This document shows positions 1 to 64,000 of a stretch of DNA of 64,000 nt, in pieces. Origin of the DNA: Rothia sp. (in: high G+C Gram-positive bacteria) (GTDB taxonomy: Bacteria > Actinomycetota > Actinomycetes > Actinomycetales > Micrococcaceae); NCBI GenBank assembly GCA_030529845.1, contig JAUMWB010000001.1, forward strand, positions 62,001-126,000. The letters are read 5' to 3'. The first letter of the stretch is position 1. Each line of letters begins with the position of its first letter. The notes beneath the pieces were generated by a model. That model was not told where the DNA came from. It did not search any database and worked only from the letters and a program-made list of their open reading frames with translations. A program made the position numbers and the translations under genes.

Positions 1-771
1 ATCGCTGAAATCTTTACCCGCGAGGCTGCCCGCCAGTGGGACCTGCGCACCAACCATGCCCTGAAAGCTATCGAGCCTGCCGACGACGGATCTGTCTCGG
101 TGATATTTGAGGACGCCGGTGAGCAGGTTGCCGTGCCCGCCGATCTGGTGCTGGTGGCAACGGGCCGCACCCCCAACTCCGATACCCTCGATGCTGCCAC
201 CTACTTTGATGTGGATGAGCGGGGCCTGGTGCAGGTCGATGACTACCAGCGGGTACTCTCTGGTGGCCAGCCAGTCAAGGGCGTCTGGGCCCTGGGCGAT
301 GTGAGCTCACCCTTCCAGCTCAAACATGTGGCTAACGCCGAGATGCGTACCGTGCAGTGGAATATTGTGCACCCAGACCAGCTGCGGGCCACCGACCATC
401 GCTATGTTCCCGCTGCGGTCTTTACCCACCCGCCCATTGCGGCTGTTGGCCTGACCGAAAGCCATGCACGGGAGCAGGCTGAGGCCGAAGGGTTCGAGAT
501 TACCGTCAAGGAGCAGAAGTTCGGCGACGTAGCCTATGGCTGGGCCATGGACGATAGCGAAGGCATCTGCAAGCTCATTGCCCGTAAGGACACCGGCGAA
601 CTACTGGGAGCTCACCTGATCGGTGAAGATTCACCCAACCTTATTCAGCCTCTGATTCAGGCTATGAGCTTTGGCCTGAGTGCTCGCGATATGGTCCGCG
701 GCCAGTACTGGATCCACCCGGCCCTCACCGAGGTCGTGGAAAACGCCCTGCTGGGACTAGAGCTCGACTAA
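1..771 (+). CDS. mtr: Mycothione reductase, C-terminal part (5' end outside window)
   Basis: The frame is open from base 1, so the gene begins upstream; 256 residues are visible. They cover the end of the NAD(P)H domain, the second FAD-contacting motif (ALGDVSS, where the Asp binds the FAD ribitol) and the full dimerisation domain. The C-terminal HPALTE matches the HPxxxE active-site base of disulfide reductases of the glutathione reductase family. Mycothione reductase recycles oxidised mycothiol using NADPH and FAD in the cytosol of actinobacteria. The redox-active CxxxxC lies upstream of the window, so a related disulfide reductase cannot be fully excluded. The gene converges with the acyl-CoA synthetase gene and shares a hairpin terminator with it. 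Confidence 0.85.
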   Translation: MAEIFTREAARQWDLRTNHALKAIEPADDGSVSVIFEDAGEQVAVPADLVLVATGRTPNSDTLDAATYFDVDERGLVQVDDYQRVLSGGQPVKGVWALGDVSSPFQLKHVANAEMRTVQWNIVHPDQLRATDHRYVPAAVFTHPPIAAVGLTESHAREQAEAEGFEITVKEQKFGDVAYGWAMDDSEGICKLIARKDTGELLGAHLIGEDSPNLIQPLIQAMSFGLSARDMVRGQYWIHPALTEVVENALLGLELD

Positions 772-788
772 GTTTTCACTCCGTCTAC

Positions 789-824
789 AAGACCCCCGCT
801 CCTGATAACAGGAACGGGGGTCTT
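789..824. terminator. Bidirectional hairpin terminator
   Basis: Arms AAGACCCCCG and CGGGGGTCTT enclose an inner CTCCTG/CAGGA pairing around a short ATAA loop, followed by a T-rich stretch. It lies between two convergent genes (mtr and the acyl-CoA synthetase gene). Confidence 0.8.
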
Positions 825-842
825 GTACTTTAATTTGATGAA

Positions 843-2957
843 CTACTGGGGATCTTTTTCTGCCTCGGTAACCTCTACCCATTCGCTGGCGGCCTTCTCC
901 ACCTGCTCGTCGGCATCTGAGTCGGTGGTGGCGTCCTTGTCCTTAGCGCCGGGTAGGGGCGCGACCTGCTGAATCTTATCTGCCAGCTCGTGCAGCTTCT
1001 GCCCCTGGGACTCGGTGAACTCGTGCAGCTTCTCAGCCTGAACAGCCTTGAACTGATCCCACTTCTCGGTCTGCTCAGCGCGCAGCTCCTGCACGCGCTC
1101 AGCGGTATGGGCGGCCGTCTCGGTCACAGTGGACTTAGTGCGGTTGTACATGTCTTCAACGTAGGAGTTAAAGTCAGCCAGTACCTGCTTACGGCGTACC
1201 TTCATGGAGGGAGTCAGATGGCCCTCTGCCTCGGTGAAGTCCTTATCGAGAATGCGGAACTCGCGGATAGACTCAGCCTTGGACACAAAGGCATTGGCGT
1301 CATCAATGAACTTCTGGATAGCCTCACGCACGCGGGGGTTGGTGGAGGCCTCCTTGAGGGAGAGGGTGCGGGGCAGGCCGATACGTTCGAGCTCGTCGGG
1401 AAGCACGTCGGGATCCAGGGTGATGAGCGCCGAAATGAAGGGCTTCTCATCGCCCACCAGCATAGCCTGAGACACGAAGGGGGACTGCCGCAAGCGATCC
1501 TCAGCGGGAACCGGCATGACGTTCTTGCCGCCAGCGGTCACGATGATTTCCTTCTTACGGCCGGTGATGTAGAGCTTGCCGTCATCGTCAATACGGGCCA
1601 GGTCGCCGGTACGGAACCAACCGTCCTCGGTGAAAGCAGCTGCGTTCTCTTCGGGGTTATCCAGGTAGCCAGAAATCAAGCCAACGCCCTTGAACTCCAG
1701 CTCGCCGTCCTCAGCGATACGGGCAGAACCTCCGGGAATCAGGGTGCCCACATTGCCGATATCGAACTGGCGGATACGTCCCACAGCCAGGGGGGCGGTG
1801 GTCTCGGTCAGGCCGTAGCCCTCAACTACCTCGATGCCCACAGCGTGGTAGAAGTGGCCGTAGTGGGGGGCGAGGCGGCCGCCACCGGAGACCGCGAAGC
1901 GCACCTTGCCGCCCATGGCGTCGTGCAGCTTGGAGTAGACCAGCTTGTCGTAGAACTTATGCTGCAGGGTGAGAGTACGTGTCATCTTGCCCGCAATCTT
2001 GGCCTGGGACCACTTGATAGCAACGTCAACCGAGCGCTGGAAGAGCTTGGCATTGACCTTACCGCCCTTCTCAGCCTTCTTGATAGCCCCCTCATAGACC
2101 TTCTCAAAGACACGGGGCACCACCAGCAGCATAGTGGGCTGGAAAGAAGCTAGATCGGTGGAAAGGTTCTTGATATCCGGGGCGTGCCCTACCGTCAGAC
2201 CCGCGTCAAAAGCCAGCACCTGAATCAGGCGCCCCAGCACATGGGCCAGGGGGAGGAAGAGCAGGGTTGAGTTGGTTTCGTTGGCAATTTCGGGGATGGT
2301 GAGCTTGGCATTAGCAGAGAGGCGGACGAAGTTGCCGTGGGTGATGGGGCAGGCCTTGGGACGGCCGGTGGTACCGGAGGTATAGACGATTGTGGCCACG
2401 GTATCGAGGTTGGCGGTGGCGCGGCGTTCCTCTACTTCTTCATCTGTAATAGCTGACCCGCCAGCGACCAGGGAGGGAAGTGCAGCCTCCTCTAGTACCC
2501 AGACGTCCTTCAGAGCGTCCAGGGAGAGTTCTTCATCGGTGAGTGACCGAGCCTGCTCGATGACGTCGGCCAGCTTACTGTTCTCAACAAAGACAGCTTT
2601 AGCGCCAGAGTGGGACAGAGCCCAGGCTGCCTGCGCGGGGGAGGAGGTCTCATAGACAGGAACGGTTACGGCCCCTGCGTACCAGACGGCAAAGTCAATG
2701 AGGGTCCACTCGTAGCGGGTGCGGCTCATAATGCCAACGACATCGCCTACCCCAATGCCAGCGGCCATCAGGCCCTTAGCCAAATCAATGACCTGACGGC
2801 GGAAGTCCTTGGCAGTAACGGGCACCCAGTTACCGGTAGATTTCTGGACCCGGTAGACCAGGGGATTGCGACTGTCCTGCGCACGGCGCTCTACCATATC
2901 GGTGATATTGACTGCCGGATCAACAGTAACAATCTGGGGGGAGTGAATTTCTTTCAC
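843..2957 (-). CDS. Long-chain fatty acyl-CoA synthetase (FadD15-like)
   Basis: AMP-forming acyl-CoA ligase of 704 aa that activates fatty acids with ATP and CoA. The adenylate-forming signature YTSGTTGRPKA lies near residues 191-202, followed by the A5-type GYGLTETT and the hinge/A8 region WFRTGDLA...GRKKEIIVTAGGKN. The start is a GTG with AAGG about 7 nt upstream. The last ~90 residues are an unusual charged, Gln/Glu/Lys-rich tail with helical periodicity (AERVQELRAEQTEKW, EKLHEFTESQGQKLHELAD), making the protein about 100 aa longer than a typical ~600-aa member. The M. tuberculosis homologue fadD15 (Rv2187) also lies near plsC-like and aroG genes. Chain-length preference cannot be read from sequence. 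Confidence 0.9.
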   Translation of the reverse strand: MKEIHSPQIVTVDPAVNITDMVERRAQDSRNPLVYRVQKSTGNWVPVTAKDFRRQVIDLAKGLMAAGIGVGDVVGIMSRTRYEWTLIDFAVWYAGAVTVPVYETSSPAQAAWALSHSGAKAVFVENSKLADVIEQARSLTDEELSLDALKDVWVLEEAALPSLVAGGSAITDEEVEERRATANLDTVATIVYTSGTTGRPKACPITHGNFVRLSANAKLTIPEIANETNSTLLFLPLAHVLGRLIQVLAFDAGLTVGHAPDIKNLSTDLASFQPTMLLVVPRVFEKVYEGAIKKAEKGGKVNAKLFQRSVDVAIKWSQAKIAGKMTRTLTLQHKFYDKLVYSKLHDAMGGKVRFAVSGGGRLAPHYGHFYHAVGIEVVEGYGLTETTAPLAVGRIRQFDIGNVGTLIPGGSARIAEDGELEFKGVGLISGYLDNPEENAAAFTEDGWFRTGDLARIDDDGKLYITGRKKEIIVTAGGKNVMPVPAEDRLRQSPFVSQAMLVGDEKPFISALITLDPDVLPDELERIGLPRTLSLKEASTNPRVREAIQKFIDDANAFVSKAESIREFRILDKDFTEAEGHLTPSMKVRRKQVLADFNSYVEDMYNRTKSTVTETAAHTAERVQELRAEQTEKWDQFKAVQAEKLHEFTESQGQKLHELADKIQQVAPLPGAKDKDATTDSDADEQVEKAASEWVEVTEAEKDPQ

Positions 2958-3253
2958 GGTGTTACCTTGTCTCTAACGGGCCCTGGGGCGGGGGAGGGGT
3001 AAAGTGCATCGGCAACGATGCCTGTGCACGCGGTTCTTCCTGGCCATTTTACAGCCCGCCCCTGGCGATAACCCTACTTTCGCGGGGTGTGACGCTCTGA
3101 GGGGAATAGCTTCGCCGCCAGCGGGGTTTACTCATACTGACTGGTTTAGATAACTCGTCCCACTCGGGCATACAATATGTAGTGGAAAGCCGCTCGCTGA
3201 CTGCTCTAGCCACGAGACCCCGTTATGTCAGACCTGCACTGAGGAGAGATACC
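2958..3253. promoter_or_regulatory. Divergent intergenic region with probable acyltransferase promoter
   Basis: This 296-nt stretch separates the divergent synthetase and acyltransferase genes. A good -10 hexamer, TACAAT, lies at 3171-3176, giving a leader of about 70 nt for the acyltransferase gene. No convincing -35 was found. A GTG at 3182, in frame with the acyltransferase, could be an alternative leaderless start. No further gene is seen. Confidence 0.45.
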
Positions 3254-3997
3254 ATGTATATGCAGCTGCGCACTGTGCTCAAGCCCTTCTTGCAGCGGGC
3301 CTATCACCACGAGGTTGTAGGAGCAGATAATATTCCGGCCTCAAGCGGCGCTATCTTGGCGAGCAACCACGTATCCTTCATCGACTCTATCTTCTTGCCC
3401 CTAGCCGCCCCGCGCCAGGTCTTCTTCTTGGCTAAATCCGACTATTTCACTACCCCCGGTGTGAAGGGGCGCATCATGAAGTGGTTTTTCACGTCGGTGA
3501 GCCAGCTGCCGATTGATCGTTCGGGGGGTGCCAAGTCGGCAGAATCCCTGTCTGTTGCTATCGATGCCCTGCGCGAAGGCAAGCTGGTGGGCATCTATCC
3601 TGAGGGCACCCGTAGCCCCGATGGCCGTCTCTACCGTGCCAAAATCGGTGTGGCCCGCCTGGCCCTAGAGGCCCGCGTCCCCATTATCCCCGTTGCCCAG
3701 TTTGGCAATGAGGACGTGCAGGTACCCGGGTCCAACCGTCTGCGTTTGCGCAAGGACGGCAGAGCGATTCGCGTCAAAACCGTCATTGGTGAACCCATCG
3801 ATATCACTCCCTACCTAGGCCGCAAGGACGAGTGGGAAGCTCAGCGTGAACTGGCAGATCTGGTGATTGAGCGTATCAGCCAGATGACCGGTCGCCCCAT
3901 CACCCCGGTGTACGCGGCTGATGTGAAGAAGCTGATGACCGCTGAAAACATCAGTGCAGATGAGGCTACCGTCCGACTGCTGGAGAACCGTTCCTAA
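3254..3997 (+). CDS. 1-acyl-sn-glycerol-3-phosphate acyltransferase family protein (PlsC-like)
   Basis: 247-aa membrane-associated acyltransferase, predicted to esterify lysophosphatidate or a related lysolipid with an acyl chain. The catalytic HX4D motif is NHVSFID and the phosphate-binding block is YPEGTRSPDG. The ATG at 3254 is preferred because GAGGAGA lies 6 nt upstream and the acyltransferase domain begins soon after. An in-frame GTG at 3182 would add 24 residues without recognisable domain content. It lies beside a fatty acyl-CoA synthetase gene, and the same pairing occurs in mycobacteria (Rv2182c near Rv2187), which suggests a phospholipid role. The exact acceptor is not determined. 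Confidence 0.85.
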   Translation: MYMQLRTVLKPFLQRAYHHEVVGADNIPASSGAILASNHVSFIDSIFLPLAAPRQVFFLAKSDYFTTPGVKGRIMKWFFTSVSQLPIDRSGGAKSAESLSVAIDALREGKLVGIYPEGTRSPDGRLYRAKIGVARLALEARVPIIPVAQFGNEDVQVPGSNRLRLRKDGRAIRVKTVIGEPIDITPYLGRKDEWEAQRELADLVIERISQMTGRPITPVYAADVKKLMTAENISADEATVRLLENRS

Positions 3998-4017
3998 CCC
4001 CTGGGCTTCTCGCTGAG

Positions 4018-4045
4018 AGCTGTATGTCACATGCTGGACACAGCT
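4018..4045 (+). terminator. Possible weak hairpin after the acyltransferase gene
   Basis: AGCTGT (4018-4023) can pair with ACAGCT (4040-4045), with GTC/GAC extending the stem inside. There is no clear T-tract (TTTGAA follows), so termination is uncertain. The structure lies in the 144-nt gap before the DAHP synthase gene. Confidence 0.35.
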
Positions 4046-4141
4046 TTGAACCCTCCCTAAGAACCCCAATACTTTTGAATAAGAGACAAGAGCCTTACCC
4101 CTCAGCCAGGCTCTAGCGACCACACACGAAGGAATCACCCC

Positions 4142-5503
4142 GTGACCAACCCCGGCGCAGTACCCACCCCGAACGACTTCCCCGAACTCGAAGAGTGGCG
4201 CTCCCTGCACATTGACCAGCACCCCCAGTGGGCTGAGCACCCCGACTTTGCAAGCGTCATTAAGGAACTTAACAGCGTCCCCCCGCTGGTTTTTGCCGGT
4301 GAAGTTGACCAGATGCGGGCCGATCTGGCCCGTGTCGCTGAAGGTGAAGCCTTCCTGCTTCAGGGCGGCGACTGCGCCGAAACCTTCTCTGGTGCTACCG
4401 CTGATAAGATTTCAGGCCGTGTACGCACCCTCCTACAGATGGCCGTTGTTCTCACTTACGGTGCCTCCATGCCCGTGGTTAAGATGGGCCGCATGGCAGG
4501 TCAGTTCTCTAAGCCCCGCTCATCCAACGATGAGACTCGCGAAGGTGTCACCCTGCCCTCTTTCCGCGGTGAAATGGTCAATGGCTTTGACTTCACCGCA
4601 GAATCCCGCGTTCACGACCCCAACCGCATGTTGCAGGGCTACCACACCAGCGCCTCCACTCTGAACCTGATTCGCGCCTTCACTAAGGGCGGCTTTGCCG
4701 ACCTGCGCTCGGTTCACTCCTGGAATAAGGGCTTTACCTCCAACCCCGCCCACGCCCGCTACGAGTCCATCGCTGGCGAGATTGATCGTGCCATCAAGTT
4801 CATGGAAGCCTGTGGCACCGACTTCGGACCCCTCAAAACCACTGATGTCTACACCGGCCACGAGGCCCTGCTACTGGACTTCGAGCGCGCCATGACCCGC
4901 GTCGACTCCCGCACCCACCTGCCCTACGACACCTCCGCTCACTTCCTCTGGATTGGCGAGCGTACCCGCGGCCTGGACGATGCCCACGTCAACTTCCTCT
5001 CCAAGGTCCGTAACCCCATCGGCGTGAAGCTGGGGCCCACCACCACCGCTGATGACGCTATGGCCCTGATCGATAAGCTTGACCCCAACCGCGAGCCCGG
5101 CCGCCTGACCTTCATCACTCGCATGGGTGCGGGCAAGATCCGTGAAAACCTGCCCGCCATTGTTGAGGGTGTGCAGAAGGAAGGTGCCAAGGTTGTTTGG
5201 GTTACCGACCCCATGCACGGCAACACCATCTCTGTGCCTTCTGGTTACAAGACTCGCCGCTTTGACGATGTCATGAACGAGGTCCAGGGCTTCTTCGAGG
5301 TTCACGAGGCTCTGGGTACCTTCCCCGGTGGTATCCACGTTGAGATGACCGGCGACGACGTCGCTGAATGCCTGGGCGGTTCTGATCCCATTGAGGAGGC
5401 AGCTTTCGCAGACCGTTACGAGACCCTCTGTGACCCGCGACTGAACCACCAGCAGTCCCTGGAAATTGCCTTCCAGGTCGCTGAGTACTTGGCCCGCCGC
5501 TAA
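4142..5503 (+). CDS. aroG: 3-deoxy-D-arabino-heptulosonate 7-phosphate synthase, class II
   Basis: 453-aa class II (plant/actinobacterial-type) DAHP synthase. It condenses phosphoenolpyruvate and erythrose 4-phosphate in the first step of the shikimate pathway. Class II hallmarks seen are FLLQGGDCAETF, whose Cys (near residue 78) is a metal ligand, GRMAGQFSKPRS, the GARMGAGKIR-like substrate-binding block (RMGAGKIR) and DPMHGNT near the C-terminus. The GTG start has GAAGGA about 9 nt upstream. The neighbouring pknL-like and Rv2175c-like genes reproduce the mycobacterial aroG locus (Rv2178c-Rv2175c). In mycobacteria the enzyme is feedback-inhibited and partners chorismate mutase; whether that applies here is not visible. 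Confidence 0.95.
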   Translation: MTNPGAVPTPNDFPELEEWRSLHIDQHPQWAEHPDFASVIKELNSVPPLVFAGEVDQMRADLARVAEGEAFLLQGGDCAETFSGATADKISGRVRTLLQMAVVLTYGASMPVVKMGRMAGQFSKPRSSNDETREGVTLPSFRGEMVNGFDFTAESRVHDPNRMLQGYHTSASTLNLIRAFTKGGFADLRSVHSWNKGFTSNPAHARYESIAGEIDRAIKFMEACGTDFGPLKTTDVYTGHEALLLDFERAMTRVDSRTHLPYDTSAHFLWIGERTRGLDDAHVNFLSKVRNPIGVKLGPTTTADDAMALIDKLDPNREPGRLTFITRMGAGKIRENLPAIVEGVQKEGAKVVWVTDPMHGNTISVPSGYKTRRFDDVMNEVQGFFEVHEALGTFPGGIHVEMTGDDVAECLGGSDPIEEAAFADRYETLCDPRLNHQQSLEIAFQVAEYLARR

Positions 5504-5528
5504 GGCCCAGGCCCACAGGGCACAGGGC

Positions 5529-5590
5529 AAGCCGCCGTTGCCTGCTTTTGAACGGACTGTTTCAAGAGTAAGGTTGCGGCGGCTTTTCTT
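5529..5590. terminator. Probable bidirectional terminator between aroG and pknL
   Basis: AAGCCGCCG (5529-5537) pairs with CGGCGGCTT (5577-5585), followed by TTCTTT. The loop is long (39 nt), so efficiency is uncertain. It lies between convergent genes. Confidence 0.5.
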
Positions 5591-5629
5591 TGCCCGACCT
5601 TCTATGCCTTGGGTAAGAGCGAGGCAGCC

Positions 5630-7102
5630 CTAGAGAACCAGACCGGTGAGCCACCAGCCCACAAAACCTGCGGTCACGAACCCCAGCAGTACTAGGGCTA
5701 GCAGTAGAGCCAGGACGGCAGGTGACAGCGGCGGACGCCAGGGTTCGGCAGGTGTGCGTCGCTGGGCTTCGGTCCAGTGGGCGGGGTCGGCCGGGCGCGC
5801 CGAGGCCGCGTGCGGGGCGGACGCGGGTGCTGCGTCCGCGCGCTTGCTTCGGTGGGTGGCAGCCCGCTGCCGGTTATAGCCGGCTGAGATAGGGGAGTGT
5901 TCTACGACAGCTGGGTCCTGGTCAGCTTCTTGCTCAGATAGCTGGGCATCAAGTACAGCTTGGGTCTCGGTCTTGGGGCCAACTCCGGATAAATTGGTGG
6001 GGGCGTAGACCTCTACGGGGGCATCCGCCGCTGAGCGCACGGCCTGCTCGTGCGCGCTGAGGGGGCCCGAGGTGCCCGCATCGAGTAGGTCATTGGCTGC
6101 GCCGAAGCCGGTAATAGCCGCTTGCCCGCGGTGGAGTCGTCCTGATCGTTCTGCGATGTCGGCAACGTCTTCCCACAGGGCGGTTGCTGGCCGGTCTGCC
6201 AGTTTTAGGCGGTAGGCCTTCTCCTGTGCGCTGGCTCTGGCCTCAATATCGCCTAGGGCCCGGTAGAGTTCGGTGGCGTCCTGGGGGCGGTCGCGGGGGT
6301 TGCGACGGGTACACCAGCTCACTACACCTGCGATGTCGGAGGAGATGCCCTCGGCCAGGTGGGTGAGTGAGGGGATGTCGGTGTTCATGTTGTGGTAGAG
6401 CACCTGCTGGTCATTGTCAGCCCCGGCAAACGGCATACGACCGGTGAGCATGCGGTACATCATCACACCCAGGGCAAAAATATCGGCAGGCGGACCAACC
6501 GGGGAGGCAACGTCAAGAATCTCGGGGGCCACGAAGGAGGGGGTTCCCATGAGCTGGCCGGTAGCGCTTTGATCTGCCCGGCGGGTCAGGCCGAAGTCAG
6601 AAAGCTTTACCCCTTGGGTCTCAGCTTCTAACAAGATATTGGCGGGCTTGATATCACGGTGAATTAGGTGGTGGGCGTGTACCTCAGAGAGGCCCTCAAC
6701 TGCGGGAATCATCACCTGGAGCATCTCGCCCACCGACAGTACCGGGCGCAACTGCATGAGCTGGGCCAGGGTGCAACCGTGCACGTACTCCAGCACCAGG
6801 AACATGACCTGTTGGCCGTGCACAGTCTCGGTGCCCTCATCGATGACGCCCACGACGTTCTCGTGCTGAATCTTCTTGAGAGCCGAGCCCTCCCTAAAAA
6901 ACTTCTGTTGCTGGGCAGGGTCGGTAGAGAGATGGGGGAGTAAGACCTTGAGCGCCACCGGGTTATCTGACCACAGGTCAACCGCATGGTAGACCTCGGC
7001 CATACCACCGCGCGCAATCAGGTGGCCCACCTCAAAGTGGCCCTTGAAAATCACCCCGGTCAGCCAGGGGGCAGCAGAGAAGTCATCAGTCACCCTCACC
7101 AT
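5630..7102 (-). CDS. pknL: Membrane serine/threonine protein kinase (PknL-like)
   Basis: 490-aa Hanks-type kinase. Glycine-rich loop ARGGMAEVY (~30-38), ATP-binding Lys in VALKVL (~52), catalytic HRDIKPAN (~148-155), DFG (~169-171) and APE (~192-194) are all present, so it should be active. A variable Pro/Ala-rich juxtamembrane linker follows. A C-terminal hydrophobic segment (SPAVLALLLALVLLGFVTAG region) anchors it, with almost nothing outside. There are no PASTA repeats, as in M. tuberculosis PknL. It is divergent from the Rv2175c-like gene across 97 nt. In M. tuberculosis PknL phosphorylates Rv2175c, so the pair probably forms a kinase-substrate module. The start (ATG, then GTG two codons later) is slightly uncertain. 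Confidence 0.9.
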   Translation of the reverse strand: MVRVTDDFSAAPWLTGVIFKGHFEVGHLIARGGMAEVYHAVDLWSDNPVALKVLLPHLSTDPAQQQKFFREGSALKKIQHENVVGVIDEGTETVHGQQVMFLVLEYVHGCTLAQLMQLRPVLSVGEMLQVMIPAVEGLSEVHAHHLIHRDIKPANILLEAETQGVKLSDFGLTRRADQSATGQLMGTPSFVAPEILDVASPVGPPADIFALGVMMYRMLTGRMPFAGADNDQQVLYHNMNTDIPSLTHLAEGISSDIAGVVSWCTRRNPRDRPQDATELYRALGDIEARASAQEKAYRLKLADRPATALWEDVADIAERSGRLHRGQAAITGFGAANDLLDAGTSGPLSAHEQAVRSAADAPVEVYAPTNLSGVGPKTETQAVLDAQLSEQEADQDPAVVEHSPISAGYNRQRAATHRSKRADAAPASAPHAASARPADPAHWTEAQRRTPAEPWRPPLSPAVLALLLALVLLGFVTAGFVGWWLTGLVL

Positions 7103-7199
7103 TGTACGGGCGGCCCCTGGGAAGAGGCCGAAAACCCTCCTTGGACGCTACTGGGCGAGCTACCTACCGCTTCCCCGGTTTCTGGGGCACAATGGATAG

Positions 7200-7571
7200 G
7201 TGACTGATGAAAAAACTACACCCGAAGTAATTGCTCTGGTTGGCGACTGGCTGACCATTCCCGATATCGCAGAAGCCCTTGACCTCAAGGTCACCCGCGT
7301 GCACAACCTGCTGGCCGACGGTACCCTGCTGGCCGTGCGCGACCCCGAAACCGGCGTCCGCAAGGTCCCTGCCCTTTTTATGCGCGAAGACCGCGTCCTT
7401 GAATCCCTCAAGGGTACCCTGAGCGTTTTGGCCGATGCTGGCTTCACCGCAGAAGAAGCCATTGTCTGGCTCTACACCGCTGACGACACCCTTCCCGGCC
7501 GTCCTATCGACGCCCTGATTGACGGTCGCAAGACCGAAATTCGCCGCCGCGCCTCGGCCCTGGCCTGGTAA
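7200..7571 (+). CDS. Rv2175c-like winged-helix DNA-binding protein (PknL substrate family)
   Basis: 123-aa protein with an N-terminal helix-turn-helix (WLTIPDIAEALDLKVTRVHN, ~18-37) followed by a C-terminal regulatory domain of the Rv2175c type (RVLESLKGTLSVLADAGFT, LYTADDTLPGRPIDAL). Family knowledge: the M. tuberculosis protein binds DNA and loses binding when PknL phosphorylates it. The GTG start lies 6 nt after the imperfect -10 box CACAAT, with no clear Shine-Dalgarno sequence, so a leaderless transcript is possible. Its placement beside pknL supports the assignment. The regulon is unknown. Confidence 0.85.
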   Translation: MTDEKTTPEVIALVGDWLTIPDIAEALDLKVTRVHNLLADGTLLAVRDPETGVRKVPALFMREDRVLESLKGTLSVLADAGFTAEEAIVWLYTADDTLPGRPIDALIDGRKTEIRRRASALAW

Positions 7572-7592
7572 GGCCTTCAAAGGTTTAGATAG

Positions 7593-7632
7593 AGAACAGC
7601 AGGCTCACACTCCGGTGTGAGCCTGCTGTTCT
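7593..7632. terminator. Strong bidirectional terminator
   Basis: Perfect 18-bp inverted repeat: AGAACAGCAGGCTCACAC and its complement separated by a 4-nt loop (TCCG), followed by ATTA. It lies between the convergent Rv2175c-like and polyprenyl synthase genes. Confidence 0.9.
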
Positions 7633-7658
7633 ATTACCTGATAGATGCTAGTGCTGCT

Positions 7659-8771
7659 CTAGAAGGAGCGGTGCAGGGCCTTGGCCGCAATGGCCCGCAG
7701 AGCCTGCTGCACTGAGGTCTCAAGATCAAGAGAGTCAAGGGCTGTTAGAGCTTGATCGCCCTTGGCCTGAATCATCTCTTCAACCGCCTGGAGGGCCCCG
7801 GAATCTCGCATGAGTTCCTGCAAACGCGCGATAGTTTCTGCGCTCAGGGCGGGGGAGCCCAGGGATTCTTCGAGGAAGGCCCGCTGATCGGCAGAAACCT
7901 TCATGGCGGTAAAGGCCGTGAGGACGGTGCGCTTGCCCTCGCGCAGGTCATCTCCAGCGGGCTTGCCGGTGGTTTCGGGCTCGCCGAAGACCCCCAGCAC
8001 ATCATCACGCAGCTGGAAACCCTCGCCCAGCGGTAGGGCAAAAGCCCGGTAACCTGCAACTAGCTCGGAGGCCTGACCATGTGCCAGGCTAAGTCCCAAC
8101 GCTCCACCCAGGGCGATGGGGTGCTCGCAGGAATACTTAGCAGCCTTGTAGCGGATCACATTCTTGGCCCGCTCAAGGGCAACTTCAGGTTCTTCCTCGG
8201 GCACGACTTCGCCCACAATATCGAGGTACTGGCCAGCCATGACTTCGGTGCGCATTAAATCGAAGATAAAACGGGCTTCGCTGGCGGCGGTGAGCTCGGG
8301 AATAGAGGAGAACACCATTTCTGACCACGACAGGCACAGATCCCCGGCCAAAATGGCGCTTGAGATGCCAAAGGACTCAGCGCTGGTCTTATAGCCCAGC
8401 TCCCGGTGCATGGCCTCGAACCGGCGGTGAACGCTGGGTGCTCCCCGGCGGGTATCGGAGGCGTCGATAATATCATCGTGAATCAGTGCCGCAGTTTGGA
8501 AGAGCTCAATAGCCACACCAGCCCGCACGATGGACTCGGTCACTCCCGCTCCACCAGCTCCACGGTAACCCCAGTAAGCCAGTAACGCTCGAAGGCGTTT
8601 GCCGCCGGTAGATAGGGCGCGCACGGACTCCAACAGGGGCAGGGTTTCAACCGAGACCGCGGCCATTAGCTCCTGCTGGGTATCAAAAAAGCGGCCCATT
8701 TCGGCTTCGAGGGCCTCAAGGTAGGCTGCGGACTCGTCGGGGCCGGTAACGGGTGCTGGCTGGGTGGTCAT
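7659..8771 (-). CDS. Polyprenyl diphosphate synthase (geranylgeranyl/heptaprenyl type)
   Basis: 370-aa trans-isoprenyl diphosphate synthase that adds isopentenyl units to an allylic primer. Both Asp-rich motifs are present: first DDIID (~99-103, within LIHDDIIDASDTRRG) and second DDVLG (~256-260, within FQLRDDVLG). The start chosen is the ATG at 8771, with AAGGA 5 nt upstream. The frame is open for 90 more codons but that part has no family similarity and would overlap the divergent dinB gene. The mycobacterial neighbour at the same position is idsA2 (Rv2173). Likely products are precursors for carotenoids, menaquinone or undecaprenyl carriers. Chain length cannot be fixed from sequence alone. 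Confidence 0.9.
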   Translation of the reverse strand: MTTQPAPVTGPDESAAYLEALEAEMGRFFDTQQELMAAVSVETLPLLESVRALSTGGKRLRALLAYWGYRGAGGAGVTESIVRAGVAIELFQTAALIHDDIIDASDTRRGAPSVHRRFEAMHRELGYKTSAESFGISSAILAGDLCLSWSEMVFSSIPELTAASEARFIFDLMRTEVMAGQYLDIVGEVVPEEEPEVALERAKNVIRYKAAKYSCEHPIALGGALGLSLAHGQASELVAGYRAFALPLGEGFQLRDDVLGVFGEPETTGKPAGDDLREGKRTVLTAFTAMKVSADQRAFLEESLGSPALSAETIARLQELMRDSGALQAVEEMIQAKGDQALTALDSLDLETSVQQALRAIAAKALHRSF

Positions 8772-8898
8772 GACGTCCTTGGGTCTGGGGATAGCTCTGC
8801 ACACCAGTCTAGTTGATAGGGGCCTGCCCCTAGTCAAAACCTGCCTCTCTGGCCTAGGATAGATTAGAACATATTTTCGATATTTGAAGGTGGGGTGC

Positions 8899-10182
8899 AT
8901 GGGACAGCTATCTACATGGAGCGGACGGACGGACGCACCTGCCCGCATCATCATGCACCTCGATATGGACGCCTTCTTCGTCAACGTCGAACTTCTTGCA
9001 CAGCCCCATCTGCGCGGGCGTCCGCTCATCGTGGCCCGCAATTCGCCGCGCTCGGTCGTCCTCTCTGCCTCCTATGAAGCCCGTCGTTACGGGGTGCGCT
9101 CAGCCATGCCCCTGGCCCGTGCTCGCCAGCTCTGCCCCGCTGCCCTGCTGCTGGAGCCGTCCGCCCACTACCGCAGCTACTCGGCTCAGGTCATGACTAT
9201 CTTGGGCGCCATCACCGACCGCCTCGAACAGGTCAGCGTTGACGAGGCCTTCCTTGACCTCACAGGAGCCGTCCGCGCCCAGGGGAGCCCCGTCGATATC
9301 GCCCAGCAAGCCCGGGATCGCATTAAAACAGAACTGGGGTTACCCAGCTCTGTGGGAATATCATCGAGTAAATTTGTCGCCAAGATGGCTTCTGCCGGTT
9401 CCAAACCCAATGGTCTCTGGGTGGTCCCACCCCACCGAGTGCAAGAATTTCTAGACCCTCTACCGGTCGGCAAACTCTGGGGCGTCGGAGTAAAAAGCAC
9501 CGCCTTTCTCGATGGGCTAGGCATCCACACCGTAGCCCAGCTGCGGGAATACGACCTCACCTGGCTCCAGGGGCGCTGCGGCCAAGCAGCGGGACTGCAC
9601 CTCTACGAACTGGCCCGGGGCATCGACCGCCGAGAAGTAACCCCCGAACGCATCGAAAAATCAATCGGTGCAGAACATACCTTCACCACCGACCAGACAG
9701 ATGCTGAGGCTATCGCCGTAGAGCTCTACACCCTCTGCCTCACGGTAGCCCGCAGGCTCCGCGCTGCCGGGCGGCAGACTCGCAGCCTGAGCCTCAAAAT
9801 ACGCTATTCAGACTTCGAAACCCTCACCCGCTCCTGCCCCCTACCGCTAGCAACTGTCTCGGGGCGCGTCATGTTTGATACTGTTCTTGCCCACCTCAAG
9901 CAGCTAGAAGTGCTACAAGCAGATGGCTCGTCACCCCGGCCCCTGCGCCTGCTGGGAGTACGGGCAGAGAAACTGGAGGGGCGGGAAGCAGGGGTCCAGA
10001 TGCACCTCTTCACCCCGGCATCACCCGCAGGAGCAGATGTCGCTGCCCCGCTCACCCACGATGCCCTGGCCCAAGAATGGGAAGACGCCGAAAATACCAT
10101 GGATACCATCAATGCCCGCTTCGGGGCCAAAGGGCTACTCCCGGCTAGCCTGCTTAGCCCCGGTAACCGAAAACAGCAATGA
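8899..10182 (+). CDS. dinB: DNA polymerase IV (Y-family translesion polymerase)
   Basis: 427-aa Y-family polymerase. The catalytic metal-binding residues are visible in MHLDMDAFFVNVE (Asp near residues 22 and 24) and SVDEAFLDLTG. The steric-gate area FFVNVE, the thumb helix-hairpin-helix region (KLWGVGVKSTAFLDGLGI) and the little-finger domain follow. The ATG at 8899 is preferred, with GGTGGGG about 5 nt upstream; an in-frame TTG at 8884 is the alternative. It bypasses damaged template bases at low fidelity. A canonical C-terminal beta-clamp motif was not identified; LHLF-like MHLFTPAS is a candidate. The gene is divergent from the polyprenyl synthase gene. Confidence 0.92.
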   Translation: MGQLSTWSGRTDAPARIIMHLDMDAFFVNVELLAQPHLRGRPLIVARNSPRSVVLSASYEARRYGVRSAMPLARARQLCPAALLLEPSAHYRSYSAQVMTILGAITDRLEQVSVDEAFLDLTGAVRAQGSPVDIAQQARDRIKTELGLPSSVGISSSKFVAKMASAGSKPNGLWVVPPHRVQEFLDPLPVGKLWGVGVKSTAFLDGLGIHTVAQLREYDLTWLQGRCGQAAGLHLYELARGIDRREVTPERIEKSIGAEHTFTTDQTDAEAIAVELYTLCLTVARRLRAAGRQTRSLSLKIRYSDFETLTRSCPLPLATVSGRVMFDTVLAHLKQLEVLQADGSSPRPLRLLGVRAEKLEGREAGVQMHLFTPASPAGADVAAPLTHDALAQEWEDAENTMDTINARFGAKGLLPASLLSPGNRKQQ

Positions 10183-10325
10183 AATGCAAGGTCATTTTCA
10201 GGGAGCATCTAGGCTGTATTCAAGAGCTACCGGTAAGATGGGGAGACAACCTGGCGCGCGCTCGCACATAGACACCCTGCCTCTTTCAGTGCGTTAGGGC
10301 TCACCGCACAAGCTAAGGAGACACC

Positions 10326-10724
10326 ATGGCGCTTTCAGAACGGGAACAGGAACTGCTGGCCCAGCTTGAAAAGCAGCTCAACGACGACCCCGCCTTTGCG
10401 TCCACGATGACCGGCTCTCAGCCCCTGGTGGCCCCCGCCGTTGCCTCATCTCCCCGCAACCTGGTCATCGGTGCCCTCATTGCCGTTGTGGGTCTTGGTC
10501 TTATCATCGCCGGAGTATCAACCAAGCTTATTCTTCTGGGGGTTCTTGGATTTGTAGTCGCCGCTGCGGGTGTTTACTTTGCTACCACTGCGCCCAAGAA
10601 TGCGAAGGCAGCCGGAAGTGCTGCGCCCTCCCGTCAGGCTCCTTCAAAGAGCAAGGGAAACTCACGTTTTATGCAGAACCTCGAAAATAAGTGGGACGAG
10701 CGCCAAGGCGGATCCCGCTTCTAG
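10326..10724 (+). CDS. DUF3040 domain membrane protein
   Basis: 132-aa protein beginning MALSEREQELLAQLEKQL, the typical DUF3040 N-terminus, then two hydrophobic helices (about 40-60 and 63-82) and a basic, Ser/Lys-rich cytosolic tail. Such proteins are common just upstream of mraZ in actinobacteria; function is unknown. AAGGAGACACC gives a strong ribosome-binding site before ATG. A strong terminator follows, so it is transcribed apart from the dcw cluster. Confidence 0.85.
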   Translation: MALSEREQELLAQLEKQLNDDPAFASTMTGSQPLVAPAVASSPRNLVIGALIAVVGLGLIIAGVSTKLILLGVLGFVVAAAGVYFATTAPKNAKAAGSAAPSRQAPSKSKGNSRFMQNLENKWDERQGGSRF

Positions 10725-10746
10725 GCTTACTGACAGTTTTTTGCCA

Positions 10747-10775
10747 ACCGCCCGGCTTGCGCCGGGCGGTTTTTG
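10747..10775 (+). terminator. Strong intrinsic terminator after the DUF3040 gene
   Basis: ACCGCCCGGC, loop TTGC, then GCCGGGCGGT followed by TTTTTG: a 10-bp GC-rich stem with a T-tract. It insulates the dcw cluster from upstream transcription. Confidence 0.92.
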
Positions 10776-10922
10776 TATGCCTTGAAAAGTATATGTAGGA
10801 CGGTGGTTAAGCCCTAGAAAGCGGGCCTCAAAGAAGCCTGACAAAAGAGAGAAAGCTACCAGGGTGGTATTCCGTGTGAAAACACTCAAAAACCCGGTAA
10901 AAATTCCGTATTTGGTACATTC

Positions 10923-10950
10923 AGTGGGGCATAGTGGAGTAAAGTGGAGG
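10923..10950 (+). promoter_or_regulatory. MraZ operator: three GTGG boxes at 10-bp spacing
   Basis: GTGG occurs at 10924, 10934 and 10944, each within AGTGGGG, AGTGGAG or AGTGGAG, exactly one helical turn apart and about 75 nt before the mraZ start. MraZ proteins are known to bind arrays of short direct repeats in their own promoter as oligomeric rings. The array therefore marks the autoregulated dcw promoter. The exact -10/-35 elements are not clear. Confidence 0.8.
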
Positions 10951-11022
10951 GGATAGAACAACACTGGTGTAGTTTCCCTCCTGCTGAGGGGAACAAGGAC
11001 GACAGGTAGAGGCGGTGGTGCC

Positions 11023-11457
11023 ATGTTCCTCGGAACCCACACCCCGCGTCTGGACGCCAAAGGGCGCCTGATTCTTCCCGCGAAATTTCGCGAGCAGCTG
11101 GAAACAGGTCTGGTGCTCACCCGCGGGCAGGAACATTGTCTCTACGTCTTTACCATGACCGAGTTCGAGCGCATCCATGAACAGCTGCGCACAGCTCCTT
11201 TGTCGTCGAAACAGGCACGAGACTACATCCGAGTTTTTCTATCGGGAGCCTCAGACGAGGTGCCCGATAAGCAGGGGCGAATCACCATACCTCAAAACCT
11301 CAGAGACTACGCCGGGCTGGAAAAAGACCTCACGGTCATTGGCGCAGGCTCACGGGCAGAAATATGGAGCACCGAAGCCTGGGAGACCTACCTGAAAGAA
11401 CAGGAAGAAGCCTTCTCAGGCACCGACGATGAAATCCTGCCAGGGCTCATGCTCTAA
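11023..11457 (+). CDS. mraZ: Transcriptional regulator MraZ
   Basis: 144-aa protein with two SpoVT/AbrB-like swapped-hairpin domains: the first around [18 protein letters not shown], the second around [17 protein letters not shown]. MraZ is the first gene of the dcw cluster and autoregulates it. The DNA-binding DxxGRhxhP motif occurs in each half. The start ATG is preceded by a poor AGGCGGTGGTGCC leader. The coding region is followed 46 nt later by rsmH, which also has an open frame overlapping the mraZ end. Confidence 0.95.
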
Positions 11458-11503
11458 CCCCACAGACCGCGGACCACAAAACCTTCAACACGAGGAGCAC
11501 CCC

Positions 11504-12502
11504 TTGACTCAGGTAGAGAACCTCTCACCCGGCAAGGACGCCAAAGACAGACATGTGCCGGTCATGCTTGACCGCTGCCTCGACCTCCTCGCGCCCGCAA
11601 TTTCCCGCCCCGGTGCCGTCGTCATCGACGGAACCCTGGGTATGGGTGGCCACTCAGAAGCCATGCTGGAACGCTTCAAAGATCTAACCCTTATCGGTAT
11701 TGACCGCGACCTCATGGCCCACAAACTTGCCGGGCAGCGCCTGGCCCGCTTTGGTGATCGCTTCATTCCGGTGCATGCAGTCTACGATGAGATTCCCCGT
11801 GCCATGGCAGAAGCTGGCGTCACCGAGGTTGACGGTATTCTCTTTGACCTGGGTGTATCGTCCATGCAGCTCGATGAACGCGAACGCGGCTTCGCCTACT
11901 CCTATGACGCTCCGCTCGACATGCGTATGGACAATACCGAGGAACTCACCGCCGCCATCGTGGTCAACACCTACGATGAAGCTGAGCTACGCCGTATTAT
12001 CCGGCAGTGGGGTGAAGAAAAATTCGCCGCCCGCATTGCCTCCCGTATCGTGGCGGCCCGCTCCGAGCGTCCTTTTGAAACCACCGGCCAACTGGTCAAA
12101 GTAATTCAGCAGGCTGTTCCCGTAGCGGCCCAGCGCAAGGGCGGGCACCCCGCCAAGCGCACCTTCCAGGCCCTGCGCATCGAGGTCAACCATGAGCTCG
12201 ATGCCCTAGAACGTGCCATACCCGCGGCAATCGATGCCCTTAACCTGGGCGGACGCTGCGTGGCCATGAGCTACCACAGCCTAGAAGACAAAATCGTCAA
12301 ACGGGCTTTCACCGCTCGAGCCACCTCTAGCGCCCCTAAAGGCTTCCCGGTAGAACTTGAAGAGCACAAGCCAGAGCTCAAAATCATCACCCGCGGCGCT
12401 GAACCCCCCACCGAACAGGAAATTGAGGAGAATTCGCGGGCAGCGTCCGCAAAACTCAGGGCAGCAGAAAAGATCAAACAGACCACGAGGGTATCACGAT
12501 GA
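11504..12502 (+). CDS. rsmH: 16S rRNA (cytosine-1402-N4)-methyltransferase RsmH
   Basis: 332-aa SAM-dependent methyltransferase (formerly MraW) that modifies C1402 of 16S rRNA. It starts its conserved region with [13 protein letters not shown], followed by the SAM-binding [12 protein letters not shown] and later [17 protein letters not shown] and [16 protein letters not shown]. The TTG at 11504 is chosen because GAGGAG lies about 8 nt upstream; a longer frame from 11429 overlaps mraZ and lacks homology. The stop overlaps the ftsL start by 4 nt (ATGA), implying translational coupling. Confidence 0.93.
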
Positions 12503-13182
12503 GCGCGGAACCCCGTTTCCCCACCTCAACCGATGAAGGCGGGCAGCTGAACAAGCCCCGCCTATCTGTGGTGCGCGATGAACCTCAAGAGTCAGCTCCG
12601 ACCCGCCGTCCTCTCTCCCGCTCCCGAGCCCTACGCGCTACCTCAAACCGTTGGCGCATCTTTGTGGCGCTGGGAACCATGCTTGTTGCCCTGCTGACCG
12701 TGCTGGTTCTCAGCATCATCATGGCCTCCCGCCAGTACGACCTGGTGGAGCTACGGTCCCAAGAACAGGCCCTGATTCAGCAGAACGAGGCCCTAGCCCA
12801 GGAAATTGAATTCCATCAGGCCCCTCAGGACCTGGCTATCCGGGCCAGCCAGCTAGGCCTGGTCGCGGCCTCCAGCCAGGCCACTATCGACCTGCAAACC
12901 GGTGAAATTACCGGCACCCCCTTAGCCGCCGTCGAAGGTGAGGCAGCAAGCAAGAACCTGATTGCGCCCCCGGCCCTGGCTGATACACAGGCTTATGAAG
13001 AAGCCAGCGCCCGAGCCGAGGAAGAGCGTAAGAAGGAAGAAGCTGAAGCCAAGGCTTCCGCAGAAGCATCAGCTAGCGCAGCTGCTTCTGCCAGCGCCCA
13101 GGCCTCAGCTCCTGCTAGCTCCTCACCAGCGGCTCAGACCTCAGCCCAGCCGTCCGCGACGGCGAGTACGGGTGGCCAATAG
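12499..13182 (+). CDS. ftsL: FtsL-like cell division protein
   Basis: 227-aa bitopic protein. A basic cytosolic N-terminus is followed by one membrane segment (about 52-78, [20 protein letters not shown]), then a short coiled-coil-like stretch ([20 protein letters not shown]). Position between rsmH and ftsI and this topology identify FtsL, which links FtsQ to FtsW-FtsI in the divisome. Odd feature: the C-terminal ~70 residues are a low-complexity Ala/Ser tail introduced by an Arg/Glu/Lys helix, outside the cell if topology is correct. FtsL proteins are poorly conserved, so the name rests largely on context. Confidence 0.82.
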
Positions 13183-13305
13183 TAAGCGCGTGATACGGTG
13201 TCTGTCTCAGTGGCGGGCACCTGTTCGCGTTCTGAGCCAGCAGATAACCTCGGGCTAAGCAACCGGAGGTAAGAGTGAATCACAGCAGAAGAGAAATAGG
13301 GGACG

Positions 13306-15156
13306 ATGAGCGGCACTGAGCAGAATGAACCCGTCCAAGGTATCAAGCGCACCGTAGGGAGGCGTGGCTTTATCGCTGGCACCCTGGGCATCGGTGGCCT
13401 GGGCCTGGTGGGCCTGCGTCTTGCCTGGTTGCAGGGCCTTGACCCCAAGGGCCTAGCCGACGCAGCGAAGGCCCAGCGTACCCGCGTGCAGACCATCCCG
13501 GCCCTGCGCGGCGAAATTCTCGATATTAACGGCAAGGTGCTGGCCCGTAGCGTGCAGCGCTATAACATCACCGTTGACCAGTCAGCTGTAGCCAACTTTA
13601 AGCGCTACACCGATGAGAGTCGTGACCCGGTGGAGGTTACTCCCACCGAACTGGTCTATGAGCTGGCCGATATTCTCGAAATGAGCGATGCCGATGTGAA
13701 AGCGGCTCTCGATGGCGACCTTAAATACAAGATCGTCAAAGAGAATGTCACCCCCGCCATCTATAACAAGGTCGATGCCCTGGGCGCCCCCTATATCTAT
13801 GGCGAGATTTTATCTGACCGCAAGTACCCCAACGGTCAGGTGGGCGGTTCGGTGGTAGGCCGCTTTAGCATCATTGAAGAAGCCGTGGACGGCAGCAGCG
13901 GAGAAACCCGCCAGGTCAATAACTCGGTGGGTATCGAACGAACCATGGGCGAGCACCTGGCCGGTATTGATGGCGAACGCATCTATGAAATCTCGGCCGA
14001 CGGAATCCGCATCCCTATCGGGGATGAACAAAACACCCCCGCCCAGGACGGCAAGAGTGTGCGCCTGACCATTAACCAGGATGTACAGTACTTTGCCCAG
14101 CAGGTGGTCAAGGCCCGTGCTGAGGAGCTGAAAGCCGAGTGGGGTACCGCCATCGTGATGGACGTACGTGATGGCTCCATTTTGGCCCTAGCGGATTCTT
14201 CGACGATGGACCCCGGCGCTGAGCGCTTTGAACTAGCCGATATGAACCCCCGCGCTATCACCCAGGTTTTTGAGCCGGGCTCTACCGAGAAAATCCTGAC
14301 CACTGCTGCCGTTTTTGAAGAGGGGATCGCTGAACCCGAGACTGTCTACGATGTGCCTGCTGAACTCGAAATCGATCAGCAGACTATTACTGACCCCTTT
14401 GTCCACCCTGCCCAGAAGCGCACCGTTGCCGGTATCATCGCTGACTCGATGAACACCGGTACCGTCATGATGGGGAACAAACTCACCAAAGAACAGCGCT
14501 ATAACTGGCTCAAGAAATTTGGCATGGGAGAATTCACCGGTATTGAGCTAACCGGCGAATCCCAGGGCCTGGTCAGTGATTGGCGGGACTGGGATATCCG
14601 TCAGCAGTACACGGTGCTTTTCGGTCAGGGTGTGGCCCAGTCGGCTTTGCAGACCTCTATGATTTTTCAGGCTATGGCTAATAAGGGGGTTATGCTCAAG
14701 CCCCGCATCATTGATGCCGTGATTGATACGGACGGTACCGAGGAAGTCCGCGAGGTCGCTGAAGGTACCCGCATGGTGAGTGAAAAAACCGCCCGGAAGA
14801 CCCTACAGGTTATGGAAGCAGTGGTCTATCAGGGCGGTGCCAAGGGAGCCCAGATTAATGGGTACCGGGTTGCCGGTAAGACCGGTACCGCAGAAAACGT
14901 GGGCGAGGGTTCTAGCACCTATGACGGCTGGACAACCTCGTTTGTGGGGGTTGCTCCCACCGAGAATCCCCGTTTCCTGGTATCGGTGACCATGCACCGC
15001 CCCACAACCACAGCCTCTGCTGTTGGCCTGGCTAACACCACTGCCCAGTTTGCGCAGATTATGGAGAAGACCCTGCACATCTACAACGTGCCGCGTTCCA
15101 CCACTGAGCCGCAAGAGACCCCTAAGTTCGCTGAGGGCCACGACGAAAACGGCTAA
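13306..15156 (+). CDS. ftsI: Penicillin-binding protein 3 / FtsI septal transpeptidase
   Basis: 616-aa class B PBP that cross-links septal peptidoglycan. One N-terminal membrane anchor (~22-42) is followed by the pedestal domain and the transpeptidase. Active-site motifs are STEK (S326, K329), SMN (381-383) and KTG (525-527, AGKTGTAE). No C-terminal PASTA domain is seen. A 123-nt gap separates it from ftsL; an AGGGG-type sequence precedes the ATG. It is the partner of FtsW encoded downstream. Confidence 0.94.
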   Translation: MSGTEQNEPVQGIKRTVGRRGFIAGTLGIGGLGLVGLRLAWLQGLDPKGLADAAKAQRTRVQTIPALRGEILDINGKVLARSVQRYNITVDQSAVANFKRYTDESRDPVEVTPTELVYELADILEMSDADVKAALDGDLKYKIVKENVTPAIYNKVDALGAPYIYGEILSDRKYPNGQVGGSVVGRFSIIEEAVDGSSGETRQVNNSVGIERTMGEHLAGIDGERIYEISADGIRIPIGDEQNTPAQDGKSVRLTINQDVQYFAQQVVKARAEELKAEWGTAIVMDVRDGSILALADSSTMDPGAERFELADMNPRAITQVFEPGSTEKILTTAAVFEEGIAEPETVYDVPAELEIDQQTITDPFVHPAQKRTVAGIIADSMNTGTVMMGNKLTKEQRYNWLKKFGMGEFTGIELTGESQGLVSDWRDWDIRQQYTVLFGQGVAQSALQTSMIFQAMANKGVMLKPRIIDAVIDTDGTEEVREVAEGTRMVSEKTARKTLQVMEAVVYQGGAKGAQINGYRVAGKTGTAENVGEGSSTYDGWTTSFVGVAPTENPRFLVSVTMHRPTTTASAVGLANTTAQFAQIMEKTLHIYNVPRSTTEPQETPKFAEGHDENG

Positions 15157-15226
15157 AGTAGACCCTACTAGCACCCGCGCCCAAGGGCGCACCTAAACGA
15201 TTGACCGCCTATTGGAGGGAAAGCCT

Positions 15227-16921
15227 GTGACAGAAAACCGAGCACTTGAGGGTAGCACCCAGACCCTGCGCCCCCGCCAGGTTACCGAGCGCACCTGCGC
15301 TGAGGTTGCCGACTGGCTGGCCGAGGTGGGCCTAGAGGCCCAGCTGGTGCAGGCGTCCGCCCGCCCCATCACGGGTATCACCATGGACTCTCGCGAGGTG
15401 CAGCCCGGCGACCTCTACGTTGCCCTGGGTGGTGCTAAGGTGCACGGAGCTGCCTTCCTGCCCGCAGCTATCGAGCTGGGAGCATCCGCTTTGCTGACCG
15501 ATGAGGCTGGCCTTGCTATTGCCCGCGACCTGGGGATCCCAGAGGGGCTGGGCCTTGTAACCACCGACCAGGTACGGGCCGCTGTGGGGCCGCTCTCTGC
15601 CCGTATCTATGCCTCCCAGCCCAGTAGCGGGGGAGCACCTCGTCTCTTTGCGGTGACCGGCACCAACGGCAAGACCACCACCACCTATATGACCAATTCG
15701 ATCATGCAGGCCCTGGGCCACACCACCGGCCTGATTGGAACCATTGAGATTCTTGCCGGTGGCCAGGCTATTCCCTCCAAACTCACTACTCCCGAGTCTC
15801 CACATGTGCACTCTCTCATCGCTCTCATGCGCCAGCAGGGTATTACCAGTGCAGCGATGGAAGTTTCTTCGCACGCCCTGGACTACCGCCGGGTTGATGG
15901 CATCCGCTACGACGTTGCGGGCTTTACCAACCTGACCCAGGATCATCTGGACCTGCACGGCACCATGGAGAGCTACTTCGATTCCAAAGCAGAACTCTTC
16001 ACTCCGGCCCGTACCCGCCGGGCCGTCATCACCGCCGATGACCGCTGGGGTCTTGCCATGGCAGAGCGCGCTGCCCAGGCTCTGGGCGCCCGCGCGGTGG
16101 TGCGCCTCTTTACCAACTTCGGTGCAGGCTACGAGACGGGGGCGGACGTGCTGACCTCCCTCGCAGCTCAGGACTGGGCCCTGGTGAGGGTAGAGCGCTC
16201 TGGTATCGGTCACTCCTTCACTCTGCGCCGGGGCGACGGTTTTGAACTGCCCAGCGCCACCTTACTCCCGGCAGACTTCAACGTTTCGAACGCCGCATTA
16301 GCCGCCGTGATGGTCTTTGAGAGCGCCCGCGATGGTCTAGAACGTGACCGCATCATGGAGGCGCTATCGCGCACCGAGACCCTGACCCCCATTGTGCCCG
16401 GACGCATGCAGCTAATTTCTACTGAACCTACCGCCCTGGTGGACTTTGCCCACAATCCCGATGCTCTTAAGCGTGCACTTGAGGCAATTGAGCCTGCTGA
16501 AAAAGACGGCAAGGTCATTATCGTTTTCGGTGCAACCGGTGAACGCGACCAGACCAAGCGCCCCCTGATGGGCGAAATTGCGGCCACCTACGCCGATATC
16601 GTGGTGGTCACAGACGATGACCCCCACGGTGAGGACCCCGCCCCCATTCGTGAGGCCGTTGAGGCCGGTGCCCACGCGGCCTGTGAAGCCGGTGCCCGAG
16701 CCTACCGGGTGCTCAACGTTGAGCCCCGTGCGGCAGCAATCGACGAGGCTATCGCCCTGGCTGGCCCCAAGGACTCAATACTGGTGGCGGGACGCGGGCA
16801 TGAGGTAGCCCAGGACGTAGGGGGTACCGATGTAGATCTCGATGATCGTGTAGAAACCGCCCGCGCCCTGCAAGCTGCTGGTTTCAGCGTGCTCCCGGCC
16901 TACCAGAACCACCAGAAGTAA
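15227..16921 (+). CDS. murE: UDP-MurNAc-dipeptide ligase MurE (probably L-lysine adding)
   Basis: 564-aa Mur ligase adding the third stem-peptide residue. ATP-binding loop GTNGKTTT (~144-151). The segment that selects the diamino acid reads DDPHGEDP (~464-471) rather than the DNPR of meso-diaminopimelate enzymes, which agrees with the L-lysine (A3alpha) peptidoglycan known for Rothia and relatives. The GTG at 15227 has GGAGGGA 6 nt upstream; an in-frame TTG 5 codons earlier overlaps that site and is less likely. Cytosolic enzyme; murF follows after 15 nt. Confidence 0.93.
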   Translation: MTENRALEGSTQTLRPRQVTERTCAEVADWLAEVGLEAQLVQASARPITGITMDSREVQPGDLYVALGGAKVHGAAFLPAAIELGASALLTDEAGLAIARDLGIPEGLGLVTTDQVRAAVGPLSARIYASQPSSGGAPRLFAVTGTNGKTTTTYMTNSIMQALGHTTGLIGTIEILAGGQAIPSKLTTPESPHVHSLIALMRQQGITSAAMEVSSHALDYRRVDGIRYDVAGFTNLTQDHLDLHGTMESYFDSKAELFTPARTRRAVITADDRWGLAMAERAAQALGARAVVRLFTNFGAGYETGADVLTSLAAQDWALVRVERSGIGHSFTLRRGDGFELPSATLLPADFNVSNAALAAVMVFESARDGLERDRIMEALSRTETLTPIVPGRMQLISTEPTALVDFAHNPDALKRALEAIEPAEKDGKVIIVFGATGERDQTKRPLMGEIAATYADIVVVTDDDPHGEDPAPIREAVEAGAHAACEAGARAYRVLNVEPRAAAIDEAIALAGPKDSILVAGRGHEVAQDVGGTDVDLDDRVETARALQAAGFSVLPAYQNHQK

Positions 16922-16936
16922 CCTAAAGGTAAACCT

Positions 16937-18532
16937 ATGATTGAACTTTCAGCGCTTGAGATTGAAGAAGCTGTAGCGGGCACCCTCCTGGGGGTAGACC
17001 CTGCCGCTGCTCCTGCTCTGACCTGCACTTCTGCCACCACAGATTCCCGTGAGGTCGGCTCCGGCTGCCTTTTTATTGCCAAGCCTGGCGAAGTGACGGA
17101 CGGCCATCACTTCCTGCCTGCCGCCTTTGAGCAGGGTGCCTCTCTAGCTCTTGTTGAACGTGAGGTTCGGGACGCTGCTGGTCAGGTCTACCCCTCCATT
17201 CTGGTGGACGATGTCGTGCTGGCTATGGGCCGTCTGGCTGCTTACATCGTGGCCTGCCTGCGTGAGGGCGGGGAGGTAACGGTAGTGGGTATTACCGGCT
17301 CAGCGGGTAAGACCACCACCAAGGACCTGCTGGCAGCCATCTTTGGCGCTGAGGGCAAAACTGTAGCCCCCATCGGCTCCTTCAACGGTGAAGTTGGCGT
17401 ACCGCTGACCGTTTTTAGGGCAGAGGAAGACACCCGGTACCTGGTCATTGAGATGGGTGCTGACCGGGTAGGCAACATCAAGTACCTGACCGACATGATT
17501 TCCCCTGACTACGGCATTGTGCTCAAGGTCGGCACAGCCCATGCCGGTGAGTTCGGCGGTGTCGATAACATCGAAGCGACCAAGGGCGAGATGGCCGAAG
17601 GCGTCCGACTCGGCCTGGGCCTGAACATCGATGACTACCGGGTGCGCCGCATGATCAACCGGGCGTCCACCCCCGTCACCTACTTTGGCGTCGAGGGGCG
17701 CGAAGCGGAACTAACCCACACCAGCAACCCCGGGGTATCAGAACACCGGATGACGGCGTCCAACCTCACCACCACCGATGAAGGCAAGCCGGCTTTTACC
17801 TTAACCTTCCCCGATGGGCAGAGCTTTGACATTAGCTCCCAGCTCATTGGCGAGCACCACGTCTATAACCTGCTGGCGGCAGCCACCGTGGCCTACCAGG
17901 CCGGTATTGCCCCCCAGCGCATTGCAGAGCAACTCAACACTGCTGGGGCTGCCTCTAAGTGGCGTATGCAGCGCACCGACCGTCCCGATGGCGTTACCAT
18001 TATCAATGATGCCTACAACGCCAACCCCGAATCTATGACCGCTGCCCTACAGACCCTAGCCCAGCTAGGCCGTCTGCCCTCAACCAACCGCACCTGGGCC
18101 GTCCTCGGTGCCATGCTGGAACTGGGTGATCAGACCCTCACCGAACACGACCGTATCGGTCAGCTAGCCGTACGTCTCAATATCTCCAAACTCATTGCCG
18201 TTGGCGATATCGCCAAGCCCATCTACAACACCGCCCACCTTGAAGGTTCCTGGGGCAATGAGGCAACCTGGGTTTCCAGCACCGACGAAGCTTTCGAGCT
18301 ACTGCGCGGTGCTCTTGAGCCGGGTGATATTGTCCTCTTCAAGTCCTCCAACGGGGCTGGCCTGGGCCTTCTCGGGCAAAAAGTTGCCGACTATGAGGGC
18401 AACCTCACCCACACGGAGCGCGATAGTGGGCAATCACAGCCCTGGTTAAGCGCCGGTGACTTTGTTCAGGCACTAAACTCAGACAGTGGCGCCCAGCCCG
18501 ATGCTGCCGCCAAGACTACAGATAACTCATAA
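16937..18532 (+). CDS. murF: UDP-MurNAc-tripeptide:D-Ala-D-Ala ligase MurF
   Basis: 531-aa Mur ligase that completes the UDP-MurNAc-pentapeptide. ATP-binding GITGSAGKTTTKD (~117-129), followed by the central NDAYNANPESM signature and C-terminal LGAMLELGD. The N-terminal substrate domain contains the usual TDSREV...GCLFIAKPGE motif. AAAGGT precedes the ATG. It is slightly longer than the common ~450-500 aa because of a C-terminal tail of about 30 residues rich in Ser/Asp/Ala. It lies between murE and mraY in the dcw order. Confidence 0.95.
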   Translation: MIELSALEIEEAVAGTLLGVDPAAAPALTCTSATTDSREVGSGCLFIAKPGEVTDGHHFLPAAFEQGASLALVEREVRDAAGQVYPSILVDDVVLAMGRLAAYIVACLREGGEVTVVGITGSAGKTTTKDLLAAIFGAEGKTVAPIGSFNGEVGVPLTVFRAEEDTRYLVIEMGADRVGNIKYLTDMISPDYGIVLKVGTAHAGEFGGVDNIEATKGEMAEGVRLGLGLNIDDYRVRRMINRASTPVTYFGVEGREAELTHTSNPGVSEHRMTASNLTTTDEGKPAFTLTFPDGQSFDISSQLIGEHHVYNLLAAATVAYQAGIAPQRIAEQLNTAGAASKWRMQRTDRPDGVTIINDAYNANPESMTAALQTLAQLGRLPSTNRTWAVLGAMLELGDQTLTEHDRIGQLAVRLNISKLIAVGDIAKPIYNTAHLEGSWGNEATWVSSTDEAFELLRGALEPGDIVLFKSSNGAGLGLLGQKVADYEGNLTHTERDSGQSQPWLSAGDFVQALNSDSGAQPDAAAKTTDNS

Positions 18533-18553
18533 CCGGGAAGGCACAGACACCGC

Positions 18554-19672
18554 ATGATTTCTATCCTGTTGGCTGCCGCTTTCGGCCTGATCATCTCGAT
18601 CGCCGGAACCCCGCTCTACACCAAATGGTTGGTGAAGCAGCAGTTCGGCCAGTTTATTCGCGAAGACGGCCCCACCTCACACCAAACCAAGCGGGGCACC
18701 CCCACTATGGGCGGTGTCATGATGATGGCAGCAACCGTCCTCGGTTTCTTCCTGGCCTTGGGCCTCTCAGCCCTGCTCACCGGAACTAGCCTGGCTCCGT
18801 CCGCCTCGGTTCTTTTGGCTATGTTCCTCATGCTAGGTATGGCTGGCGTTGGCTTTATCGATGACTTCCAGAAGATTTGGAAGAAGCAGAGTGAGGGCCT
18901 GACTCCCAAAGGCAAGATTGTGCTCCAGGGGCTTATCGGTACCCTCTTTGCGGTTGGCGCTCTCCTGATTAAGGACGAACGCGGCTGGTCACCTGCCTCC
19001 TTCAACATCTCCTTCACCCGCGATATCTCCTGGCTTGACCTGGCTTTTGCTGGGCCTGTGGTGGGTATTATCCTTTTCATCATCTGGGCCAACCTGATTG
19101 CTACCGCTACGACAAACGCTGTAAACCTCACCGATGGCCTGGACGGCCTGGCAACCGGTGCCGCGATTATGGTCTTTAGCGGTTACCTGCTGATTTCTAT
19201 GTGGCAGCAGCAGCATCTGTGTGCCCCCGGTTCCCTTGATAACGTCTGCTACGAGGTACCTGATTCAGGGCAGATGGCGATGCTGGCCGCTTCCCTCATT
19301 GGTGCCCTGATCGGCTTCCTCTGGTGGAACACCTCACCGGCTACTATCTTCATGGGCGATACCGGTTCCTTAGGTTTGGGCGGTGCCCTGGCGGCCTTCG
19401 CTATCATCACCCGCACCCAGATGCTTCTGCCGGTTATCGCAGGCCTCTTCGTTATGATTGCCCTTTCCGTCATTATTCAGGTGGGCTACTTCAAGATGAG
19501 CGGGGGCAAACGCGTCTTCCGTATGGCCCCCCTGCAGCACCACTTTGAGCTCAAGGGCTGGACCGAAGTGAACGTAGTAATCCGTTTCTGGATTCTCGCT
19601 GGCCTGTTTGTGGCTGTTGCATTGGGCATCTTCTACGGTGACTGGCTCCTGAGCAACGGAGGTGTTTTCTAA
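18554..19672 (+). CDS. mraY: Phospho-MurNAc-pentapeptide transferase MraY
   Basis: 372-aa polytopic membrane enzyme that transfers phospho-MurNAc-pentapeptide to undecaprenyl phosphate to form lipid I. The catalytic Asp-rich motif GFIDDFQK, the NAVNLTDGLDGLA motif and the C-terminal HHFELKGWTE HHH-like block are visible, with about ten hydrophobic segments. The stop codon overlaps the murD ATG by one base (TAATG), suggesting coupling. Confidence 0.96.
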   Translation: MISILLAAAFGLIISIAGTPLYTKWLVKQQFGQFIREDGPTSHQTKRGTPTMGGVMMMAATVLGFFLALGLSALLTGTSLAPSASVLLAMFLMLGMAGVGFIDDFQKIWKKQSEGLTPKGKIVLQGLIGTLFAVGALLIKDERGWSPASFNISFTRDISWLDLAFAGPVVGIILFIIWANLIATATTNAVNLTDGLDGLATGAAIMVFSGYLLISMWQQQHLCAPGSLDNVCYEVPDSGQMAMLAASLIGALIGFLWWNTSPATIFMGDTGSLGLGGALAAFAIITRTQMLLPVIAGLFVMIALSVIIQVGYFKMSGGKRVFRMAPLQHHFELKGWTEVNVVIRFWILAGLFVAVALGIFYGDWLLSNGGVF

Positions 19673-21207
19673 TGCAGGCAACTAATGCTAACCCCGTTTA
19701 CGGCTACGAGCGCCTGGAAAAGCTGACCAGCTGGGAGTCTGACTGGGCCGGCCTGCGCGTGGTCGTAGCCGGTTTGGGTATCTCAGGTTTTTCAGCTGCC
19801 GATACCCTGATCGAACTGGGCGCCCGCGTTGTCGTGGTGGACGGTAGCGATAACGAGGTCACTCGCGGTAAGGCCGATACTCTCAAGATTGTGGGTGCGG
19901 CCGGTTCGGTGCTGGGCGCCGGAGCCATGGACAACCTGCCTCTGGTCGAGGGACAGCCTGCTGACCTGGTCGTCACTTCACCCGGCCTAGCCCCCACGAT
20001 CGGAATTTTGGCCGATGCTGTAGCCCAAAAGATTCAGATCTGGGGTGACGTTGAGCTGGCCTGGCGTCTGCGTCAGCGCGAAGGACGCAAGGTTGCCCCC
20101 TGGCTGGCCATTACGGGCACCAACGGTAAAACCACCACCGTGGGCATGACCGAATCTATCCTGCAGACCGCAGGCTACAAGGCTATTGCCGTGGGTAATG
20201 TCGGTACCCCCATCTTGGACGCCCTACGCGACCCCGTTGACTACGACTTCTTTGCCGTTGAGCTCTCAAGCTTCCAGCTGCACTGGACCTACTCCATGTC
20301 ACCCCTGGCGTCCGTTGTGCTCAACGTGGCAGAAGACCACGTTGACTGGCACGCCGGTTACGATAACTACCTGGCCGATAAGGCCCGTATCTACGAAAAC
20401 ACTCAGGTCGCCTGCATCTTCAACGCTAACTACCCAGAAATCGTGCAGATGGTAGAAGAAGCGGACGTCGTTGAGGGCGCTCGAGCCATCGGCTTTTGGG
20501 CCGATACGCCCGGTCTTTCCATGCTGGGGGTCATCGATGGTCTCCTCATCGACCGGGCCTTCCTCGATAACCGCCGCAACCAGGCCCTGGAAGTGGCTGA
20601 GGTAGCAGATACCAGCCAGCTTCCGACCAAGCACACCGTCGAGAACGCCCTTGTTGCAGCAGCTCTCACTCGCGCTGCCGGTATTGAACCGGAACAGGTC
20701 AAGGCCGGTTTACAGAACTACGAGCCCGGTGCCCACCGTATCCAGCTGGTAGCCAATACCCACGGGGTGCTCTGGGTCAACGACTCTAAGGCCACCAACC
20801 CCCACGCAGCCAACGCTTCTCTGGCCTCCTTCAACCCCGTCATCTGGGTAGCAGGCGGCCTCTCCAAGGGCGTAACCTACGACGAGCTAGTGGCCGAACA
20901 CAAGGACCGCCTCAAGGCCGTGGTCATGATTGGCACCGACACCGCAGCCCTGGTAACAGCTCTGGCTGAGCAGGCACCTGACGTACCGGTCTACAAGATT
21001 AGCGAAAGCTCTCTACTGGCTGATGCCAGTGATGGCCGGGCCGTGATGAAACTGGCAGTTGCCAAGGCCCACGAGATTTCGGAACAGAATGACACCGTGC
21101 TCATGGCCCCTGCCGCAGCCTCAATGGACCAGTTCACCTCCTACGCTGACCGCGGTAATGCCTTTATCGATGCGGTAGCTGACCTGGTCAACCAGATTAA
21201 TTCCTAA
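19672..21207 (+). CDS. murD: UDP-MurNAc-L-alanine:D-glutamate ligase MurD
   Basis: 511-aa Mur ligase adding D-glutamate. N-terminal Rossmann-like domain (VVVAGLGISGFSAAD), ATP-binding ITGTNGKTTTVGM, and C-terminal WVNDSKATNPHAA and AGGLSKG motifs match the family. The start overlaps mraY by one base. Slightly longer than the E. coli enzyme (438 aa), mostly through N-terminal and loop additions. Confidence 0.95.
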   Translation: MQATNANPVYGYERLEKLTSWESDWAGLRVVVAGLGISGFSAADTLIELGARVVVVDGSDNEVTRGKADTLKIVGAAGSVLGAGAMDNLPLVEGQPADLVVTSPGLAPTIGILADAVAQKIQIWGDVELAWRLRQREGRKVAPWLAITGTNGKTTTVGMTESILQTAGYKAIAVGNVGTPILDALRDPVDYDFFAVELSSFQLHWTYSMSPLASVVLNVAEDHVDWHAGYDNYLADKARIYENTQVACIFNANYPEIVQMVEEADVVEGARAIGFWADTPGLSMLGVIDGLLIDRAFLDNRRNQALEVAEVADTSQLPTKHTVENALVAAALTRAAGIEPEQVKAGLQNYEPGAHRIQLVANTHGVLWVNDSKATNPHAANASLASFNPVIWVAGGLSKGVTYDELVAEHKDRLKAVVMIGTDTAALVTALAEQAPDVPVYKISESSLLADASDGRAVMKLAVAKAHEISEQNDTVLMAPAAASMDQFTSYADRGNAFIDAVADLVNQINS

Positions 21208-21320
21208 AACCAAAGAAGTGGAGGGCTGGGCAATCAGTAGCTACTGGTTCCCACCCTCCCTCACCTTTAAGCGCACCTACGGCGGGCGTCCGAACACGAG
21301 AGAAGAGAAGCGAGAAGACT

Positions 21321-23186
21321 ATGAGCCTGGCAGCAGAAACCCGGTTACCGCAGCGTCCTGGCTTTTTCCGGCGTCTCTGGGGGCTAGCCCGTACCAAGTG
21401 GGAAGATGCCCAGGTGCGTCTGGGTGCTATGGTCCTGACCGATGTACCCATCGTGCTGGTGGTTGCCGCAACCGTCCTGACCTTCTTTGGCGTGATGATG
21501 GTACTCTCAGCCTCCAGCGTTGAGCAGATTTCTTCCGGTGCAGGTGCCTTTGCCCAGGCCCGCTCTCAGGGTATGTTTGCGGTTTTGGGTCTGGTGTCCA
21601 TGTTGCTGGTGGGCTATCTGATACCCGTTACCTGGTACCGCCGCCCCTGGGTTGTTCACACCCTGCTGGGCCTGGCCGCCCTGTTGCTGATTGCGGTTAT
21701 TTTTGTGGGAACCACCGTCAACGGTAACCGCAACTGGATTAATATCGCTGGTTTCTCTATCCAGCCCTCGGAGTTCGCTAAGCCCATCATGATTCTCTGG
21801 CTGGCTTCGGTCTACTCCCGCCAGGGGCGTATCGACAGGGGAACCCTGGCCCAGACCGCCTATAAGGGCCTGGTGCCAGCCCTCTTAGGGTTTGGCCTGA
21901 TAGTCACCCTGATTCTGGCCGGCCATGACGTAGGTACCGTGCTCATCTACGCCCTCTTCTTCAGCGCGATTTTCATGGCTGCCCGCCCTTCCCGGGGACT
22001 GGTCACAATCAGCGCAGGCCTGGGAGTTCTAGCTGCCACCGTCATGGTAGTAATTAGCCCTAACCGCATTGAACGTATCTTCAATACCTTTGCCTTTTGG
22101 CGCGATTGTGTTGAGGCCACCTGCGACCAGGCTAACTCGGGTCTAGCTGCTCTTGCGACCGGCGGTTTCTGGGGAGTAGGGCTGGGCCAGTCCCGTCAGA
22201 AGTACAACTACCTGCCTGAGGCCCACAACGACTACATTTTCGCTGTTGTCGGTGAAGAGCTGGGCCTTATTGGCGCCATCGCTGTGCTGCTACTCTATGC
22301 GGCTCTGATTTACTGCGCCATGCGTGTTTTGCTGCGTTCTTCTGATCTCTTCATCCGCTACGCTACCATCGGCATTATCACCTGGATTGCTGGCCAGGCC
22401 CTGCTGAATATCGCCATGGTGGTGGGGCTTATGCCCGTCATCGGTGTGCCCCTGCCCTTTATCTCGGCTGGCGGTTCGGCGCTGGTGTCCTCCCTGGTTG
22501 GTATCGGTATCCTTATTGCTTTTGCCCGCCAGACCCCCCTTACCCCGATTGTGGGGGAGCGCACCGGCATAGCCAACAGCAAGATGCAAAAGGACGCCGC
22601 CCGCCGGCTGGCCCTGGGCCGCATCGCTGAGCGGGAGCAAGCCGTCATCGCCGCAGACCCTGACGGTACTGGGTGGACCCTGGAAAAACTCACTACCCGC
22701 CTAGGGGCCCTAGTAGACGGGCGCGGCTCCACCCGCCCGGCGGACTCCGCGCCTCACCGGGCACCGGCAGGTACCCGTTCTATGCGCCCCTCGGCTGCCA
22801 CCGCCCGTCCGTCCGCTCAGACGGTTCGCCGGTCGGCGCCTCTTTCCGCTGAAGCCAGCGCCGAAGCTGCAATGGCCCGTCGCTCGAGCTCAGTCAGTGG
22901 GGCCCGGCCCTCAGTAAGCGTCCAGCAGGCCCACACCCGAACCACCTCAGCCCAGACTCAGCAGCCAGGTCGTCCTGCTGCCCAGAGTCCTGCGACTCAG
23001 GGAGCCGTGGGCCGCAGCTCCGTAGCTCAATCGGCTACTAGTGCCACACGACCAGCTGTAGCACGGGCTGCAGGGGCTCAAAGCGCCGAGCCTGTCCAGC
23101 GCGCCCCTAAGGAGCAAAAACTGCCCGCTGGCCTGCGCACTATCCGCAAGGCCCGCAAGCTGCCAGAGGAGCACTCAGAGGGGTAA
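21321..23186 (+). CDS. ftsW: SEDS peptidoglycan glycosyltransferase FtsW with long C-terminal tail
   Basis: 621-aa protein. Residues ~40-410 are the polytopic SEDS domain, with the signature PLPFISAGGSALVSSL and the conserved loop carrying ARPSRG. It polymerises lipid II at the septum with FtsI. The remaining ~210 residues form a cytosolic tail: first a helical segment (DAARRLALGRIAEREQAV), then Ala/Ser/Arg/Pro/Gln-rich low complexity, ending in a basic patch. FtsW tails in mycobacteria are also extended and interact with FtsZ; whether this one does is inference. It lies in the dcw cluster after murD. Confidence 0.94.
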   Translation: MSLAAETRLPQRPGFFRRLWGLARTKWEDAQVRLGAMVLTDVPIVLVVAATVLTFFGVMMVLSASSVEQISSGAGAFAQARSQGMFAVLGLVSMLLVGYLIPVTWYRRPWVVHTLLGLAALLLIAVIFVGTTVNGNRNWINIAGFSIQPSEFAKPIMILWLASVYSRQGRIDRGTLAQTAYKGLVPALLGFGLIVTLILAGHDVGTVLIYALFFSAIFMAARPSRGLVTISAGLGVLAATVMVVISPNRIERIFNTFAFWRDCVEATCDQANSGLAALATGGFWGVGLGQSRQKYNYLPEAHNDYIFAVVGEELGLIGAIAVLLLYAALIYCAMRVLLRSSDLFIRYATIGIITWIAGQALLNIAMVVGLMPVIGVPLPFISAGGSALVSSLVGIGILIAFARQTPLTPIVGERTGIANSKMQKDAARRLALGRIAEREQAVIAADPDGTGWTLEKLTTRLGALVDGRGSTRPADSAPHRAPAGTRSMRPSAATARPSAQTVRRSAPLSAEASAEAAMARRSSSVSGARPSVSVQQAHTRTTSAQTQQPGRPAAQSPATQGAVGRSSVAQSATSATRPAVARAAGAQSAEPVQRAPKEQKLPAGLRTIRKARKLPEEHSEG

Positions 23187-23277
23187 GCTGGCTCACTGCC
23201 CCCATCCTCAAGGTGTGCCTGTGGCCCAATCCGCGTAAACTAAGGGTCGAAACAGAACACCAAGGGAGTGAAACCTG

Positions 23278-24375
23278 ATGACCCACGCACCCACTGTCGT
23301 GCTCGCAGGCGGCGGCACAGCCGGGCATATCAACCCTATGCTGGCCATTGCCCGAGCCCTCCAGGAGCGCGAGCCCGATGTCACTATCATGACCGTCGGC
23401 ACCGAAAATAGCATGGAGGCCCGGCTAGTACCGGCAGCGGGCTTTGACATCAGCTTTATCCCTAAGGTCCCCTTCCCCCGTCGCCCCAACCTTGATGTTC
23501 TCAAGTTCCCCGGGCGCTTCCGGGCCTCGCTCAAGCAGGCCGAGAAGATTCTGACCGACACCGGGGCGGATGTGCTGGTAGGTGTAGGCGGCTACGTCTG
23601 CACCCCCATGTACCTAGCAGCCCACAAGCTAGGAGTGCCCGTGGTGATTCACGAGGCTAACGCTAAGCCAGGACTTGCCAATAAGGTGGGTGCCAAGAAG
23701 GCTGCCCTGGTAGCTACAGCTTTCCCCGATACCCCCATTTCAGGGGCCCGTACCGTAGGCATGCCCATGCGCCAGAACATCGCCGACCTCGACCGCGCCA
23801 CCGAACAGGCCGCAGCTCGAGAGCGCCTGGGGCTAGACCCAGATAAGCCTACCCTGGTGGTAACAGGCGGTTCTCTTGGAGCTTTGAGCCTCAACCGGGC
23901 CGTTGCCGAGATCATCGATGAAATTGCCCCGGCTGGCTACCAGCTGCTGCACATCACCGGCCGCGATAAGGCGGTTAAGGACGAAACCGGCCAGCTCTGC
24001 TCCGCCCCCGGCTACCAGCAGGTTGAGTTCATCACCTCAATGGAAGATGTCTATGCAGCTGCTGACCTGATGGTGGTGCGCTCTGGCGCAGCCACGGTCA
24101 GCGAAATCGCCGCCGTGGGCCTACCAGCTATCTTTGTGCCTCTACCCATTGGCAACGGTGAACAGGCCCTGAACGCCCGCTCTCTGGTCGCTGCCGGGGC
24201 GGCCCTGCTGGTAGACGATTCAGATTTCACCGCTAGCTGGTTTAGACAGAATGTACCGGCCCTACTGGCAGACACCGATAAACTTACCGACATGGCAGAA
24301 AAGTCCTACCGGCACGGCATCCGCGATGCCGCGCAGGTCATGGCAGACGAAGTACTGAAGGCGGCCCGCGTATGA
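23278..24375 (+). CDS. murG: UDP-GlcNAc:lipid I N-acetylglucosaminyltransferase MurG
   Basis: 365-aa GT-B glycosyltransferase that makes lipid II on the inner membrane face. N-terminal glycine-rich loop GGGTAGHINP, second glycine motif TGGSLGALSLN and the UDP-GlcNAc-binding VRSGAATVSEIAAVGLPA are present. AAGGGAG lies upstream of the ATG. The stop overlaps the murC start by 4 nt (ATGA). Confidence 0.96.
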   Translation: MTHAPTVVLAGGGTAGHINPMLAIARALQEREPDVTIMTVGTENSMEARLVPAAGFDISFIPKVPFPRRPNLDVLKFPGRFRASLKQAEKILTDTGADVLVGVGGYVCTPMYLAAHKLGVPVVIHEANAKPGLANKVGAKKAALVATAFPDTPISGARTVGMPMRQNIADLDRATEQAAARERLGLDPDKPTLVVTGGSLGALSLNRAVAEIIDEIAPAGYQLLHITGRDKAVKDETGQLCSAPGYQQVEFITSMEDVYAAADLMVVRSGAATVSEIAAVGLPAIFVPLPIGNGEQALNARSLVAAGAALLVDDSDFTASWFRQNVPALLADTDKLTDMAEKSYRHGIRDAAQVMADEVLKAARV

Positions 24376-25862
24376 GCACCTCACTCATGGATCTTTCAAT
24401 CGACCTACCCGCACCCCTGAATCCTCCTTTCCCCGAGCGCCCGGCCCTTGCCGACCTGGGGCGGGTACATTTTGTGGGAATTGGCGGGGCGGGTATGTCG
24501 GCTATCGCCCGGCTGATGCTGCGAGCCGGTATGACCGTCAGCGGGTCGGACCAGGCTGAAAGCGCAGCCCTGATGGGCCTGCGTGAGCTGGGGGCTCGGG
24601 TTTCGGTGCCCCAGGCCGCTGAGAACATTGAGGGTGCGGATACCGTGGTTATCTCAACCGCAATTCGTGAAGAAAACCCTGAACTCGCTGCTGCCCGCGC
24701 TCGCGGATTGCGCGTGCTGCACCGCTCTGAGGCCCTGGCTGCGACTATGCGGGATTCTAAGGTCATCGCTGTTGCCGGTACCCACGGTAAAACCACCACT
24801 TCATCGATGATTTCGGTGATGCTCGATGGCCTGGGGCTAGACCCCTCCTTTGCTGTCGGCTCAACTATTGCCGGTTACAACACCAACGCCCATCTGGGGG
24901 CTTCGGGCCCTGAGTCCTGGTTCGTGGCTGAAGCTGATGAATCCGATGGCTCCTTTGTGCGCTACCGTCCCGAGATTGCGGTGATCACCAACGCCGAGCC
25001 CGACCACCTTGATTTCTACGGCACGAGCGAGCGGGTCTTTGAGGCTTTCAACCGCTTTATTGCCTCTATGGCGCCCGGCGGTGTTTTTGTGACCTGCGCG
25101 GACGACGCCGGTGCAGCCACCTTGGCCGCAAAGGCAGCGGACGCTGGTGTGCAGGTTGTCACCTACGGCGAGGGGGAGGGTGCCATGGTTCGCCTGACCG
25201 GTATCACCTCTGAAGGAACCGACTGTTCTTCGAACCTGGTCTGGGACTTCACCGTAGGTGGCCAGCAGTTTACGGGGCAGATTACCCTGACTCTGCCAGT
25301 GCCGGGTATCCATAACCAGCTCAACGCCACGGCGTCCTTTGTCTGTGCTCTGCTGGCTGGTGCTAGCCCCGAAGAGGCTGTAAAAGCCCTTGCCCATTTC
25401 TCCGGCACCGACCGCCGCTTTACCCTGCGCGGTGAGGCAGATGGGGTTCAGGTCTTTGACGACTACGCTCATCACCCCACCGAGGTACACCGTGCCCTTG
25501 AAACCGGCCGTACTGTCGCTGCCGGGCATAACCTCTACGTGATCTTCCAGCCCCACCTCTTCTCCCGCACCAAGGAGTTTGCAAGAGAGTTCGCCGAATC
25601 GCTGTCACAGGCTGATCGTAGCTACGTACTTGATATCTACCCCGCCCGTGAGAAGCCTATGGAGGGTGTTACCAGTCACCTGATTACCGAGGCTGGTTTC
25701 TCGGAGGTGCACTATGCCGAGAACAGTGACCAGGCTCTTGAGGCCGTGGTTGCAGCTGCCCTGCCAGGAGATATCATCATGACCGTGGGTGCTGGTGACG
25801 TCACCGCCCTGGGGCGGGTTCTGGTAGAGAAGCTTGCCGCCCGTGAAGGTGCTGCGCTCTAG
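24372..25862 (+). CDS. murC: UDP-MurNAc:L-alanine ligase MurC
   Basis: 496-aa Mur ligase attaching L-alanine to UDP-MurNAc. N-terminal GIGGAGMSAIARLM nucleotide-binding domain, ATP loop AGTHGKTTTSSM, and the DDYAHHPTEV signature near residues 356-365 are all visible. It overlaps murG by 4 nt at its start and ftsQ by 1 nt at its end, so the three are probably translated in concert. Confidence 0.96.
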   Translation: MSTSLMDLSIDLPAPLNPPFPERPALADLGRVHFVGIGGAGMSAIARLMLRAGMTVSGSDQAESAALMGLRELGARVSVPQAAENIEGADTVVISTAIREENPELAAARARGLRVLHRSEALAATMRDSKVIAVAGTHGKTTTSSMISVMLDGLGLDPSFAVGSTIAGYNTNAHLGASGPESWFVAEADESDGSFVRYRPEIAVITNAEPDHLDFYGTSERVFEAFNRFIASMAPGGVFVTCADDAGAATLAAKAADAGVQVVTYGEGEGAMVRLTGITSEGTDCSSNLVWDFTVGGQQFTGQITLTLPVPGIHNQLNATASFVCALLAGASPEEAVKALAHFSGTDRRFTLRGEADGVQVFDDYAHHPTEVHRALETGRTVAAGHNLYVIFQPHLFSRTKEFAREFAESLSQADRSYVLDIYPAREKPMEGVTSHLITEAGFSEVHYAENSDQALEAVVAAALPGDIIMTVGAGDVTALGRVLVEKLAAREGAAL

Positions 25863-26755
25863 TGGCTGACGAAAAAAAGCCCCGCATTCGCCTGAATTCT
25901 TCCAAGGTGAGCCAGCTGCCTGATGCCGGTGATAACTTGGTCGATATTTCAGAGAACAGCCGTTTTGCCCAGTGGCGTCAGGCTCAGGCCGAAGAGCGGG
26001 GTAGCGGCCAGAAAGAGGCCCTTGCCTCTCCCTCTGCCCCCCTACAGTTGCGTCCCCGGACTCAGGCTAGCGGTGGCTGGAAAAAGTGGGCCTACGGGTT
26101 AGGGACGCTGGTTCTTGCTACCCTAATCTTTGTAGGGGTCGTATTCTTTTCGCCCCTGTTGGCTACCCGCACGATTACGGTAGAGGGTGCTTCTTTGCTG
26201 GATGAAGCGACCGTACAACAGCAGCTGAGCCAACTCCAGGGAGTACCGATGACCCGCATTAGCGAGTCCGAGGTTGCCTCCTTAATCGGTAATGAGAATG
26301 TGCTCTACGGGGTTTCCCTGCAAGCTAATCCACCTCATGAACTCGTCGTGCAGTTGCACGAGCGTGTGCCCGTTGCAGTGGTGGAGAATGGGGGTAGCTT
26401 CGTTCTGGTTGATAATGAGGGCGTGCAGCTGGGTACCGCAGATTCGGTTGAGGACGCCGGTGTTCCGTTGGTTGCCGGTGGTTTAGAGATAGTGGGGTCG
26501 GCTGCTTTTAGCACCGTGACCGGTGTGCTGGCGGCCCTGCCGACGTCGATTTTGTCTCAGGTTTCTGAGGCTAAGGCTGATTCGGCATCGACTATCACTC
26601 TAGAGATGGTGGATGGTACGCAGGTGGTTTGGGGGACCCCGGAAGAAAGTGACCTTAAGGCTAAGGTTCTAGTTCAGCTTATGGACTCTGTGGGGACTCA
26701 GCAGGCGGTTGAAACCTATGATGTTTCAAGCCCTCTTGTCCCCACCGTAAAATAG
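25862..26755 (+). CDS. ftsQ: Cell division protein FtsQ
   Basis: 297-aa bitopic protein with a basic, Ser/Gln-rich cytosolic N-terminus, one membrane segment (~75-97, YGLGTLVLATLIFVGVVFF), an extracellular POTRA domain beginning RTITVEGASLLDEATV, and the FtsQ beta domain (LHERVPVAVVENGGSFVLVD). It recruits FtsL and later divisome proteins. The GTG start shares one base with the murC stop. Assignment is supported by position between murC and ftsZ. Confidence 0.92.
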   Translation: MADEKKPRIRLNSSKVSQLPDAGDNLVDISENSRFAQWRQAQAEERGSGQKEALASPSAPLQLRPRTQASGGWKKWAYGLGTLVLATLIFVGVVFFSPLLATRTITVEGASLLDEATVQQQLSQLQGVPMTRISESEVASLIGNENVLYGVSLQANPPHELVVQLHERVPVAVVENGGSFVLVDNEGVQLGTADSVEDAGVPLVAGGLEIVGSAAFSTVTGVLAALPTSILSQVSEAKADSASTITLEMVDGTQVVWGTPEESDLKAKVLVQLMDSVGTQQAVETYDVSSPLVPTVK

Positions 26756-26950
26756 CTTCAACTTCTACCTGAAGTTTTTGTTTGACCTTGATATTTTCTG
26801 AGAAAAATAAGGTCATGCGTGAAACGAGGGCGACATTGCAAGGTGAAGTTGATACTCTTTCATTGATTGAAACAATAGGTTTACTCCAATCTCAACTTTC
26901 ACTCTAAGGTTGAATTGGTTTGACACAAGGCACAAATTAGTAGGGAATCC
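26756..26950 (+). promoter_or_regulatory. AT-rich ftsQ-ftsZ intergenic region with two hairpins
   Basis: A 195-nt gap, more AT-rich than its neighbours. AACTTC/GAAGTT (26760-26776) followed by TTTTTG resembles a weak terminator. A second hairpin pairs GACCTT with AAGGTC and ATTTTC with GAAAAAT (26784-26814). A TTGACA hexamer lies at 26920-26925, but no -10 at standard distance was found. The region probably carries one or more ftsZ promoters, as it does in other actinobacteria; exact elements are not resolved. Confidence 0.5.
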
Positions 26951-28159
26951 ATGGATACAGCAACTCCCCAGAACTACCTGGCAGTCATTAAGGTCGTCGG
27001 TATCGGCGGCGGTGGCGTCAACGCTGTCAACCGCATGATTGAGGTTGGTCTGCGTGGCGTTGAATTCATTGCGATCAACACCGACGCTCAGGCTCTGCTC
27101 ATGTCAGATGCAGACGTCAAGCTCGACGTTGGTCGTGAACTGACCCGTGGCCTGGGCGCAGGCGCCAACCCCGATGTTGGACGCCAGGCTGCTGAAGACC
27201 ACGAACAGGAAATCGAAGAGGTACTCAAGGGTGCCGATATGGTCTTCGTGACCGCAGGCGAAGGTGGTGGTACCGGCACCGGTGGCGCTCCCGTCGTTGC
27301 CCGCATCGCCCGCTCCCTGGGCGCACTGACTATCGGTGTTGTCACCCGTCCCTTCACTTTCGAAGGCCGCCGTCGCTCCAACCAGGCTGAAACCGGTATC
27401 GCTGCCCTGCGCGATGAGGTCGATACCCTGATTGTTATCCCCAACGACCGCCTGCTGTCCATCTCAGACCGCAACGTCTCCATGCTCGACGCCTTCAAGT
27501 CAGCAGACCAGGTTCTGCTCTCCGGTGTCCAGGGCATTACCGACCTGATTACCACCCCCGGCCTGATCAACCTCGACTTTGCAGACGTCAAGTCCGTCAT
27601 GCAGGGCGCAGGCTCAGCCCTCATGGGTATCGGTTCCGCCTCAGGTGAGGACCGCGCTGTCAAGGCAGCTGAACTGGCTATTGCCTCACCCCTGCTCGAA
27701 GCATCCATCGACGGTGCTCACGGCGTCCTGCTCTCCATCCAGGGCGGTTCAGACCTGGGCCTCTTCGAGATCAACGAAGCAGCCCGCCTGGTTCAGGAAG
27801 TCGCTCACCCCGATGCCAACATCATCTTCGGTGCCGTCATTGACGATGCCCTGGGTGATGAGGCTCGCGTGACCGTCATCGCCGCAGGCTTTGACTCCGT
27901 CAACCCCGAAACCAACTCCAATAACACCAACCCCGCAGCTAACCAGGCCGCCCGTACCCAGCAGAACTTTGGTGGCGCTTCCGCGGCCCCGGCTGCTGCT
28001 TCAGGTTTCGGCGCAGCACCTGCGGCAGGCAACAACTGGAGCAAGGGCGGTAACGACGTTCCCACCAACGCCGGTTTTGATGTAGACCTTCCCCCGGTTG
28101 TTGAGGAATCCCAGTCAGTACGTCGCGACACCCTCGATGTGCCTGACTTCCTGAAGTAA
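26951..28159 (+). CDS. ftsZ: Cell division GTPase FtsZ
   Basis: 402-aa tubulin-like GTPase forming the cytokinetic ring. Signatures: [14 protein letters not shown] (near residue 17), the tubulin loop [15 protein letters not shown], and T7 loop [11 protein letters not shown], which completes the active site of the next subunit. A variable Ala/Asn-rich linker leads to the C-terminal conserved peptide [10 protein letters not shown], the docking site for SepF and FtsW-type partners. Codon use is strongly biased to GC-ending codons, as expected for a highly expressed gene. Confidence 0.98.
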
Positions 28160-28207
28160 GAACTTCAGACCCACACCCTAGACAGGCATGGCCCGTCTGA
28201 GCACTGA

Positions 28208-28250
28208 GAGGGGGTGAAAGCTAGTTCTAGCTTTCATCCCCTCTTCGTTT
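28208..28250 (+). terminator. Intrinsic terminator after ftsZ
   Basis: GAGGGGGTGAAAGCTAG (28208-28224), loop TT, then CTAGCTTTCATCCCCTC (28227-28243), one G-T pair, followed by TTCGTTT. This should separate most ftsZ mRNA from the downstream pgeF-yggS genes. Confidence 0.85.
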
Positions 28251-28280
28251 CCCCTCTCTACGAAAGGTAGACCAGGCCCT

Positions 28281-29108
28281 ATGGCAGACCTCCTGTTCTC
28301 CCACCAGCTCATCACCCTGTCGCACGGTGACCGGGTCAAGGTGGCATTCACCTCTGTTGCAGCAGGAAACCTGGGCTTGCATGTAGGTGATGACCTTGAA
28401 CAGACCCTAACCCACCGCCAGTTGCTTGAGAAGGCCCTGCTCGGGACGGGCGCTACCTGTGGGTTTACCTACCTCAATCAGGTGCACGGTACCGATGTCT
28501 TCCACGCGGACGCGCCCGGGCCGAACAGCCCGCTGGCTACCTCGGAGCTTACCCCTGAGGGCATTCGTGATAGCGCACCGGTTGCCGATGCAGCTATCTC
28601 ATGTAACGGTAGACCTCTGGCTATCATGGTTGCCGACTGTATCCCCCTGGTCTTTGTGGGGGAGCACGCCCAGGGCGGGCAGCCGGTCCTGGGGGTAGCT
28701 CATGCTGGACGGCGGGGCCTGCTCGACGGTGTAATTCAACGCCAGGTTGAGGCCATGGCACAGAGCGGCGCGAAAAACATTCAGGCCTGGATCGGGCCCT
28801 CCATCTGTGGACGTTGCTACGAGGTTCCTGAGAGCATGCGGCAGGAGTCGGCCCAACTTATCCCACAGGTCTACGCCACTACTTCCTGGGGAACGCCCGG
28901 TCTGGATCTTCCGGCCGGAGCCCGCGCCGTCCTTGAATCCTTGCCTCAGGTAACACAGGTACATAGCAATCTTGCAGCCTGTACCTTTGAAGAGGAGCGT
29001 CTTTTCTCCCACCGCGGCCATACCCAGAAGCAGGAGCCAGCTGGCCGCATTGCTGGCCTGGTCTGGGTGGCGAACGGTGCGCCAGAAGGTACAGCCTCCG
29101 CTCTGTGA
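28281..29108 (+). CDS. pgeF: Peptidoglycan editing factor / multicopper-oxidase-like (DUF152, YfiH/YlmD family)
   Basis: 275-aa member of the laccase-domain family. Family metal-site motifs are visible: NQVHGTDV, VADCIPLVF, AHAGRRGLLDG and IGPSICGRCYEV. E. coli YfiH/PgeF removes wrongly inserted L-Ser from UDP-MurNAc; other members act as purine nucleoside phosphorylases. Placement between ftsZ and yggS matches the mycobacterial order (Rv2149c) and supports a link to cell-wall precursor quality control, but the substrate is not proven. AAAGG lies upstream of the ATG. Confidence 0.85.
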   Translation: MADLLFSHQLITLSHGDRVKVAFTSVAAGNLGLHVGDDLEQTLTHRQLLEKALLGTGATCGFTYLNQVHGTDVFHADAPGPNSPLATSELTPEGIRDSAPVADAAISCNGRPLAIMVADCIPLVFVGEHAQGGQPVLGVAHAGRRGLLDGVIQRQVEAMAQSGAKNIQAWIGPSICGRCYEVPESMRQESAQLIPQVYATTSWGTPGLDLPAGARAVLESLPQVTQVHSNLAACTFEEERLFSHRGHTQKQEPAGRIAGLVWVANGAPEGTASAL

Positions 29109-29148
29109 CCCCTCCCTATTTACCCCAAAAGCCCCTCAGGAAGGCATT

Positions 29149-29961
29149 ATGACTCTGACCTACACTCCCGAACGTCGCGCAGAACTCAGCGAAGGCCTCT
29201 CTCAGGTGCAGGCCCGTATTCGCGATGCTGCCGAAGATCTAAGTGGTGCTCGAACAAAGGCGTCCGCCCTGCCCGAGCTGGTGGTAGTCACCAAGTTTTT
29301 TCCTGCCTCAGACGCAGCGGCTCTCTATGACGCAGGCGTGCGTGCCGTAGGCGAAAACCGCGACCAGGAGGCTGCTGCTAAGGCCCGGGAGCTGGTTACC
29401 TATACAGGCGGTGAAGACCTGTTACGCTGGTCCTTCATTGGCCAGTTGCAGACTAACAAGGCTAAATCTGTGGTGCAGTACGCGCAGGAGGTGCAGTCTG
29501 TTGACCGCCCCCAGCTAGCTGATGCCCTCTCTAAGGCCTACACCAATCGTCTGGCCCGCTACGAGAATGGTGAGGCGGACGCTCCTGCGGCCCTGGCCCA
29601 GAAGGGGCTACGCTGTCTGATTCAGGTAGGGCTTGATACCACCGTTGAAGCAACCGCCGGGCAGGCCGCTCTGGGGGCACGCGGGGGAGTAGACCCCGCT
29701 GAGATTCTTGACCTTGCCGACCACATCAGCTCCCTGCCGGGACTCACCTTAGGCGGACTCATGGCTGTTGCTCCGCTAGGTCAGGACGCAGCTGCCGCCT
29801 TCGAGAGACTTCACAGCTACTCCCAGAAGCTACAGGAGCACTACCCCGAGGCAACTACTATCTCAGCAGGTATGAGCCACGACCTGGCTGAGGCTATCCG
29901 TTGGGGCGCAACCTCGGTGCGCATTGGTTCCTCGATTATGGGGGCCCGCCCAGGCCTCTAA
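29149..29961 (+). CDS. yggS: YggS/PROSC family pyridoxal phosphate homeostasis protein
   Basis: 270-aa alanine-racemase-fold PLP protein. The PLP lysine is in VVTKFFPASD, followed by VGENRDQEAAAK and WSFIGQLQTNKAK. C-terminal GMSHDLAEAIRWGATSVRIGSSIMG is the phosphate-binding end. It buffers PLP and affects amino acid pools and has no known catalytic activity. The ATG at 29149 has CAGGAAGG upstream; the frame is open further back but overlaps pgeF. Same position as Rv2148c beside sepF. Confidence 0.92.
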   Translation: MTLTYTPERRAELSEGLSQVQARIRDAAEDLSGARTKASALPELVVVTKFFPASDAAALYDAGVRAVGENRDQEAAAKARELVTYTGGEDLLRWSFIGQLQTNKAKSVVQYAQEVQSVDRPQLADALSKAYTNRLARYENGEADAPAALAQKGLRCLIQVGLDTTVEATAGQAALGARGGVDPAEILDLADHISSLPGLTLGGLMAVAPLGQDAAAAFERLHSYSQKLQEHYPEATTISAGMSHDLAEAIRWGATSVRIGSSIMGARPGL

Positions 29962-30113
29962 GCTAGCTACCTATAATCCCCCGGGAATACTGAGGTGCCC
30001 CTTGGGCTTGTCTGCAAGAAAGTCAGATAACTTTTTGGTACCGTAAAAGGTTGATAGGAACAGAGGATTAGCCGCCTCCAACCGGTGGGACGGCTACTCA
30101 CAGGGAGGGAAAA

Positions 30114-30830
30114 ATGGCTCGCACGCTACACCAGGCAATGGCCTACCTGGGCCTTGGCCAGGTTGAAGATGAAGCCCAGCGCACAGATCGGCCCCAGCGC
30201 CGCCCAGAGACGATTTATGAAGAAACCGTTTTTGAGGCAGATGACCAGTACGATGACTACACCGATGAGCTAGCTCCCGCCGAAGGTCGCGCTCACATCT
30301 CATCACCTGCTGACCGTGACGTCCTGCTGGGAATTACCCCCGATGCTCCCCGCCGCCCGTCCGCTCCCGAAGCAGGTTCCGGCAGTGTTTCTGTCGCCGA
30401 AGCGGACGACCAGCTTTTGGAGTATGCCGAAAGCACTAGCGACTCTTGGGACCTACCTGTAACCAGACAGCAGGCACCCAGCCCCACCTCACCCGTCCTT
30501 ACCCCCTCCTTCTCCGAAGAAAGCAGCGAAGAATTGCGCCGTATCACCACCATTCACCCCCGCTCCTACAACGACGCCAAGATTATCGGTGAGTCCTTCC
30601 GTGAGAATATCCCCGTGATCATGAACGTCACCGAGATGGGCGATACCGATGCCAAACGTCTAATTGACTTCTCCGCCGGCCTGGCTTTTGCCCTGAACGG
30701 CCATATCGAGCGCGTCACCGATAAGGTCTTCCTGCTGACCCCCGCTAACCTTGAGGTTCTGGGCGCAGAGGGCACCGAGGTGCCCGTAGCTCTAGATAGT
30801 GATGACGTGACCCCCTTCAACCAGGCCTAA
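30114..30830 (+). CDS. sepF: Cell division protein SepF
   Basis: 238-aa protein. The N-terminal helix ([17 protein letters not shown]) is a likely membrane- or partner-binding segment. A long acidic, Pro/Ser-rich linker follows, then the SepF domain from about residue 142 ([20 protein letters not shown]...[20 protein letters not shown]). SepF anchors FtsZ to the membrane in bacteria lacking FtsA, as is the case here: no ftsA is present in this dcw cluster. GGGAGGGA precedes the ATG. yggT follows 3 nt after the stop. Confidence 0.95.
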
Positions 30831-30833
30831 GCA

Positions 30834-31133
30834 GTGGGTTATCTTTTTGCCCTGCTGGCCATTATGGTCTACCTGCTCATCGTCGTTTTCATGATTCGTC
30901 TGGTACTGGACTGGGTGCAGATGTTCGCTCGCTACTGGCGCCCCCGAGGGGCGGTACTCGTAGTTGCTTCATTTGTCTACGCGGTCACCGACCCGCCCAT
31001 GAATGCTGCCCGCCGACTGATCAAACCCATTAACCTGGGTGGCATTTCCTTGGATTTGGGCTTCATGATTCTGCTGATGGTGCTGTGGTTCGCCTACTCC
31101 CTGCTGACCAATCTTGCCTATAATCTCTCATAG
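30834..31133 (+). CDS. YggT family membrane protein
   Basis: 99-aa protein with two hydrophobic segments (residues ~3-25 and ~75-97) flanking a basic loop containing RPRGAVLVVASFVYAVTDPPMNAARRLIKP, given here only for its TDPPMNAARR core, the YggT signature. GTG start 3 nt after sepF. YggT proteins sit beside sepF and divIVA across Gram-positive bacteria and are presumed to aid envelope assembly. Function is not established. Confidence 0.9.
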   Translation: MGYLFALLAIMVYLLIVVFMIRLVLDWVQMFARYWRPRGAVLVVASFVYAVTDPPMNAARRLIKPINLGGISLDLGFMILLMVLWFAYSLLTNLAYNLS

Positions 31134-31437
31134 GGCTAGGGATGCGGACGCTGGTTGCCGTAGCGACCCTTAGGTCGCTTGTAAAGTCAGCCAGAGAGCA
31201 GGCAAAGAGCTGTCCCCTCAAATGGTGACGTGACCAGTGGCTCACATATTACTGGGCCTAGAGTATTGCGCAGTGCTCCTTCGCCAGGTAATTTTATGTT
31301 GTAGTAAATAGGGGACTACCCGAACTTTTAGCGCACTGAAAGTTCGAGCTTCATACGCCTGACTCCAGCACAAACTGCGCACCGGGAACTCTACGGGCCA
31401 AAGCATAAAGATTTTTAGAAAATAGAGGTGAACGATC
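31134..31437. promoter_or_regulatory. 304-nt intergenic region before divIVA
   Basis: No gene is seen. An inverted repeat CGAACTTT/AAAGTTCG occurs at 31321-31328 and 31339-31346. The last 50 nt are AT-rich (AAGATTTTTAGAAAATAGAGG) and end in the AGAGGTGA ribosome-binding site for the GTG start of divIVA. Length and base composition suggest that the divIVA promoter lies here; precise hexamers were not identified. Confidence 0.45.
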
Positions 31438-32139
31438 GTGGCACTCACGCCTGAGGAAGTAATCAACAAGCGCTTCCAGCCGACTAAGTTCAAGGAAGGC
31501 TACAACCCTGAAGAGGTTGACGATTTCCTTGATGAGATTGTCATTGAACTGCGTCGTCTAAACGCTGAGAATGCTAGCCTCAAGCGTCAGCTTGAAGAGG
31601 CTGAGGCAAAGATTTCACTGGCTCCTGCTCAGCAGCAGGGCGGTGCTCTGGCTGAAGCTGAAATCGTGGTTGACTCCCAGCCCGCACCCGCTGCAGCTCC
31701 CGCTCCTGTGGCGGCCGCAGCTCCTGCTACCGCTGAACCCACCCTGTCACCCTCTAGCGCAACCGGCCTGCTGGCCATGGCCCAGAAGGTCCACGATGAC
31801 TACGTCTTCGAGGGCAAGCGTGAGCGTGAACGCCTCATCACCGAAGGCCGCGATGAAGCAGCAAAGCTGGTCTCCGAAGCAGAACAGAAGTCACACCAGG
31901 TCTTGGGCGACCTCGAAAAGACCAAGAGCGACCTCGAAGTCTCTGTTGCCAAGCTACGATCCTTCGAGAATCAGTACCGCACCTCCCTGCGCGACTACCT
32001 CAATAAGCAGCTGACCACCCTGGAGGAGACCCCTGTCCTTGAGCCCAAGGCTGAGGGCGCTCCTGACCCCGCAGCAGCACAGTCCCAGGGCTTTGGCGCC
32101 TTTGGTCAGCGTAACGGGGTTTTTAGTAACAATTCCTAG
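31438..32139 (+). CDS. divIVA: DivIVA-domain polar growth protein (Wag31)
   Basis: 233-aa protein. The N-terminal DivIVA lipid-binding domain starts LTPEEVINKRFQPTKFKEGY and continues with a coiled coil (IVIELRRLNAENASLKRQLEEAEAK). An Ala/Pro-rich linker leads to a second long coiled coil (~115-200). Recruits cell-wall synthesis to curved membrane at poles and septum. GTG start with AGAGGTGA upstream. Last gene of the dcw cluster here, as Wag31 (Rv2145c) is in mycobacteria. Confidence 0.95.
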   Translation: MALTPEEVINKRFQPTKFKEGYNPEEVDDFLDEIVIELRRLNAENASLKRQLEEAEAKISLAPAQQQGGALAEAEIVVDSQPAPAAAPAPVAAAAPATAEPTLSPSSATGLLAMAQKVHDDYVFEGKRERERLITEGRDEAAKLVSEAEQKSHQVLGDLEKTKSDLEVSVAKLRSFENQYRTSLRDYLNKQLTTLEETPVLEPKAEGAPDPAAAQSQGFGAFGQRNGVFSNNS

Positions 32140-32169
32140 GTTCTAGGCCTTGAAGCTATAGTCTTTCTG

Positions 32170-32204
32170 CTCAGGCGGTTCCTCAGACTGAGGGGCCGCC
32201 TGAG
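32170..32204 (+). terminator. Hairpin after divIVA
   Basis: CTCAGGCGG (32170-32178) pairs with CCGCCTGAG (32196-32204), with CCTCAG/CTGAGG pairing inside. It is followed by ATGTTT rather than a strong T-tract. It probably ends the dcw transcript. Confidence 0.65.
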
Positions 32205-32294
32205 ATGTTTAAGATACCTTGCGCAGGTACCGGCTAATGTGGGAACGCGATAAGCTGGTGTGTGCAGTTTTAACCTTTGGAGACAGGGAGCGCG

Positions 32295-32867
32295 GTGGCT
32301 ACAACCCAGCAGGAGGGTACCGTCTTGGTGCCGGTTCGGACGATTTCTGGGGTAGGTAAGGCCCTGCTGGCTCTGCTCCTCTTCGCCCTGGTGTATGGAG
32401 CTGACCAGTGGGTTAAGCACCTGGTGGAGACCACCATGACCGTTGGGCAGAGTATCACCGTGATTGACGGGCTGCTGTGGTGGCGTTACTACCTGAACCC
32501 GGGGGCTGCTTTTTCTATGGGCGAGGGCTCGACCTGGCTCTTTACCCTGATTTCAACGGTGGGTGCTCTGGTTGCCCTGACTCTGGTGGTACGGGCTAAG
32601 ACTCTGCCCTGGGTGATTCCGCTTGCTACCCTAGCGGGCGGTATTGTGGGCAACCTACATGACCGACTTTTCCGGGCTCCTGGTTTCGGGGTTGGGCACG
32701 TGGTCGACTATATTTCTGTACCAAATTTTGCGATTTTTAATATTGCCGATGCTGCTATTTGCGTGTCGATGGCGGTGATTGTTCTGCTGACTTTTCTGGG
32801 CTACCGCTTAGATGGCCAGCGCGAAGTACGGGCCGATAAGGCCAAGAAGGACGAGGTTGGGGTCTAA
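32295..32867 (+). CDS. lspA: Lipoprotein signal peptidase (signal peptidase II)
   Basis: 190-aa membrane aspartyl protease that cleaves prolipoproteins. Four hydrophobic segments are visible. Catalytic Asp residues lie in GNLHDR and FNIADAAI; the conserved NPGAAFS and GHVVDYI motifs are also present. GTG at 32295 has GGAGACAGGGA upstream; an in-frame TTG six codons earlier is less likely. The stop overlaps the rluD-like gene by 1 nt. Confidence 0.95.
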
Positions 32868-33820
32868 TGTCTCAGAAGATTGAACTGACGTTTGTGGTGG
32901 GTGCCGATCAGGCTGGTACCCGGCTGGACGCCCTGTTGGCTGAGGTCAGCGGCCAGTCCCGCACCACGGTGAGTAGCTGGGTGAAGGACGGGGAAGTGCA
33001 GCTTCTCGATGCTAAGGGCAGGGGAGTGAAGGCTAAAGCCTCGTCCAAACTGCTTGAGGGAATGACCGTGCAGGCTGCCGGCACCCCGCCGCGCGACCTC
33101 ACTCAGATTGAGGCAGAGCAGATTGATGGCTTTTCGATTGTCTACCAGGATGATGACATCGTGGTGGTCGATAAGCCCACCGGTGTTGCCGCCCACCCGT
33201 CCATGGGTTGGCACGGTCCGACCGTCGTAGGGGCGCTCAAGCACGCAGGTGTTGATATCGCTACCAGCGGCGCGGCTGAGCGTCAGGGCATTGTGCATCG
33301 TCTGGACGTGGGCACTTCCGGGCTTATGGTTGTTACCAAAAACGAGCGAGCCTACTCGGTCATGAAGAATGCCTTCAAAGACCGTACCGTCACCAAGGTC
33401 TACCACACCCTGGTGCAGGGCCTGCCTGACCCCCTTAAGGGCACCATCGACGCTCCGATTGGCCGCCACCCCGGCAGCGAGTGGAAGTTCGCGGTCAATG
33501 AGGACGGCAAGACGGCTATTACCCACTATGAAGTACTTGAAGCCTTTGGCCCGGCTTCCTTGGTTGAAGTACACCTTGAGACCGGTCGCACCCACCAGAT
33601 TCGTGTGCATTTCTCGGCCTTGCGTCACCCCTGCACCGGTGACCTGACCTACGGGGCCGACCCCACCCTGAGCGCCCACCTGGGGCTGACCCGTCAGTGG
33701 CTGCACGCCCACCGTCTGGGCTTCACCCACCCCACCAGCGGCGAGCAGGTGGAATTTGAAAGCTCCTACACCCCTGACCTTCAGTACGCTCTCGACACCC
33801 TGCGTGACGGTAATTTCTAG
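32867..33820 (+). CDS. RluA/RluD family rRNA pseudouridine synthase
   Basis: 317-aa protein with an N-terminal S4 RNA-binding domain ([20 protein letters not shown]) and the pseudouridine synthase domain. The catalytic Asp is in [29 protein letters not shown] is the second family motif. The start shares a base with the lspA stop, a conserved lspA-rluD arrangement. It likely modifies 23S rRNA helix 69 like RluD; the precise site is inferred from family only. Confidence 0.92.
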
Positions 33821-33846
33821 AGCCCAACGCTAAGGACGCAACCAGC

Positions 33847-36800
33847 ATGGCTAACACCGACTTCACCCACCTGCACGTGCACACCGAGTACTCCATGCTC
33901 GATGGTGCTGCCCGCCTCACCGACCTCTTTGAGCACTCCAAGCAGCTGGGCATGAACGCCCTGGCCACCACCGACCACGGTTTTCTCTTTGGTGCCTTTG
34001 ACTTCTGGAACAAGGCAAATAATGCCGGGGTCAAACCTATCATCGGTGTTGAGGCCTACCTGACACCGGGTACCGCCCGTCAGGACCGCACCCGCGTTAA
34101 ATTTGGTGAGGGCGGACGCGATGACGTCTCCGGTGGTGGTGCTTACACCCATATGACTATGTGGGCAGAGAATACCCAAGGCATGCATAACCTGTTTCGG
34201 GCGTCCTCCCTGGCCTCACTGGAGGGCCACTTCTACAAGCCGCGCATGGACCGGGAACTGCTTCAGACCTACGGTAAGGGTCTGATTGCCACTACCGGCT
34301 GCCCCTCGGGTGAGGTGCAGACCCGTCTGCGCTTGGGCCAGTACAAGGAGGCCATACAGGCAGCCAGCGACTTCCGCGATATCTTCGGCAAGGAAAACTT
34401 CTACTGCGAGCTTATGGACCACGGGCTCGATATTGAGAAGAATGTCATGGCCGACCTGCTCAAGCTGGCGAAAGAACTGAACCTTCCCCTGGTTGCCACC
34501 AACGATCTGCACTACACCCACGCTGAGGACGCCAAGGCCCACGCTGCGCTGCTGTGCGTGCAGTCAGGCTCCACCCTGCAGGATCCTAAACGCTTTAAGT
34601 TCGATGCTGATAACTTCTACCTCAAGTCGCCGGCTGAGATGCGCGAGCTCTTCCGCGACTACCCCGAGGCCTGCAACAACACCATGGAAATTGCCGAGCG
34701 CTGCTCCGTGGAGTTCAATACTAAGGCCAACTACATGCCTAACTTCCCCGTGCCCGAGGGTGAAAACGAGGAATCCTGGTTCGTCAAAGAGGTGGAGCGC
34801 GGCCTGCACTACCGCTTCCCCAAGGGTGTGCCCGATGAGGTGCGCAAGCAGGCCGAGTACGAGGTGGGCATCATTTCCCAGATGGGCTTCCCCGGCTACT
34901 TCCTGGTGGTTGCCGACTTCATCAACTGGGCTAAGGAAAACGGTATCCGAGTAGGGCCTGGCCGTGGTTCAGGTGCGGGCTCTATGGTGGCCTACGCCAT
35001 GCGTATTACCGACCTGAACCCCCTAGAGCACGACCTGATTTTCGAACGCTTCCTCAACCCTGACCGCGTCTCCATGCCCGACTTCGACGTGGACTTCGAT
35101 GATCGCCGCCGTTCTGAAGTGATTCACTACGTGACCGAGAAGTACGGCGAAGACAAGGTGGCGATGATCGTCACCTACGGCACTATCAAGGCCAAGCAGG
35201 CGCTCAAGGATTCCTCCCGTGTGCTGGGCTACCCCTTCTCCACCGGCGAGCGCCTGACCAAGGCTATGCCCGAGGACGTCATGGGTAAGAACATCGCCCT
35301 GGCGAATGTCTACAACCCTGACGATAAGCGGTATAAGGACGCCCAGGACCTGCGTGACCTGATTGAATCAGATGCTGATGCTTCTAAGGTCTTTGAAACT
35401 GCTAAGGGTATCGAAGGGTTGAAGCGCCAGTGGGGCGTGCATGCTGCGGGCGTTATTATGTCGAGCCACGACCTAATTGACGTGATCCCGATTATGCGCC
35501 GTGAGCAGGACGGGCAGGTCATCACCCAGTTCGATTACCCCACCTGCGAGGGGCTGGGGCTGATTAAGATGGACTTCTTGGGCCTGCGTAACCTGACCAT
35601 CATTTCGGATGCGATTGAGAATATTAAGCTCAACCGCGGCGAAGATCTAGATTTGGAAACCCTAGAGCTGGATGATACTGAGTCTTATAAGCTGCTGGCC
35701 CGCGGTGATACCCTGGGTGTTTTCCAGCTCGATGGTGGCCCCATGCGTCAGCTGCTTAAGCTCATGCAGCCTGACCACTTTGAGCACATTTCGGCGGTTT
35801 TGGCCCTCTACCGGCCCGGCCCCATGGGTGCTAACTCCCACACCAACTACGCCCTGCGTAAGAACGGTCTGCAGGAAGTAACCCCTATTCACCCGGAGCT
35901 GGAAGAGCCTCTGGCTGAGATTCTCGATACCACCTACGGCCTGATCGTCTACCAGGAGCAGGTGATGGCGATCGCCCAGAAGGTGGCTAACTATTCTCTG
36001 GGTGAGGCAGATATTCTGCGCCGAGCTATGGGTAAGAAGAAGAAGGAGGAGCTGGATAAGCAGTACGCCACCTTCCACCAGGGCATGCTCGATAACGGCT
36101 ACTCCGAGGGAGCGGTCAAGGCTCTCTGGGATATTCTGCTACCCTTCTCTGACTACGCCTTTAATAAGGCCCACACTGCCGCCTACGGTCTGGTCTCCTA
36201 TTGGACTGCCTACTTGAAGGCCCACTACCCCCAGGAGTACATGGCGGCCCTGCTGACCTCTGTGGGTGATGATAAGGACAAGCTCGCTCTGTACCTGAAC
36301 GAGTGTCGTCACATGAAGATTACGGTGTTGCCGCCCGATGTGAACGAGTCTGCTTTGAACTTCACCCCTGTGGGTAACGATATCCGTTTCGGTATGGGTG
36401 CGATCCGTAACGTGGGTGCCAACGTGGTTTCTGCCATGGTTGAGGCCCGCGAAGAGAAGGGACGCTACGAGAACTTCAACGACTTCCTGTCTAAGGTGCC
36501 TATTGTCGTCTGTAATAAGCGCACCGTGGACTCCTTGATTAAGGCCGGTGCCTTTGATTCGCTGGGGCACGAGCGGCGTCCGCTCTCCATGATTCATGAA
36601 GAGGCTATTGACGCCACTGTCTTGGTCAAGCGCCAGGAGGCCGCTGGCCAGTTCGACCTCTTCGGTGGGTTGGGGCTAGACGATGAGAACCCGACGAACG
36701 AGTTGGCGGTGCAGATTCCGGACGTTCCCGAGTGGGAGAAGCGCGATAAGCTCAACTTTGAGCGCGAGATGCTGGGTTTGTACGTCTCTGACCACCCCCT

Positions 36801-37383
36801 GCGCGGTCTTGAAGATGCTCTGGACTCTCTGTCAGATTCCACGATTCAGGGTCTTGTGTCTGAAGATTCGGTGAAGCCCGATGGGGCGATTGTGACTATC
36901 GCGGGCATGATTACCAGCGTTTCTCGCCGTATCGCTAAGAACTCCGGTAACCCCTATGCCCGTATTGAGATGGAAGACCGCACCGGCTCCATCGAGGTCA
37001 TGTTCTTTGGTCGGGCCTACGAGCCGATTGCCGGTGTGCTGGCAGAAGACCTGATTTGTACCATCAAGGGGCGCTTACAGCGCCGCGATGACGGCTCTGT
37101 GACCCTGAGCGCCCAGGAACTGAATATCCCCGAGATTTCAGCGGACGGCACCGGCGGGCCCGTCACTATCGCTATCCCTGAGTACAAGGCGACCGAGGAA
37201 ACCCTGGGGCAGCTGCGCGACATCCTGAGAAACCATAAGGGTGAATCAGAGGTCCGCATTGCTATGACCACCCGCACCAAGCGCCTGCTCATCCGCCTGG
37301 GCGCAGACCTGCGGGTCAACCCTAACCCGGCTCTCTTTGGTGATCTCAAGGTGTTGCTGGGCCCGGCCTGCCTGGACCTATAA
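33847..37383 (+). CDS. dnaE: DNA polymerase III alpha subunit DnaE (replicative DnaE1)
   Basis: 1178-aa replicative polymerase. The N-terminal PHP domain begins FTHLHVHTEYSMLDGAARL with intact metal-binding histidines. The catalytic PDFDVDFDDRRR (~414-425) supplies two acidic residues. Fingers, tandem helix-hairpin-helix and a C-terminal OB-fold (VTIAGMITSVSRRIAKNSG) follow. Length and full PHP domain mark the housekeeping enzyme rather than mutagenic DnaE2. It lies 26 nt after the rluD-like gene, so it may be cotranscribed with lspA. Confidence 0.97.
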   Translation: MANTDFTHLHVHTEYSMLDGAARLTDLFEHSKQLGMNALATTDHGFLFGAFDFWNKANNAGVKPIIGVEAYLTPGTARQDRTRVKFGEGGRDDVSGGGAYTHMTMWAENTQGMHNLFRASSLASLEGHFYKPRMDRELLQTYGKGLIATTGCPSGEVQTRLRLGQYKEAIQAASDFRDIFGKENFYCELMDHGLDIEKNVMADLLKLAKELNLPLVATNDLHYTHAEDAKAHAALLCVQSGSTLQDPKRFKFDADNFYLKSPAEMRELFRDYPEACNNTMEIAERCSVEFNTKANYMPNFPVPEGENEESWFVKEVERGLHYRFPKGVPDEVRKQAEYEVGIISQMGFPGYFLVVADFINWAKENGIRVGPGRGSGAGSMVAYAMRITDLNPLEHDLIFERFLNPDRVSMPDFDVDFDDRRRSEVIHYVTEKYGEDKVAMIVTYGTIKAKQALKDSSRVLGYPFSTGERLTKAMPEDVMGKNIALANVYNPDDKRYKDAQDLRDLIESDADASKVFETAKGIEGLKRQWGVHAAGVIMSSHDLIDVIPIMRREQDGQVITQFDYPTCEGLGLIKMDFLGLRNLTIISDAIENIKLNRGEDLDLETLELDDTESYKLLARGDTLGVFQLDGGPMRQLLKLMQPDHFEHISAVLALYRPGPMGANSHTNYALRKNGLQEVTPIHPELEEPLAEILDTTYGLIVYQEQVMAIAQKVANYSLGEADILRRAMGKKKKEELDKQYATFHQGMLDNGYSEGAVKALWDILLPFSDYAFNKAHTAAYGLVSYWTAYLKAHYPQEYMAALLTSVGDDKDKLALYLNECRHMKITVLPPDVNESALNFTPVGNDIRFGMGAIRNVGANVVSAMVEAREEKGRYENFNDFLSKVPIVVCNKRTVDSLIKAGAFDSLGHERRPLSMIHEEAIDATVLVKRQEAAGQFDLFGGLGLDDENPTNELAVQIPDVPEWEKRDKLNFEREMLGLYVSDHPLRGLEDALDSLSDSTIQGLVSEDSVKPDGAIVTIAGMITSVSRRIAKNSGNPYARIEMEDRTGSIEVMFFGRAYEPIAGVLAEDLICTIKGRLQRRDDGSVTLSAQELNIPEISADGTGGPVTIAIPEYKATEETLGQLRDILRNHKGESEVRIAMTTRTKRLLIRLGADLRVNPNPALFGDLKVLLGPACLDL

Positions 37384-37417
37384 AACTACCGAGCCTAAAA
37401 ATTTACAAAGCTGCCGA

Positions 37418-37476
37418 TGTGCCGCTCAGCCCTGAGCGTGGGGGTCGTACTCCCGCTCTGGGGTCTGAGCGGCACA
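37418..37476. terminator. Bidirectional terminator between dnaE and the HxlR regulator gene
   Basis: TGTGCCGCTCAG (37418-37429) pairs perfectly with CTGAGCGGCACA (37465-37476), with a GAGCG...CGCTC pairing inside, followed by CTTGCTTTT. It sits between convergent genes. Confidence 0.8.
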
Positions 37477-37504
37477 CTTGCTTTTAAAAAAGGGTCTGGT
37501 GCTT

Positions 37505-37933
37505 TTAGAGGGGCTGGGCGGCATCAAAGCGCTCACGGTTAGCTAGTACTTCTGCCACGTGGGTTTCTGCCCAGGTGCGGACGGCTTCCAGCGGCTCAAC
37601 GGTGGTCAGCCCCAGGTTGGTGAGCTGGTAGTCCACGCGCGGGGGCACACTGGCGGTGATGTGTCGGGTGAGTAGCCCATCGCGTTCCATGGAGCGCAGG
37701 GTTTCAGTGAGGACCTTGGGGGAGATACCCTGGATGGTGCTTTTGAGGTCTTTGAACCGCACCGGCTCACCGTCAGCAAGTACGGCGACGATGAGGGGTG
37801 TCCAGCGGTCGGTCAGGTGGCGCAGCACGATGCGTGAGGGGCAGTGCTGGCTCAGGACGTCGGCGGGCAGTTGCTCTGCGGCCGGCAGGGAGGTGGGGCG
37901 GACGTCCGCGCTGACTTGGGGTGAGGAGGGCAT
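37505..37933 (-). CDS. HxlR-family winged-helix transcriptional regulator
   Basis: 142-aa regulator. The HxlR core runs from HCPSRIVLRHLTDRWTPLI to RVDYQLTNLG and includes the recognition helix FKDLKSTIQGISPKVLTETL. A single Cys (in QHCPSR) occupies the position used for thiol-based sensing in YodB/QorR-type members. The divergent gene encodes a NAD(P)-binding oxidoreductase, the usual HxlR target. The shared intergenic region contains an AGTTACCT-type palindrome. Probably an aldehyde or quinone/redox-responsive repressor; the inducer is not known. Confidence 0.88.
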   Translation of the reverse strand: MPSSPQVSADVRPTSLPAAEQLPADVLSQHCPSRIVLRHLTDRWTPLIVAVLADGEPVRFKDLKSTIQGISPKVLTETLRSMERDGLLTRHITASVPPRVDYQLTNLGLTTVEPLEAVRTWAETHVAEVLANRERFDAAQPL

Positions 37934-37972
37934 GGTGGGCCTTTCGAAAAGTTTTTTTAAAAATCTTCCAAT

Positions 37973-38017
37973 AGTTACCTTGAGGTAATTAGTTTCTAAA
38001 AAATACTATAGAACTAT
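37973..38017. promoter_or_regulatory. Probable HxlR operator(s)
   Basis: Palindrome AGTTACCT-TG-AGGTAATT (37973-37990, one mismatch), centred between the divergent genes. A second imperfect inverted repeat TAGTTTCTA/TAGAACTA follows and overlaps an AT-rich stretch containing TACTAT, a plausible -10 for the rightward gene. Position and symmetry fit a dimeric winged-helix regulator. Confidence 0.6.
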
Positions 38018-38054
38018 CAGAAAACGAAAACCACTTCTTCAAGGAGAAAACCCC

Positions 38055-38663
38055 ATGAACATCTCAGTGATCGGCGCAGCAGGTATGGTCGGCTCAGCAA
38101 TCGTCGCAGAAGCTAAGAACCGCGGCCACGAAGTCACCAGCTACACCCGCAGCGGCTCAGCAGGCACCTCAGCTCTTGACCTGGCTAACACCGAAGCCCT
38201 GGTTGAGGTCATCAACTCTTCCGATGTCACCGTCATTTCTGTAGCTAGCCGCGATGACTACTCCGCTGCCAGTGCAGCCCACCGTGCTCTCATTGCCGCT
38301 GCCCCCACCGGCCGCTTCCTGGTTGTTGGCGGTGCCGGTGCCCTAAACGCTGGGGAGGGCCTGCTACTGGAGAGCCCCGACTTCCCCGCAGAATACCTGC
38401 CCGAAGCCAAGACCTTCGCAAGCATCCTTGACGACTACCGGGCTGCGTCCGGCCTGAACTGGACCATGCTGGCCCCCTCACCCATGATCGCCCCCGGCGC
38501 TCGCACCGGTGATTACCGCACCGAGCAGGACGTCCCCGCCGGTGCCTTCGTCTCCACCCAGGACTTTGCCGTAGCAGCCCTGGACGAAATCGAAAATCCC
38601 GCCCACGCCGGTACCCGCTTCACTGTTGCTTCCGCTGATGAGGCAGCAGCCCAGGGCCAATAA
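38055..38663 (+). CDS. NAD(P)-binding oxidoreductase, atypical SDR (NAD(P)H-binding family)
   Basis: 202-aa protein with an N-terminal Rossmann motif VIGAAGMVGSAIV (GxxGxxG) and the family pattern AAPTGRFLVVGGAGAL and LNWTMLAPSPMI. It lacks a clear catalytic YxxxK, as usual for this group of small atypical SDRs related to NmrA/YwnB proteins. AAGGAGAAAACCCC precedes the ATG. It is divergent from, and presumably controlled by, the HxlR regulator. Substrate unknown. Confidence 0.85.
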   Translation: MNISVIGAAGMVGSAIVAEAKNRGHEVTSYTRSGSAGTSALDLANTEALVEVINSSDVTVISVASRDDYSAASAAHRALIAAAPTGRFLVVGGAGALNAGEGLLLESPDFPAEYLPEAKTFASILDDYRAASGLNWTMLAPSPMIAPGARTGDYRTEQDVPAGAFVSTQDFAVAALDEIENPAHAGTRFTVASADEAAAQGQ

Positions 38664-38718
38664 ACAAATGGTTGACTAGAGAGGTTGATCCTTTTGAGCG
38701 AAACTGCCCTCTAGGCAA

Positions 38719-38789
38719 ATACCCCAGTTTTTATGCAGATACCCCAGTTAAAAACTGGGGTATCTGCACTTTAACGGGGGTACTAAAAT
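38719..38789 (+). promoter_or_regulatory. Promoter with perfect 16-bp palindrome before the MmcQ/YjbR gene
   Basis: TGCAGATACCCCAGTT (38734-38749) and its exact complement (38753-38768) are separated by AAA. A further direct copy of TACCCCAGTT lies 20 bp upstream (38720-38729), two helical turns away. TAAAAT at 38784-38789 is a -10 box 7 nt before the ATG, so the transcript is probably leaderless and the palindrome would cover the -35 region. It could alternatively be a terminator of the upstream gene. Confidence 0.6.
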
Positions 38790-38796
38790 TGGGTCC

Positions 38797-39198
38797 ATGC
38801 CCCTTTCCACCTCCCGCGCCCTCTACGAGGCGGCGTCCGCGCGTGCCCTGGCCCTGCCCGCAACCGAGCTCTACCGCTTCAGCCCCCGCAGCGATGCCGA
38901 AGCTGCCCGCGTTGCCGGCAAGTGGTTCATGCTGCTGGCTGAGAAGGACGGCACCCAGTTGGTCAACCTCAAAGCCCACCCGGCGGCGCGTCCGGCCTGG
39001 CACATGAACAAAACCCACTGGTACAGTCTTGTGCCCCACTCAGATGTGACCGGCGAGCTGTTAGCCGAGCTTATCGCCGAGTCCTATCTCACCGTGGTTG
39101 AGTCCCTGCCTGCCCGCAAGCGTCCGCCCGGCTGGCAGGATCTTGCAGAAAAACTCAAAGCGGCAGAATCTCACCCACCGAAAAACCCGCAGCCCTAA
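38797..39198 (+). CDS. MmcQ/YjbR family DNA-binding-like protein
   Basis: 133-aa protein with the family core WFMLLAEKDGTQLVNLK, the RPAWHMNKTHWYSL block and the C-terminal LLAELIAESYLTVVESLPARKRP. Members have a double-wing DNA-binding fold but no assigned cellular role. No Shine-Dalgarno is visible; a -10 box TAAAAT 7 nt upstream implies a leaderless mRNA. It lies between the SDR gene and hisD, with a striking palindrome upstream. Confidence 0.85.
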   Translation: MPLSTSRALYEAASARALALPATELYRFSPRSDAEAARVAGKWFMLLAEKDGTQLVNLKAHPAARPAWHMNKTHWYSLVPHSDVTGELLAELIAESYLTVVESLPARKRPPGWQDLAEKLKAAESHPPKNPQP

Positions 39199-39223
39199 TC
39201 GGCCACTGGCTTGACGGCCGCGT

Positions 39224-39229
39224 TAAAAT
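39224..39229 (+). promoter_or_regulatory. -10 box for leaderless hisD
   Basis: TAAAAT ends 6 nt before the GTG start of hisD, and no ribosome-binding site is present. The TTGACG at 39211 is only 7 bp away and cannot serve as its -35. Confidence 0.6.
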
Positions 39230-39235
39230 CAAAGA

Positions 39236-40606
39236 GTGAGCACAACAGACAACACCCAGAACTCCTCTGCCCCCGCAGACTTCACCCTGCGCACTATCGA
39301 CCTGCGCGGCAGCAACCACTCCTACGCAGAGCTGCGCCGTATCGTCCCGCGCCAGACCACCGAGTTCGTGGGGAACGCGCTCACCACCGTGCACGAGATT
39401 CTTGAGAACGTGCAGGCCCGCGGCGCTGACTACTTGCGGGAACTCTCTGCCCGTTTCGACGGAGTAGAGCAGGGCGCCCTGCGTGTACCTCAGAGTGCTA
39501 TCGACCGGGCAGTAGAGAACCTTGACCCGGGCGTCCGTAAGGGCCTAGAAACCGCCATCGAACGCACCCGCGCCTTTGCAGCTGCCCAGCGCCCCGCTGA
39601 CCAGACCATCGAAGTTGCCCCCGGGGCCGTCCTCACCAACCGATGGACCCCAGTGCGCCGCGCAGGCGTGTATGTGCCCGGCGGCCTGGCTGTCTACCCC
39701 TCATCGGTCATCATGAACACCGTACCCGCCCAGGCCGCGGGCGTCGGCTCCATTGTGCTCTGCACCCCGCCCCAAAAAGAATTCGGTGGCCTGCCCCACC
39801 CCACCATCCTGGGTGCAGCTGGCCTGCTGGGTATTACTGAAGTCTGGGCCATCGGCGGCGCCGGTGCCCTGGGTGCTATGGCCTACGGCCTGGACGACGC
39901 CGGTGACGTCCTCGAACCTGTCGACACCATCACCGGTCCCGGCAACATCTTTGTCGCCATGGCCAAGAGGGCCCTGCAAGGTGTTGTAGGTGTAGACGGC
40001 GAAGCCGGAACCACCGAAATCGCGGTCATCGCTGACGATACCGCCAACCCCGACTATGTTGCTGCCGACCTGATTTCCCAGGCCGAACACGACCCTAACG
40101 CCGGGTCCGTCCTGATTACCCACAGCCCTACCCTCGCCGCCGCAGTGCAGGACGCCATTGACCGCCGGGCGTCCGCCACAAAGCACAGCGAACGTGTTGC
40201 CACCGCTCTGACCGGCCCCCAGTCGGGTGTGGTGCTCACCGATAGCCTGGACGCCTCCATCGCCGTAGCTGACGCCTACGCCGCCGAGCACCTCGAAATC
40301 CACACCGAGAAGGCAGAAGAGGTTGCCGCTCGCGTGCGAAATGCTGGCGCTATCTTCATCGGCCCCTACTCGCCGGTACCCCTGGGCGACTACGCGGCAG
40401 GGTCCAACCACGTTTTACCCACCGGCGGTTCCGCTGCCTACGCCTCGGGGCTGAACACCACCGTCTTTATGAAGGCTGTTCAGCTCATCAACTACAGCGA
40501 AGGTGCCCTGGCTGAAATTGGAGATGCCATCGTTGCTATTGCCCAGGATGAAGACCTGCCCGCCCACGGTGAGGCCATCACCGCTCGTACCCGTGGTAGC
40601 CGATAA
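39236..40606 (+). CDS. hisD: Histidinol dehydrogenase
   Basis: 456-aa Zn-dependent enzyme that carries out the last two oxidations of histidine synthesis, histidinol to histidine with 2 NAD+. Family motifs: VPGGLAVYPSSVIMNTVPA, WAIGGAGALGAMAYG, GPGNIFVAMAKR, AEHLEIHT and YSPVPLGDYAAGSNHVLPT. GTG start, probably leaderless. The remaining his genes are not in the window. nrdR follows after 9 nt and is likely cotranscribed. Confidence 0.95.
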   Translation: MSTTDNTQNSSAPADFTLRTIDLRGSNHSYAELRRIVPRQTTEFVGNALTTVHEILENVQARGADYLRELSARFDGVEQGALRVPQSAIDRAVENLDPGVRKGLETAIERTRAFAAAQRPADQTIEVAPGAVLTNRWTPVRRAGVYVPGGLAVYPSSVIMNTVPAQAAGVGSIVLCTPPQKEFGGLPHPTILGAAGLLGITEVWAIGGAGALGAMAYGLDDAGDVLEPVDTITGPGNIFVAMAKRALQGVVGVDGEAGTTEIAVIADDTANPDYVAADLISQAEHDPNAGSVLITHSPTLAAAVQDAIDRRASATKHSERVATALTGPQSGVVLTDSLDASIAVADAYAAEHLEIHTEKAEEVAARVRNAGAIFIGPYSPVPLGDYAAGSNHVLPTGGSAAYASGLNTTVFMKAVQLINYSEGALAEIGDAIVAIAQDEDLPAHGEAITARTRGSR

Positions 40607-40615
40607 GGAGGACGC

Positions 40616-41092
40616 ATGAACTGCCCCTACTGCCGCAACTCGACCTCCAAGGTCGTTGATTCTCGCACCACCGAAGACAACTCAGCAATCCGTCGCCGTC
40701 GCCGCTGTGAATCCTGCGGAAAGCGCTTTACGACGGTTGAGACCACCGCTGTTTCAGTCATCAAGCGAAGCGGAGTCACGGAGCCTTTCAACCGGGCCAA
40801 AATTATTTCTGGTGTGCGCAAAGCCTGCCAGGGGCGCCCGGTCAGCGAAGACGATCTGGCCAAGCTGGCCCAAGAAGTCGAAGAGGCAATCCGGGCCAAG
40901 GGTCTTGCAGAGATAGATGCCCACGAGGTGGGTCTTTCTATCCTTGAGCCCCTCTCTAAGCTCGACACAGTAGCCTATCTGCGCTTTGCCAGTGTTTACC
41001 AGGCCTTTGAGTCACTCGATGACTTCGAGCGGGCTATTGCTGCCCTGCGTGAAGCCGGCGCGGACCAGGGGGAGCAACCCACCCTGCTTTAG
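40616..41092 (+). CDS. nrdR: Ribonucleotide reductase transcriptional repressor NrdR
   Basis: 158-aa regulator. The N-terminal zinc ribbon has Cys pairs in MNCPYCRNS and CESCGKRF; an ATP-cone follows ([21 protein letters not shown]). It senses ATP/dATP and represses nrd genes. AAGGAGG lies 6 nt before the ATG, a very strong ribosome-binding site. It is cotranscribed with hisD here rather than with an nrd gene. Confidence 0.95.
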
Positions 41093-41103
41093 CCCCAGAT
41101 ACA

Positions 41104-41162
41104 AGGACGCCGCCTACCACCTTCTCTACCCTCGGGCAAGGAAGGTGAGCAGGCGGCGTCCT
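41104..41162. terminator. Bidirectional hairpin between nrdR and ppgK
   Basis: AGGACGCCGCCT (41104-41115) pairs perfectly with AGGCGGCGTCCT (41151-41162), with ACCTTC/GAAGGT inside. No T-tract on either side, so Rho-independent strength is uncertain, but the position between convergent genes supports a terminator. Confidence 0.65.
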
Positions 41163-41182
41163 GCTAACTGAAGGCTCAGGCT

Positions 41183-42028
41183 TTAGCCCTGAGCAGCGGC
41201 GCGGCGCTCGTGCTCGCTGGGGTGACCGGCAGCCCACAGGGCTGCACCCACAATGCCGGCGTTATTGCGCAGCTGGGCCATGACCATGGGGGTGCGAATC
41301 TCATCTTCAAAGTAGGGCATGAACTTCTCGGGGTTCTTAGAGATACCGCCGCCGATGATAAACAGGTCGGGGGAGAAGAGGAACTCTACGTGGGAGAAGT
41401 AGCGGTGCAGGCGCTTACCGTACTTCTTCCAGGACAGCTCGTGAATCTCACGGGCACGGGCTGAGGCACGGGACTCAGCATTGTGGCCGTCAATCTCAAG
41501 ATGCCCCAGCTCGGTGTTGGGAATCAGCTGCCCGTTAATAATGAGGGCTGAACCGATACCGGTGCCCAGGGTAATGACGGCAATGAGGCCATCCTTATCC
41601 TTACCCTGACCGTAGGTGGCCTCAGCCAGGCCGGCGGCGTCTGCGTCGTTGAGGGCATAGACGATACGCCCGCCCAGGGCCTCGCTCATGATGCCCTCAA
41701 GGTCAGCACCAATCCAGGACTCGTGCACATTTGCAGCTGACAAGGTCACGCCGTTTTTCACAATGGCGGGAAAGTCAATGCCCACGGCTGAATCGGGCAG
41801 GGGAGCTAGCTCCCGGCCCTGCAACTCATCAACAATTTCCCGCACCACAGCAGCACAAGCCTCGGGGGTGGCAGGCTGGGGGGTGGGGATACGGAAGCGC
41901 TCGCCCACCAGCTGGCCGGTGCGGATATCGACGATACCGCCCTTCATACCGGTGCCTCCGATATCGATACCGATCACCAGGTCAGCTGCGGTGGGTGCCG
42001 GTACGTCGGGGGTTACTGCGTCAGTCAT
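41183..42028 (-). CDS. ppgK: Polyphosphate glucokinase
   Basis: 281-aa ROK-type sugar kinase that phosphorylates glucose using polyphosphate or ATP, typical of actinobacteria. Phosphate loop [16 protein letters not shown] at the N-terminus, second phosphate motif [11 protein letters not shown], catalytic Asp within [18 protein letters not shown] is 6 nt before the ATG. It lies 26 nt downstream of map on the same strand, so the two are probably an operon. Confidence 0.93.
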
Positions 42029-42054
42029 GAGCGCTCCTTAGAGAATGATGGTGG

Positions 42055-42960
42055 TTAGGGCAGGGTGAGGATGTCAACGCCGTCGGCGGTAACAACCATG
42101 GTGTGTTCAAACTGGGCGGTACGTTTGCGGTCACGGGTGACGACCGTCCAGTCGTCCTCCCACATGTCCCATTCGATGGTGCCCAGGGTGAGCATAGGTT
42201 CGATGGTGAAGATCATGCCTTCTTCGATGACGGTGTTGTAGGCCGGGGCTGCGTCGTAGTGGGGGATAATCAGGCTGGAGTGGAACTCGCGGCCGACCCC
42301 GTGGCCGGTGAAGTCGCGCACGACGCCGTAGCCGAAGCGGGCGGCGTACTTTTCAATGACGCGGCCAATCACGTTGATTTCCCGGCCGGGGCGCACGGCC
42401 TTCATAGCCCGGTTGAGGGCTTCTTCGGTGCGCTCGACCAGCAGGCGGGACTCTTCGTCCACGTTCCCCACCAGCAGAGTGCGGTTGGTGTCGCCGTGCA
42501 TACCGTGCAGGTAGGCGGTTACATCGAGGTTGAGAATATCGCCGTCTTCAAGGACGGTGGAGTCGGGGATACCGTGGCAGATGACCTCGTTGAGGGAGGT
42601 GCAGACGCTCTTGGTGAAGCCCCGGTAGTCAACGGTGGAGGGATAGGCCCCGTGGTCGCAGATGTATTCGTGAACCAGCACGTCAATCTCGTTGGTGGTG
42701 GTGCCGGGAACCGCTATTTTTTCGGCTTCTACGATGGCGCCGGCGGCGATTTTGCCGGCGGCCCGCACCTTTTCAACTTCTTCGGGGGTATAGAAGTTTG
42801 AGCCTTGGCCTTCATTGGCTTCGGGCTTGCCCACGTATTCGGGGCGGACGATGTGCGCCGGTACCGGGCGCATGGGGGCAACGACGCCGGGCGTCAGGTT
42901 GCCCACGGGGGCTTTGCCCGGCTCGGCGGGCAGGTTGTGGTTTACAGTTGATGTCGACAT
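42055..42960 (-). CDS. map: Methionine aminopeptidase, type I
   Basis: 301-aa metallopeptidase removing N-terminal Met. The five metal ligands are recognisable: Asp in [10 protein letters not shown] and HGDTNRT, His in GHGVGREFH, Glu in FTIEPML and QFEHT. The ~45-residue N-terminal extension with Pro-rich segments resembles that of actinobacterial MetAP1c. TAAGCT 7 nt upstream of ATG and absence of a ribosome-binding site suggest a leaderless transcript. Confidence 0.95.
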
Positions 42961-42967
42961 GTCTTCT

Positions 42968-42973
42968 AGCTTA
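42968..42973 (-). promoter_or_regulatory. -10 box for leaderless map
   Basis: On the minus strand TAAGCT is followed by 7 nt (AGAAGAC) and then the ATG of map. Confidence 0.55.
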
Positions 42974-43084
42974 TCGGCTGGTCGCCAACCTGCCAGGCTA
43001 GGTACGTTGCCAAAAGCTGTATCTTTTGCCTAACCGGGCGTAAAGTGGTGCGTGCAACACTTTTGGCAATGAGAAGGAGACGCC

Positions 43085-43285
43085 GTGTCACTGAACGACT
43101 ACACCCCCGGCCCCCACGACACCCAGTACTGGTACAACCTGAGCACCGGCCAGGTCGAAGAAGGTCAGCAGTCCAAAATCACCGAGCTCTGGGGCCCCTT
43201 TGCCACCCGCGAAGAAGCTGAGCAGGCCATGGAGAAGGCCAAGAAGCGCAACGAAGAATGGGATGAGGGTAAGGACGCCTGGTAA
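43085..43285 (+). CDS. Small conserved SPOR-like protein
   Basis: 66-aa acidic protein (DTQYWYNLSTGQVEEG, LWGPFATREEAEQAMEKA). The GPFATREEAEQAME segment resembles half a SPOR repeat (glycan-binding in secreted proteins), but no signal peptide or membrane segment is present, so it should be cytosolic. Homologues occur beside map in related actinobacteria. AAGGAGA precedes the GTG start. Function unknown. Confidence 0.75.
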   Translation: MSLNDYTPGPHDTQYWYNLSTGQVEEGQQSKITELWGPFATREEAEQAMEKAKKRNEEWDEGKDAW

Positions 43286-43303
43286 GGAAGGAATTTTTTA
43301 CTA

Positions 43304-43564
43304 GCGTTGAGAAAGCTGACCCGGGCTCGCAGCGAAGCTGCTGGCTCGGATGAAGTGAGCGGGTACGTAGCACGCAAGAGCGAACGGAATCCGCTGCAAG
43401 GCGGGGCGTGAATCACGTGTGATGAGCACCGAGATTCCGAGCGTGCGAGGAAAATAAATCTTGGTGTGAATCTGGAGAGCTTGCGAGTCAGCCAGCGAAC
43501 CGGTGAGAGGGTCGGCAGCGATCGCGAGCCCCGGGTTAGCGACTCCTCTAGCTCTTGGCAACGC
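43304..43564. repeat. Palindromic intergenic repeat, copy 1 (long, nested form)
   Basis: Ends GCGTTG/CAACGC, then GACCCGGGCTCGC against GCGAGCCCCGGGTT near the borders (imperfect inverted repeat). It shares AGCGAAGCTGCTGGCTCGG (43331-43349) and TGAGAGGGTCGGCAGCGA (43504-43521) exactly with the copy at 49292. A further inverted repeat (CGGAATC/GATTCCG) is nested in its middle and makes this copy longer. It lies between the convergent 43085 gene and panB. Confidence 0.75.
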
Positions 43565-43571
43565 AGAATTT

Positions 43572-44456
43572 TTAACTGTCGAATCGGTGTTCCGCCGCCG
43601 GGTAGACCCCTGAGCGCACGTCTGCCCGGTAGGCGCTTGCTCCCTCAAAGAGGGTGTCGTAGAGGTTGGCGTACTGCTTGACGAAGCGGGCCATCTTGCC
43701 CTGGCGTAGGCCGAAGGCGTCCTGCCAGACCAGTACCTGCCCGCTGACGTCCGCCCCGGCCCCGATGCCGATGATGGGGATGCGTACCGAAGCATCAATC
43801 TCGGCGGCAACATCGGAGCGGGTCATTTCCATGAGTAGACAGAAAGCACCGGCTTCTTCAAGGGCCAGGGCGGTCTCTTTGAGTACCTGCCCGCCGTCGC
43901 GGCCCTGTACCCGGTAGCCGCCCAGGGTGTGCTCGGACTGGGGGGTGAAGCCGATATGAGCCATGACAGGGATTCCCGCTGCAACCATGGCGCGCACATG
44001 CTCCGTGTGGTGGGCGGTGGCTTCCATCTTGACCGCGTGGGCCCCGCCTTCTTTCATGAAGCGTACAGCGGTTGCTACAGCCTGGGCGGGAGACTGTTCA
44101 TAGGAGCCAAAGGGCAGGTCAGCTACAACCATAGCGCGCTGGGCAGCGCTTGAAACAGCCTTGACCAGGGGAAGCATCTCATCAACGGTGATGGTTAGGG
44201 TGGACTCGTGCCCCAGCACGTTGTTCCCCGCAGAGTCACCAATCAGCAGCAGCTCGATGCCGGCTCGGTCAAAAATAGTGGCGGTGAGAGCGTCATAGCT
44301 GGTGAGCATGGCGAACTTTTCACCGGCGTCCTTGGCCTGTTGTAGGTGCACGGTGCGCACCTTTTTGACGGAAAGGACGCTTGCCTCGGCCTGCTGGGCA
44401 GGGGCAGCGGGGGTGGGGGTTGAGGAACCGTAAGGTGCTGTTTCTTCGTTGACCAT
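43572..44456 (-). CDS. panB: 3-methyl-2-oxobutanoate hydroxymethyltransferase
   Basis: 294-aa TIM-barrel enzyme making ketopantoate from 2-oxoisovalerate and methylene-tetrahydrofolate for coenzyme A synthesis. Motifs: MLTSYDALTATIFDRAG, LIGDSAGNNVLGHEST, ADLPFGSYE, KMEATAHH-type substrate loop, PVMAHIGFTPQS and GIGAGADVSGQVLVW. The ATG at 44456 is preferred, with TAGAGT 7 nt upstream (leaderless); the upstream open frame overlaps the divergent glnA2 promoter. It has an N-terminal ~30-residue Pro/Ala extension. Close to glnA2 and glnE as in mycobacteria. Confidence 0.93.
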   Translation of the reverse strand: MVNEETAPYGSSTPTPAAPAQQAEASVLSVKKVRTVHLQQAKDAGEKFAMLTSYDALTATIFDRAGIELLLIGDSAGNNVLGHESTLTITVDEMLPLVKAVSSAAQRAMVVADLPFGSYEQSPAQAVATAVRFMKEGGAHAVKMEATAHHTEHVRAMVAAGIPVMAHIGFTPQSEHTLGGYRVQGRDGGQVLKETALALEEAGAFCLLMEMTRSDVAAEIDASVRIPIIGIGAGADVSGQVLVWQDAFGLRQGKMARFVKQYANLYDTLFEGASAYRADVRSGVYPAAEHRFDS

Positions 44457-44463
44457 GTTCTTA

Positions 44464-44469
44464 ACTCTA
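44464..44469 (-). promoter_or_regulatory. -10 box for leaderless panB
   Basis: Minus-strand TAGAGT followed by 7 nt (TAAGAAC) and the ATG; no ribosome-binding site is present. Confidence 0.55.
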
Positions 44470-44530
44470 GTGCTCTGCTGGCGCCCTGCAACCGGAGCGC
44501 GCCAGCTTAATCTCAGTCGGTGAAAGAAAT

Positions 44531-44546
44531 GTTTAAAACACGTTAC
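44531..44546. promoter_or_regulatory. Possible GlnR half-site pair upstream of glnA2
   Basis: Read on the minus strand this is GTAAC-N6-TAAAC, one base away from the actinobacterial GlnR pattern GTnAC-N6-GaAAC. It lies in the panB-glnA2 intergenic region. It is a single site with one mismatch, so confidence is low. Confidence 0.35.
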
Positions 44547-44673
44547 TGTTACCGGGGTCAGAGCGTGCCAGGTGGGCACGCAAGGCGGTTACGTTCTAGA
44601 GTTGATGCTAAGGATTCGTTTGCCCGCCCACCGGGGTGCGGGCGCCACCTTTAGACATGAACGGATAGGTTAC

Positions 44674-46017
44674 ATGGATCGTCAGCAAGAATTCGTTTTG
44701 CGCACCATCGAAGAGCGCAATGTGCGTTTCGTCCGCCTCTGGTTTACCGATGTGGTGGGCCAGCTTAAGTCTGTTGCTATTGCACCGGCTGAGGTTGAGA
44801 GCGCCTTCGACGAGGGTATCGGTTTTGACGGTTCATCGATTGAGGGTCTGTCCCGCGTGTACGAGTCAGATATGCTGCTGCAGCCTGACCCCTCTACCTT
44901 CCAGGTGCTGCCCTGGCGCGGGGATGAAGAGCCGACCTCCCGTATGTTCTGCGATATTCTCACCCCCGACGGGGAGCCCAGCGCCTCAGATACCCGCGGC
45001 GTGCTCAAGAACGTTCTGTCTAAGGCAGCGGGTATGGGCTTTACCTGCTACACCTCACCCGAGATTGAGTTTTACCTGCTCAAGTCAAAGGAACTGGGCC
45101 CCAGCGGCTTCCCCGAACCTGTCGATTCTGAAAGCTACTTCGACCATACCCCCGGTGGCGTGGTTCAGGACTTCCGCCGGAAGGCCGTGACCACCCTGGA
45201 AGAAATCGGTATCTCGGTGGAGTTCTCCCACCACGAGACCGGTCCCGGCCAGAACGAAATCGACCTGCGCCACGCTGACGCCCTGCAGACTGCCGATAAC
45301 ATTATGAGCTTCCGCACCGTCATCAAGGAAGTTGCCCTCTCCCAGGGCATCTACGCCACCTTCATGCCTAAGCCTTTTACCGAGCACGCTGGTTCTGGTA
45401 TGCACACCCACTTCTCCCTCTTTGAAGGCGATACCAACGCCTTCTTCGAAGCCGGGGCCGAGTACCAGCTCTCCCGCACCGCCAAGCACTTTATCGCCGG
45501 CGTCCTGCGCCACGCCCCCGAGTTCACCTCAGTGACCAACCAGTTCGTGAACTCCTACAAGCGCCTCTGGGGCGGCGGGGAAGCCCCCTCCTACGTTTCC
45601 TGGGGCCACAACAACCGTTCTGCCCTGGTTCGCGTTCCCCTCTACAAGCCCAACAAGATGCAGTCAGCCCGCATGGAATACCGCGGCATCGACTCAGCCG
45701 CCAACCCCTACCTGGCCTACGCCGTCATTCTGGCAGCGGGCCTCAAGGGTATTGAAAACGAGTACGAGCTGCCCAGTGCCGCCGTCACCGAAGACATCTC
45801 AGCCATGACCAGTGCCGAACGCCGCGCCATGGGCTACCACGCCCTGCCCTCATCTCTGCACGACGCTATCCACCGCACCGAAGAGTCAGAGTTTATGGCA
45901 GAGACCCTGGGGGAGCAGGTCTTTGAACAGTTCCTGCGGAACAAGCGCCGCGACTGGAACGCCTTCCGTGCCGAAGTGACCCCCTACGAGCTCAAGAACA
46001 ACCTCAGTATCCTCTAA
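44674..46017 (+). CDS. glnA2: Glutamine synthetase-like GlnA2
   Basis: 447-aa type I glutamine synthetase family protein, converting glutamate and ammonia to glutamine or acting on a related amine. Substrate and metal motifs: FDGSSIEGLSRVYESDM, EFSHHETGPGQNEIDLR, MPKPFTEHAGSGMHTHFSL and NSYKRLWGGGEAPSY. It lacks the ~25-residue insert of the larger GlnA1 type. The ATG at 44674 fits the family N-terminus MDRQQEFVLRTIEERNVRF. The order panB-glnA2-glnE-glnA1 matches M. tuberculosis Rv2225-Rv2220. ENEYELPSAA aligns with the adenylylation loop; whether the Tyr is modified is unknown. Confidence 0.92.
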   Translation: MDRQQEFVLRTIEERNVRFVRLWFTDVVGQLKSVAIAPAEVESAFDEGIGFDGSSIEGLSRVYESDMLLQPDPSTFQVLPWRGDEEPTSRMFCDILTPDGEPSASDTRGVLKNVLSKAAGMGFTCYTSPEIEFYLLKSKELGPSGFPEPVDSESYFDHTPGGVVQDFRRKAVTTLEEIGISVEFSHHETGPGQNEIDLRHADALQTADNIMSFRTVIKEVALSQGIYATFMPKPFTEHAGSGMHTHFSLFEGDTNAFFEAGAEYQLSRTAKHFIAGVLRHAPEFTSVTNQFVNSYKRLWGGGEAPSYVSWGHNNRSALVRVPLYKPNKMQSARMEYRGIDSAANPYLAYAVILAAGLKGIENEYELPSAAVTEDISAMTSAERRAMGYHALPSSLHDAIHRTEESEFMAETLGEQVFEQFLRNKRRDWNAFRAEVTPYELKNNLSIL

Positions 46018-46026
46018 CGTCTCAGG

Positions 46027-46060
46027 GCAGGCGCAACACCAAAATAGGTGTTGCGCCTGC
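46027..46060 (+). terminator. Hairpin between glnA2 and glnE
   Basis: GCAGGCGCAACACC, loop AAAATA, GGTGTTGCGCCTGC: a perfect 14-bp stem only 10 nt after the glnA2 stop and 27 nt before the glnE start. It probably terminates or attenuates transcription into glnE, or protects the glnA2 mRNA 3' end. Confidence 0.75.
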
Positions 46061-46086
46061 TGCGATTTAACCCCAAGGAGCTAGTG

Positions 46087-49000
46087 GTGACTCACGCCCC
46101 GCAGAACGACACCCCCGAAGAAGCCGCCCGCCGTGCCGAGGAAGAACGCAAGGCCCAGGCCCGTTTAATTGCCGAAATGGCTTCAGCCGGTTTCTACGAT
46201 GCAGCTAAGAGCGCCCGTTGGTTCAACGCCCGGGAGCTGGAAGGTATAGACCGGGCCCGACTGCTGGAGGGGCTACGTCTTGCCCCCTCACCCGATATCG
46301 CCCTACCTGCCCTGGTACGCCTGATTGAGCGGGCCCCTCGGGTCGCGCAACTGGCTGCTCGCGGGGCGGACGCTGAAGCCCTCTACCGCCTGTTGGGCGG
46401 CTCGGCGGCCCTGGGGGAGTTCCTGGTACGCCACCCCGAGCATGCTGACCTGCTCGAAACCGACCCCACCGCTTTTTCCGCTGTCGACCACCCTGCCTCT
46501 CTGCTCCCCGAAACAGATGACGAGAACCTCACCCCCATTGCTCCGCTCGATACGGTCTACCGTACCGACCTGCTGACAGCCGTGGGAGCCGACCCGGCAG
46601 CGTCCGCACCGGTAGCCACCCTCACCGGCAAGGAAGGCTACACCGCCCTGCGGGTTGCCTACCGACGCCACCTCACAGAGCTGGCTATCCACGACTTGAC
46701 CAGCTTTGCCCCCGTTCAGTTCATGCCCACCGTCGGCCGCCTCCTGGCTGATTTAGCTGCTGCTGCCCTGGAAGGAGCCCTGGCCATTGCCCGCGCCGAG
46801 GTCGGCCAAAGTCGAGGTGAAGATACCGTAGCCGCAGTGGAACTGGCCATTATTGGCATGGGCAAGTGTGGAGCTCGAGAACTAAACTACATCTCAGACG
46901 TGGATGTGGTGTACGCGGTTGCCCACGCCCCCCTCTCTAACCTGCCCGAAGGCTTTACCCCGCTCGATGAAAACACCTTGACCCAGGTTGGCACCGAACT
47001 AATCATGGCTCTGAGCAAGGCCATTATGGCACCGGCACCGGAGCCCTCTCTCTGGGAAGTCGACGCCAACCTGCGCCCCGAGGGTAAGGACGGAGCCCTC
47101 GTCCGCACCGTGGAGTCCTACACCACCTACTATAAGCGGTGGGCAGAAAACTGGGAGTTCCAGGCCCTCCTCAAGGCCCGCCCCATCGCTGGTACCCCCG
47201 AGCTGGGCGTCCGCTGGAGCCGATCCATGCGTCCTTTCATCTGGGAATCTGCAGCCCGAGAGTCCTTCGTCGAGTCCGTGCAGGCCATGCGCCAGCGCGT
47301 CACCGACAACATTCCTTCAGCGGAGGTCGACCGCCAAATTAAACTGGGCCCCGGCGGCTTACGCGACGTTGAGTTCACCGTGCAGCTACTCCAGCTCGTG
47401 CACGGCCGCACCGACGAGAGCATACGCACCCAAAGCACCACCGATTCTATCGCAGCCCTGGCCAAAGCTAGTTACATCGGCCGCAAAGACGCCCACGATT
47501 TTGCCGACAACTACGCTACCCTACGCGTCATGGAACACCGCATCCAGCTGCTCTACATGCGCCGCACCCACCTGATGCCCGAGAAGGAAAACGACCGGCG
47601 GTCCCTGGCCCGGGCCATGAATTTGCCGCTGGCCCCCACCCAGCTCACCGAGGCTGACATGCTCAAACAATGGGCGGGCATCAAGAGGGCCGTCAAATCC
47701 TTGCACGAGCGCCTCTTCTTCCGGCCCCTGCTGGCAGCTGTCGCCCACCTCTCCAAGGACGAAGTCGCCCTGTCACCGGCTGCCGCGCAAGACCGCCTAG
47801 CAGCCCTGGGGTACAAGGACCCGCGCCGGGCTATGGGCCACATCGAGGCCCTGACCAAGGGCTTGCGTCGCTCCGCCGAAATCCAGCGCACCCTCATGCC
47901 CGTTCTGCTGGGCTGGTTTGCTAAGGGCGTGGACCCGGACGCCGGCCTGCTCGGCTTCCGCCGTATCAGCGAGTCCCTGGGCGGCACCCCCTGGTACCTG
48001 CGCATGCTGCGGGACTCCCCGGCGGCCGCTGAACGCCTCTGCACCCTGCTCTCATCCTCCCGCTTCATCACCGACCTGCTCGAAGACATTCCCGAACCCA
48101 TCGCCTGGCTCGATAAGGAAGAAGACCTCAAACCCCGCGAAGCAGACGCTATTATCAGCGAGCTGCGCTCCCAGCTGACCCGCCATACCGACTCCGCCGA
48201 AGCAATCCGCGCCGTCCGTATGCTGCGCCGCCGTGAAATCCTCCGTCTTGCTATGGGTGAAGCGCTAGGCTTCAACAGCAACGCCGAAGTGGCTCACGGG
48301 CTCTCCAACATTGACCGGGGAGCCATCCAATCGGCTCTAGCTATTGCAGAGCGGGAACTGTACGTAGATAGCCGCGCCCCGCTGACCGATGTTGCCGTCA
48401 TTGCCATGGGCCGCCAGGGTGGAGCTGAAATTGGCTACGGCTCCGACTCCGACCTCATGTACGTGCACATCCCGCGCGATGGAGCCGACGAAAAGGCCGC
48501 CCAGGCAGAAGCCACCGACCTGATCAACCGCATGGTCACCCTGCTCAAACAGCCCACAACCCCGCCCATCCGTGCCGAAAAGGTGCTCGAAATTGATGCC
48601 GACCTGCGACCCGAAGGAAAATCCGGGGCCATGGTGCGCTCGCTCGAATCTTTTAGGGAGTACTACGAGCGCTGGGCTGATACCTGGGAGTTCCAGGCCC
48701 TGCTACGTGCCCGCCCCTTTGCTGGCTCAGAGTACGTGGGATCCGCCTTTATTGAGCTCATCGACCCCTACCGCTACCCGGCTACCTTCCCCGCGGAGAA
48801 GGTTACCGAGATTCGCCGCATGAAGGCTCGCGTTGAGACCGAACGGATGCCGCGCGGGGCAGACAAGACCCGTCAGCTCAAGCTGGGCCGCGGCGGGCTG
48901 ACGGACGTGGAGTGGCTGGTCCAGCTACTTCAGCTCCAGCACGCCCACCGGGTCGAGGGCATGCGCACCACCTCTACCCTCAAGGCTCTGGATGCCGCCG

Positions 49001-49257
49001 TGCAGGCTGGGTTAGTTGATGAACGTGACGCCACCCTGCTCACCAATGCCTGGAAGCTTGCCTCAAAGATTCGCGGTCTCAACGTGCTTCGCACCGGTAG
49101 GGCATCCGATACCCTCACCACCACGCGGTCTGACCTTGAAGCTATTGCCCGCTGGTGCGGTTACGCACCGAACTCCGCCCGTGTGCTTGAGGACGACTAC
49201 CTGCGCATCACCCGCCAGGCCCGTGCCGTTTACGAGAAGCTGTTCTACCCGGGGTAA
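46087..49257 (+). CDS. glnE: Bifunctional glutamine synthetase adenylyltransferase/deadenylylase
   Basis: 1056-aa enzyme that controls GlnA activity by adding and removing AMP. Two nucleotidyltransferase domains are visible: N-terminal deadenylylase around residue 257 (GMGKCGARELNYISDVDVVY) and C-terminal adenylylase near residue 773 (AMGRQGGAEIGYGSDSDLMY), each with the catalytic DxD. GTG 46087 has AAGGAG 5 nt upstream; a tandem GTG one codon earlier is the alternative. Its target glnA1 lies 5 kb downstream, beyond an insertion. A broken second copy of the last ~90 codons sits at 54175-54442. Confidence 0.95.
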   Translation: MTHAPQNDTPEEAARRAEEERKAQARLIAEMASAGFYDAAKSARWFNARELEGIDRARLLEGLRLAPSPDIALPALVRLIERAPRVAQLAARGADAEALYRLLGGSAALGEFLVRHPEHADLLETDPTAFSAVDHPASLLPETDDENLTPIAPLDTVYRTDLLTAVGADPAASAPVATLTGKEGYTALRVAYRRHLTELAIHDLTSFAPVQFMPTVGRLLADLAAAALEGALAIARAEVGQSRGEDTVAAVELAIIGMGKCGARELNYISDVDVVYAVAHAPLSNLPEGFTPLDENTLTQVGTELIMALSKAIMAPAPEPSLWEVDANLRPEGKDGALVRTVESYTTYYKRWAENWEFQALLKARPIAGTPELGVRWSRSMRPFIWESAARESFVESVQAMRQRVTDNIPSAEVDRQIKLGPGGLRDVEFTVQLLQLVHGRTDESIRTQSTTDSIAALAKASYIGRKDAHDFADNYATLRVMEHRIQLLYMRRTHLMPEKENDRRSLARAMNLPLAPTQLTEADMLKQWAGIKRAVKSLHERLFFRPLLAAVAHLSKDEVALSPAAAQDRLAALGYKDPRRAMGHIEALTKGLRRSAEIQRTLMPVLLGWFAKGVDPDAGLLGFRRISESLGGTPWYLRMLRDSPAAAERLCTLLSSSRFITDLLEDIPEPIAWLDKEEDLKPREADAIISELRSQLTRHTDSAEAIRAVRMLRRREILRLAMGEALGFNSNAEVAHGLSNIDRGAIQSALAIAERELYVDSRAPLTDVAVIAMGRQGGAEIGYGSDSDLMYVHIPRDGADEKAAQAEATDLINRMVTLLKQPTTPPIRAEKVLEIDADLRPEGKSGAMVRSLESFREYYERWADTWEFQALLRARPFAGSEYVGSAFIELIDPYRYPATFPAEKVTEIRRMKARVETERMPRGADKTRQLKLGRGGLTDVEWLVQLLQLQHAHRVEGMRTTSTLKALDAAVQAGLVDERDATLLTNAWKLASKIRGLNVLRTGRASDTLTTTRSDLEAIARWCGYAPNSARVLEDDYLRITRQARAVYEKLFYPG

Positions 49258-49291
49258 AGATTAGCTGCTCACTTTGACTTGCCGTACTTGA

Positions 49292-49395
49292 GTTCCGGGC
49301 TCGTAGCGAAGCTGCTGGCTCGGGGCTGGCGTGAATCGTCTCGTGAGCGCTAGCGAACCAGATGAGAGGGTCGGCAGCGAGCACGAGCCCGGAAC
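49292..49395. repeat. Palindromic intergenic repeat, copy 2 (compact form)
   Basis: Perfect 13-bp terminal inverted repeats GTTCCGGGCTCGT (49292-49304) and ACGAGCCCGGAAC (49383-49395). The interior carries AGCGAAGCTGCTGGCTCGG and TGAGAGGGTCGGCAGCGA, identical to copy 1, and can fold further. It lies between the convergent glnE and acetolactate decarboxylase genes. Confidence 0.8.
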
Positions 49396-49407
49396 GACTG
49401 CTATGTT

Positions 49408-50160
49408 CTAGTGCTTCTCAGCCTTAGAGATTTGGTCTGCGAGGTCTTCGGGGGAGAGATCTGCATTCGAAAATGCCTCGTTGAGGGGCAGGTGTAGGCG
49501 TAGACCGGTGCCGGGGCAGATTTCTACGTGGGCGCTGCGCAGTTTGAAGTCGACTACGTGACCGCCGCGGGTGCGCTCGTCATCGATGAAGTGGGCGTGG
49601 CAGCCTGGCACGCCGATGCCTTGCTCGTAGATGGGGGTGCGGAAGCCTACGATGGTGCCGGAGACATCATCAAACTGTACGATGTCTTCACCTTCAACGG
49701 CGTCAACCATCTTGGGGTAGGGCTTTTCCTGTTTTTTGACCGTGCGGGTGCGTACCCATTCGAAGTTGCCCACGATTTTGATGGCGTACATGTAGTTATC
49801 TGACAGGGTGAAGTTATCGAGTACCTGGCTGGTTGAGGTCCGCAGCAGGTTGGTGGGCAGATTCCGCTTAATAGCGGGCACGAAGTTGGTGATGACTGCA
49901 AAGGGGGTCTTCTGATCGAGCGATGCCAGGGAGATGGACCCGTCGTAGCGCATCTGGTAGCAGGTACCATCAAGCACAATCATTTCACCGTCTAGCCCGT
50001 CAAAGGTTCCTACCCCGAAGTTGCCGTGACCCAGTAGTTCGCCGATGGTCATATCCCCGTCGTAGATACCATCCAGTAACTGGCTCATCAGACCGGTTTG
50101 GAAGACCTCGTTGCGGTAGATGGTGGAGCGGCCTTCGAGAATGGTGCTTTGGGGGCTCAT
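49408..50160 (-). CDS. budA: Alpha-acetolactate decarboxylase
   Basis: 250-aa Zn-dependent enzyme decarboxylating 2-acetolactate to acetoin in overflow and butanediol metabolism. The His cluster GCHAHFIDDERTRGGHVVDF holds the metal ligands. HGNFGVGTFDGLDGEMIVLDG and the ATG start with a strong AAGGAG (8 nt upstream) support the call. No acetolactate synthase or butanediol dehydrogenase is adjacent, so the gene stands alone. It may divert acetolactate from branched-chain amino acid synthesis. It lies between a repeat element and the AT-rich cassette, in the segment separating glnE and glnA1. Confidence 0.93.
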   Translation of the reverse strand: MSPQSTILEGRSTIYRNEVFQTGLMSQLLDGIYDGDMTIGELLGHGNFGVGTFDGLDGEMIVLDGTCYQMRYDGSISLASLDQKTPFAVITNFVPAIKRNLPTNLLRTSTSQVLDNFTLSDNYMYAIKIVGNFEWVRTRTVKKQEKPYPKMVDAVEGEDIVQFDDVSGTIVGFRTPIYEQGIGVPGCHAHFIDDERTRGGHVVDFKLRSAHVEICPGTGLRLHLPLNEAFSNADLSPEDLADQISKAEKH

Positions 50161-50348
50161 AATTATCTCCTTGGGGTAAACGGCGGGTGTGCGCAAAAGC
50201 CGCGCTGCGGCGTCCTTTCTGAGGCGGACGCCTAAGCGCGGCTTTGTGCTCGTAATTTCAGTTTACTAGGGCTTAGACGCTGTAGTAGAGCTCGTAATGG
50301 GTGTGTATGAGTCTTTTTAAGAAGGCAGCAAAATTTTTCAGAAACCTA

Positions 50349-50410
50349 TTGACGTGAAGTGGAACACGCTGGTACTGTGATTTTTAACTTAATCCATATC
50401 TCTAAGGAGA
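50349..50410 (+). promoter_or_regulatory. Promoter and ribosome-binding site of the AT-rich cassette
   Basis: TTGACG (50349-50354), 18-bp spacer, TACTGT (50373-50378): a good sigma-70-type promoter. The leader ends with AAGGAGA (50404-50410), 3 nt before the ATG at 50414. The cassette therefore carries its own expression signals. Confidence 0.7.
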
Positions 50411-50413
50411 GAA

Positions 50414-50959
50414 ATGAATACTGAAAATATTTTTAGGAATATCGTAGATACCCCCGAGCGTATACGAGCAAGGGATGTTCAAATGTCGGCAGTTGCATAT
50501 CTTGAGACTCGAACAATCTTTATATCAGGTGTTCTTGAAACATCTGATCGTGCGGTTATGGTTACCTATGATTTGCCGTCCGAAGGTGAGTGGAATTTTG
50601 TAAAGGCTGAAACCAATCTTTCTGATGAAATTTGGAATTCCTGGATTATGAGTGTTGACGAGGGCGGTCGTTTTATTGACGATCCTGCTCGACCAAATAG
50701 GGCAATGCAATTTTCAAAATCAGTTATTAGTGACGACAAAAAACGTTTAGGTTTTTATGGTGGGGAAGTTCGCCCAGGTGAGTCAATCTTGAAACAATTT
50801 ACGATTGAAACTCCATCTCGTAAATTCTATATGTCACATGGCCGTAGGCATACGCCAAATTTCTTGCCCTCAGATATCGAAATACTCAGTGAAATTGAGA
50901 ACGGATATATTTTGGATCCTGCTTATGAAATCTTTGTACCTGTCGAAATTCGATTCTGA
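50414..50959 (+). CDS. Unrecognised 181-aa protein, first gene of AT-rich cassette
   Basis: No family recognised. It is a soluble protein without signal peptide or membrane segment, mixed charged and aromatic. Notable stretches are TYDLPSEGEWNFVKAE, GFYGGEVRPGESILKQF and SHGRRHTPNFLPSDIE; predicted beta-rich from its alternating pattern. Strong ribosome-binding site. Codon use is AT-ending, quite unlike the flanking GC-rich genes, which suggests horizontal acquisition. Its 3' end overlaps the probable start of the oxidoreductase gene by 35 nt, so the two are coupled. Could be a biosynthetic or accessory subunit acting with that oxidoreductase. Confidence 0.75.
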   Translation: MNTENIFRNIVDTPERIRARDVQMSAVAYLETRTIFISGVLETSDRAVMVTYDLPSEGEWNFVKAETNLSDEIWNSWIMSVDEGGRFIDDPARPNRAMQFSKSVISDDKKRLGFYGGEVRPGESILKQFTIETPSRKFYMSHGRRHTPNFLPSDIEILSEIENGYILDPAYEIFVPVEIRF

Positions 50960-52189
50960 GTGTGGGAACTCATATAAGTATCATTTTATACCGCCGTCTT
51001 CGCTTTTGGATTCTAAGATTAATAGATTTCGAGATGAGATTGTTTGGCCTGCTGGAGTCAAGCTTAGTAAAAGCGAGAAATCGGAAGAGGTGGATTGCGT
51101 AATTGTTGGTGGTGGTTTAGCTGCAATAACCCTTGCCTGCTACTTTTATCATGTAAATATTGATTTTGTTATAGTTGATCCACACGAACGTTTAGGTGAA
51201 AACTTTAAAAATCAAGTAGACAGAACAAATCAAAGAGTTATGCGTTCTCCTTACGAACATTATGTAGGTTGTCATAGAGTTTATGACTACTCTCTTTTGG
51301 ATTTTGCAAAAATATTTTATGGAAAATTAAGTGACATAGAAAAAGAGCAAGTTATTCTTGCTTCCGCTGGGCACCGTGGTGTTGTGCCTGTAGATATTTT
51401 TCTTTATCATTTAATGCATCAGATAAATACCCATGAGTTATCGAAAAGGCACTACATAGATTTTGCTGAAGAGTATTCTAAGGAGGGGGAGCTATTTAGT
51501 ATTTATCTAGACTCTGGGTATGAGATTAAGAGTAAATTTTTAGTACATGCTACGGGGAAAAGCATAAAAAAATAGATTTTGAATCTTGTAATTCCTACAC
51601 TTGGGACTCTCCTCATGTTGGTGAAATCACTGAATCTAAAGTTCTTGTTGTAGGAGCCGGTCAAACCGCAGCGAACGTAACTGAAATGCTAATTTATAAT
51701 AGTTGTATGGTAGATATTGCGTTTCCAGGGGATGAAATTAACTTTCGATGTGTTGATTCAACTCCACATTTTTTCAGGCCAGCGGGTCGAGTGGAGGCAA
51801 ATTTATCGGGTAATACTATAAAGTTTCCAGCTAGCATGATGTTGGAATATGAGGAGAAATTTAAAAATTACGAAAAAAATGGATATCTTAGGGTAATTCC
51901 TAATGTTAGTCTTGTAAAAGACTCTGAGGGAAAACCTGTCTTACAGGGTTTGAATAATTTTTCCTCAGTCGATAGATATGATTATATTATCCAGTGTCTA
52001 GGTTTGGAAAATAATCATACATTTACTCCCAAACTACCGGTGAGTTTAGACTGTAGTATCTCACCTAATGAGTATGTCATAGGAGCCAATGCTCGTGAGG
52101 CTGTTGGTCCAGCAGCGCGAAATATTGATGGGCATAGAGTTGCTGCTGAAAGAATTGTTTCATCAATCATTGGTAAGATAGGTGTTTAG
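50925..52189 (+). CDS. FAD/NAD(P)H-dependent oxidoreductase (monooxygenase-like), interrupted at an A7 run
   Basis: Two frames together encode about 421 aa. The first, 50925-51575, carries the N-terminal FAD Rossmann motif (DCVIVGGGLAAITLACY) and MRSPYEHYVG. The second, 51572-52189, carries the NAD(P)H Rossmann motif (VLVVGAGQTAANVTEM) and a C-terminal YDYIIQCLGLENN. The split is at A AAA AAA TAG (51566-51575), a phase-correct -1 slippery heptamer before the stop; one slip restores a continuous reading frame. The overall plan matches flavin monooxygenases of the N-hydroxylase/class B type. The start at ATG 50925 is the most upstream sensible one; the ribosome-binding site is weak. Substrate unknown. 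Alternatives are a true pseudogene or a homopolymer sequencing error. Confidence 0.7.
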
Positions 52190-52610
52190 CTATATGCAAG
52201 ACAACCGGTATAGAGATATTTTAAGAAACATAACATATGATAATAGTATCTCGTTTCAGGAAAAAATACTCCTAGGGACTTCTAGGAATAAGCTTATACA
52301 TGCATTTTTTGATGGAAAATCATGTGATAAATCGTGTCTTAGTCATCTAGGTAAGCATCTTATTTCTGCTGAATTTTTGGAGCACACTGAAGATGTTGAA
52401 CGTTTTTTGCAGAAGGAATATGAGTGTCTTGCAATAATTGATTCCCTGATGTTAAAGTTTAATATTTTCCATTTATCTGAAAGATATCATTACAATGTTT
52501 ACAATAATATTCTTGAAAAATTGTCTCATGGTTCTGAATCTGAGATTACTTGCTCGCTGAGGCTGTCTGCCGCAGCTATTATGTATCTAGCGGGTGATCA
52601 AAATATCTGA
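52182..52610 (+). CDS. Unrecognised 142-aa protein of AT-rich cassette
   Basis: No family recognised. Predicted mainly helical and soluble, with four Cys (FFDGKSCDKSCLSHLG, plus EYECLAI and ITCSLRL). GTG at 52182 overlaps the oxidoreductase stop by 8 nt; ATG at 52194 is an alternative start. It overlaps the transporter gene by 17 nt, so the gene is embedded in a tightly packed operon. AT-ending codon use as in its neighbours. The CxxxC pair could bind metal, but this is speculation. Confidence 0.65.
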   Translation: MFSYMQDNRYRDILRNITYDNSISFQEKILLGTSRNKLIHAFFDGKSCDKSCLSHLGKHLISAEFLEHTEDVERFLQKEYECLAIIDSLMLKFNIFHLSERYHYNVYNNILEKLSHGSESEITCSLRLSAAAIMYLAGDQNI

Positions 52611-53835
52611 TAAAATTGAAATTGGCATATATAAAAAGTTATATACAACTACTCTTATAAACCTTATTTCTGATTCAGTGGTTCATGTTGCACTTCCACT
52701 AGCCTTCCTGTATGCGACAGGTTCAGTTTCCGCTGCTGCTTCGTTGGCCACTGCAAGTTTGGTAACTCAGCTGGTTCTGGCTTTACCTCTTGCTGCTATT
52801 GCAGACTGCTTACCCCGCCGCCCTATCGTTATCTTAGCATATTTTATAGAAGCTATTTCTCTATCTGTTTTAGCGGGTATGTTATATATGCAGTCGGTCA
52901 GTATTTTAGCCCTCATAATTCTTGGTTTTATTCGAGGGGGTTCAAGCCAGCTAAGTGTATCAGCTACAGCAGGCTATCTTCCTCAGCTTCTGGGTCGCGA
53001 ATCGATGCTCAAGTTTAATTCACGGGTGGAAACTGTGGAGGGCGTGGCTGCAATAGGTGGTCCTTCGCTTTCAGGAGGGTTAGTAGGGCTACTTGGAGGT
53101 CCACTTTCGTTATTGGTTCCTTCAATGATGTCAATATTCAATGCTCTTGTATATAAGACCCTCCCTGCTACCGAAGTCCCAGAGAAACTGAAAGGAAAAA
53201 GGAAAATCAGAGAAGCTCTCTCATCTATCATTCCTGATATATGGGAAGGAATTCTCTATGTGCTCCGAAGCCCTTCGCTGGTGGTCATGCAACTGGTTCA
53301 AATAGCTTTGGGATTAACAACTGCCGGCTATATTTATGGAGTCCTTGTTCATCTTAAGCACGGGTTAGAACTTGAAACATGGTTAGTGGGTATACTTGTA
53401 GCTTCCACAGGCGTTGGGGGCATAGTAGCTTCTCTGCTACTTGAAAAAGTTTTTCCCATTTCCCAATATCGCTCCGTTCTTATAGTATCCCTTGCTTCCA
53501 TAGCTTTTCTTTTATCCGCTTTTTCCTTCATAGAGGGGATCTGGGTTGCGGCAATAGCTTTATTTGCTTTAGATTTTTTCTGGGTGGCTATTTTTATTTA
53601 CTCAGGAACTCTTACGCAATACATTACGGATGATGCTTATCTTGCCCGAGTAGATTCAGTCTCTGATTTATCATTTCTTTCTGCCTCTGCGGTGTCAGTA
53701 TTTTTGGCTAGCTGGGTGCTTGACGGATGGGGAACAGGGACTTACCTCAGTATCATATCTTTCTCCGTATTACCCGCTTTTCTTACTCTGCTCCTATGGA
53801 TGAGGAATGGTAAAGGAGAAGTGAAGAAAGCATAA
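52594..53835 (+). CDS. MFS transporter (probable exporter) of AT-rich cassette
   Basis: 413-aa polytopic protein with about 12 hydrophobic segments, of the MFS_3/EntS-like group. The motif A-like loop is ADCLPRRPIVI; the second repeat begins around residue 215. Members often export siderophores, antibiotics or small peptides. GTG start inside the preceding gene (17-nt overlap). It would export or confer resistance to the product made by the upstream oxidoreductase and unknown proteins. Slightly less AT-biased than the genes before it. Confidence 0.85.
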   Translation: MIKISDKIEIGIYKKLYTTTLINLISDSVVHVALPLAFLYATGSVSAAASLATASLVTQLVLALPLAAIADCLPRRPIVILAYFIEAISLSVLAGMLYMQSVSILALIILGFIRGGSSQLSVSATAGYLPQLLGRESMLKFNSRVETVEGVAAIGGPSLSGGLVGLLGGPLSLLVPSMMSIFNALVYKTLPATEVPEKLKGKRKIREALSSIIPDIWEGILYVLRSPSLVVMQLVQIALGLTTAGYIYGVLVHLKHGLELETWLVGILVASTGVGGIVASLLLEKVFPISQYRSVLIVSLASIAFLLSAFSFIEGIWVAAIALFALDFFWVAIFIYSGTLTQYITDDAYLARVDSVSDLSFLSASAVSVFLASWVLDGWGTGTYLSIISFSVLPAFLTLLLWMRNGKGEVKKA

Positions 53836-54016
53836 TCTATAAGGGACAGAGAATAAGCCTCAGGGGCAGACAAGATAGCAAGCTTACGGTGAACAAGATG
53901 AGAGGCTCAGGCCAGCGCCTATTGCGCCCGGAGACATGTTTTTGCTCGGAAGCTACTGGGATTAAATCGAGTGCAAGCTTTGAATATCTTGTGAATGCCC
54001 CGCAATGAAAGTGTAA
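53836..54016. other. Non-coding stretch after the cassette
   Basis: No gene is seen. Base composition returns toward that of the chromosome. GAATAAGCCTC at 53851-53861 repeats the 11-bp motif found at both ends of the palindromic element that follows (inverted at 54017, direct at 54165). It might mark a decayed border of the insertion. The combined gap to the glnE fragment is 339 nt. Confidence 0.5.
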
Positions 54017-54175
54017 GAGGCTTATTCAAAAGTCCAGACTCAGAGTGCCCCAGGCTCCCGCTTGCCGCTGACCCTCTCGCCTGATTCGCTTCGCTCATAA
54101 GGCGATTCATGCCAGCCCCGCGCCAGCGGCGGCGCTGTACGCCTGAGGCACCGAAGCACCTTTTGAATAAGCCTC
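54017..54175. repeat. Palindromic intergenic repeat, copy 3, with 16-bp terminal inverted repeats
   Basis: Perfect termini GAGGCTTATTCAAAAG (54017-54032) and CTTTTGAATAAGCCTC (54160-54175), with a second inner pair TGCCCCAGGC/GCCTGAGGCA. The interior, read on the minus strand, is homologous to copies 1 and 2: it has GACCCTCTC, GATTCATGCCAGCCCCG and a GCCAGCGGC-like core. It abuts the decayed glnE fragment. Confidence 0.75.
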
Positions 54176-54442
54176 TAAGTGCAGATGAAGTGACCAGATG
54201 CAAGGATGCCCATACCCTGCGGTCTGCCTGGGAGCTGGCCACCAAAATCCGGGGGGGGGGCTTAACGTCCTGCGGACGGGCCGGGCTTCCGATACTCTGA
54301 CCACTACTATGCGGGCGGATTTGGAGGCTATAGCCCGCTGGTGTGGCTATGCCCCCACCAGGCGAGTGCCCTTGAGGATGATTATCTGAAAATTACCTGT
54401 CAGTGCCGTAACGTCTTTGAGCGGCTTTTCTACCCGGCCTAG
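54175..54442 (+). pseudogene. Decayed 3' fragment of a second glnE copy
   Basis: Translation in three successive frames gives LRSAWELATKIRG, then LNVLRTGRASDTLTTT...DLEAIARWCGYAP, then ALEDDYLKITCQCRNVFERL and FYPA-stop. This aligns with the last ~88 codons of the intact glnE ending at 49257. Frameshifts occur at a G10 tract (54251-54260) and near CCCCCACC (54354). The DNA is clearly diverged from the intact gene, so this is not a recent tandem duplication. Confidence 0.85.
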
Positions 54443-54456
54443 CCTGTAAGAAAAGG

Positions 54457-54500
54457 AACTGCCCCCGGCATCCAAAGCGGATGCCGGGGGCAGTTTCTTT
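54457..54500. terminator. Strong bidirectional terminator before glnA1
   Basis: AACTGCCCCCGGCATCC, loop AAAGC, GGATGCCGGGGGCAGTT: a 17-bp stem followed by TCTTTT, with AAAA on the other side. It ends glnA1 (minus strand) and probably once ended the lost glnE copy. Confidence 0.92.
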
Positions 54501-54515
54501 TAGGCTAGCTAGGGC

Positions 54516-55940
54516 TTAGACGCCGTAGTACATCTGGTATTCGAGGGGGTGGGGGACCAGCAGCAGGGGGGCGAGCTCGTTGCTGCGCTTGTAGTCTATC
54601 CAGGCTGAGATGAGGTCTTCGGTGAAGACGTCGCCTGCCAGCAGGAAGTCGTGGTCCTGCTCGAGGGCGTCAAGGGCTTCCTCAAGGTTGGCGGGTGCCT
54701 TCTTGATGTCTGCGGCTTCTTCGGCGGGCAGCTCGTAGAGGTCCTTGTCGATGGGTGCGGGGGGTTCGATGCGGTTGCGGATACCGTCCAGACCAGCCAT
54801 GAGCTGGGCAGCGAAAGCCAGGTAGGGGTTGGATGAGGGGTCCGGCGCACGGAATTCGAGGCGCTTAGCCTTGGGGTTGGTTCCAGTGATGGGAATGCGG
54901 ATACCTGCTGAGCGGTTGCCCTGGGAGTAGACCATGTTGATGGGGGCTTCGTAGCCGGGCACCAGGCGCTTGTAGGAGTTGACGGTGGGGTTGGTGAAAG
55001 CCAGAACTGATGAGGAGTGCTCAATCAGACCGCCAATGTACCAGCGGGCAACATCGGAAAGACCTGCATAGCCGCGCTCATCGTAGAAGAGGGGCTCACC
55101 GTCCTGCCACAGTGACTGGTGGCAGTGCATACCTGAACCGTTATCGCCAAAGACGGGCTTGGGCATGAAGGTAACGGTCTTGCCCCACTGGTCGGCGGTG
55201 TTCTTGATGACGTACTTGAACTTGAGCAGGTCGTCGGCTGCCTGGGTGAGGGTGGAGAACTTGTAGTTAATCTCAGCCTGGCCGGGGGCACCTACTTCGT
55301 GGTGAGAGCGCTCTACTTCAAGGCCCACTTCGTCGAGGGCTACGCACATGGCGTCGCGCAGGTCGGCCTGCTTGTCGACGGGAGAGACGGGGAAATAGCC
55401 ACCCTTGACAGGGGTCTTATTGCCTAGGTTGCCACCCTCTTCCTTGCGGCCGGAGTTCCAGGGGGCTTCGTCGGAGTCGATCTTGAAGAAGACTGACTGG
55501 GGGGATACCTCGTGCTGGACATTTTCGAAGACGAAGAATTCTGCTTCGGATGCGAAGAAGGCGGTGTCGGCGATGCCGGTTGACTTCAGGTACTCTTCGG
55601 CACGTTCTGCTACGCCGCGGGGGTCGCGGTGGTAGGACTCGCCGGTGCGGGGGTTGACGATGGAGCCGGTGACGACCAGGGTCTTCTCAAGGCGGAAGGG
55701 GTCTACGTAGCAGCTGGTGACGTCGGGAATCAGCTGCATATCTGATTCGGCGATGCCCTGGAAGCCGCGGATAGAGGAACCGTCAAACATCTGACCGTTG
55801 ATGAAGAAATCTTCGTCGATAGCCTTTGCGGGCAGATTGAAGTGCTGCTGTACGCCAGGCAGGTCACAGAAGCGGATATCAACGAACTTGATGTCTTCGT
55901 TCTTGATGAAGTCGAGGACTTCCTGTGCGGTAGTGAACAT
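54516..55940 (-). CDS. glnA: Glutamine synthetase type I, GlnA1
   Basis: 474-aa dodecameric glutamine synthetase, main route of ammonia assimilation. Motifs: [53 protein letters not shown] and [13 protein letters not shown]. The adenylylation Tyr is in [10 protein letters not shown], near residue 402, the GlnE target site. AAGGAG precedes the ATG. The upstream region contains GlnR-like boxes, so both transcriptional and covalent control are expected. Confidence 0.97.
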
Positions 55941-56051
55941 GGTCGTTTGTTCTCCTTGAGTTGTTTTCGACCCATGGGCGCCCGTTTGCTTGGGCTCCCT
56001 CGCTGTTGTTTCTAGCCTAGAGCGTATTTTTTGCCCTAAAGTATCGCTTTT

Positions 56052-56097
56052 GTTTCGCGTGTGTAACGTACCGTCGGCTGGGTTGCGTTGGTGTTAC
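56052..56097 (-). promoter_or_regulatory. GlnR operator upstream of glnA1
   Basis: On the glnA1 coding strand, GTTAC-ACACGC-GAAAC (56067-56052) is a perfect GTnAC-N6-GaAAC box. GTAAC-ACCAAC-GCAAC (56097-56082) is a second box with one mismatch, 30 bp away (three helical turns). GlnR is the actinobacterial nitrogen regulator and glnA its best-known target. No GlnR gene is in the window. Confidence 0.75.
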
Positions 56098-56210
56098 GTG
56101 GGTTTGGGTGGCTAGCTCCCTGTATCTAGTGTAGGCGCTCTGAGAGCGGGTTTTGCAGAGGGGAGGACGCTTGTACCCAGTTTTCAGGGGCGAGAAGGGG
56201 TAAGAGCCGG

Positions 56211-56216
56211 TAAGGT
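56211..56216 (+). promoter_or_regulatory. -10 box for leaderless RDD gene
   Basis: TAAGGT followed by 7 nt (TAGTTGG) and the GTG start at 56224; no ribosome-binding site is present. Confidence 0.55.
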
Positions 56217-56223
56217 TAGTTGG

Positions 56224-56685
56224 GTGGTTACGAGAAGAGATTTAGGTTCCTGGATTGAGGGGGCTCCTAGCGACCAGGAGTACCCCGGGCAGACTATGGG
56301 TAGGCCGCAGTCGGGGCGGGGCTCAATCGCTCGCCCTATGCGCCGCCTACTGGCTTTTTGGGTTGACTGGCTACTGATTGAGGGCATGTTTTATGTGCTA
56401 GGGCAGACTGCTTTTCCGCAGGCGAGTACCGCTGTGCTCGATGTAGCCCAGCTGGTTATTTTCTGGCTTTATATGGTGGCTGCTGTCGGCTTTATGGGGC
56501 ATACGGTGGGGCATTTTGCTTTCGGTATGCAGGTGCAACGCCTTGACGGTAAACCAGCCGGTTGGCTGACTGCCCTGATCCGTCAGTCGATGGTCATGCT
56601 ACTACTTCCAGTGGTGATTATGGACGCCGACCAGCGTGGCCTACATGACCGGGCCCGCCACACTATCTTGGTGATGATTCGATAG
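56224..56685 (+). CDS. RDD family membrane protein
   Basis: 153-aa protein with an N-terminal Pro/Gly-rich hydrophilic stretch, then the RDD domain: SIARPMRRLLAFWVDWLLIE (Arg and Asp of the signature), three hydrophobic segments and DQRGLHDRARHTILV. RDD proteins are small integral membrane proteins, some implicated in ion exchange. The M. tuberculosis homologue Rv2219A has the same position next to glnA1. GTG start; the downstream gene begins immediately after the stop, so the pair is an operon. Confidence 0.88.
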   Translation: MVTRRDLGSWIEGAPSDQEYPGQTMGRPQSGRGSIARPMRRLLAFWVDWLLIEGMFYVLGQTAFPQASTAVLDVAQLVIFWLYMVAAVGFMGHTVGHFAFGMQVQRLDGKPAGWLTALIRQSMVMLLLPVVIMDADQRGLHDRARHTILVMIR

Positions 56686-57399
56686 ATGAAAGATGATATG
56701 ACGACCCCCACCCCCGAAGAGCTGCCCAAAGAGAACGATCCGGCACTGCCGTCCTTTCTCACAAAGCCCGGCCCTGTCGATAAGGTGCTCCTGAGCCTTC
56801 TGGCCTTTATGACCATCTTTTCGATGGTGATGATTCCCCTGCGACCCAATCTGCTGGTGAATGCTCCCTGGCTGCTGTCACTACTGACCGGTTCAGGCCT
56901 GGGTCTACTCATTACCGCAGCCCAGAACCAGGGAGCGGTATTCATGCTAGCTGCTCTCACCGCCGCAGCTGCCGCTAGCCACATCAAGTTTATGGCTGTC
57001 TACTTTTTGATGGGTAAGCACTGGGGCCAGGATTTTATTAACTGGATGTTCGCCAACCACACCCCCCTGTGGTGGCGTAAGCTTGAGGGCTTCGTTGAGA
57101 AACACCTTTTTTTGAGCCTGCTTCTTGGCTTTATCCCCTTCTCACCGATTCCTGCAACGATTCTGGTGGCTATCGCCGGTATTCGTAAGCTCAAGGGCTG
57201 GATGATTGGTCTTTACATCTACCTGTTGGCTGTGGCTAACAAACTTTTTTACCTCTACCTGGGTCTACGTTTCGGCGAGGGTATTCAACCCACTCTTGAA
57301 ACCATTGACCGCTACATGATGCAGATAACCCTGGCTCTGATTGCCTATGTCTTCATCATGAACTGGTGGCGCGGATCCAAAAAGCAGTCAGTAGAGTAA
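56686..57399 (+). CDS. Polytopic membrane protein of unknown function
   Basis: 237-aa protein with about six hydrophobic segments after a 30-residue hydrophilic N-terminus. The central FLSLLLGFIPFSPIPATILVAIAG (shown partly as GFIPFSPIPATILV) with adjacent Gly/Pro-rich helices is reminiscent of SNARE-associated/VTT (DedA-like) proteins but the match is loose. The ATG follows directly on the RDD stop; a second ATG lies 4 codons later. No function assigned. Confidence 0.75.
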   Translation: MKDDMTTPTPEELPKENDPALPSFLTKPGPVDKVLLSLLAFMTIFSMVMIPLRPNLLVNAPWLLSLLTGSGLGLLITAAQNQGAVFMLAALTAAAAASHIKFMAVYFLMGKHWGQDFINWMFANHTPLWWRKLEGFVEKHLFLSLLLGFIPFSPIPATILVAIAGIRKLKGWMIGLYIYLLAVANKLFYLYLGLRFGEGIQPTLETIDRYMMQITLALIAYVFIMNWWRGSKKQSVE

Positions 57400-57421
57400 T
57401 TCTTGTGCAAAGATAAAAAAG

Positions 57422-57453
57422 GGGGCCCGCTCAACCAACGTTGAGCGGGCCCC
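57422..57453. terminator. Bidirectional terminator
   Basis: GGGGCCCGCTCAA (57422-57434), loop CCAACG, TTGAGCGGGCCCC (57441-57453): a perfect 13-bp stem preceded by AAAAAA, which gives the T-tract for the minus-strand gene. Lies between convergent genes. Confidence 0.88.
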
Positions 57454-57466
57454 TAATGTTTGAGGC

Positions 57467-58216
57467 TTAGCGCATGCCCTTGCGGTCGGGGCGCATACGC
57501 ATGGGGTCAATACCCTTAGGAATAGCGTTCAGCATGTTGTTGTGCTTGGACAGCGAATCAATGCGGTTGGCGACCTGGTGCATTTCCTGCTGGGTCAGCT
57601 TCTTGGGCAGCTTGTTCATGGTCTTGGTGAGCTGCTTGAGTTCTACCTGCCCCTCAGCATGGCCGGTGTTGATCACGGTTACAGGAACGGTGGGTACAAT
57701 CTTGGAGTACTTGAGCTTTTCTTTCTGCACTAGGGCGTTGACGCGACCGGTGGGACCTTCGGTGACCAGGACGATGCCGGGGCGGCCGATAGCGCGGAAG
57801 ACGACGTCCTGAGACTTATTGGCAGCTACGGGCTGCTGCTCGAAAATCCAGCCGCGGCGCAGGGTTGAGAGGGCGGCGCCAGAGCGGCCTGGCTGACCCT
57901 CCAACTGAGCAAAGGCTGCTTTTTCTGCTCGGCGTGAGAGCACCATGACCGCAAACAGAATACCTAGAGGAATACCAATGAGGAGGAAAGTGATCCAGTT
58001 GTTCAGCAGCAGACCGATGAGCAGGAAGACCAGGATGGTGCCGAAGAAAACCAGGGCCATAATCCAGGGGATGTTGGGGTCCTGCTCGCGGGTCATGGCA
58101 TAGACCTGCTTCATCTGAGCAAACATGCCGGGGCCACGCTTGGCGCGGCGCTCTTCGCGAGCCTTCTTCTTTTCTTCGCGGGTCTGTGCGCGGGTGCTGC
58201 CACGGGATTCAGCCAC
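57467..58216 (-). CDS. DUF4191 membrane protein
   Basis: 249-aa protein: charged N-terminus (REEKKKAREERRAKRGPG), two adjacent membrane segments (~50-95), and a cytosolic C-terminal domain with RPGIVLVTEGPTGRVNALV. Matches DUF4191 (M. tuberculosis Rv2219), which lies between lipA and glnA1 there too. GTG start with GAAGGA upstream. Function unknown. Confidence 0.9.
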   Translation of the reverse strand: MAESRGSTRAQTREEKKKAREERRAKRGPGMFAQMKQVYAMTREQDPNIPWIMALVFFGTILVFLLIGLLLNNWITFLLIGIPLGILFAVMVLSRRAEKAAFAQLEGQPGRSGAALSTLRRGWIFEQQPVAANKSQDVVFRAIGRPGIVLVTEGPTGRVNALVQKEKLKYSKIVPTVPVTVINTGHAEGQVELKQLTKTMNKLPKKLTQQEMHQVANRIDSLSKHNNMLNAIPKGIDPMRMRPDRKGMR

Positions 58217-58287
58217 TGTGTTTCCTTCGTGAGTCGATTCTGGGCGGGCGAGTGCGATACGCGCCCTAACTTACCCATTCTATACGG

Positions 58288-58320
58288 CAAGCGCCCACCG
58301 GTGAAACCGGTGAGCGCTTG
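58288..58320 (-). terminator. Hairpin after lipA
   Basis: CAAGCGCC-CACCGGT (58288-58302) pairs with ACCGGTG-AGCGCTTG (58306-58320), one mismatch, 3-nt loop. It lies downstream of the lipA stop on the minus strand and upstream of the DUF4191 gene. Confidence 0.75.
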
Positions 58321-58342
58321 GAAATATGGAGTGAGCAGACCC

Positions 58343-59350
58343 CTAGGCTCCTGCAGCGACCAGGGAGCTGGCCTCTTGCATTGCAAAGCCTGAGTCATCG
58401 ATGTGCGATAGGTGCTCGGGGATTTCGCGGCCCTGCTTCTTCATGGCACGGGCCCAGAGCTTACCTGCTCGGTAGGACGAACGAACCATGGGGCCTGCCA
58501 TAACTCCGGCAAAGCCGATTTCTTTAGCCATCTTGGAGAGTTCCACGAACTCAGCGGGCTTGACCCAGCGCTCGATGGGGTGGAAGAGAGGGCCGGGGCG
58601 CAGGTACTGGGTGAGGGTAATCAGGTCACAACCGGCATCGTGCAGGTCGCAGAGAGCTTCATAGACCTCTTCGTTGGTTTCACCCATACCCAAAATCAGG
58701 TTGGACTTAGTGATCAGTCCAGCTTCCTTGCCCTGGGTGATGACGTCTAACGAACGTTCATAGCGGAAGGCGGGGCGAATCTGGCGGAAAATACGGGGGA
58801 CGGTTTCAAGGTTGTGAGCGAAAACCTCGGGTGCTGCGTCGATGACCTGCTGAACGTCCTCTTCCTTACCCTTAAAGTCAGGGATCAGAATTTCAACACC
58901 GGTATTGGGCGAAACGCGGTGAATCTGGCGGATGGTTTCGGCATAAAGCCAGGCGCCGCCGTCCTCAAGGTCATCGCGGGCAACACCGGTGACGGTAGCG
59001 TAGCGCAGACCCATCTTCTTGACATTGAGGGCCACCTTAAGGGGCTCGGTGCGGTCGATGGCAACGGGCTTACCGGTGTCAATCATGCAGAAGTCGCAGC
59101 GGCGGGTGCATTCGGAGCCGCCGATGAGGTAGGTTGCCTCGCGGTCTTCCCAACACTCGTAGATATTGGGGCAGCCAGCCTCTTCACAGACGGTGTGCAG
59201 ACCGGAGCCGCGGGCAAGGTCAACCATTTCCTTGTATTCAGGGCCGACCTTGGCCTTAGTTTTGATCCATGAGGGCTTCTTCTCGATGGGAACCTCTGCG
59301 TTACGGGCTTCAACGCGAAGTAGCTTGCGGCCTTCTGGCTGGGCGCTCAT
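58343..59350 (-). CDS. lipA: Lipoyl synthase
   Basis: 335-aa radical-SAM enzyme inserting two sulfurs into octanoyl-carrier proteins. Auxiliary cluster Cys55, Cys60 and Cys66 ([12 protein letters not shown]), and radical-SAM CTRRCDFC (Cys81, 85, 88). ATG at 59350 with AGGAG about 12 nt upstream. lipB lies 67 nt upstream on the same strand; the pair supplies the cofactor for the acyltransferase gene 3 kb away. Confidence 0.97.
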
Positions 59351-59417
59351 GAGGTGGGGTTCTCCTTTGGTGGTAAACCTGTGGTGGGTGTGCTGGCGGC
59401 TTCTGCCGGGGAGCGGG

Positions 59418-60095
59418 TTATGCGCTGGCGGTCGGTATGAAGTCGGCGGCGAGCTGGTCGGCATAGCGAGCCAGCTCTTCTTCTACACGGTCAACAATGT
59501 CGGCGGGGTTTATATTCCGGCCGAGTTGTTCGCTGATGGTGGTGACGCCCGCATCGGTGATGCCGCAGGGAATGAAAGCCCCGAAGGGGTCGGTGGGGTT
59601 GTTGCAGTTGATAGAGAAACCGTGCATGGTGGTGTTCTTGGCAACGCGGATGCCGATGGCTGCAATCTTTTTATCCTGTACTAGAGCACCGTCACCGAGT
59701 ACCCAAACACCGGAGCGCCCCTCAACTCGCTGGCAGGTAATGCCTAGGTCAGTCAGGACGTTAATCAGCACTTCTTCGAGCACCCGCACGTAGCGAACCA
59801 CGTCGATGGGATCGGGCAACTGCACGATGGGGTAGCCGACCAGCTGGCCGGGCCCGTGCCAGGTAAGCTTTCCGCCGCGGTCAATTTTGATGACGGGCAC
59901 ACTGCTATCAGCCGGGTATTCGTGGTCTTCGGTGCGTTTACCCGCGGTGATGACTTCTTCGTGCTCTAGGAGAAGCACGGTATTTTGCCGGACGCCGGTG
60001 GCGACTTCTTCGTGGACGGTACGCTGGTAGTCGAGCGCCGAGGTGTATTCCACATAGTCGGGTGCAAGCCCGACTCGTTCAAACAAAAGTGCCAT
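59418..60095 (-). CDS. lipB: Lipoyl(octanoyl) transferase
   Basis: 225-aa enzyme moving octanoyl from acyl-carrier protein to lipoyl domains. Catalytic Lys in DKKIAAIG and Cys in FIPCGI; GRSGVWV and [11 protein letters not shown] are also conserved. ATG at 60095 follows TACTCT by 7 nt, implying a leaderless transcript; the longer open frame upstream lacks homology. Confidence 0.94.
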
Positions 60096-60102
60096 ACCTT
60101 CT

Positions 60103-60108
60103 AGAGTA
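60103..60108 (-). promoter_or_regulatory. -10 box for leaderless lipB
   Basis: Minus-strand TACTCT followed by 7 nt (AGAAGGT) and the ATG of lipB. Confidence 0.55.
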
Positions 60109-60290
60109 GCCCTTTTGGCAGTGCGGCGAAAATACTCAGGGAGGCTCTTATCTTCTGGACCCACTGTGTGGTGCTGTGACGCTAGATGACTTTTTTATCC
60201 ACAGGGTACCTTCATGCGGTTGACTAGTGTAAATGCTGACCCTGTGGATACTCCCTGTGGCGGCGCCGCAAGGTGGTGTATAGCTAAAGC

Positions 60291-61946
60291 ATGAGCACCC
60301 CCACAGAACTACCCCAGCTGCCCCAGGCGTCCGCACCGCCTATTACTGAAACAGAGCAGAACCTGCTTATCCCGGGAAACCTACCCGACATCACCCCGCG
60401 CTACCGTATCGAAAGCGGAGCCAAACACAGCACCTGGCTTGTGGACTGCGGCTACCAGAGCGCAGCACAACTGGACCTGCAAGCTGGCCCCTACACCCTC
60501 ACCCGGATTACCGAGACCACAGAAGCCAGAGTGAAAGCCGCTGAACGGCTCTGTTCTTTAGTCTCGCATCCTGCGGTGTTGAGGGTAGACGCGGTGACCA
60601 CGTCGCAAGGATCACATCATATCTGGTACGAACCTGCCGAGGCAGGATCCCTGGCAGACTACTGCCGAGCCAAAGGCAAACTGCCTCTTGGGCAGGTCAC
60701 CACTGTCGCTAGGGGCCTCGTTCAGGCACTGTCCTATCTACACGAACAGGGGTTTGCATACAGCGCATTGACAGCCCAGGACTGCGTGCTCACAGTAAGG
60801 GGTGAACTGAAACTTCTTGCTCCCGATTGCGACACCCGCGCGTTGGAGCCAGCAATACAGAAGAGTAAGCAGGCCGATGATATTGCAGCCTGCGCCGCCC
60901 TGATCTGGCTCTGCCTCACCGGGGAAGAGCCTAAAGCCATGAGGCTGAGAGCTCCCCTCAACCTGGCTGTTCCCCAGGCAAGCGACGCCCTCGCCCAGAC
61001 ACTTGAGGACGCCATTGACTCCCGCGCCCAGCAACCCCAGCTGACTGATCTGCTAGCACTCCTAGAACTGGCTGCTGACCCTGAGCCTCTTGAGCTTCAT
61101 CTGAGTGCTCACCAGAGCGTCCGCTCTCGTCTTCCTGCCTACAGGCCCCCTGCCCCTGCTGAACCCCGCCGATCGTTGGCCCAGCGGCGGCAGGTGTACG
61201 GGAAACTTCCTGATTTCTCGCGGGGGAGCAAGGCCAAGGCCCGCAAGCCATCTCGTAGTAAGCCTGTCGGTCAAGGCGCAAGTCAGCTGCCTCTAGGAAG
61301 ATTTATTCGAGAACGGTGGGCCATTAGCGGCGCTGTTCTGATAGGGGCTCTAGCTTTAGGAGGGGTAGGCTACCAGCTCTCCTTTGCAGAGGGACAGGGG
61401 GAGGATGCCGTTACGGCACCTAGCCAGGCCCCTCACTCTCTGCCTGATCTAGATTTACCAGAAGCAGGCCAGCAGCTAGCCGGTGGTGCACAGCAGATAG
61501 CTGATGGGCAAGAGCGGGCTCCTGTTTCTGAGCTGACCAATGACGATCTCGCCCTTGAAGCTGCGCAACTTGTGGCTTCCCGTAGTCGGGTTCTGGCTAG
61601 CGGCGACACCGAGCGTATCAGCGACTATGCGGTGATGGATTCACCCCTGGCAGAAGCCGACCGGCAACTACTGGTCAGCCAAGGTGCCGCTGACTTAGCT
61701 GGCATGAGCACAGAACTGCTTGCCGTCGCTGAGGTTACCCAGACTGATCAAGGCTTCAAGGTCCGGGGAACAGTTCAAGCGACCGGCTATACCCCGACTG
61801 CCAGCGGCGAGGAGCTAGCAGCCCAGGGGATCAGAGTGGAGGAAGGAAAGGTGCTTCAGCAGGTAGAGCTAACCTTGCAGATTCAGGGGGGAAGCTACCT
61901 GCTAGCTCAAGCTCAGCCGCTAGCTCTAGAGCGGCCTGAGCCTTAG
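60291..61946 (+). CDS. Membrane-anchored protein kinase-like protein (predicted pseudokinase)
   Basis: 551-aa protein. Residues ~38-265 follow the Hanks kinase plan (HPAVLRVDAVTTSQG, ALSYLHEQGFAYSAL, DDIAACAALIWLCLTGEEP), but the catalytic HRDxKxxN is replaced by YSALTAQD (157-164), the DFG region reads LLAPDCD and no glycine-rich loop is seen, so activity is unlikely. A basic linker, one membrane segment (~343-365) and an extracellular domain of ~185 residues follow. It resembles actinobacterial pseudokinases such as the MviN-type regulators in plan only. TATAGC lies 6 nt before the ATG. Role could be scaffolding or phospho-dependent regulation. Confidence 0.8.
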   Translation: MSTPTELPQLPQASAPPITETEQNLLIPGNLPDITPRYRIESGAKHSTWLVDCGYQSAAQLDLQAGPYTLTRITETTEARVKAAERLCSLVSHPAVLRVDAVTTSQGSHHIWYEPAEAGSLADYCRAKGKLPLGQVTTVARGLVQALSYLHEQGFAYSALTAQDCVLTVRGELKLLAPDCDTRALEPAIQKSKQADDIAACAALIWLCLTGEEPKAMRLRAPLNLAVPQASDALAQTLEDAIDSRAQQPQLTDLLALLELAADPEPLELHLSAHQSVRSRLPAYRPPAPAEPRRSLAQRRQVYGKLPDFSRGSKAKARKPSRSKPVGQGASQLPLGRFIRERWAISGAVLIGALALGGVGYQLSFAEGQGEDAVTAPSQAPHSLPDLDLPEAGQQLAGGAQQIADGQERAPVSELTNDDLALEAAQLVASRSRVLASGDTERISDYAVMDSPLAEADRQLLVSQGAADLAGMSTELLAVAEVTQTDQGFKVRGTVQATGYTPTASGEELAAQGIRVEEGKVLQQVELTLQIQGGSYLLAQAQPLALERPEP

Positions 61947-61973
61947 CTCGCTTTCTGCCTCCCCAAAAAAACT

Positions 61974-62007
61974 AGGGGCGGTGTACCTCAACCGGTATAC
62001 CGCCCCT
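61974..62007. terminator. Bidirectional terminator
   Basis: AGGGGCGGTGTACC, loop TCAACC, GGTATACCGCCCCT: 14-bp stem with one G-T pair, between convergent genes; AAAAAA on the left gives a T-tract for the minus-strand gene. Confidence 0.85.
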
Positions 62008-62041
62008 GACGCTAAGAACCTACCGGTTCAAAGCAGAATAT

Positions 62042-62425
62042 TTAGATCTGGGGGTACTGCATGAAAACAGCGATAGCGATATTGATCAGAGCCAGGCCAC
62101 CAACAGTGTGGGCCAGGGCAATATTCTTGCCGTTTTCGGGAGTGCCCAGGGCGCGAGCAGCTTTGTACTTCTTCTGACCCATGAAAGCAGCGACAGCAAT
62201 AACCAGGGCGATGACCATCTTGATGCCGATCATCATGTGGTTCAGAGTCATGTTTTCTGACATCTGGATGAAGTAGAGGGCAAAACCGGTCACGACCTGA
62301 AGAAGAGCTGCGTGGAACTGACCGGGCAGGACGATGCCCTGCTTAAAGGTCCCCAGCCAGAGACCGAAAACCATTGCTGCACCAATGATGTGCAAGAAAA
62401 GAAGGATTGAAAATGCGATAGCCAT
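62042..62425 (-). CDS. Small four-helix membrane protein
   Basis: 127-aa protein with four hydrophobic segments: residues ~3-24, ~38-55, ~63-85 and ~103-125. No catalytic motif is visible apart from scattered His (LFLHIIGAA, MTLNHMMIGIKM, ALAHTVGG), which could ligate haem or metal. Conserved in related actinobacteria as an uncharacterised membrane protein. No function assigned. Confidence 0.75.
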   Translation of the reverse strand: MAIAFSILLFLHIIGAAMVFGLWLGTFKQGIVLPGQFHAALLQVVTGFALYFIQMSENMTLNHMMIGIKMVIALVIAVAAFMGQKKYKAARALGTPENGKNIALAHTVGGLALINIAIAVFMQYPQI

Positions 62426-62519
62426 GATAACAAGTCTACGTAATACCTGTTTATTTAGCGACAGTTTGCCACCAAAACTAGTGTGGGAGTGCCCACGCCA
62501 AGAAAAGGGAGAAAGTAAA

Positions 62520-62549
62520 GTGCCCCGATAGCACTTGCTAGCGGGGCAC
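62520..62549 (-). terminator. Terminator after the E2 acyltransferase gene
   Basis: GTGCCCCG and CGGGGCAC arms with TAG/CTA extension, downstream of the minus-strand acyltransferase gene; TTTACTTTCTCCC follows in that direction. Confidence 0.75.
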
Positions 62550-62584
62550 CTGAGAACCTAGCTCACAGAACTAAGGCTCGCGGC

Positions 62585-64000
62585 TTAGAGACCAACCTCA
62601 GCTTCAAAGGCTGCTTCTTCAAGACGCTGCTTGAGGAAGGCCAGGAAGCGGCCGGCGTCCGCACCGTCTACAACGCGGTGGTCGTAGGTCAGTGAGAAGT
62701 AAGCCAGTGAACGGATAGCGATAACATCGTTACCTTCGGCATCCTGGATAACAGCAGGACGCTTGTTGGTGGAACCGATGCCCAGGATCGCTACGTTGGG
62801 CTGGTTGATGATCGGGGTGAAGAAGACACCGCCGGTCTGACCGGTGGAGGAGATGGTGAAGGTGGAACCTGACAGTTCCTCGGGGCCGACCTGGCCGTCG
62901 CGGGCACGCTTGGCAACGTCGTTGATCTTCTTGGCGATACCTGCGATGTTGAGATCGCCGGCGTCCTTGACAACGGGAACCAGCAGGCCCTTGGGGGTGT
63001 CAACTGCCAGGCCGATGTTCTCGGAGCCGTGGTAGGTGATTTCCTTGAAGTCATCGCTCATGGATGAGTTGAACTGGGGGAACTGCTGCAGAGCTTCGGT
63101 GACTGCCTTGGTGAAGAAGGGCAGGAAGGTCAGCTTGGTACCCTCACGAGCCTCGAAACCGGCCTTAGCCTTGTTGCGCAGGGCAACCAGGCGAGTCAGG
63201 TCGATTTCCTGAACAGTGGTCAGCTGAGCTGAAACTGCCAGGGACTCAACCATGCGCTTAGCAACGGTCTGGCGGATGCGGGGAGCCTTTTCGGTGGTGC
63301 CACGCTTAGAAGAAGCAGCAGCCTTGGGGGCTTCCTTCTTGGCAGGAGCCGCAGTTGCGGGAGCTTCAGCAGCGGGTGCTGACGCTACGGGAGCAGCGCC
63401 CTTCTTGGCTTCAGCGGCGGCCAGGACGTCCTGCTTGCGGATACGACCGCCGACACCGGTGCCCTTGATGGTGGACAGGTCGATGCCTTCCTGCTTGGCC
63501 AGCTTGCGCACCAGGGGAGTGACGTAGGCTTCGCCGTTGTCGCCGGAGGGCAGTTCAACAGCGGGAGCTTCAGCAGCTTCGTCGGTTGAAGAAACAGCAG
63601 GTGCTTCCTCTTCCTTCTTTTCTTCAGCTGCGGGGGCTTCTTCCTTCTTCTCTTCTGCGGGGGCAGAAGCGGCTGCGGCGTCACCGATGATAGCCAGAAC
63701 CTGGCCTACCTCGGCGTCCTCATCTTCCTGAATGCGGATTTCGAGCAGGGTACCGGCTACGGGTGAGGGAACCTCGGTATCAACCTTGTCGGTGGAAACC
63801 TCAACGAGGGGCTCGTCAACAGCTACCTCTTCGCCAACTTCCTTGAGCCAGCGGGTGATGGTGCCTTCGGTGACGGATTCGCCAAGTGCAGGCAGGGTAA
63901 CCTCGGTGCCAGAAGCTGAACCTGAGGACGCGGGAGCGGCAGTGGGTGCCTCTTCCTTCTTTTCCTCAGCTGCGGGAGCTTCTTCCTTCTCTTCAGCCTT
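62585..64000 (-). CDS. sucB: Dihydrolipoamide acyltransferase, E2 of 2-oxoacid dehydrogenase complexes (5' end outside window)
   Basis: The frame is open to the window edge; 471 residues are visible. They contain one lipoyl domain (EVSTDKVDTEVPSP, lipoylated Lys), Ala/Glu/Pro/Lys-rich linkers, a peripheral subunit-binding domain (YVTPLVRKLAKQEGIDLSTI), and the acyltransferase core with catalytic DHRVVDG. Another linker precedes the lipoyl domain, so at least one more lipoyl domain probably lies outside. Actinobacterial SucB/DlaT (Rv2215) serves pyruvate and possibly 2-oxoglutarate dehydrogenase. Neighbouring lipA/lipB fit its cofactor need. Confidence 0.93.
   Translation of the reverse strand, partial: KAEEKEEAPAAEEKKEEAPTAAPASSGSASGTEVTLPALGESVTEGTITRWLKEVGEEVAVDEPLVEVSTDKVDTEVPSPVAGTLLEIRIQEDEDAEVGQVLAIIGDAAAASAPAEEKKEEAPAAEEKKEEEAPAVSSTDEAAEAPAVELPSGDNGEAYVTPLVRKLAKQEGIDLSTIKGTGVGGRIRKQDVLAAAEAKKGAAPVASAPAAEAPATAAPAKKEAPKAAASSKRGTTEKAPRIRQTVAKRMVESLAVSAQLTTVQEIDLTRLVALRNKAKAGFEAREGTKLTFLPFFTKAVTEALQQFPQFNSSMSDDFKEITYHGSENIGLAVDTPKGLLVPVVKDAGDLNIAGIAKKINDVAKRARDGQVGPEELSGSTFTISSTGQTGGVFFTPIINQPNVAILGIGSTNKRPAVIQDAEGNDVIAIRSLAYFSLTYDHRVVDGADAGRFLAFLKQRLEEAAFEAEVGL

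What the first reader, a model, noticed from the sequence alone, without database searches (positions are those of the whole stretch)
50349..53835. AT-rich four-gene cassette inserted between glnE and glnA1: candidate unknown metabolite modification/export system
Seen: four tightly overlapping genes (35-, 8- and 17-nt overlaps) with their own promoter TTGACG-N18-TACTGT. Base composition falls abruptly: 52201-52260 has 18 G/C in 60, against 41 in 60 at 47041-47100 in glnE. Products: an unrecognised 181-aa protein, a FAD/NAD(P)H oxidoreductase, an unrecognised 142-aa protein and an MFS exporter. Inference: a monooxygenase-type enzyme plus exporter plus two new proteins suggests synthesis or detoxification of a small molecule. 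No synthetase, carrier protein or precursor peptide was recognised.
Basis: partly seen in the sequence, partly recalled or inferred. Interest (0 to 1): 0.85.

Follow-up and report, generated by a model that had tools for sequence, protein, structure and literature searches.

The report
Foreign flavoenzyme-exporter cassette in Rothia
A small block of foreign genes inserted in a Rothia chromosome belongs to a gene module of unknown function whose sister version sits in the gene clusters for enediynes, very potent DNA-damaging antibiotics, so it may make, modify or fend off a reactive small molecule.

Summary
The AT-rich cassette is real and acquired: part of a 4.2-kb insertion (50297-54511) at the 3' end of glnA1, with the empty site seen in six related genomes. 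Its genes are DUF6423 (181 aa), a two-Rossmann FAD/NAD(P)H oxidoreductase, a 142-aa orphan and an MFS exporter. Two corrections: budA, an ordinary Rothia gene, lies between glnE and the cassette; and the oxidoreductase is two reading frames here, broken at an A-run. Rothia sp. RSM386 has an intact four-gene counterpart at another site. DUF6423 has this oxidoreductase beside it, or one gene away, in 37 of 37 collected loci. Two lineages appear. Lineage A (no exporter) belongs to enediyne polyketide clusters: in the Amycolatopsis genus sample 55 of 55 DUF6423-positive genomes have the enediyne-type thioesterase at 75% identity or more, against 7 of 25 negative ones. Lineage B (with MFS: two Rothia, a Salimicrobium plasmid, four Streptomyces) has it in 1 of 6 genomes searched; the window belongs here. 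Best reading: a stand-alone small-molecule modification-and-export module; main rival: a tolerance module akin to producers' self-resistance. The chemistry is unknown, and in this strain the enzyme may be dead. Paper searches for DUF6423, DUF6187 and DUF6235 found nothing.

The parts
50266..50296 (.). left copy of a 31-nt direct repeat (3' end of glnA1), left edge of the insertion
   Evidence: 87% identical to 54509-54539; window 44001/44007-50296 and 54512-58000 abut, with this short overlap, in 6 of 8 relatives' loci examined
50297..54511 (.). insertion (genomic islet) absent from relatives
   Evidence: empty site in L099, L100, L101, L102, L103, L106; in L104 and L105 budA lies near glnA1 and the islet finds no match other than none reported
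50414..50959 (+). DUF6423 protein, 181 aa; predicted beta-sandwich
   Evidence: PF19987 E 1e-34, 120 bits, cut-off 29.7; AlphaFold2 pLDDT 82.4, pTM 0.78; 69% identical to the RSM386 protein over 169 residues
50925..51575 (+). FAD/NAD(P)H oxidoreductase, first piece (216 aa), ends at TAG after an A-run
   Evidence: 43% identical to the N half of the intact RSM386 enzyme; keeps 33 of 41 columns invariant in 19 intact relatives
51572..52189 (+). oxidoreductase, second piece in another frame (205 residues without a stop)
   Evidence: 36% identical to the C half of the RSM386 enzyme; keeps 30 of 39 invariant columns
52182..52610 (+). 142-aa orphan protein, in the position taken by DUF6187 in relatives
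   Evidence: no Pfam match above cut-off; 27% identity, E 1e-4 to the RSM386 125-aa protein; homology to DUF6187 not shown (hhalign probability 0.1)
52594..53835 (+). MFS exporter, 413 aa
   Evidence: PF07690 E 6.8e-19, TIGR00900 E 3.4e-35, below that model's cut-off; 30% identical to the RSM386 exporter
54050..54136 (.). copy of a ~90-nt Rothia interspersed repeat inside the insertion
   Evidence: 78% to the copy at 49305-49392, inverted; further copies in L100-L103 and a split one at 43321-43531
54223..54437 (+). divergent remnant of a glnE 3' end
   Evidence: 71% and 74% to own glnE in two ungapped blocks; 67-72% to six relatives
54509..54539 (.). right copy of the 31-nt repeat, the true 3' end of glnA1

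Best explanation
Shown: the cassette is a horizontally acquired, exporter-type (lineage B) member of a module built on DUF6423 and a flavin oxidoreductase; the sister lineage A is a regular part of enediyne polyketide clusters. Inferred: the module is self-contained small-molecule chemistry. The flavoenzyme oxidises a small, probably reactive or hydrophobic substrate; the DUF6423 beta-sandwich and the small protein bind or present it; the MFS protein exports the product. The module was then built once into (or once came out of) enediyne clusters, where the exporter is missing and DUF6235 and an AhpD-like CMD protein accompany it. In this strain the oxidoreductase is frame-broken, so the cassette is either decaying, or expressed through frame slippage at the A-run, or misread at a homopolymer.
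For: DUF6423 with the oxidoreductase beside it or one gene away in 37 of 37 loci L005-L041; same four-gene order in RSM386; lineages A and B split by one branch in both the DUF6423 tree (40 rows, 98/90) and the oxidoreductase N-half tree (22 rows, 99/95). In lineage B Streptomyces (4 of 4) the module has an M16 peptidase pair beside it and a JmjC-type oxygenase downstream, which looks biosynthetic. In A. antarctica (L068) the module follows a UnbV_ASPIC protein and a P450 on the same strand. Acquisition: empty sites, G+C 39.0% against 59.3%, 2 of 35 genus genomes carry DUF6423.
Against: No substrate, product or activity is known. No carrier protein, synthetase or precursor was found beside the Rothia cassettes. 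RSM386 is reported to have one antiSMASH cluster, enterobactin (PMC12811043, passages), so nothing independent supports a product. A plasmid-borne and islet-borne module with an exporter fits tolerance as well. The 142-aa protein is not shown to be DUF6187. The enzyme is broken in this strain. Oxidation rather than reduction is inferred: profile hits in the PDB mix monooxygenases with disulfide reductases.
Confidence: 0.45

Rival explanations
1. Tolerance module: DUF6423 binds, the flavoenzyme inactivates and the MFS pump expels an enediyne-like or other toxic metabolite. Lineage A would be producers' self-resistance, lineage B the copy held by non-producers, as has been reported for TnmS sequestration proteins found in producers and in the human microbiome.
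For: Lineage A tracks the enediyne thioesterase (55 of 55 against 7 of 25 in the Amycolatopsis sample; 5 of 7 against 26 of 385 in Streptomyces). The thioesterase was not found in either Rothia genome. Lineage B sits on an islet or a plasmid with an exporter. In G721 DUF6423 and the thioesterase are on different contigs, C2 and C3. TnmS precedent: PMC9854587, passages.
Against: Operons of four to five genes with two redox enzymes are large for resistance. The JmjC and M16 genes of lineage B Streptomyces have no obvious role in it. 26 of 31 thioesterase-positive Streptomyces lack DUF6423, so it is not general enediyne resistance. S. goshikiensis (lineage B) does carry the thioesterase.
Confidence: 0.33
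2. Decaying foreign DNA: the cassette is a remnant without function in this strain, whatever it does elsewhere.
For: The oxidoreductase frame is broken; no structure beyond chance follows the A-run (z -0.90); the islet also holds a truncated glnE end.
Against: The four other parts (three whole genes and two otherwise open pieces) show no second lesion; both pieces keep about 79% of the invariant columns, as much as a divergent intact relative does (RSM386 keeps 80 of 123).
Confidence: 0.35
3. Part of a peptide (RiPP) pathway, with the M16 pair of lineage B Streptomyces as leader peptidase.
For: M16 pair and JmjC oxygenase conserved in 4 of 4 lineage B Streptomyces.
Against: No small ORF of L009 outside the known genes was conserved in the other lineage B loci (20-95 aa, tblastn); no M16 gene among the annotated neighbours in Salimicrobium or beside the Rothia cassettes.
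Confidence: 0.08

Closest known systems
Enediyne polyketide gene clusters (PKS, ACP-polyene thioesterase, UnbV-type proteins)
   Same: The lineage A module lies in or near them: thioesterase in the fetched stretch of 22 of 37 loci, in the same contig for 53 of 55 Amycolatopsis genomes, median 5.6 kb, maximum 64 kb.
   Different: The window genome has no thioesterase match at E 1e-3, the cassette has an exporter and lacks DUF6235 and CMD, and it falls in the other lineage.
TnmS-type enediyne sequestration proteins (PMC9854587, passages; Chang et al. 2018 not read)
   Same: An enediyne-cluster gene family with kin in non-producing human-associated bacteria, if the tolerance reading holds.
   Different: DUF6423 is a different Pfam family, part of an operon with a flavoenzyme, and predicted as a beta-sandwich; no binding or tolerance has been tested.
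Group B flavin monooxygenases and Lys/Orn N-hydroxylases
   Same: Two-Rossmann FAD/NAD(P)H architecture; PDB profile hits include 4usq, 4usr, 4c5o, 4a9w and the lysine N6-monooxygenase 9nns, all weak (best E 7.9e-9).
   Different: The family has its own invariant blocks (RSPYEHHPG, DCE..DFAR, GPAA.NIDGHRV); disulfide reductases score alike; the Lys_Orn_oxgnase cut-off is passed by 1 of 3 intact members scanned.

Membership tests
Pfam DUF6423 (PF19987) | score above the curated cut-off | tested here: met
   120 bits against 29.7
DUF6423-oxidoreductase module | oxidoreductase of this family beside DUF6423 | tested here: met
   both pieces match the intact relatives, though in two frames
Lineage B (exporter type) | MFS gene in the cassette and phylogenetic place outside lineage A | tested here: met
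   long branches and deviant composition (L007, window, RSM386) are flagged in the oxidoreductase tree
DUF6187 | profile similarity of the 142-aa protein to DUF6187 | tested here: inconclusive
   no Pfam hit; hhalign probability 0.1; only the position agrees
Enediyne gene cluster | ACP-polyene thioesterase in the genome | tested here: not met
   no match in G000 at E 1e-3
Enediyne gene cluster | enediyne PKS in the genome | not tested
Enediyne gene cluster (for lineage A loci) | PKS with KS-AT-KR-DH, thioesterase, UnbV-type protein | tested here: met
   in chosen examples: L063 PKS domains and L068 UnbV_ASPIC, L025 thioesterase best hits 4i4j, 2w3x, 2xem
Flavin monooxygenase / N-hydroxylase | Lys_Orn_oxgnase (PF13434) above cut-off | tested here: inconclusive
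   window piece 18.7, RSM386 15.6, Salimicrobium 16.9, Streptomyces 23.5 bits; cut-off 21.3
RiPP pathway | a precursor peptide gene | tested here: inconclusive
   no conserved small ORF outside known genes from L009; a divergent one would be missed
Drug self-resistance / tolerance | changes drug susceptibility | not testable with these tools
   needs an experiment
Known anti-phage defence (PADLOC) | match to a PADLOC model | tested here: not met
   0 matches for 5 proteins at E 0.01

The most novel reading that the evidence does not exclude
The Rothia and Salimicrobium cassettes are stand-alone members of a self-protection system against enediynes or a similarly reactive class of metabolite: a DUF6423 binding protein, a flavoenzyme that inactivates the molecule and an exporter. 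The same module is built into enediyne producers, and it has spread by islets and plasmids to bacteria that make no enediyne, human-associated ones among them.
Probability: 0.25. Interest if true: 0.8.

Novelty: new variant of a known kind. Interest (0 to 1): 0.55.

Why it matters
DUF6423, DUF6187 and DUF6235 have no known function and occur in none of the papers searched. Tying them to enediyne clusters gives natural-product chemists a concrete operon to delete in Amycolatopsis. The exporter-type sister offers a compact stand-alone form for biochemistry. In RSM386, a nasal Rothia, the published antiSMASH survey reports only enterobactin (PMC12811043, passages), so this cassette seems to lie outside current genome mining.

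Tried and rejected

Weaknesses: genomes of one genus are not independent, so the Fisher values (1.4e-12 and 4e-5) overstate the evidence. At the looser E 1e-20, 14 of the 25 DUF6423-negative Amycolatopsis also have a thioesterase match. The Salimicrobium host and the chromosome of L006's strain were not searched by name. Gene calls in the high-G+C loci come from my own simple caller, which in its first form mixed up strands and was retrained.

Full report
What is there. The window lies in a genome whose congener G002 is Rothia sp. RSM386 (L003 is contained letter for letter in L008; kinship), so the window is taken to be Rothia. The second gene is not intact: its first piece (50925-51575) stops at TAG directly after seven A (51566-51572) and the remainder is open in another frame to 52189.

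The insertion. In six of eight relatives' loci examined (L099-L103, L106) the window's 44-kb side up to 50296 and its other side from 54512 abut, overlapping by about 30 nt. That overlap is the 31-nt direct repeat 50266-50296 / 54509-54539, the 3' end of glnA1. In the other two (L104, L105) budA lies near glnA1 and no match to the islet was reported. So 50297-54511 is an insertion; budA is not part of it (26 of 35 genus genomes have budA). The islet also carries a divergent glnE 3' remnant (67-74% identity) and a copy of a Rothia interspersed repeat, which suggests that it passed through another Rothia-like genome. DUF6423 was found in 2 of 35 genomes of the genus, 2 of 197 of the family and 1 of 396 of the phylum sample, the window's own.

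Wider distribution. A genome-contig scan gave 34 loci and the plasmid search three: 37 loci, L005-L041. The oxidoreductase lies next to DUF6423, or one gene away, in 37 of 37. A DUF6187 match is found in 33 of 37; L018 and L020 end near there, and L007 and L008 have other small proteins. DUF6235 is upstream in 33 of 37 and a CMD protein downstream in 28 of 37.

The enediyne link. A small hot-dog protein in Amycolatopsis loci has as best PDB hits 4i4j, 2w3x (CalE7) and 2xem (DynE7), E 4e-74 to 8e-37, that is, the enediyne-type thioesterase. It lies in the fetched stretch of 22 of 37 loci. Of the other 15, whole genomes or records were searched: 11 have it at 75-93% identity; L008 (RSM386), L014 and the two plasmid-only records (L006, L007) do not, nor does the window genome. 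In a phylum sample 1 of 246 genomes has a match at E 1e-20, and that one is 42% identical. In the Amycolatopsis genus sample (80 genomes) 55 have DUF6423, and all 55 have the thioesterase at 75% identity or more, against 7 of 25 without DUF6423 (14 of 25 at E 1e-20); in 53 of 55 both are on one contig, median 5.6 kb apart, maximum 64 kb. In Streptomyces (392 genomes) 5 of 7 DUF6423-positive genomes have it, against 26 of 385. In A. antarctica (L068) the operon follows a UnbV_ASPIC protein, a 333-aa protein and a P450 on the same strand and is followed by CMD, DUF5987 and GMC oxidoreductase genes. A PKS with KS, AT, KR and DH domains stands in the S. goshikiensis thioesterase region (L063).

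Two lineages. In the DUF6423 tree (40 rows) and in the tree of the oxidoreductase N-terminal half (22 rows) the exporter-less enediyne-cluster type (A) is separated by one supported branch from the exporter type (B): window, RSM386, Salimicrobium plasmid and Streptomyces L009, L014, L112, L113 (L113 in the first tree only). The tool flags L007, the window piece and RSM386 as long or oddly composed in the second tree. The trees are unrooted, so which type came first is open. Lineage B genomes: 1 of 6 searched wholly has the thioesterase (G614 yes; G000, G613, G616 no; G753 and G881 not among the matches). All four lineage B Streptomyces have an M16 peptidase pair beside the operon and a JmjC-type gene after it (families in L009).

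Mechanism. What is shown is anatomy, kinship and co-occurrence. My inference is that the flavoenzyme modifies a small molecule held by the DUF6423 protein and that the MFS protein exports the product. The alternative, that the set inactivates and expels a toxic molecule, fits nearly as well; it has a published parallel in TnmS proteins (PMC9854587, passages seen). I lean to modification and export because of the oxygenase and peptidase neighbours in lineage B and the embedded place in lineage A clusters, but the margin is small. In this strain the enzyme may be dead: the two pieces keep 33 of 41 and 30 of 39 invariant columns, and no further stop was seen, so the break is recent, programmed or an error. 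An A-run followed at once by a stop resembles a slippage site (recalled), but no downstream structure supports this.

Literature. No paper in the library holds DUF6423, DUF6187 or DUF6235. PMC5181780 (passages) surveys enediyne clusters and notes many unknown protein families; whether these are among them I could not see. PMC12811043 (passages) names RSM386 as Rothia similimucilaginosa and reports one cluster, enterobactin. PMC8725005 (first of four parts) describes DynF, another beta-rich protein of unknown function in an enediyne cluster, an eight-stranded barrel; no comparison with DUF6423 was made. PMC13347742 (passages) has no mention of enediyne, MFS or monooxygenase.

Noticed in passing
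window 49295-49392, 54050-54136, 43321-43531: A ~90-nt interspersed repeat, also in relatives L100-L103 (89-99% there for its better copies) and in a split form in L103 and L106; one copy lies inside the insertion, inverted.
   Followed up: partly
window 54251-54260: A run of ten G inside the glnE remnant.
   Followed up: no
L009, L014, L112, L113: M16 peptidase pair divergent to a DUF6423-MFS-oxidoreductase-DUF6187-JmjC operon in four Streptomyces; no precursor seen.
   Followed up: partly
G617, G618, G621, G624 thioesterase regions (L061, L062, L069): Two thioesterase homologues about 7 kb apart in one enediyne-type cluster, one of them only 48-50% identical to the query.
   Followed up: no
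G721 C2:1331778 and C3:258345: DUF6423 and the thioesterase on different contigs; the first place agrees with the 1.6-Mb plasmid of Streptomyces sp. NBC_01237 (H2), so the two may be on different replicons.
   Followed up: partly
L005 12522-13658: The S. finlayi plasmid oxidoreductase matches only up to residue 377 of 444 and is missing from the PLSDB gene table, so it may be broken as well.
   Followed up: no
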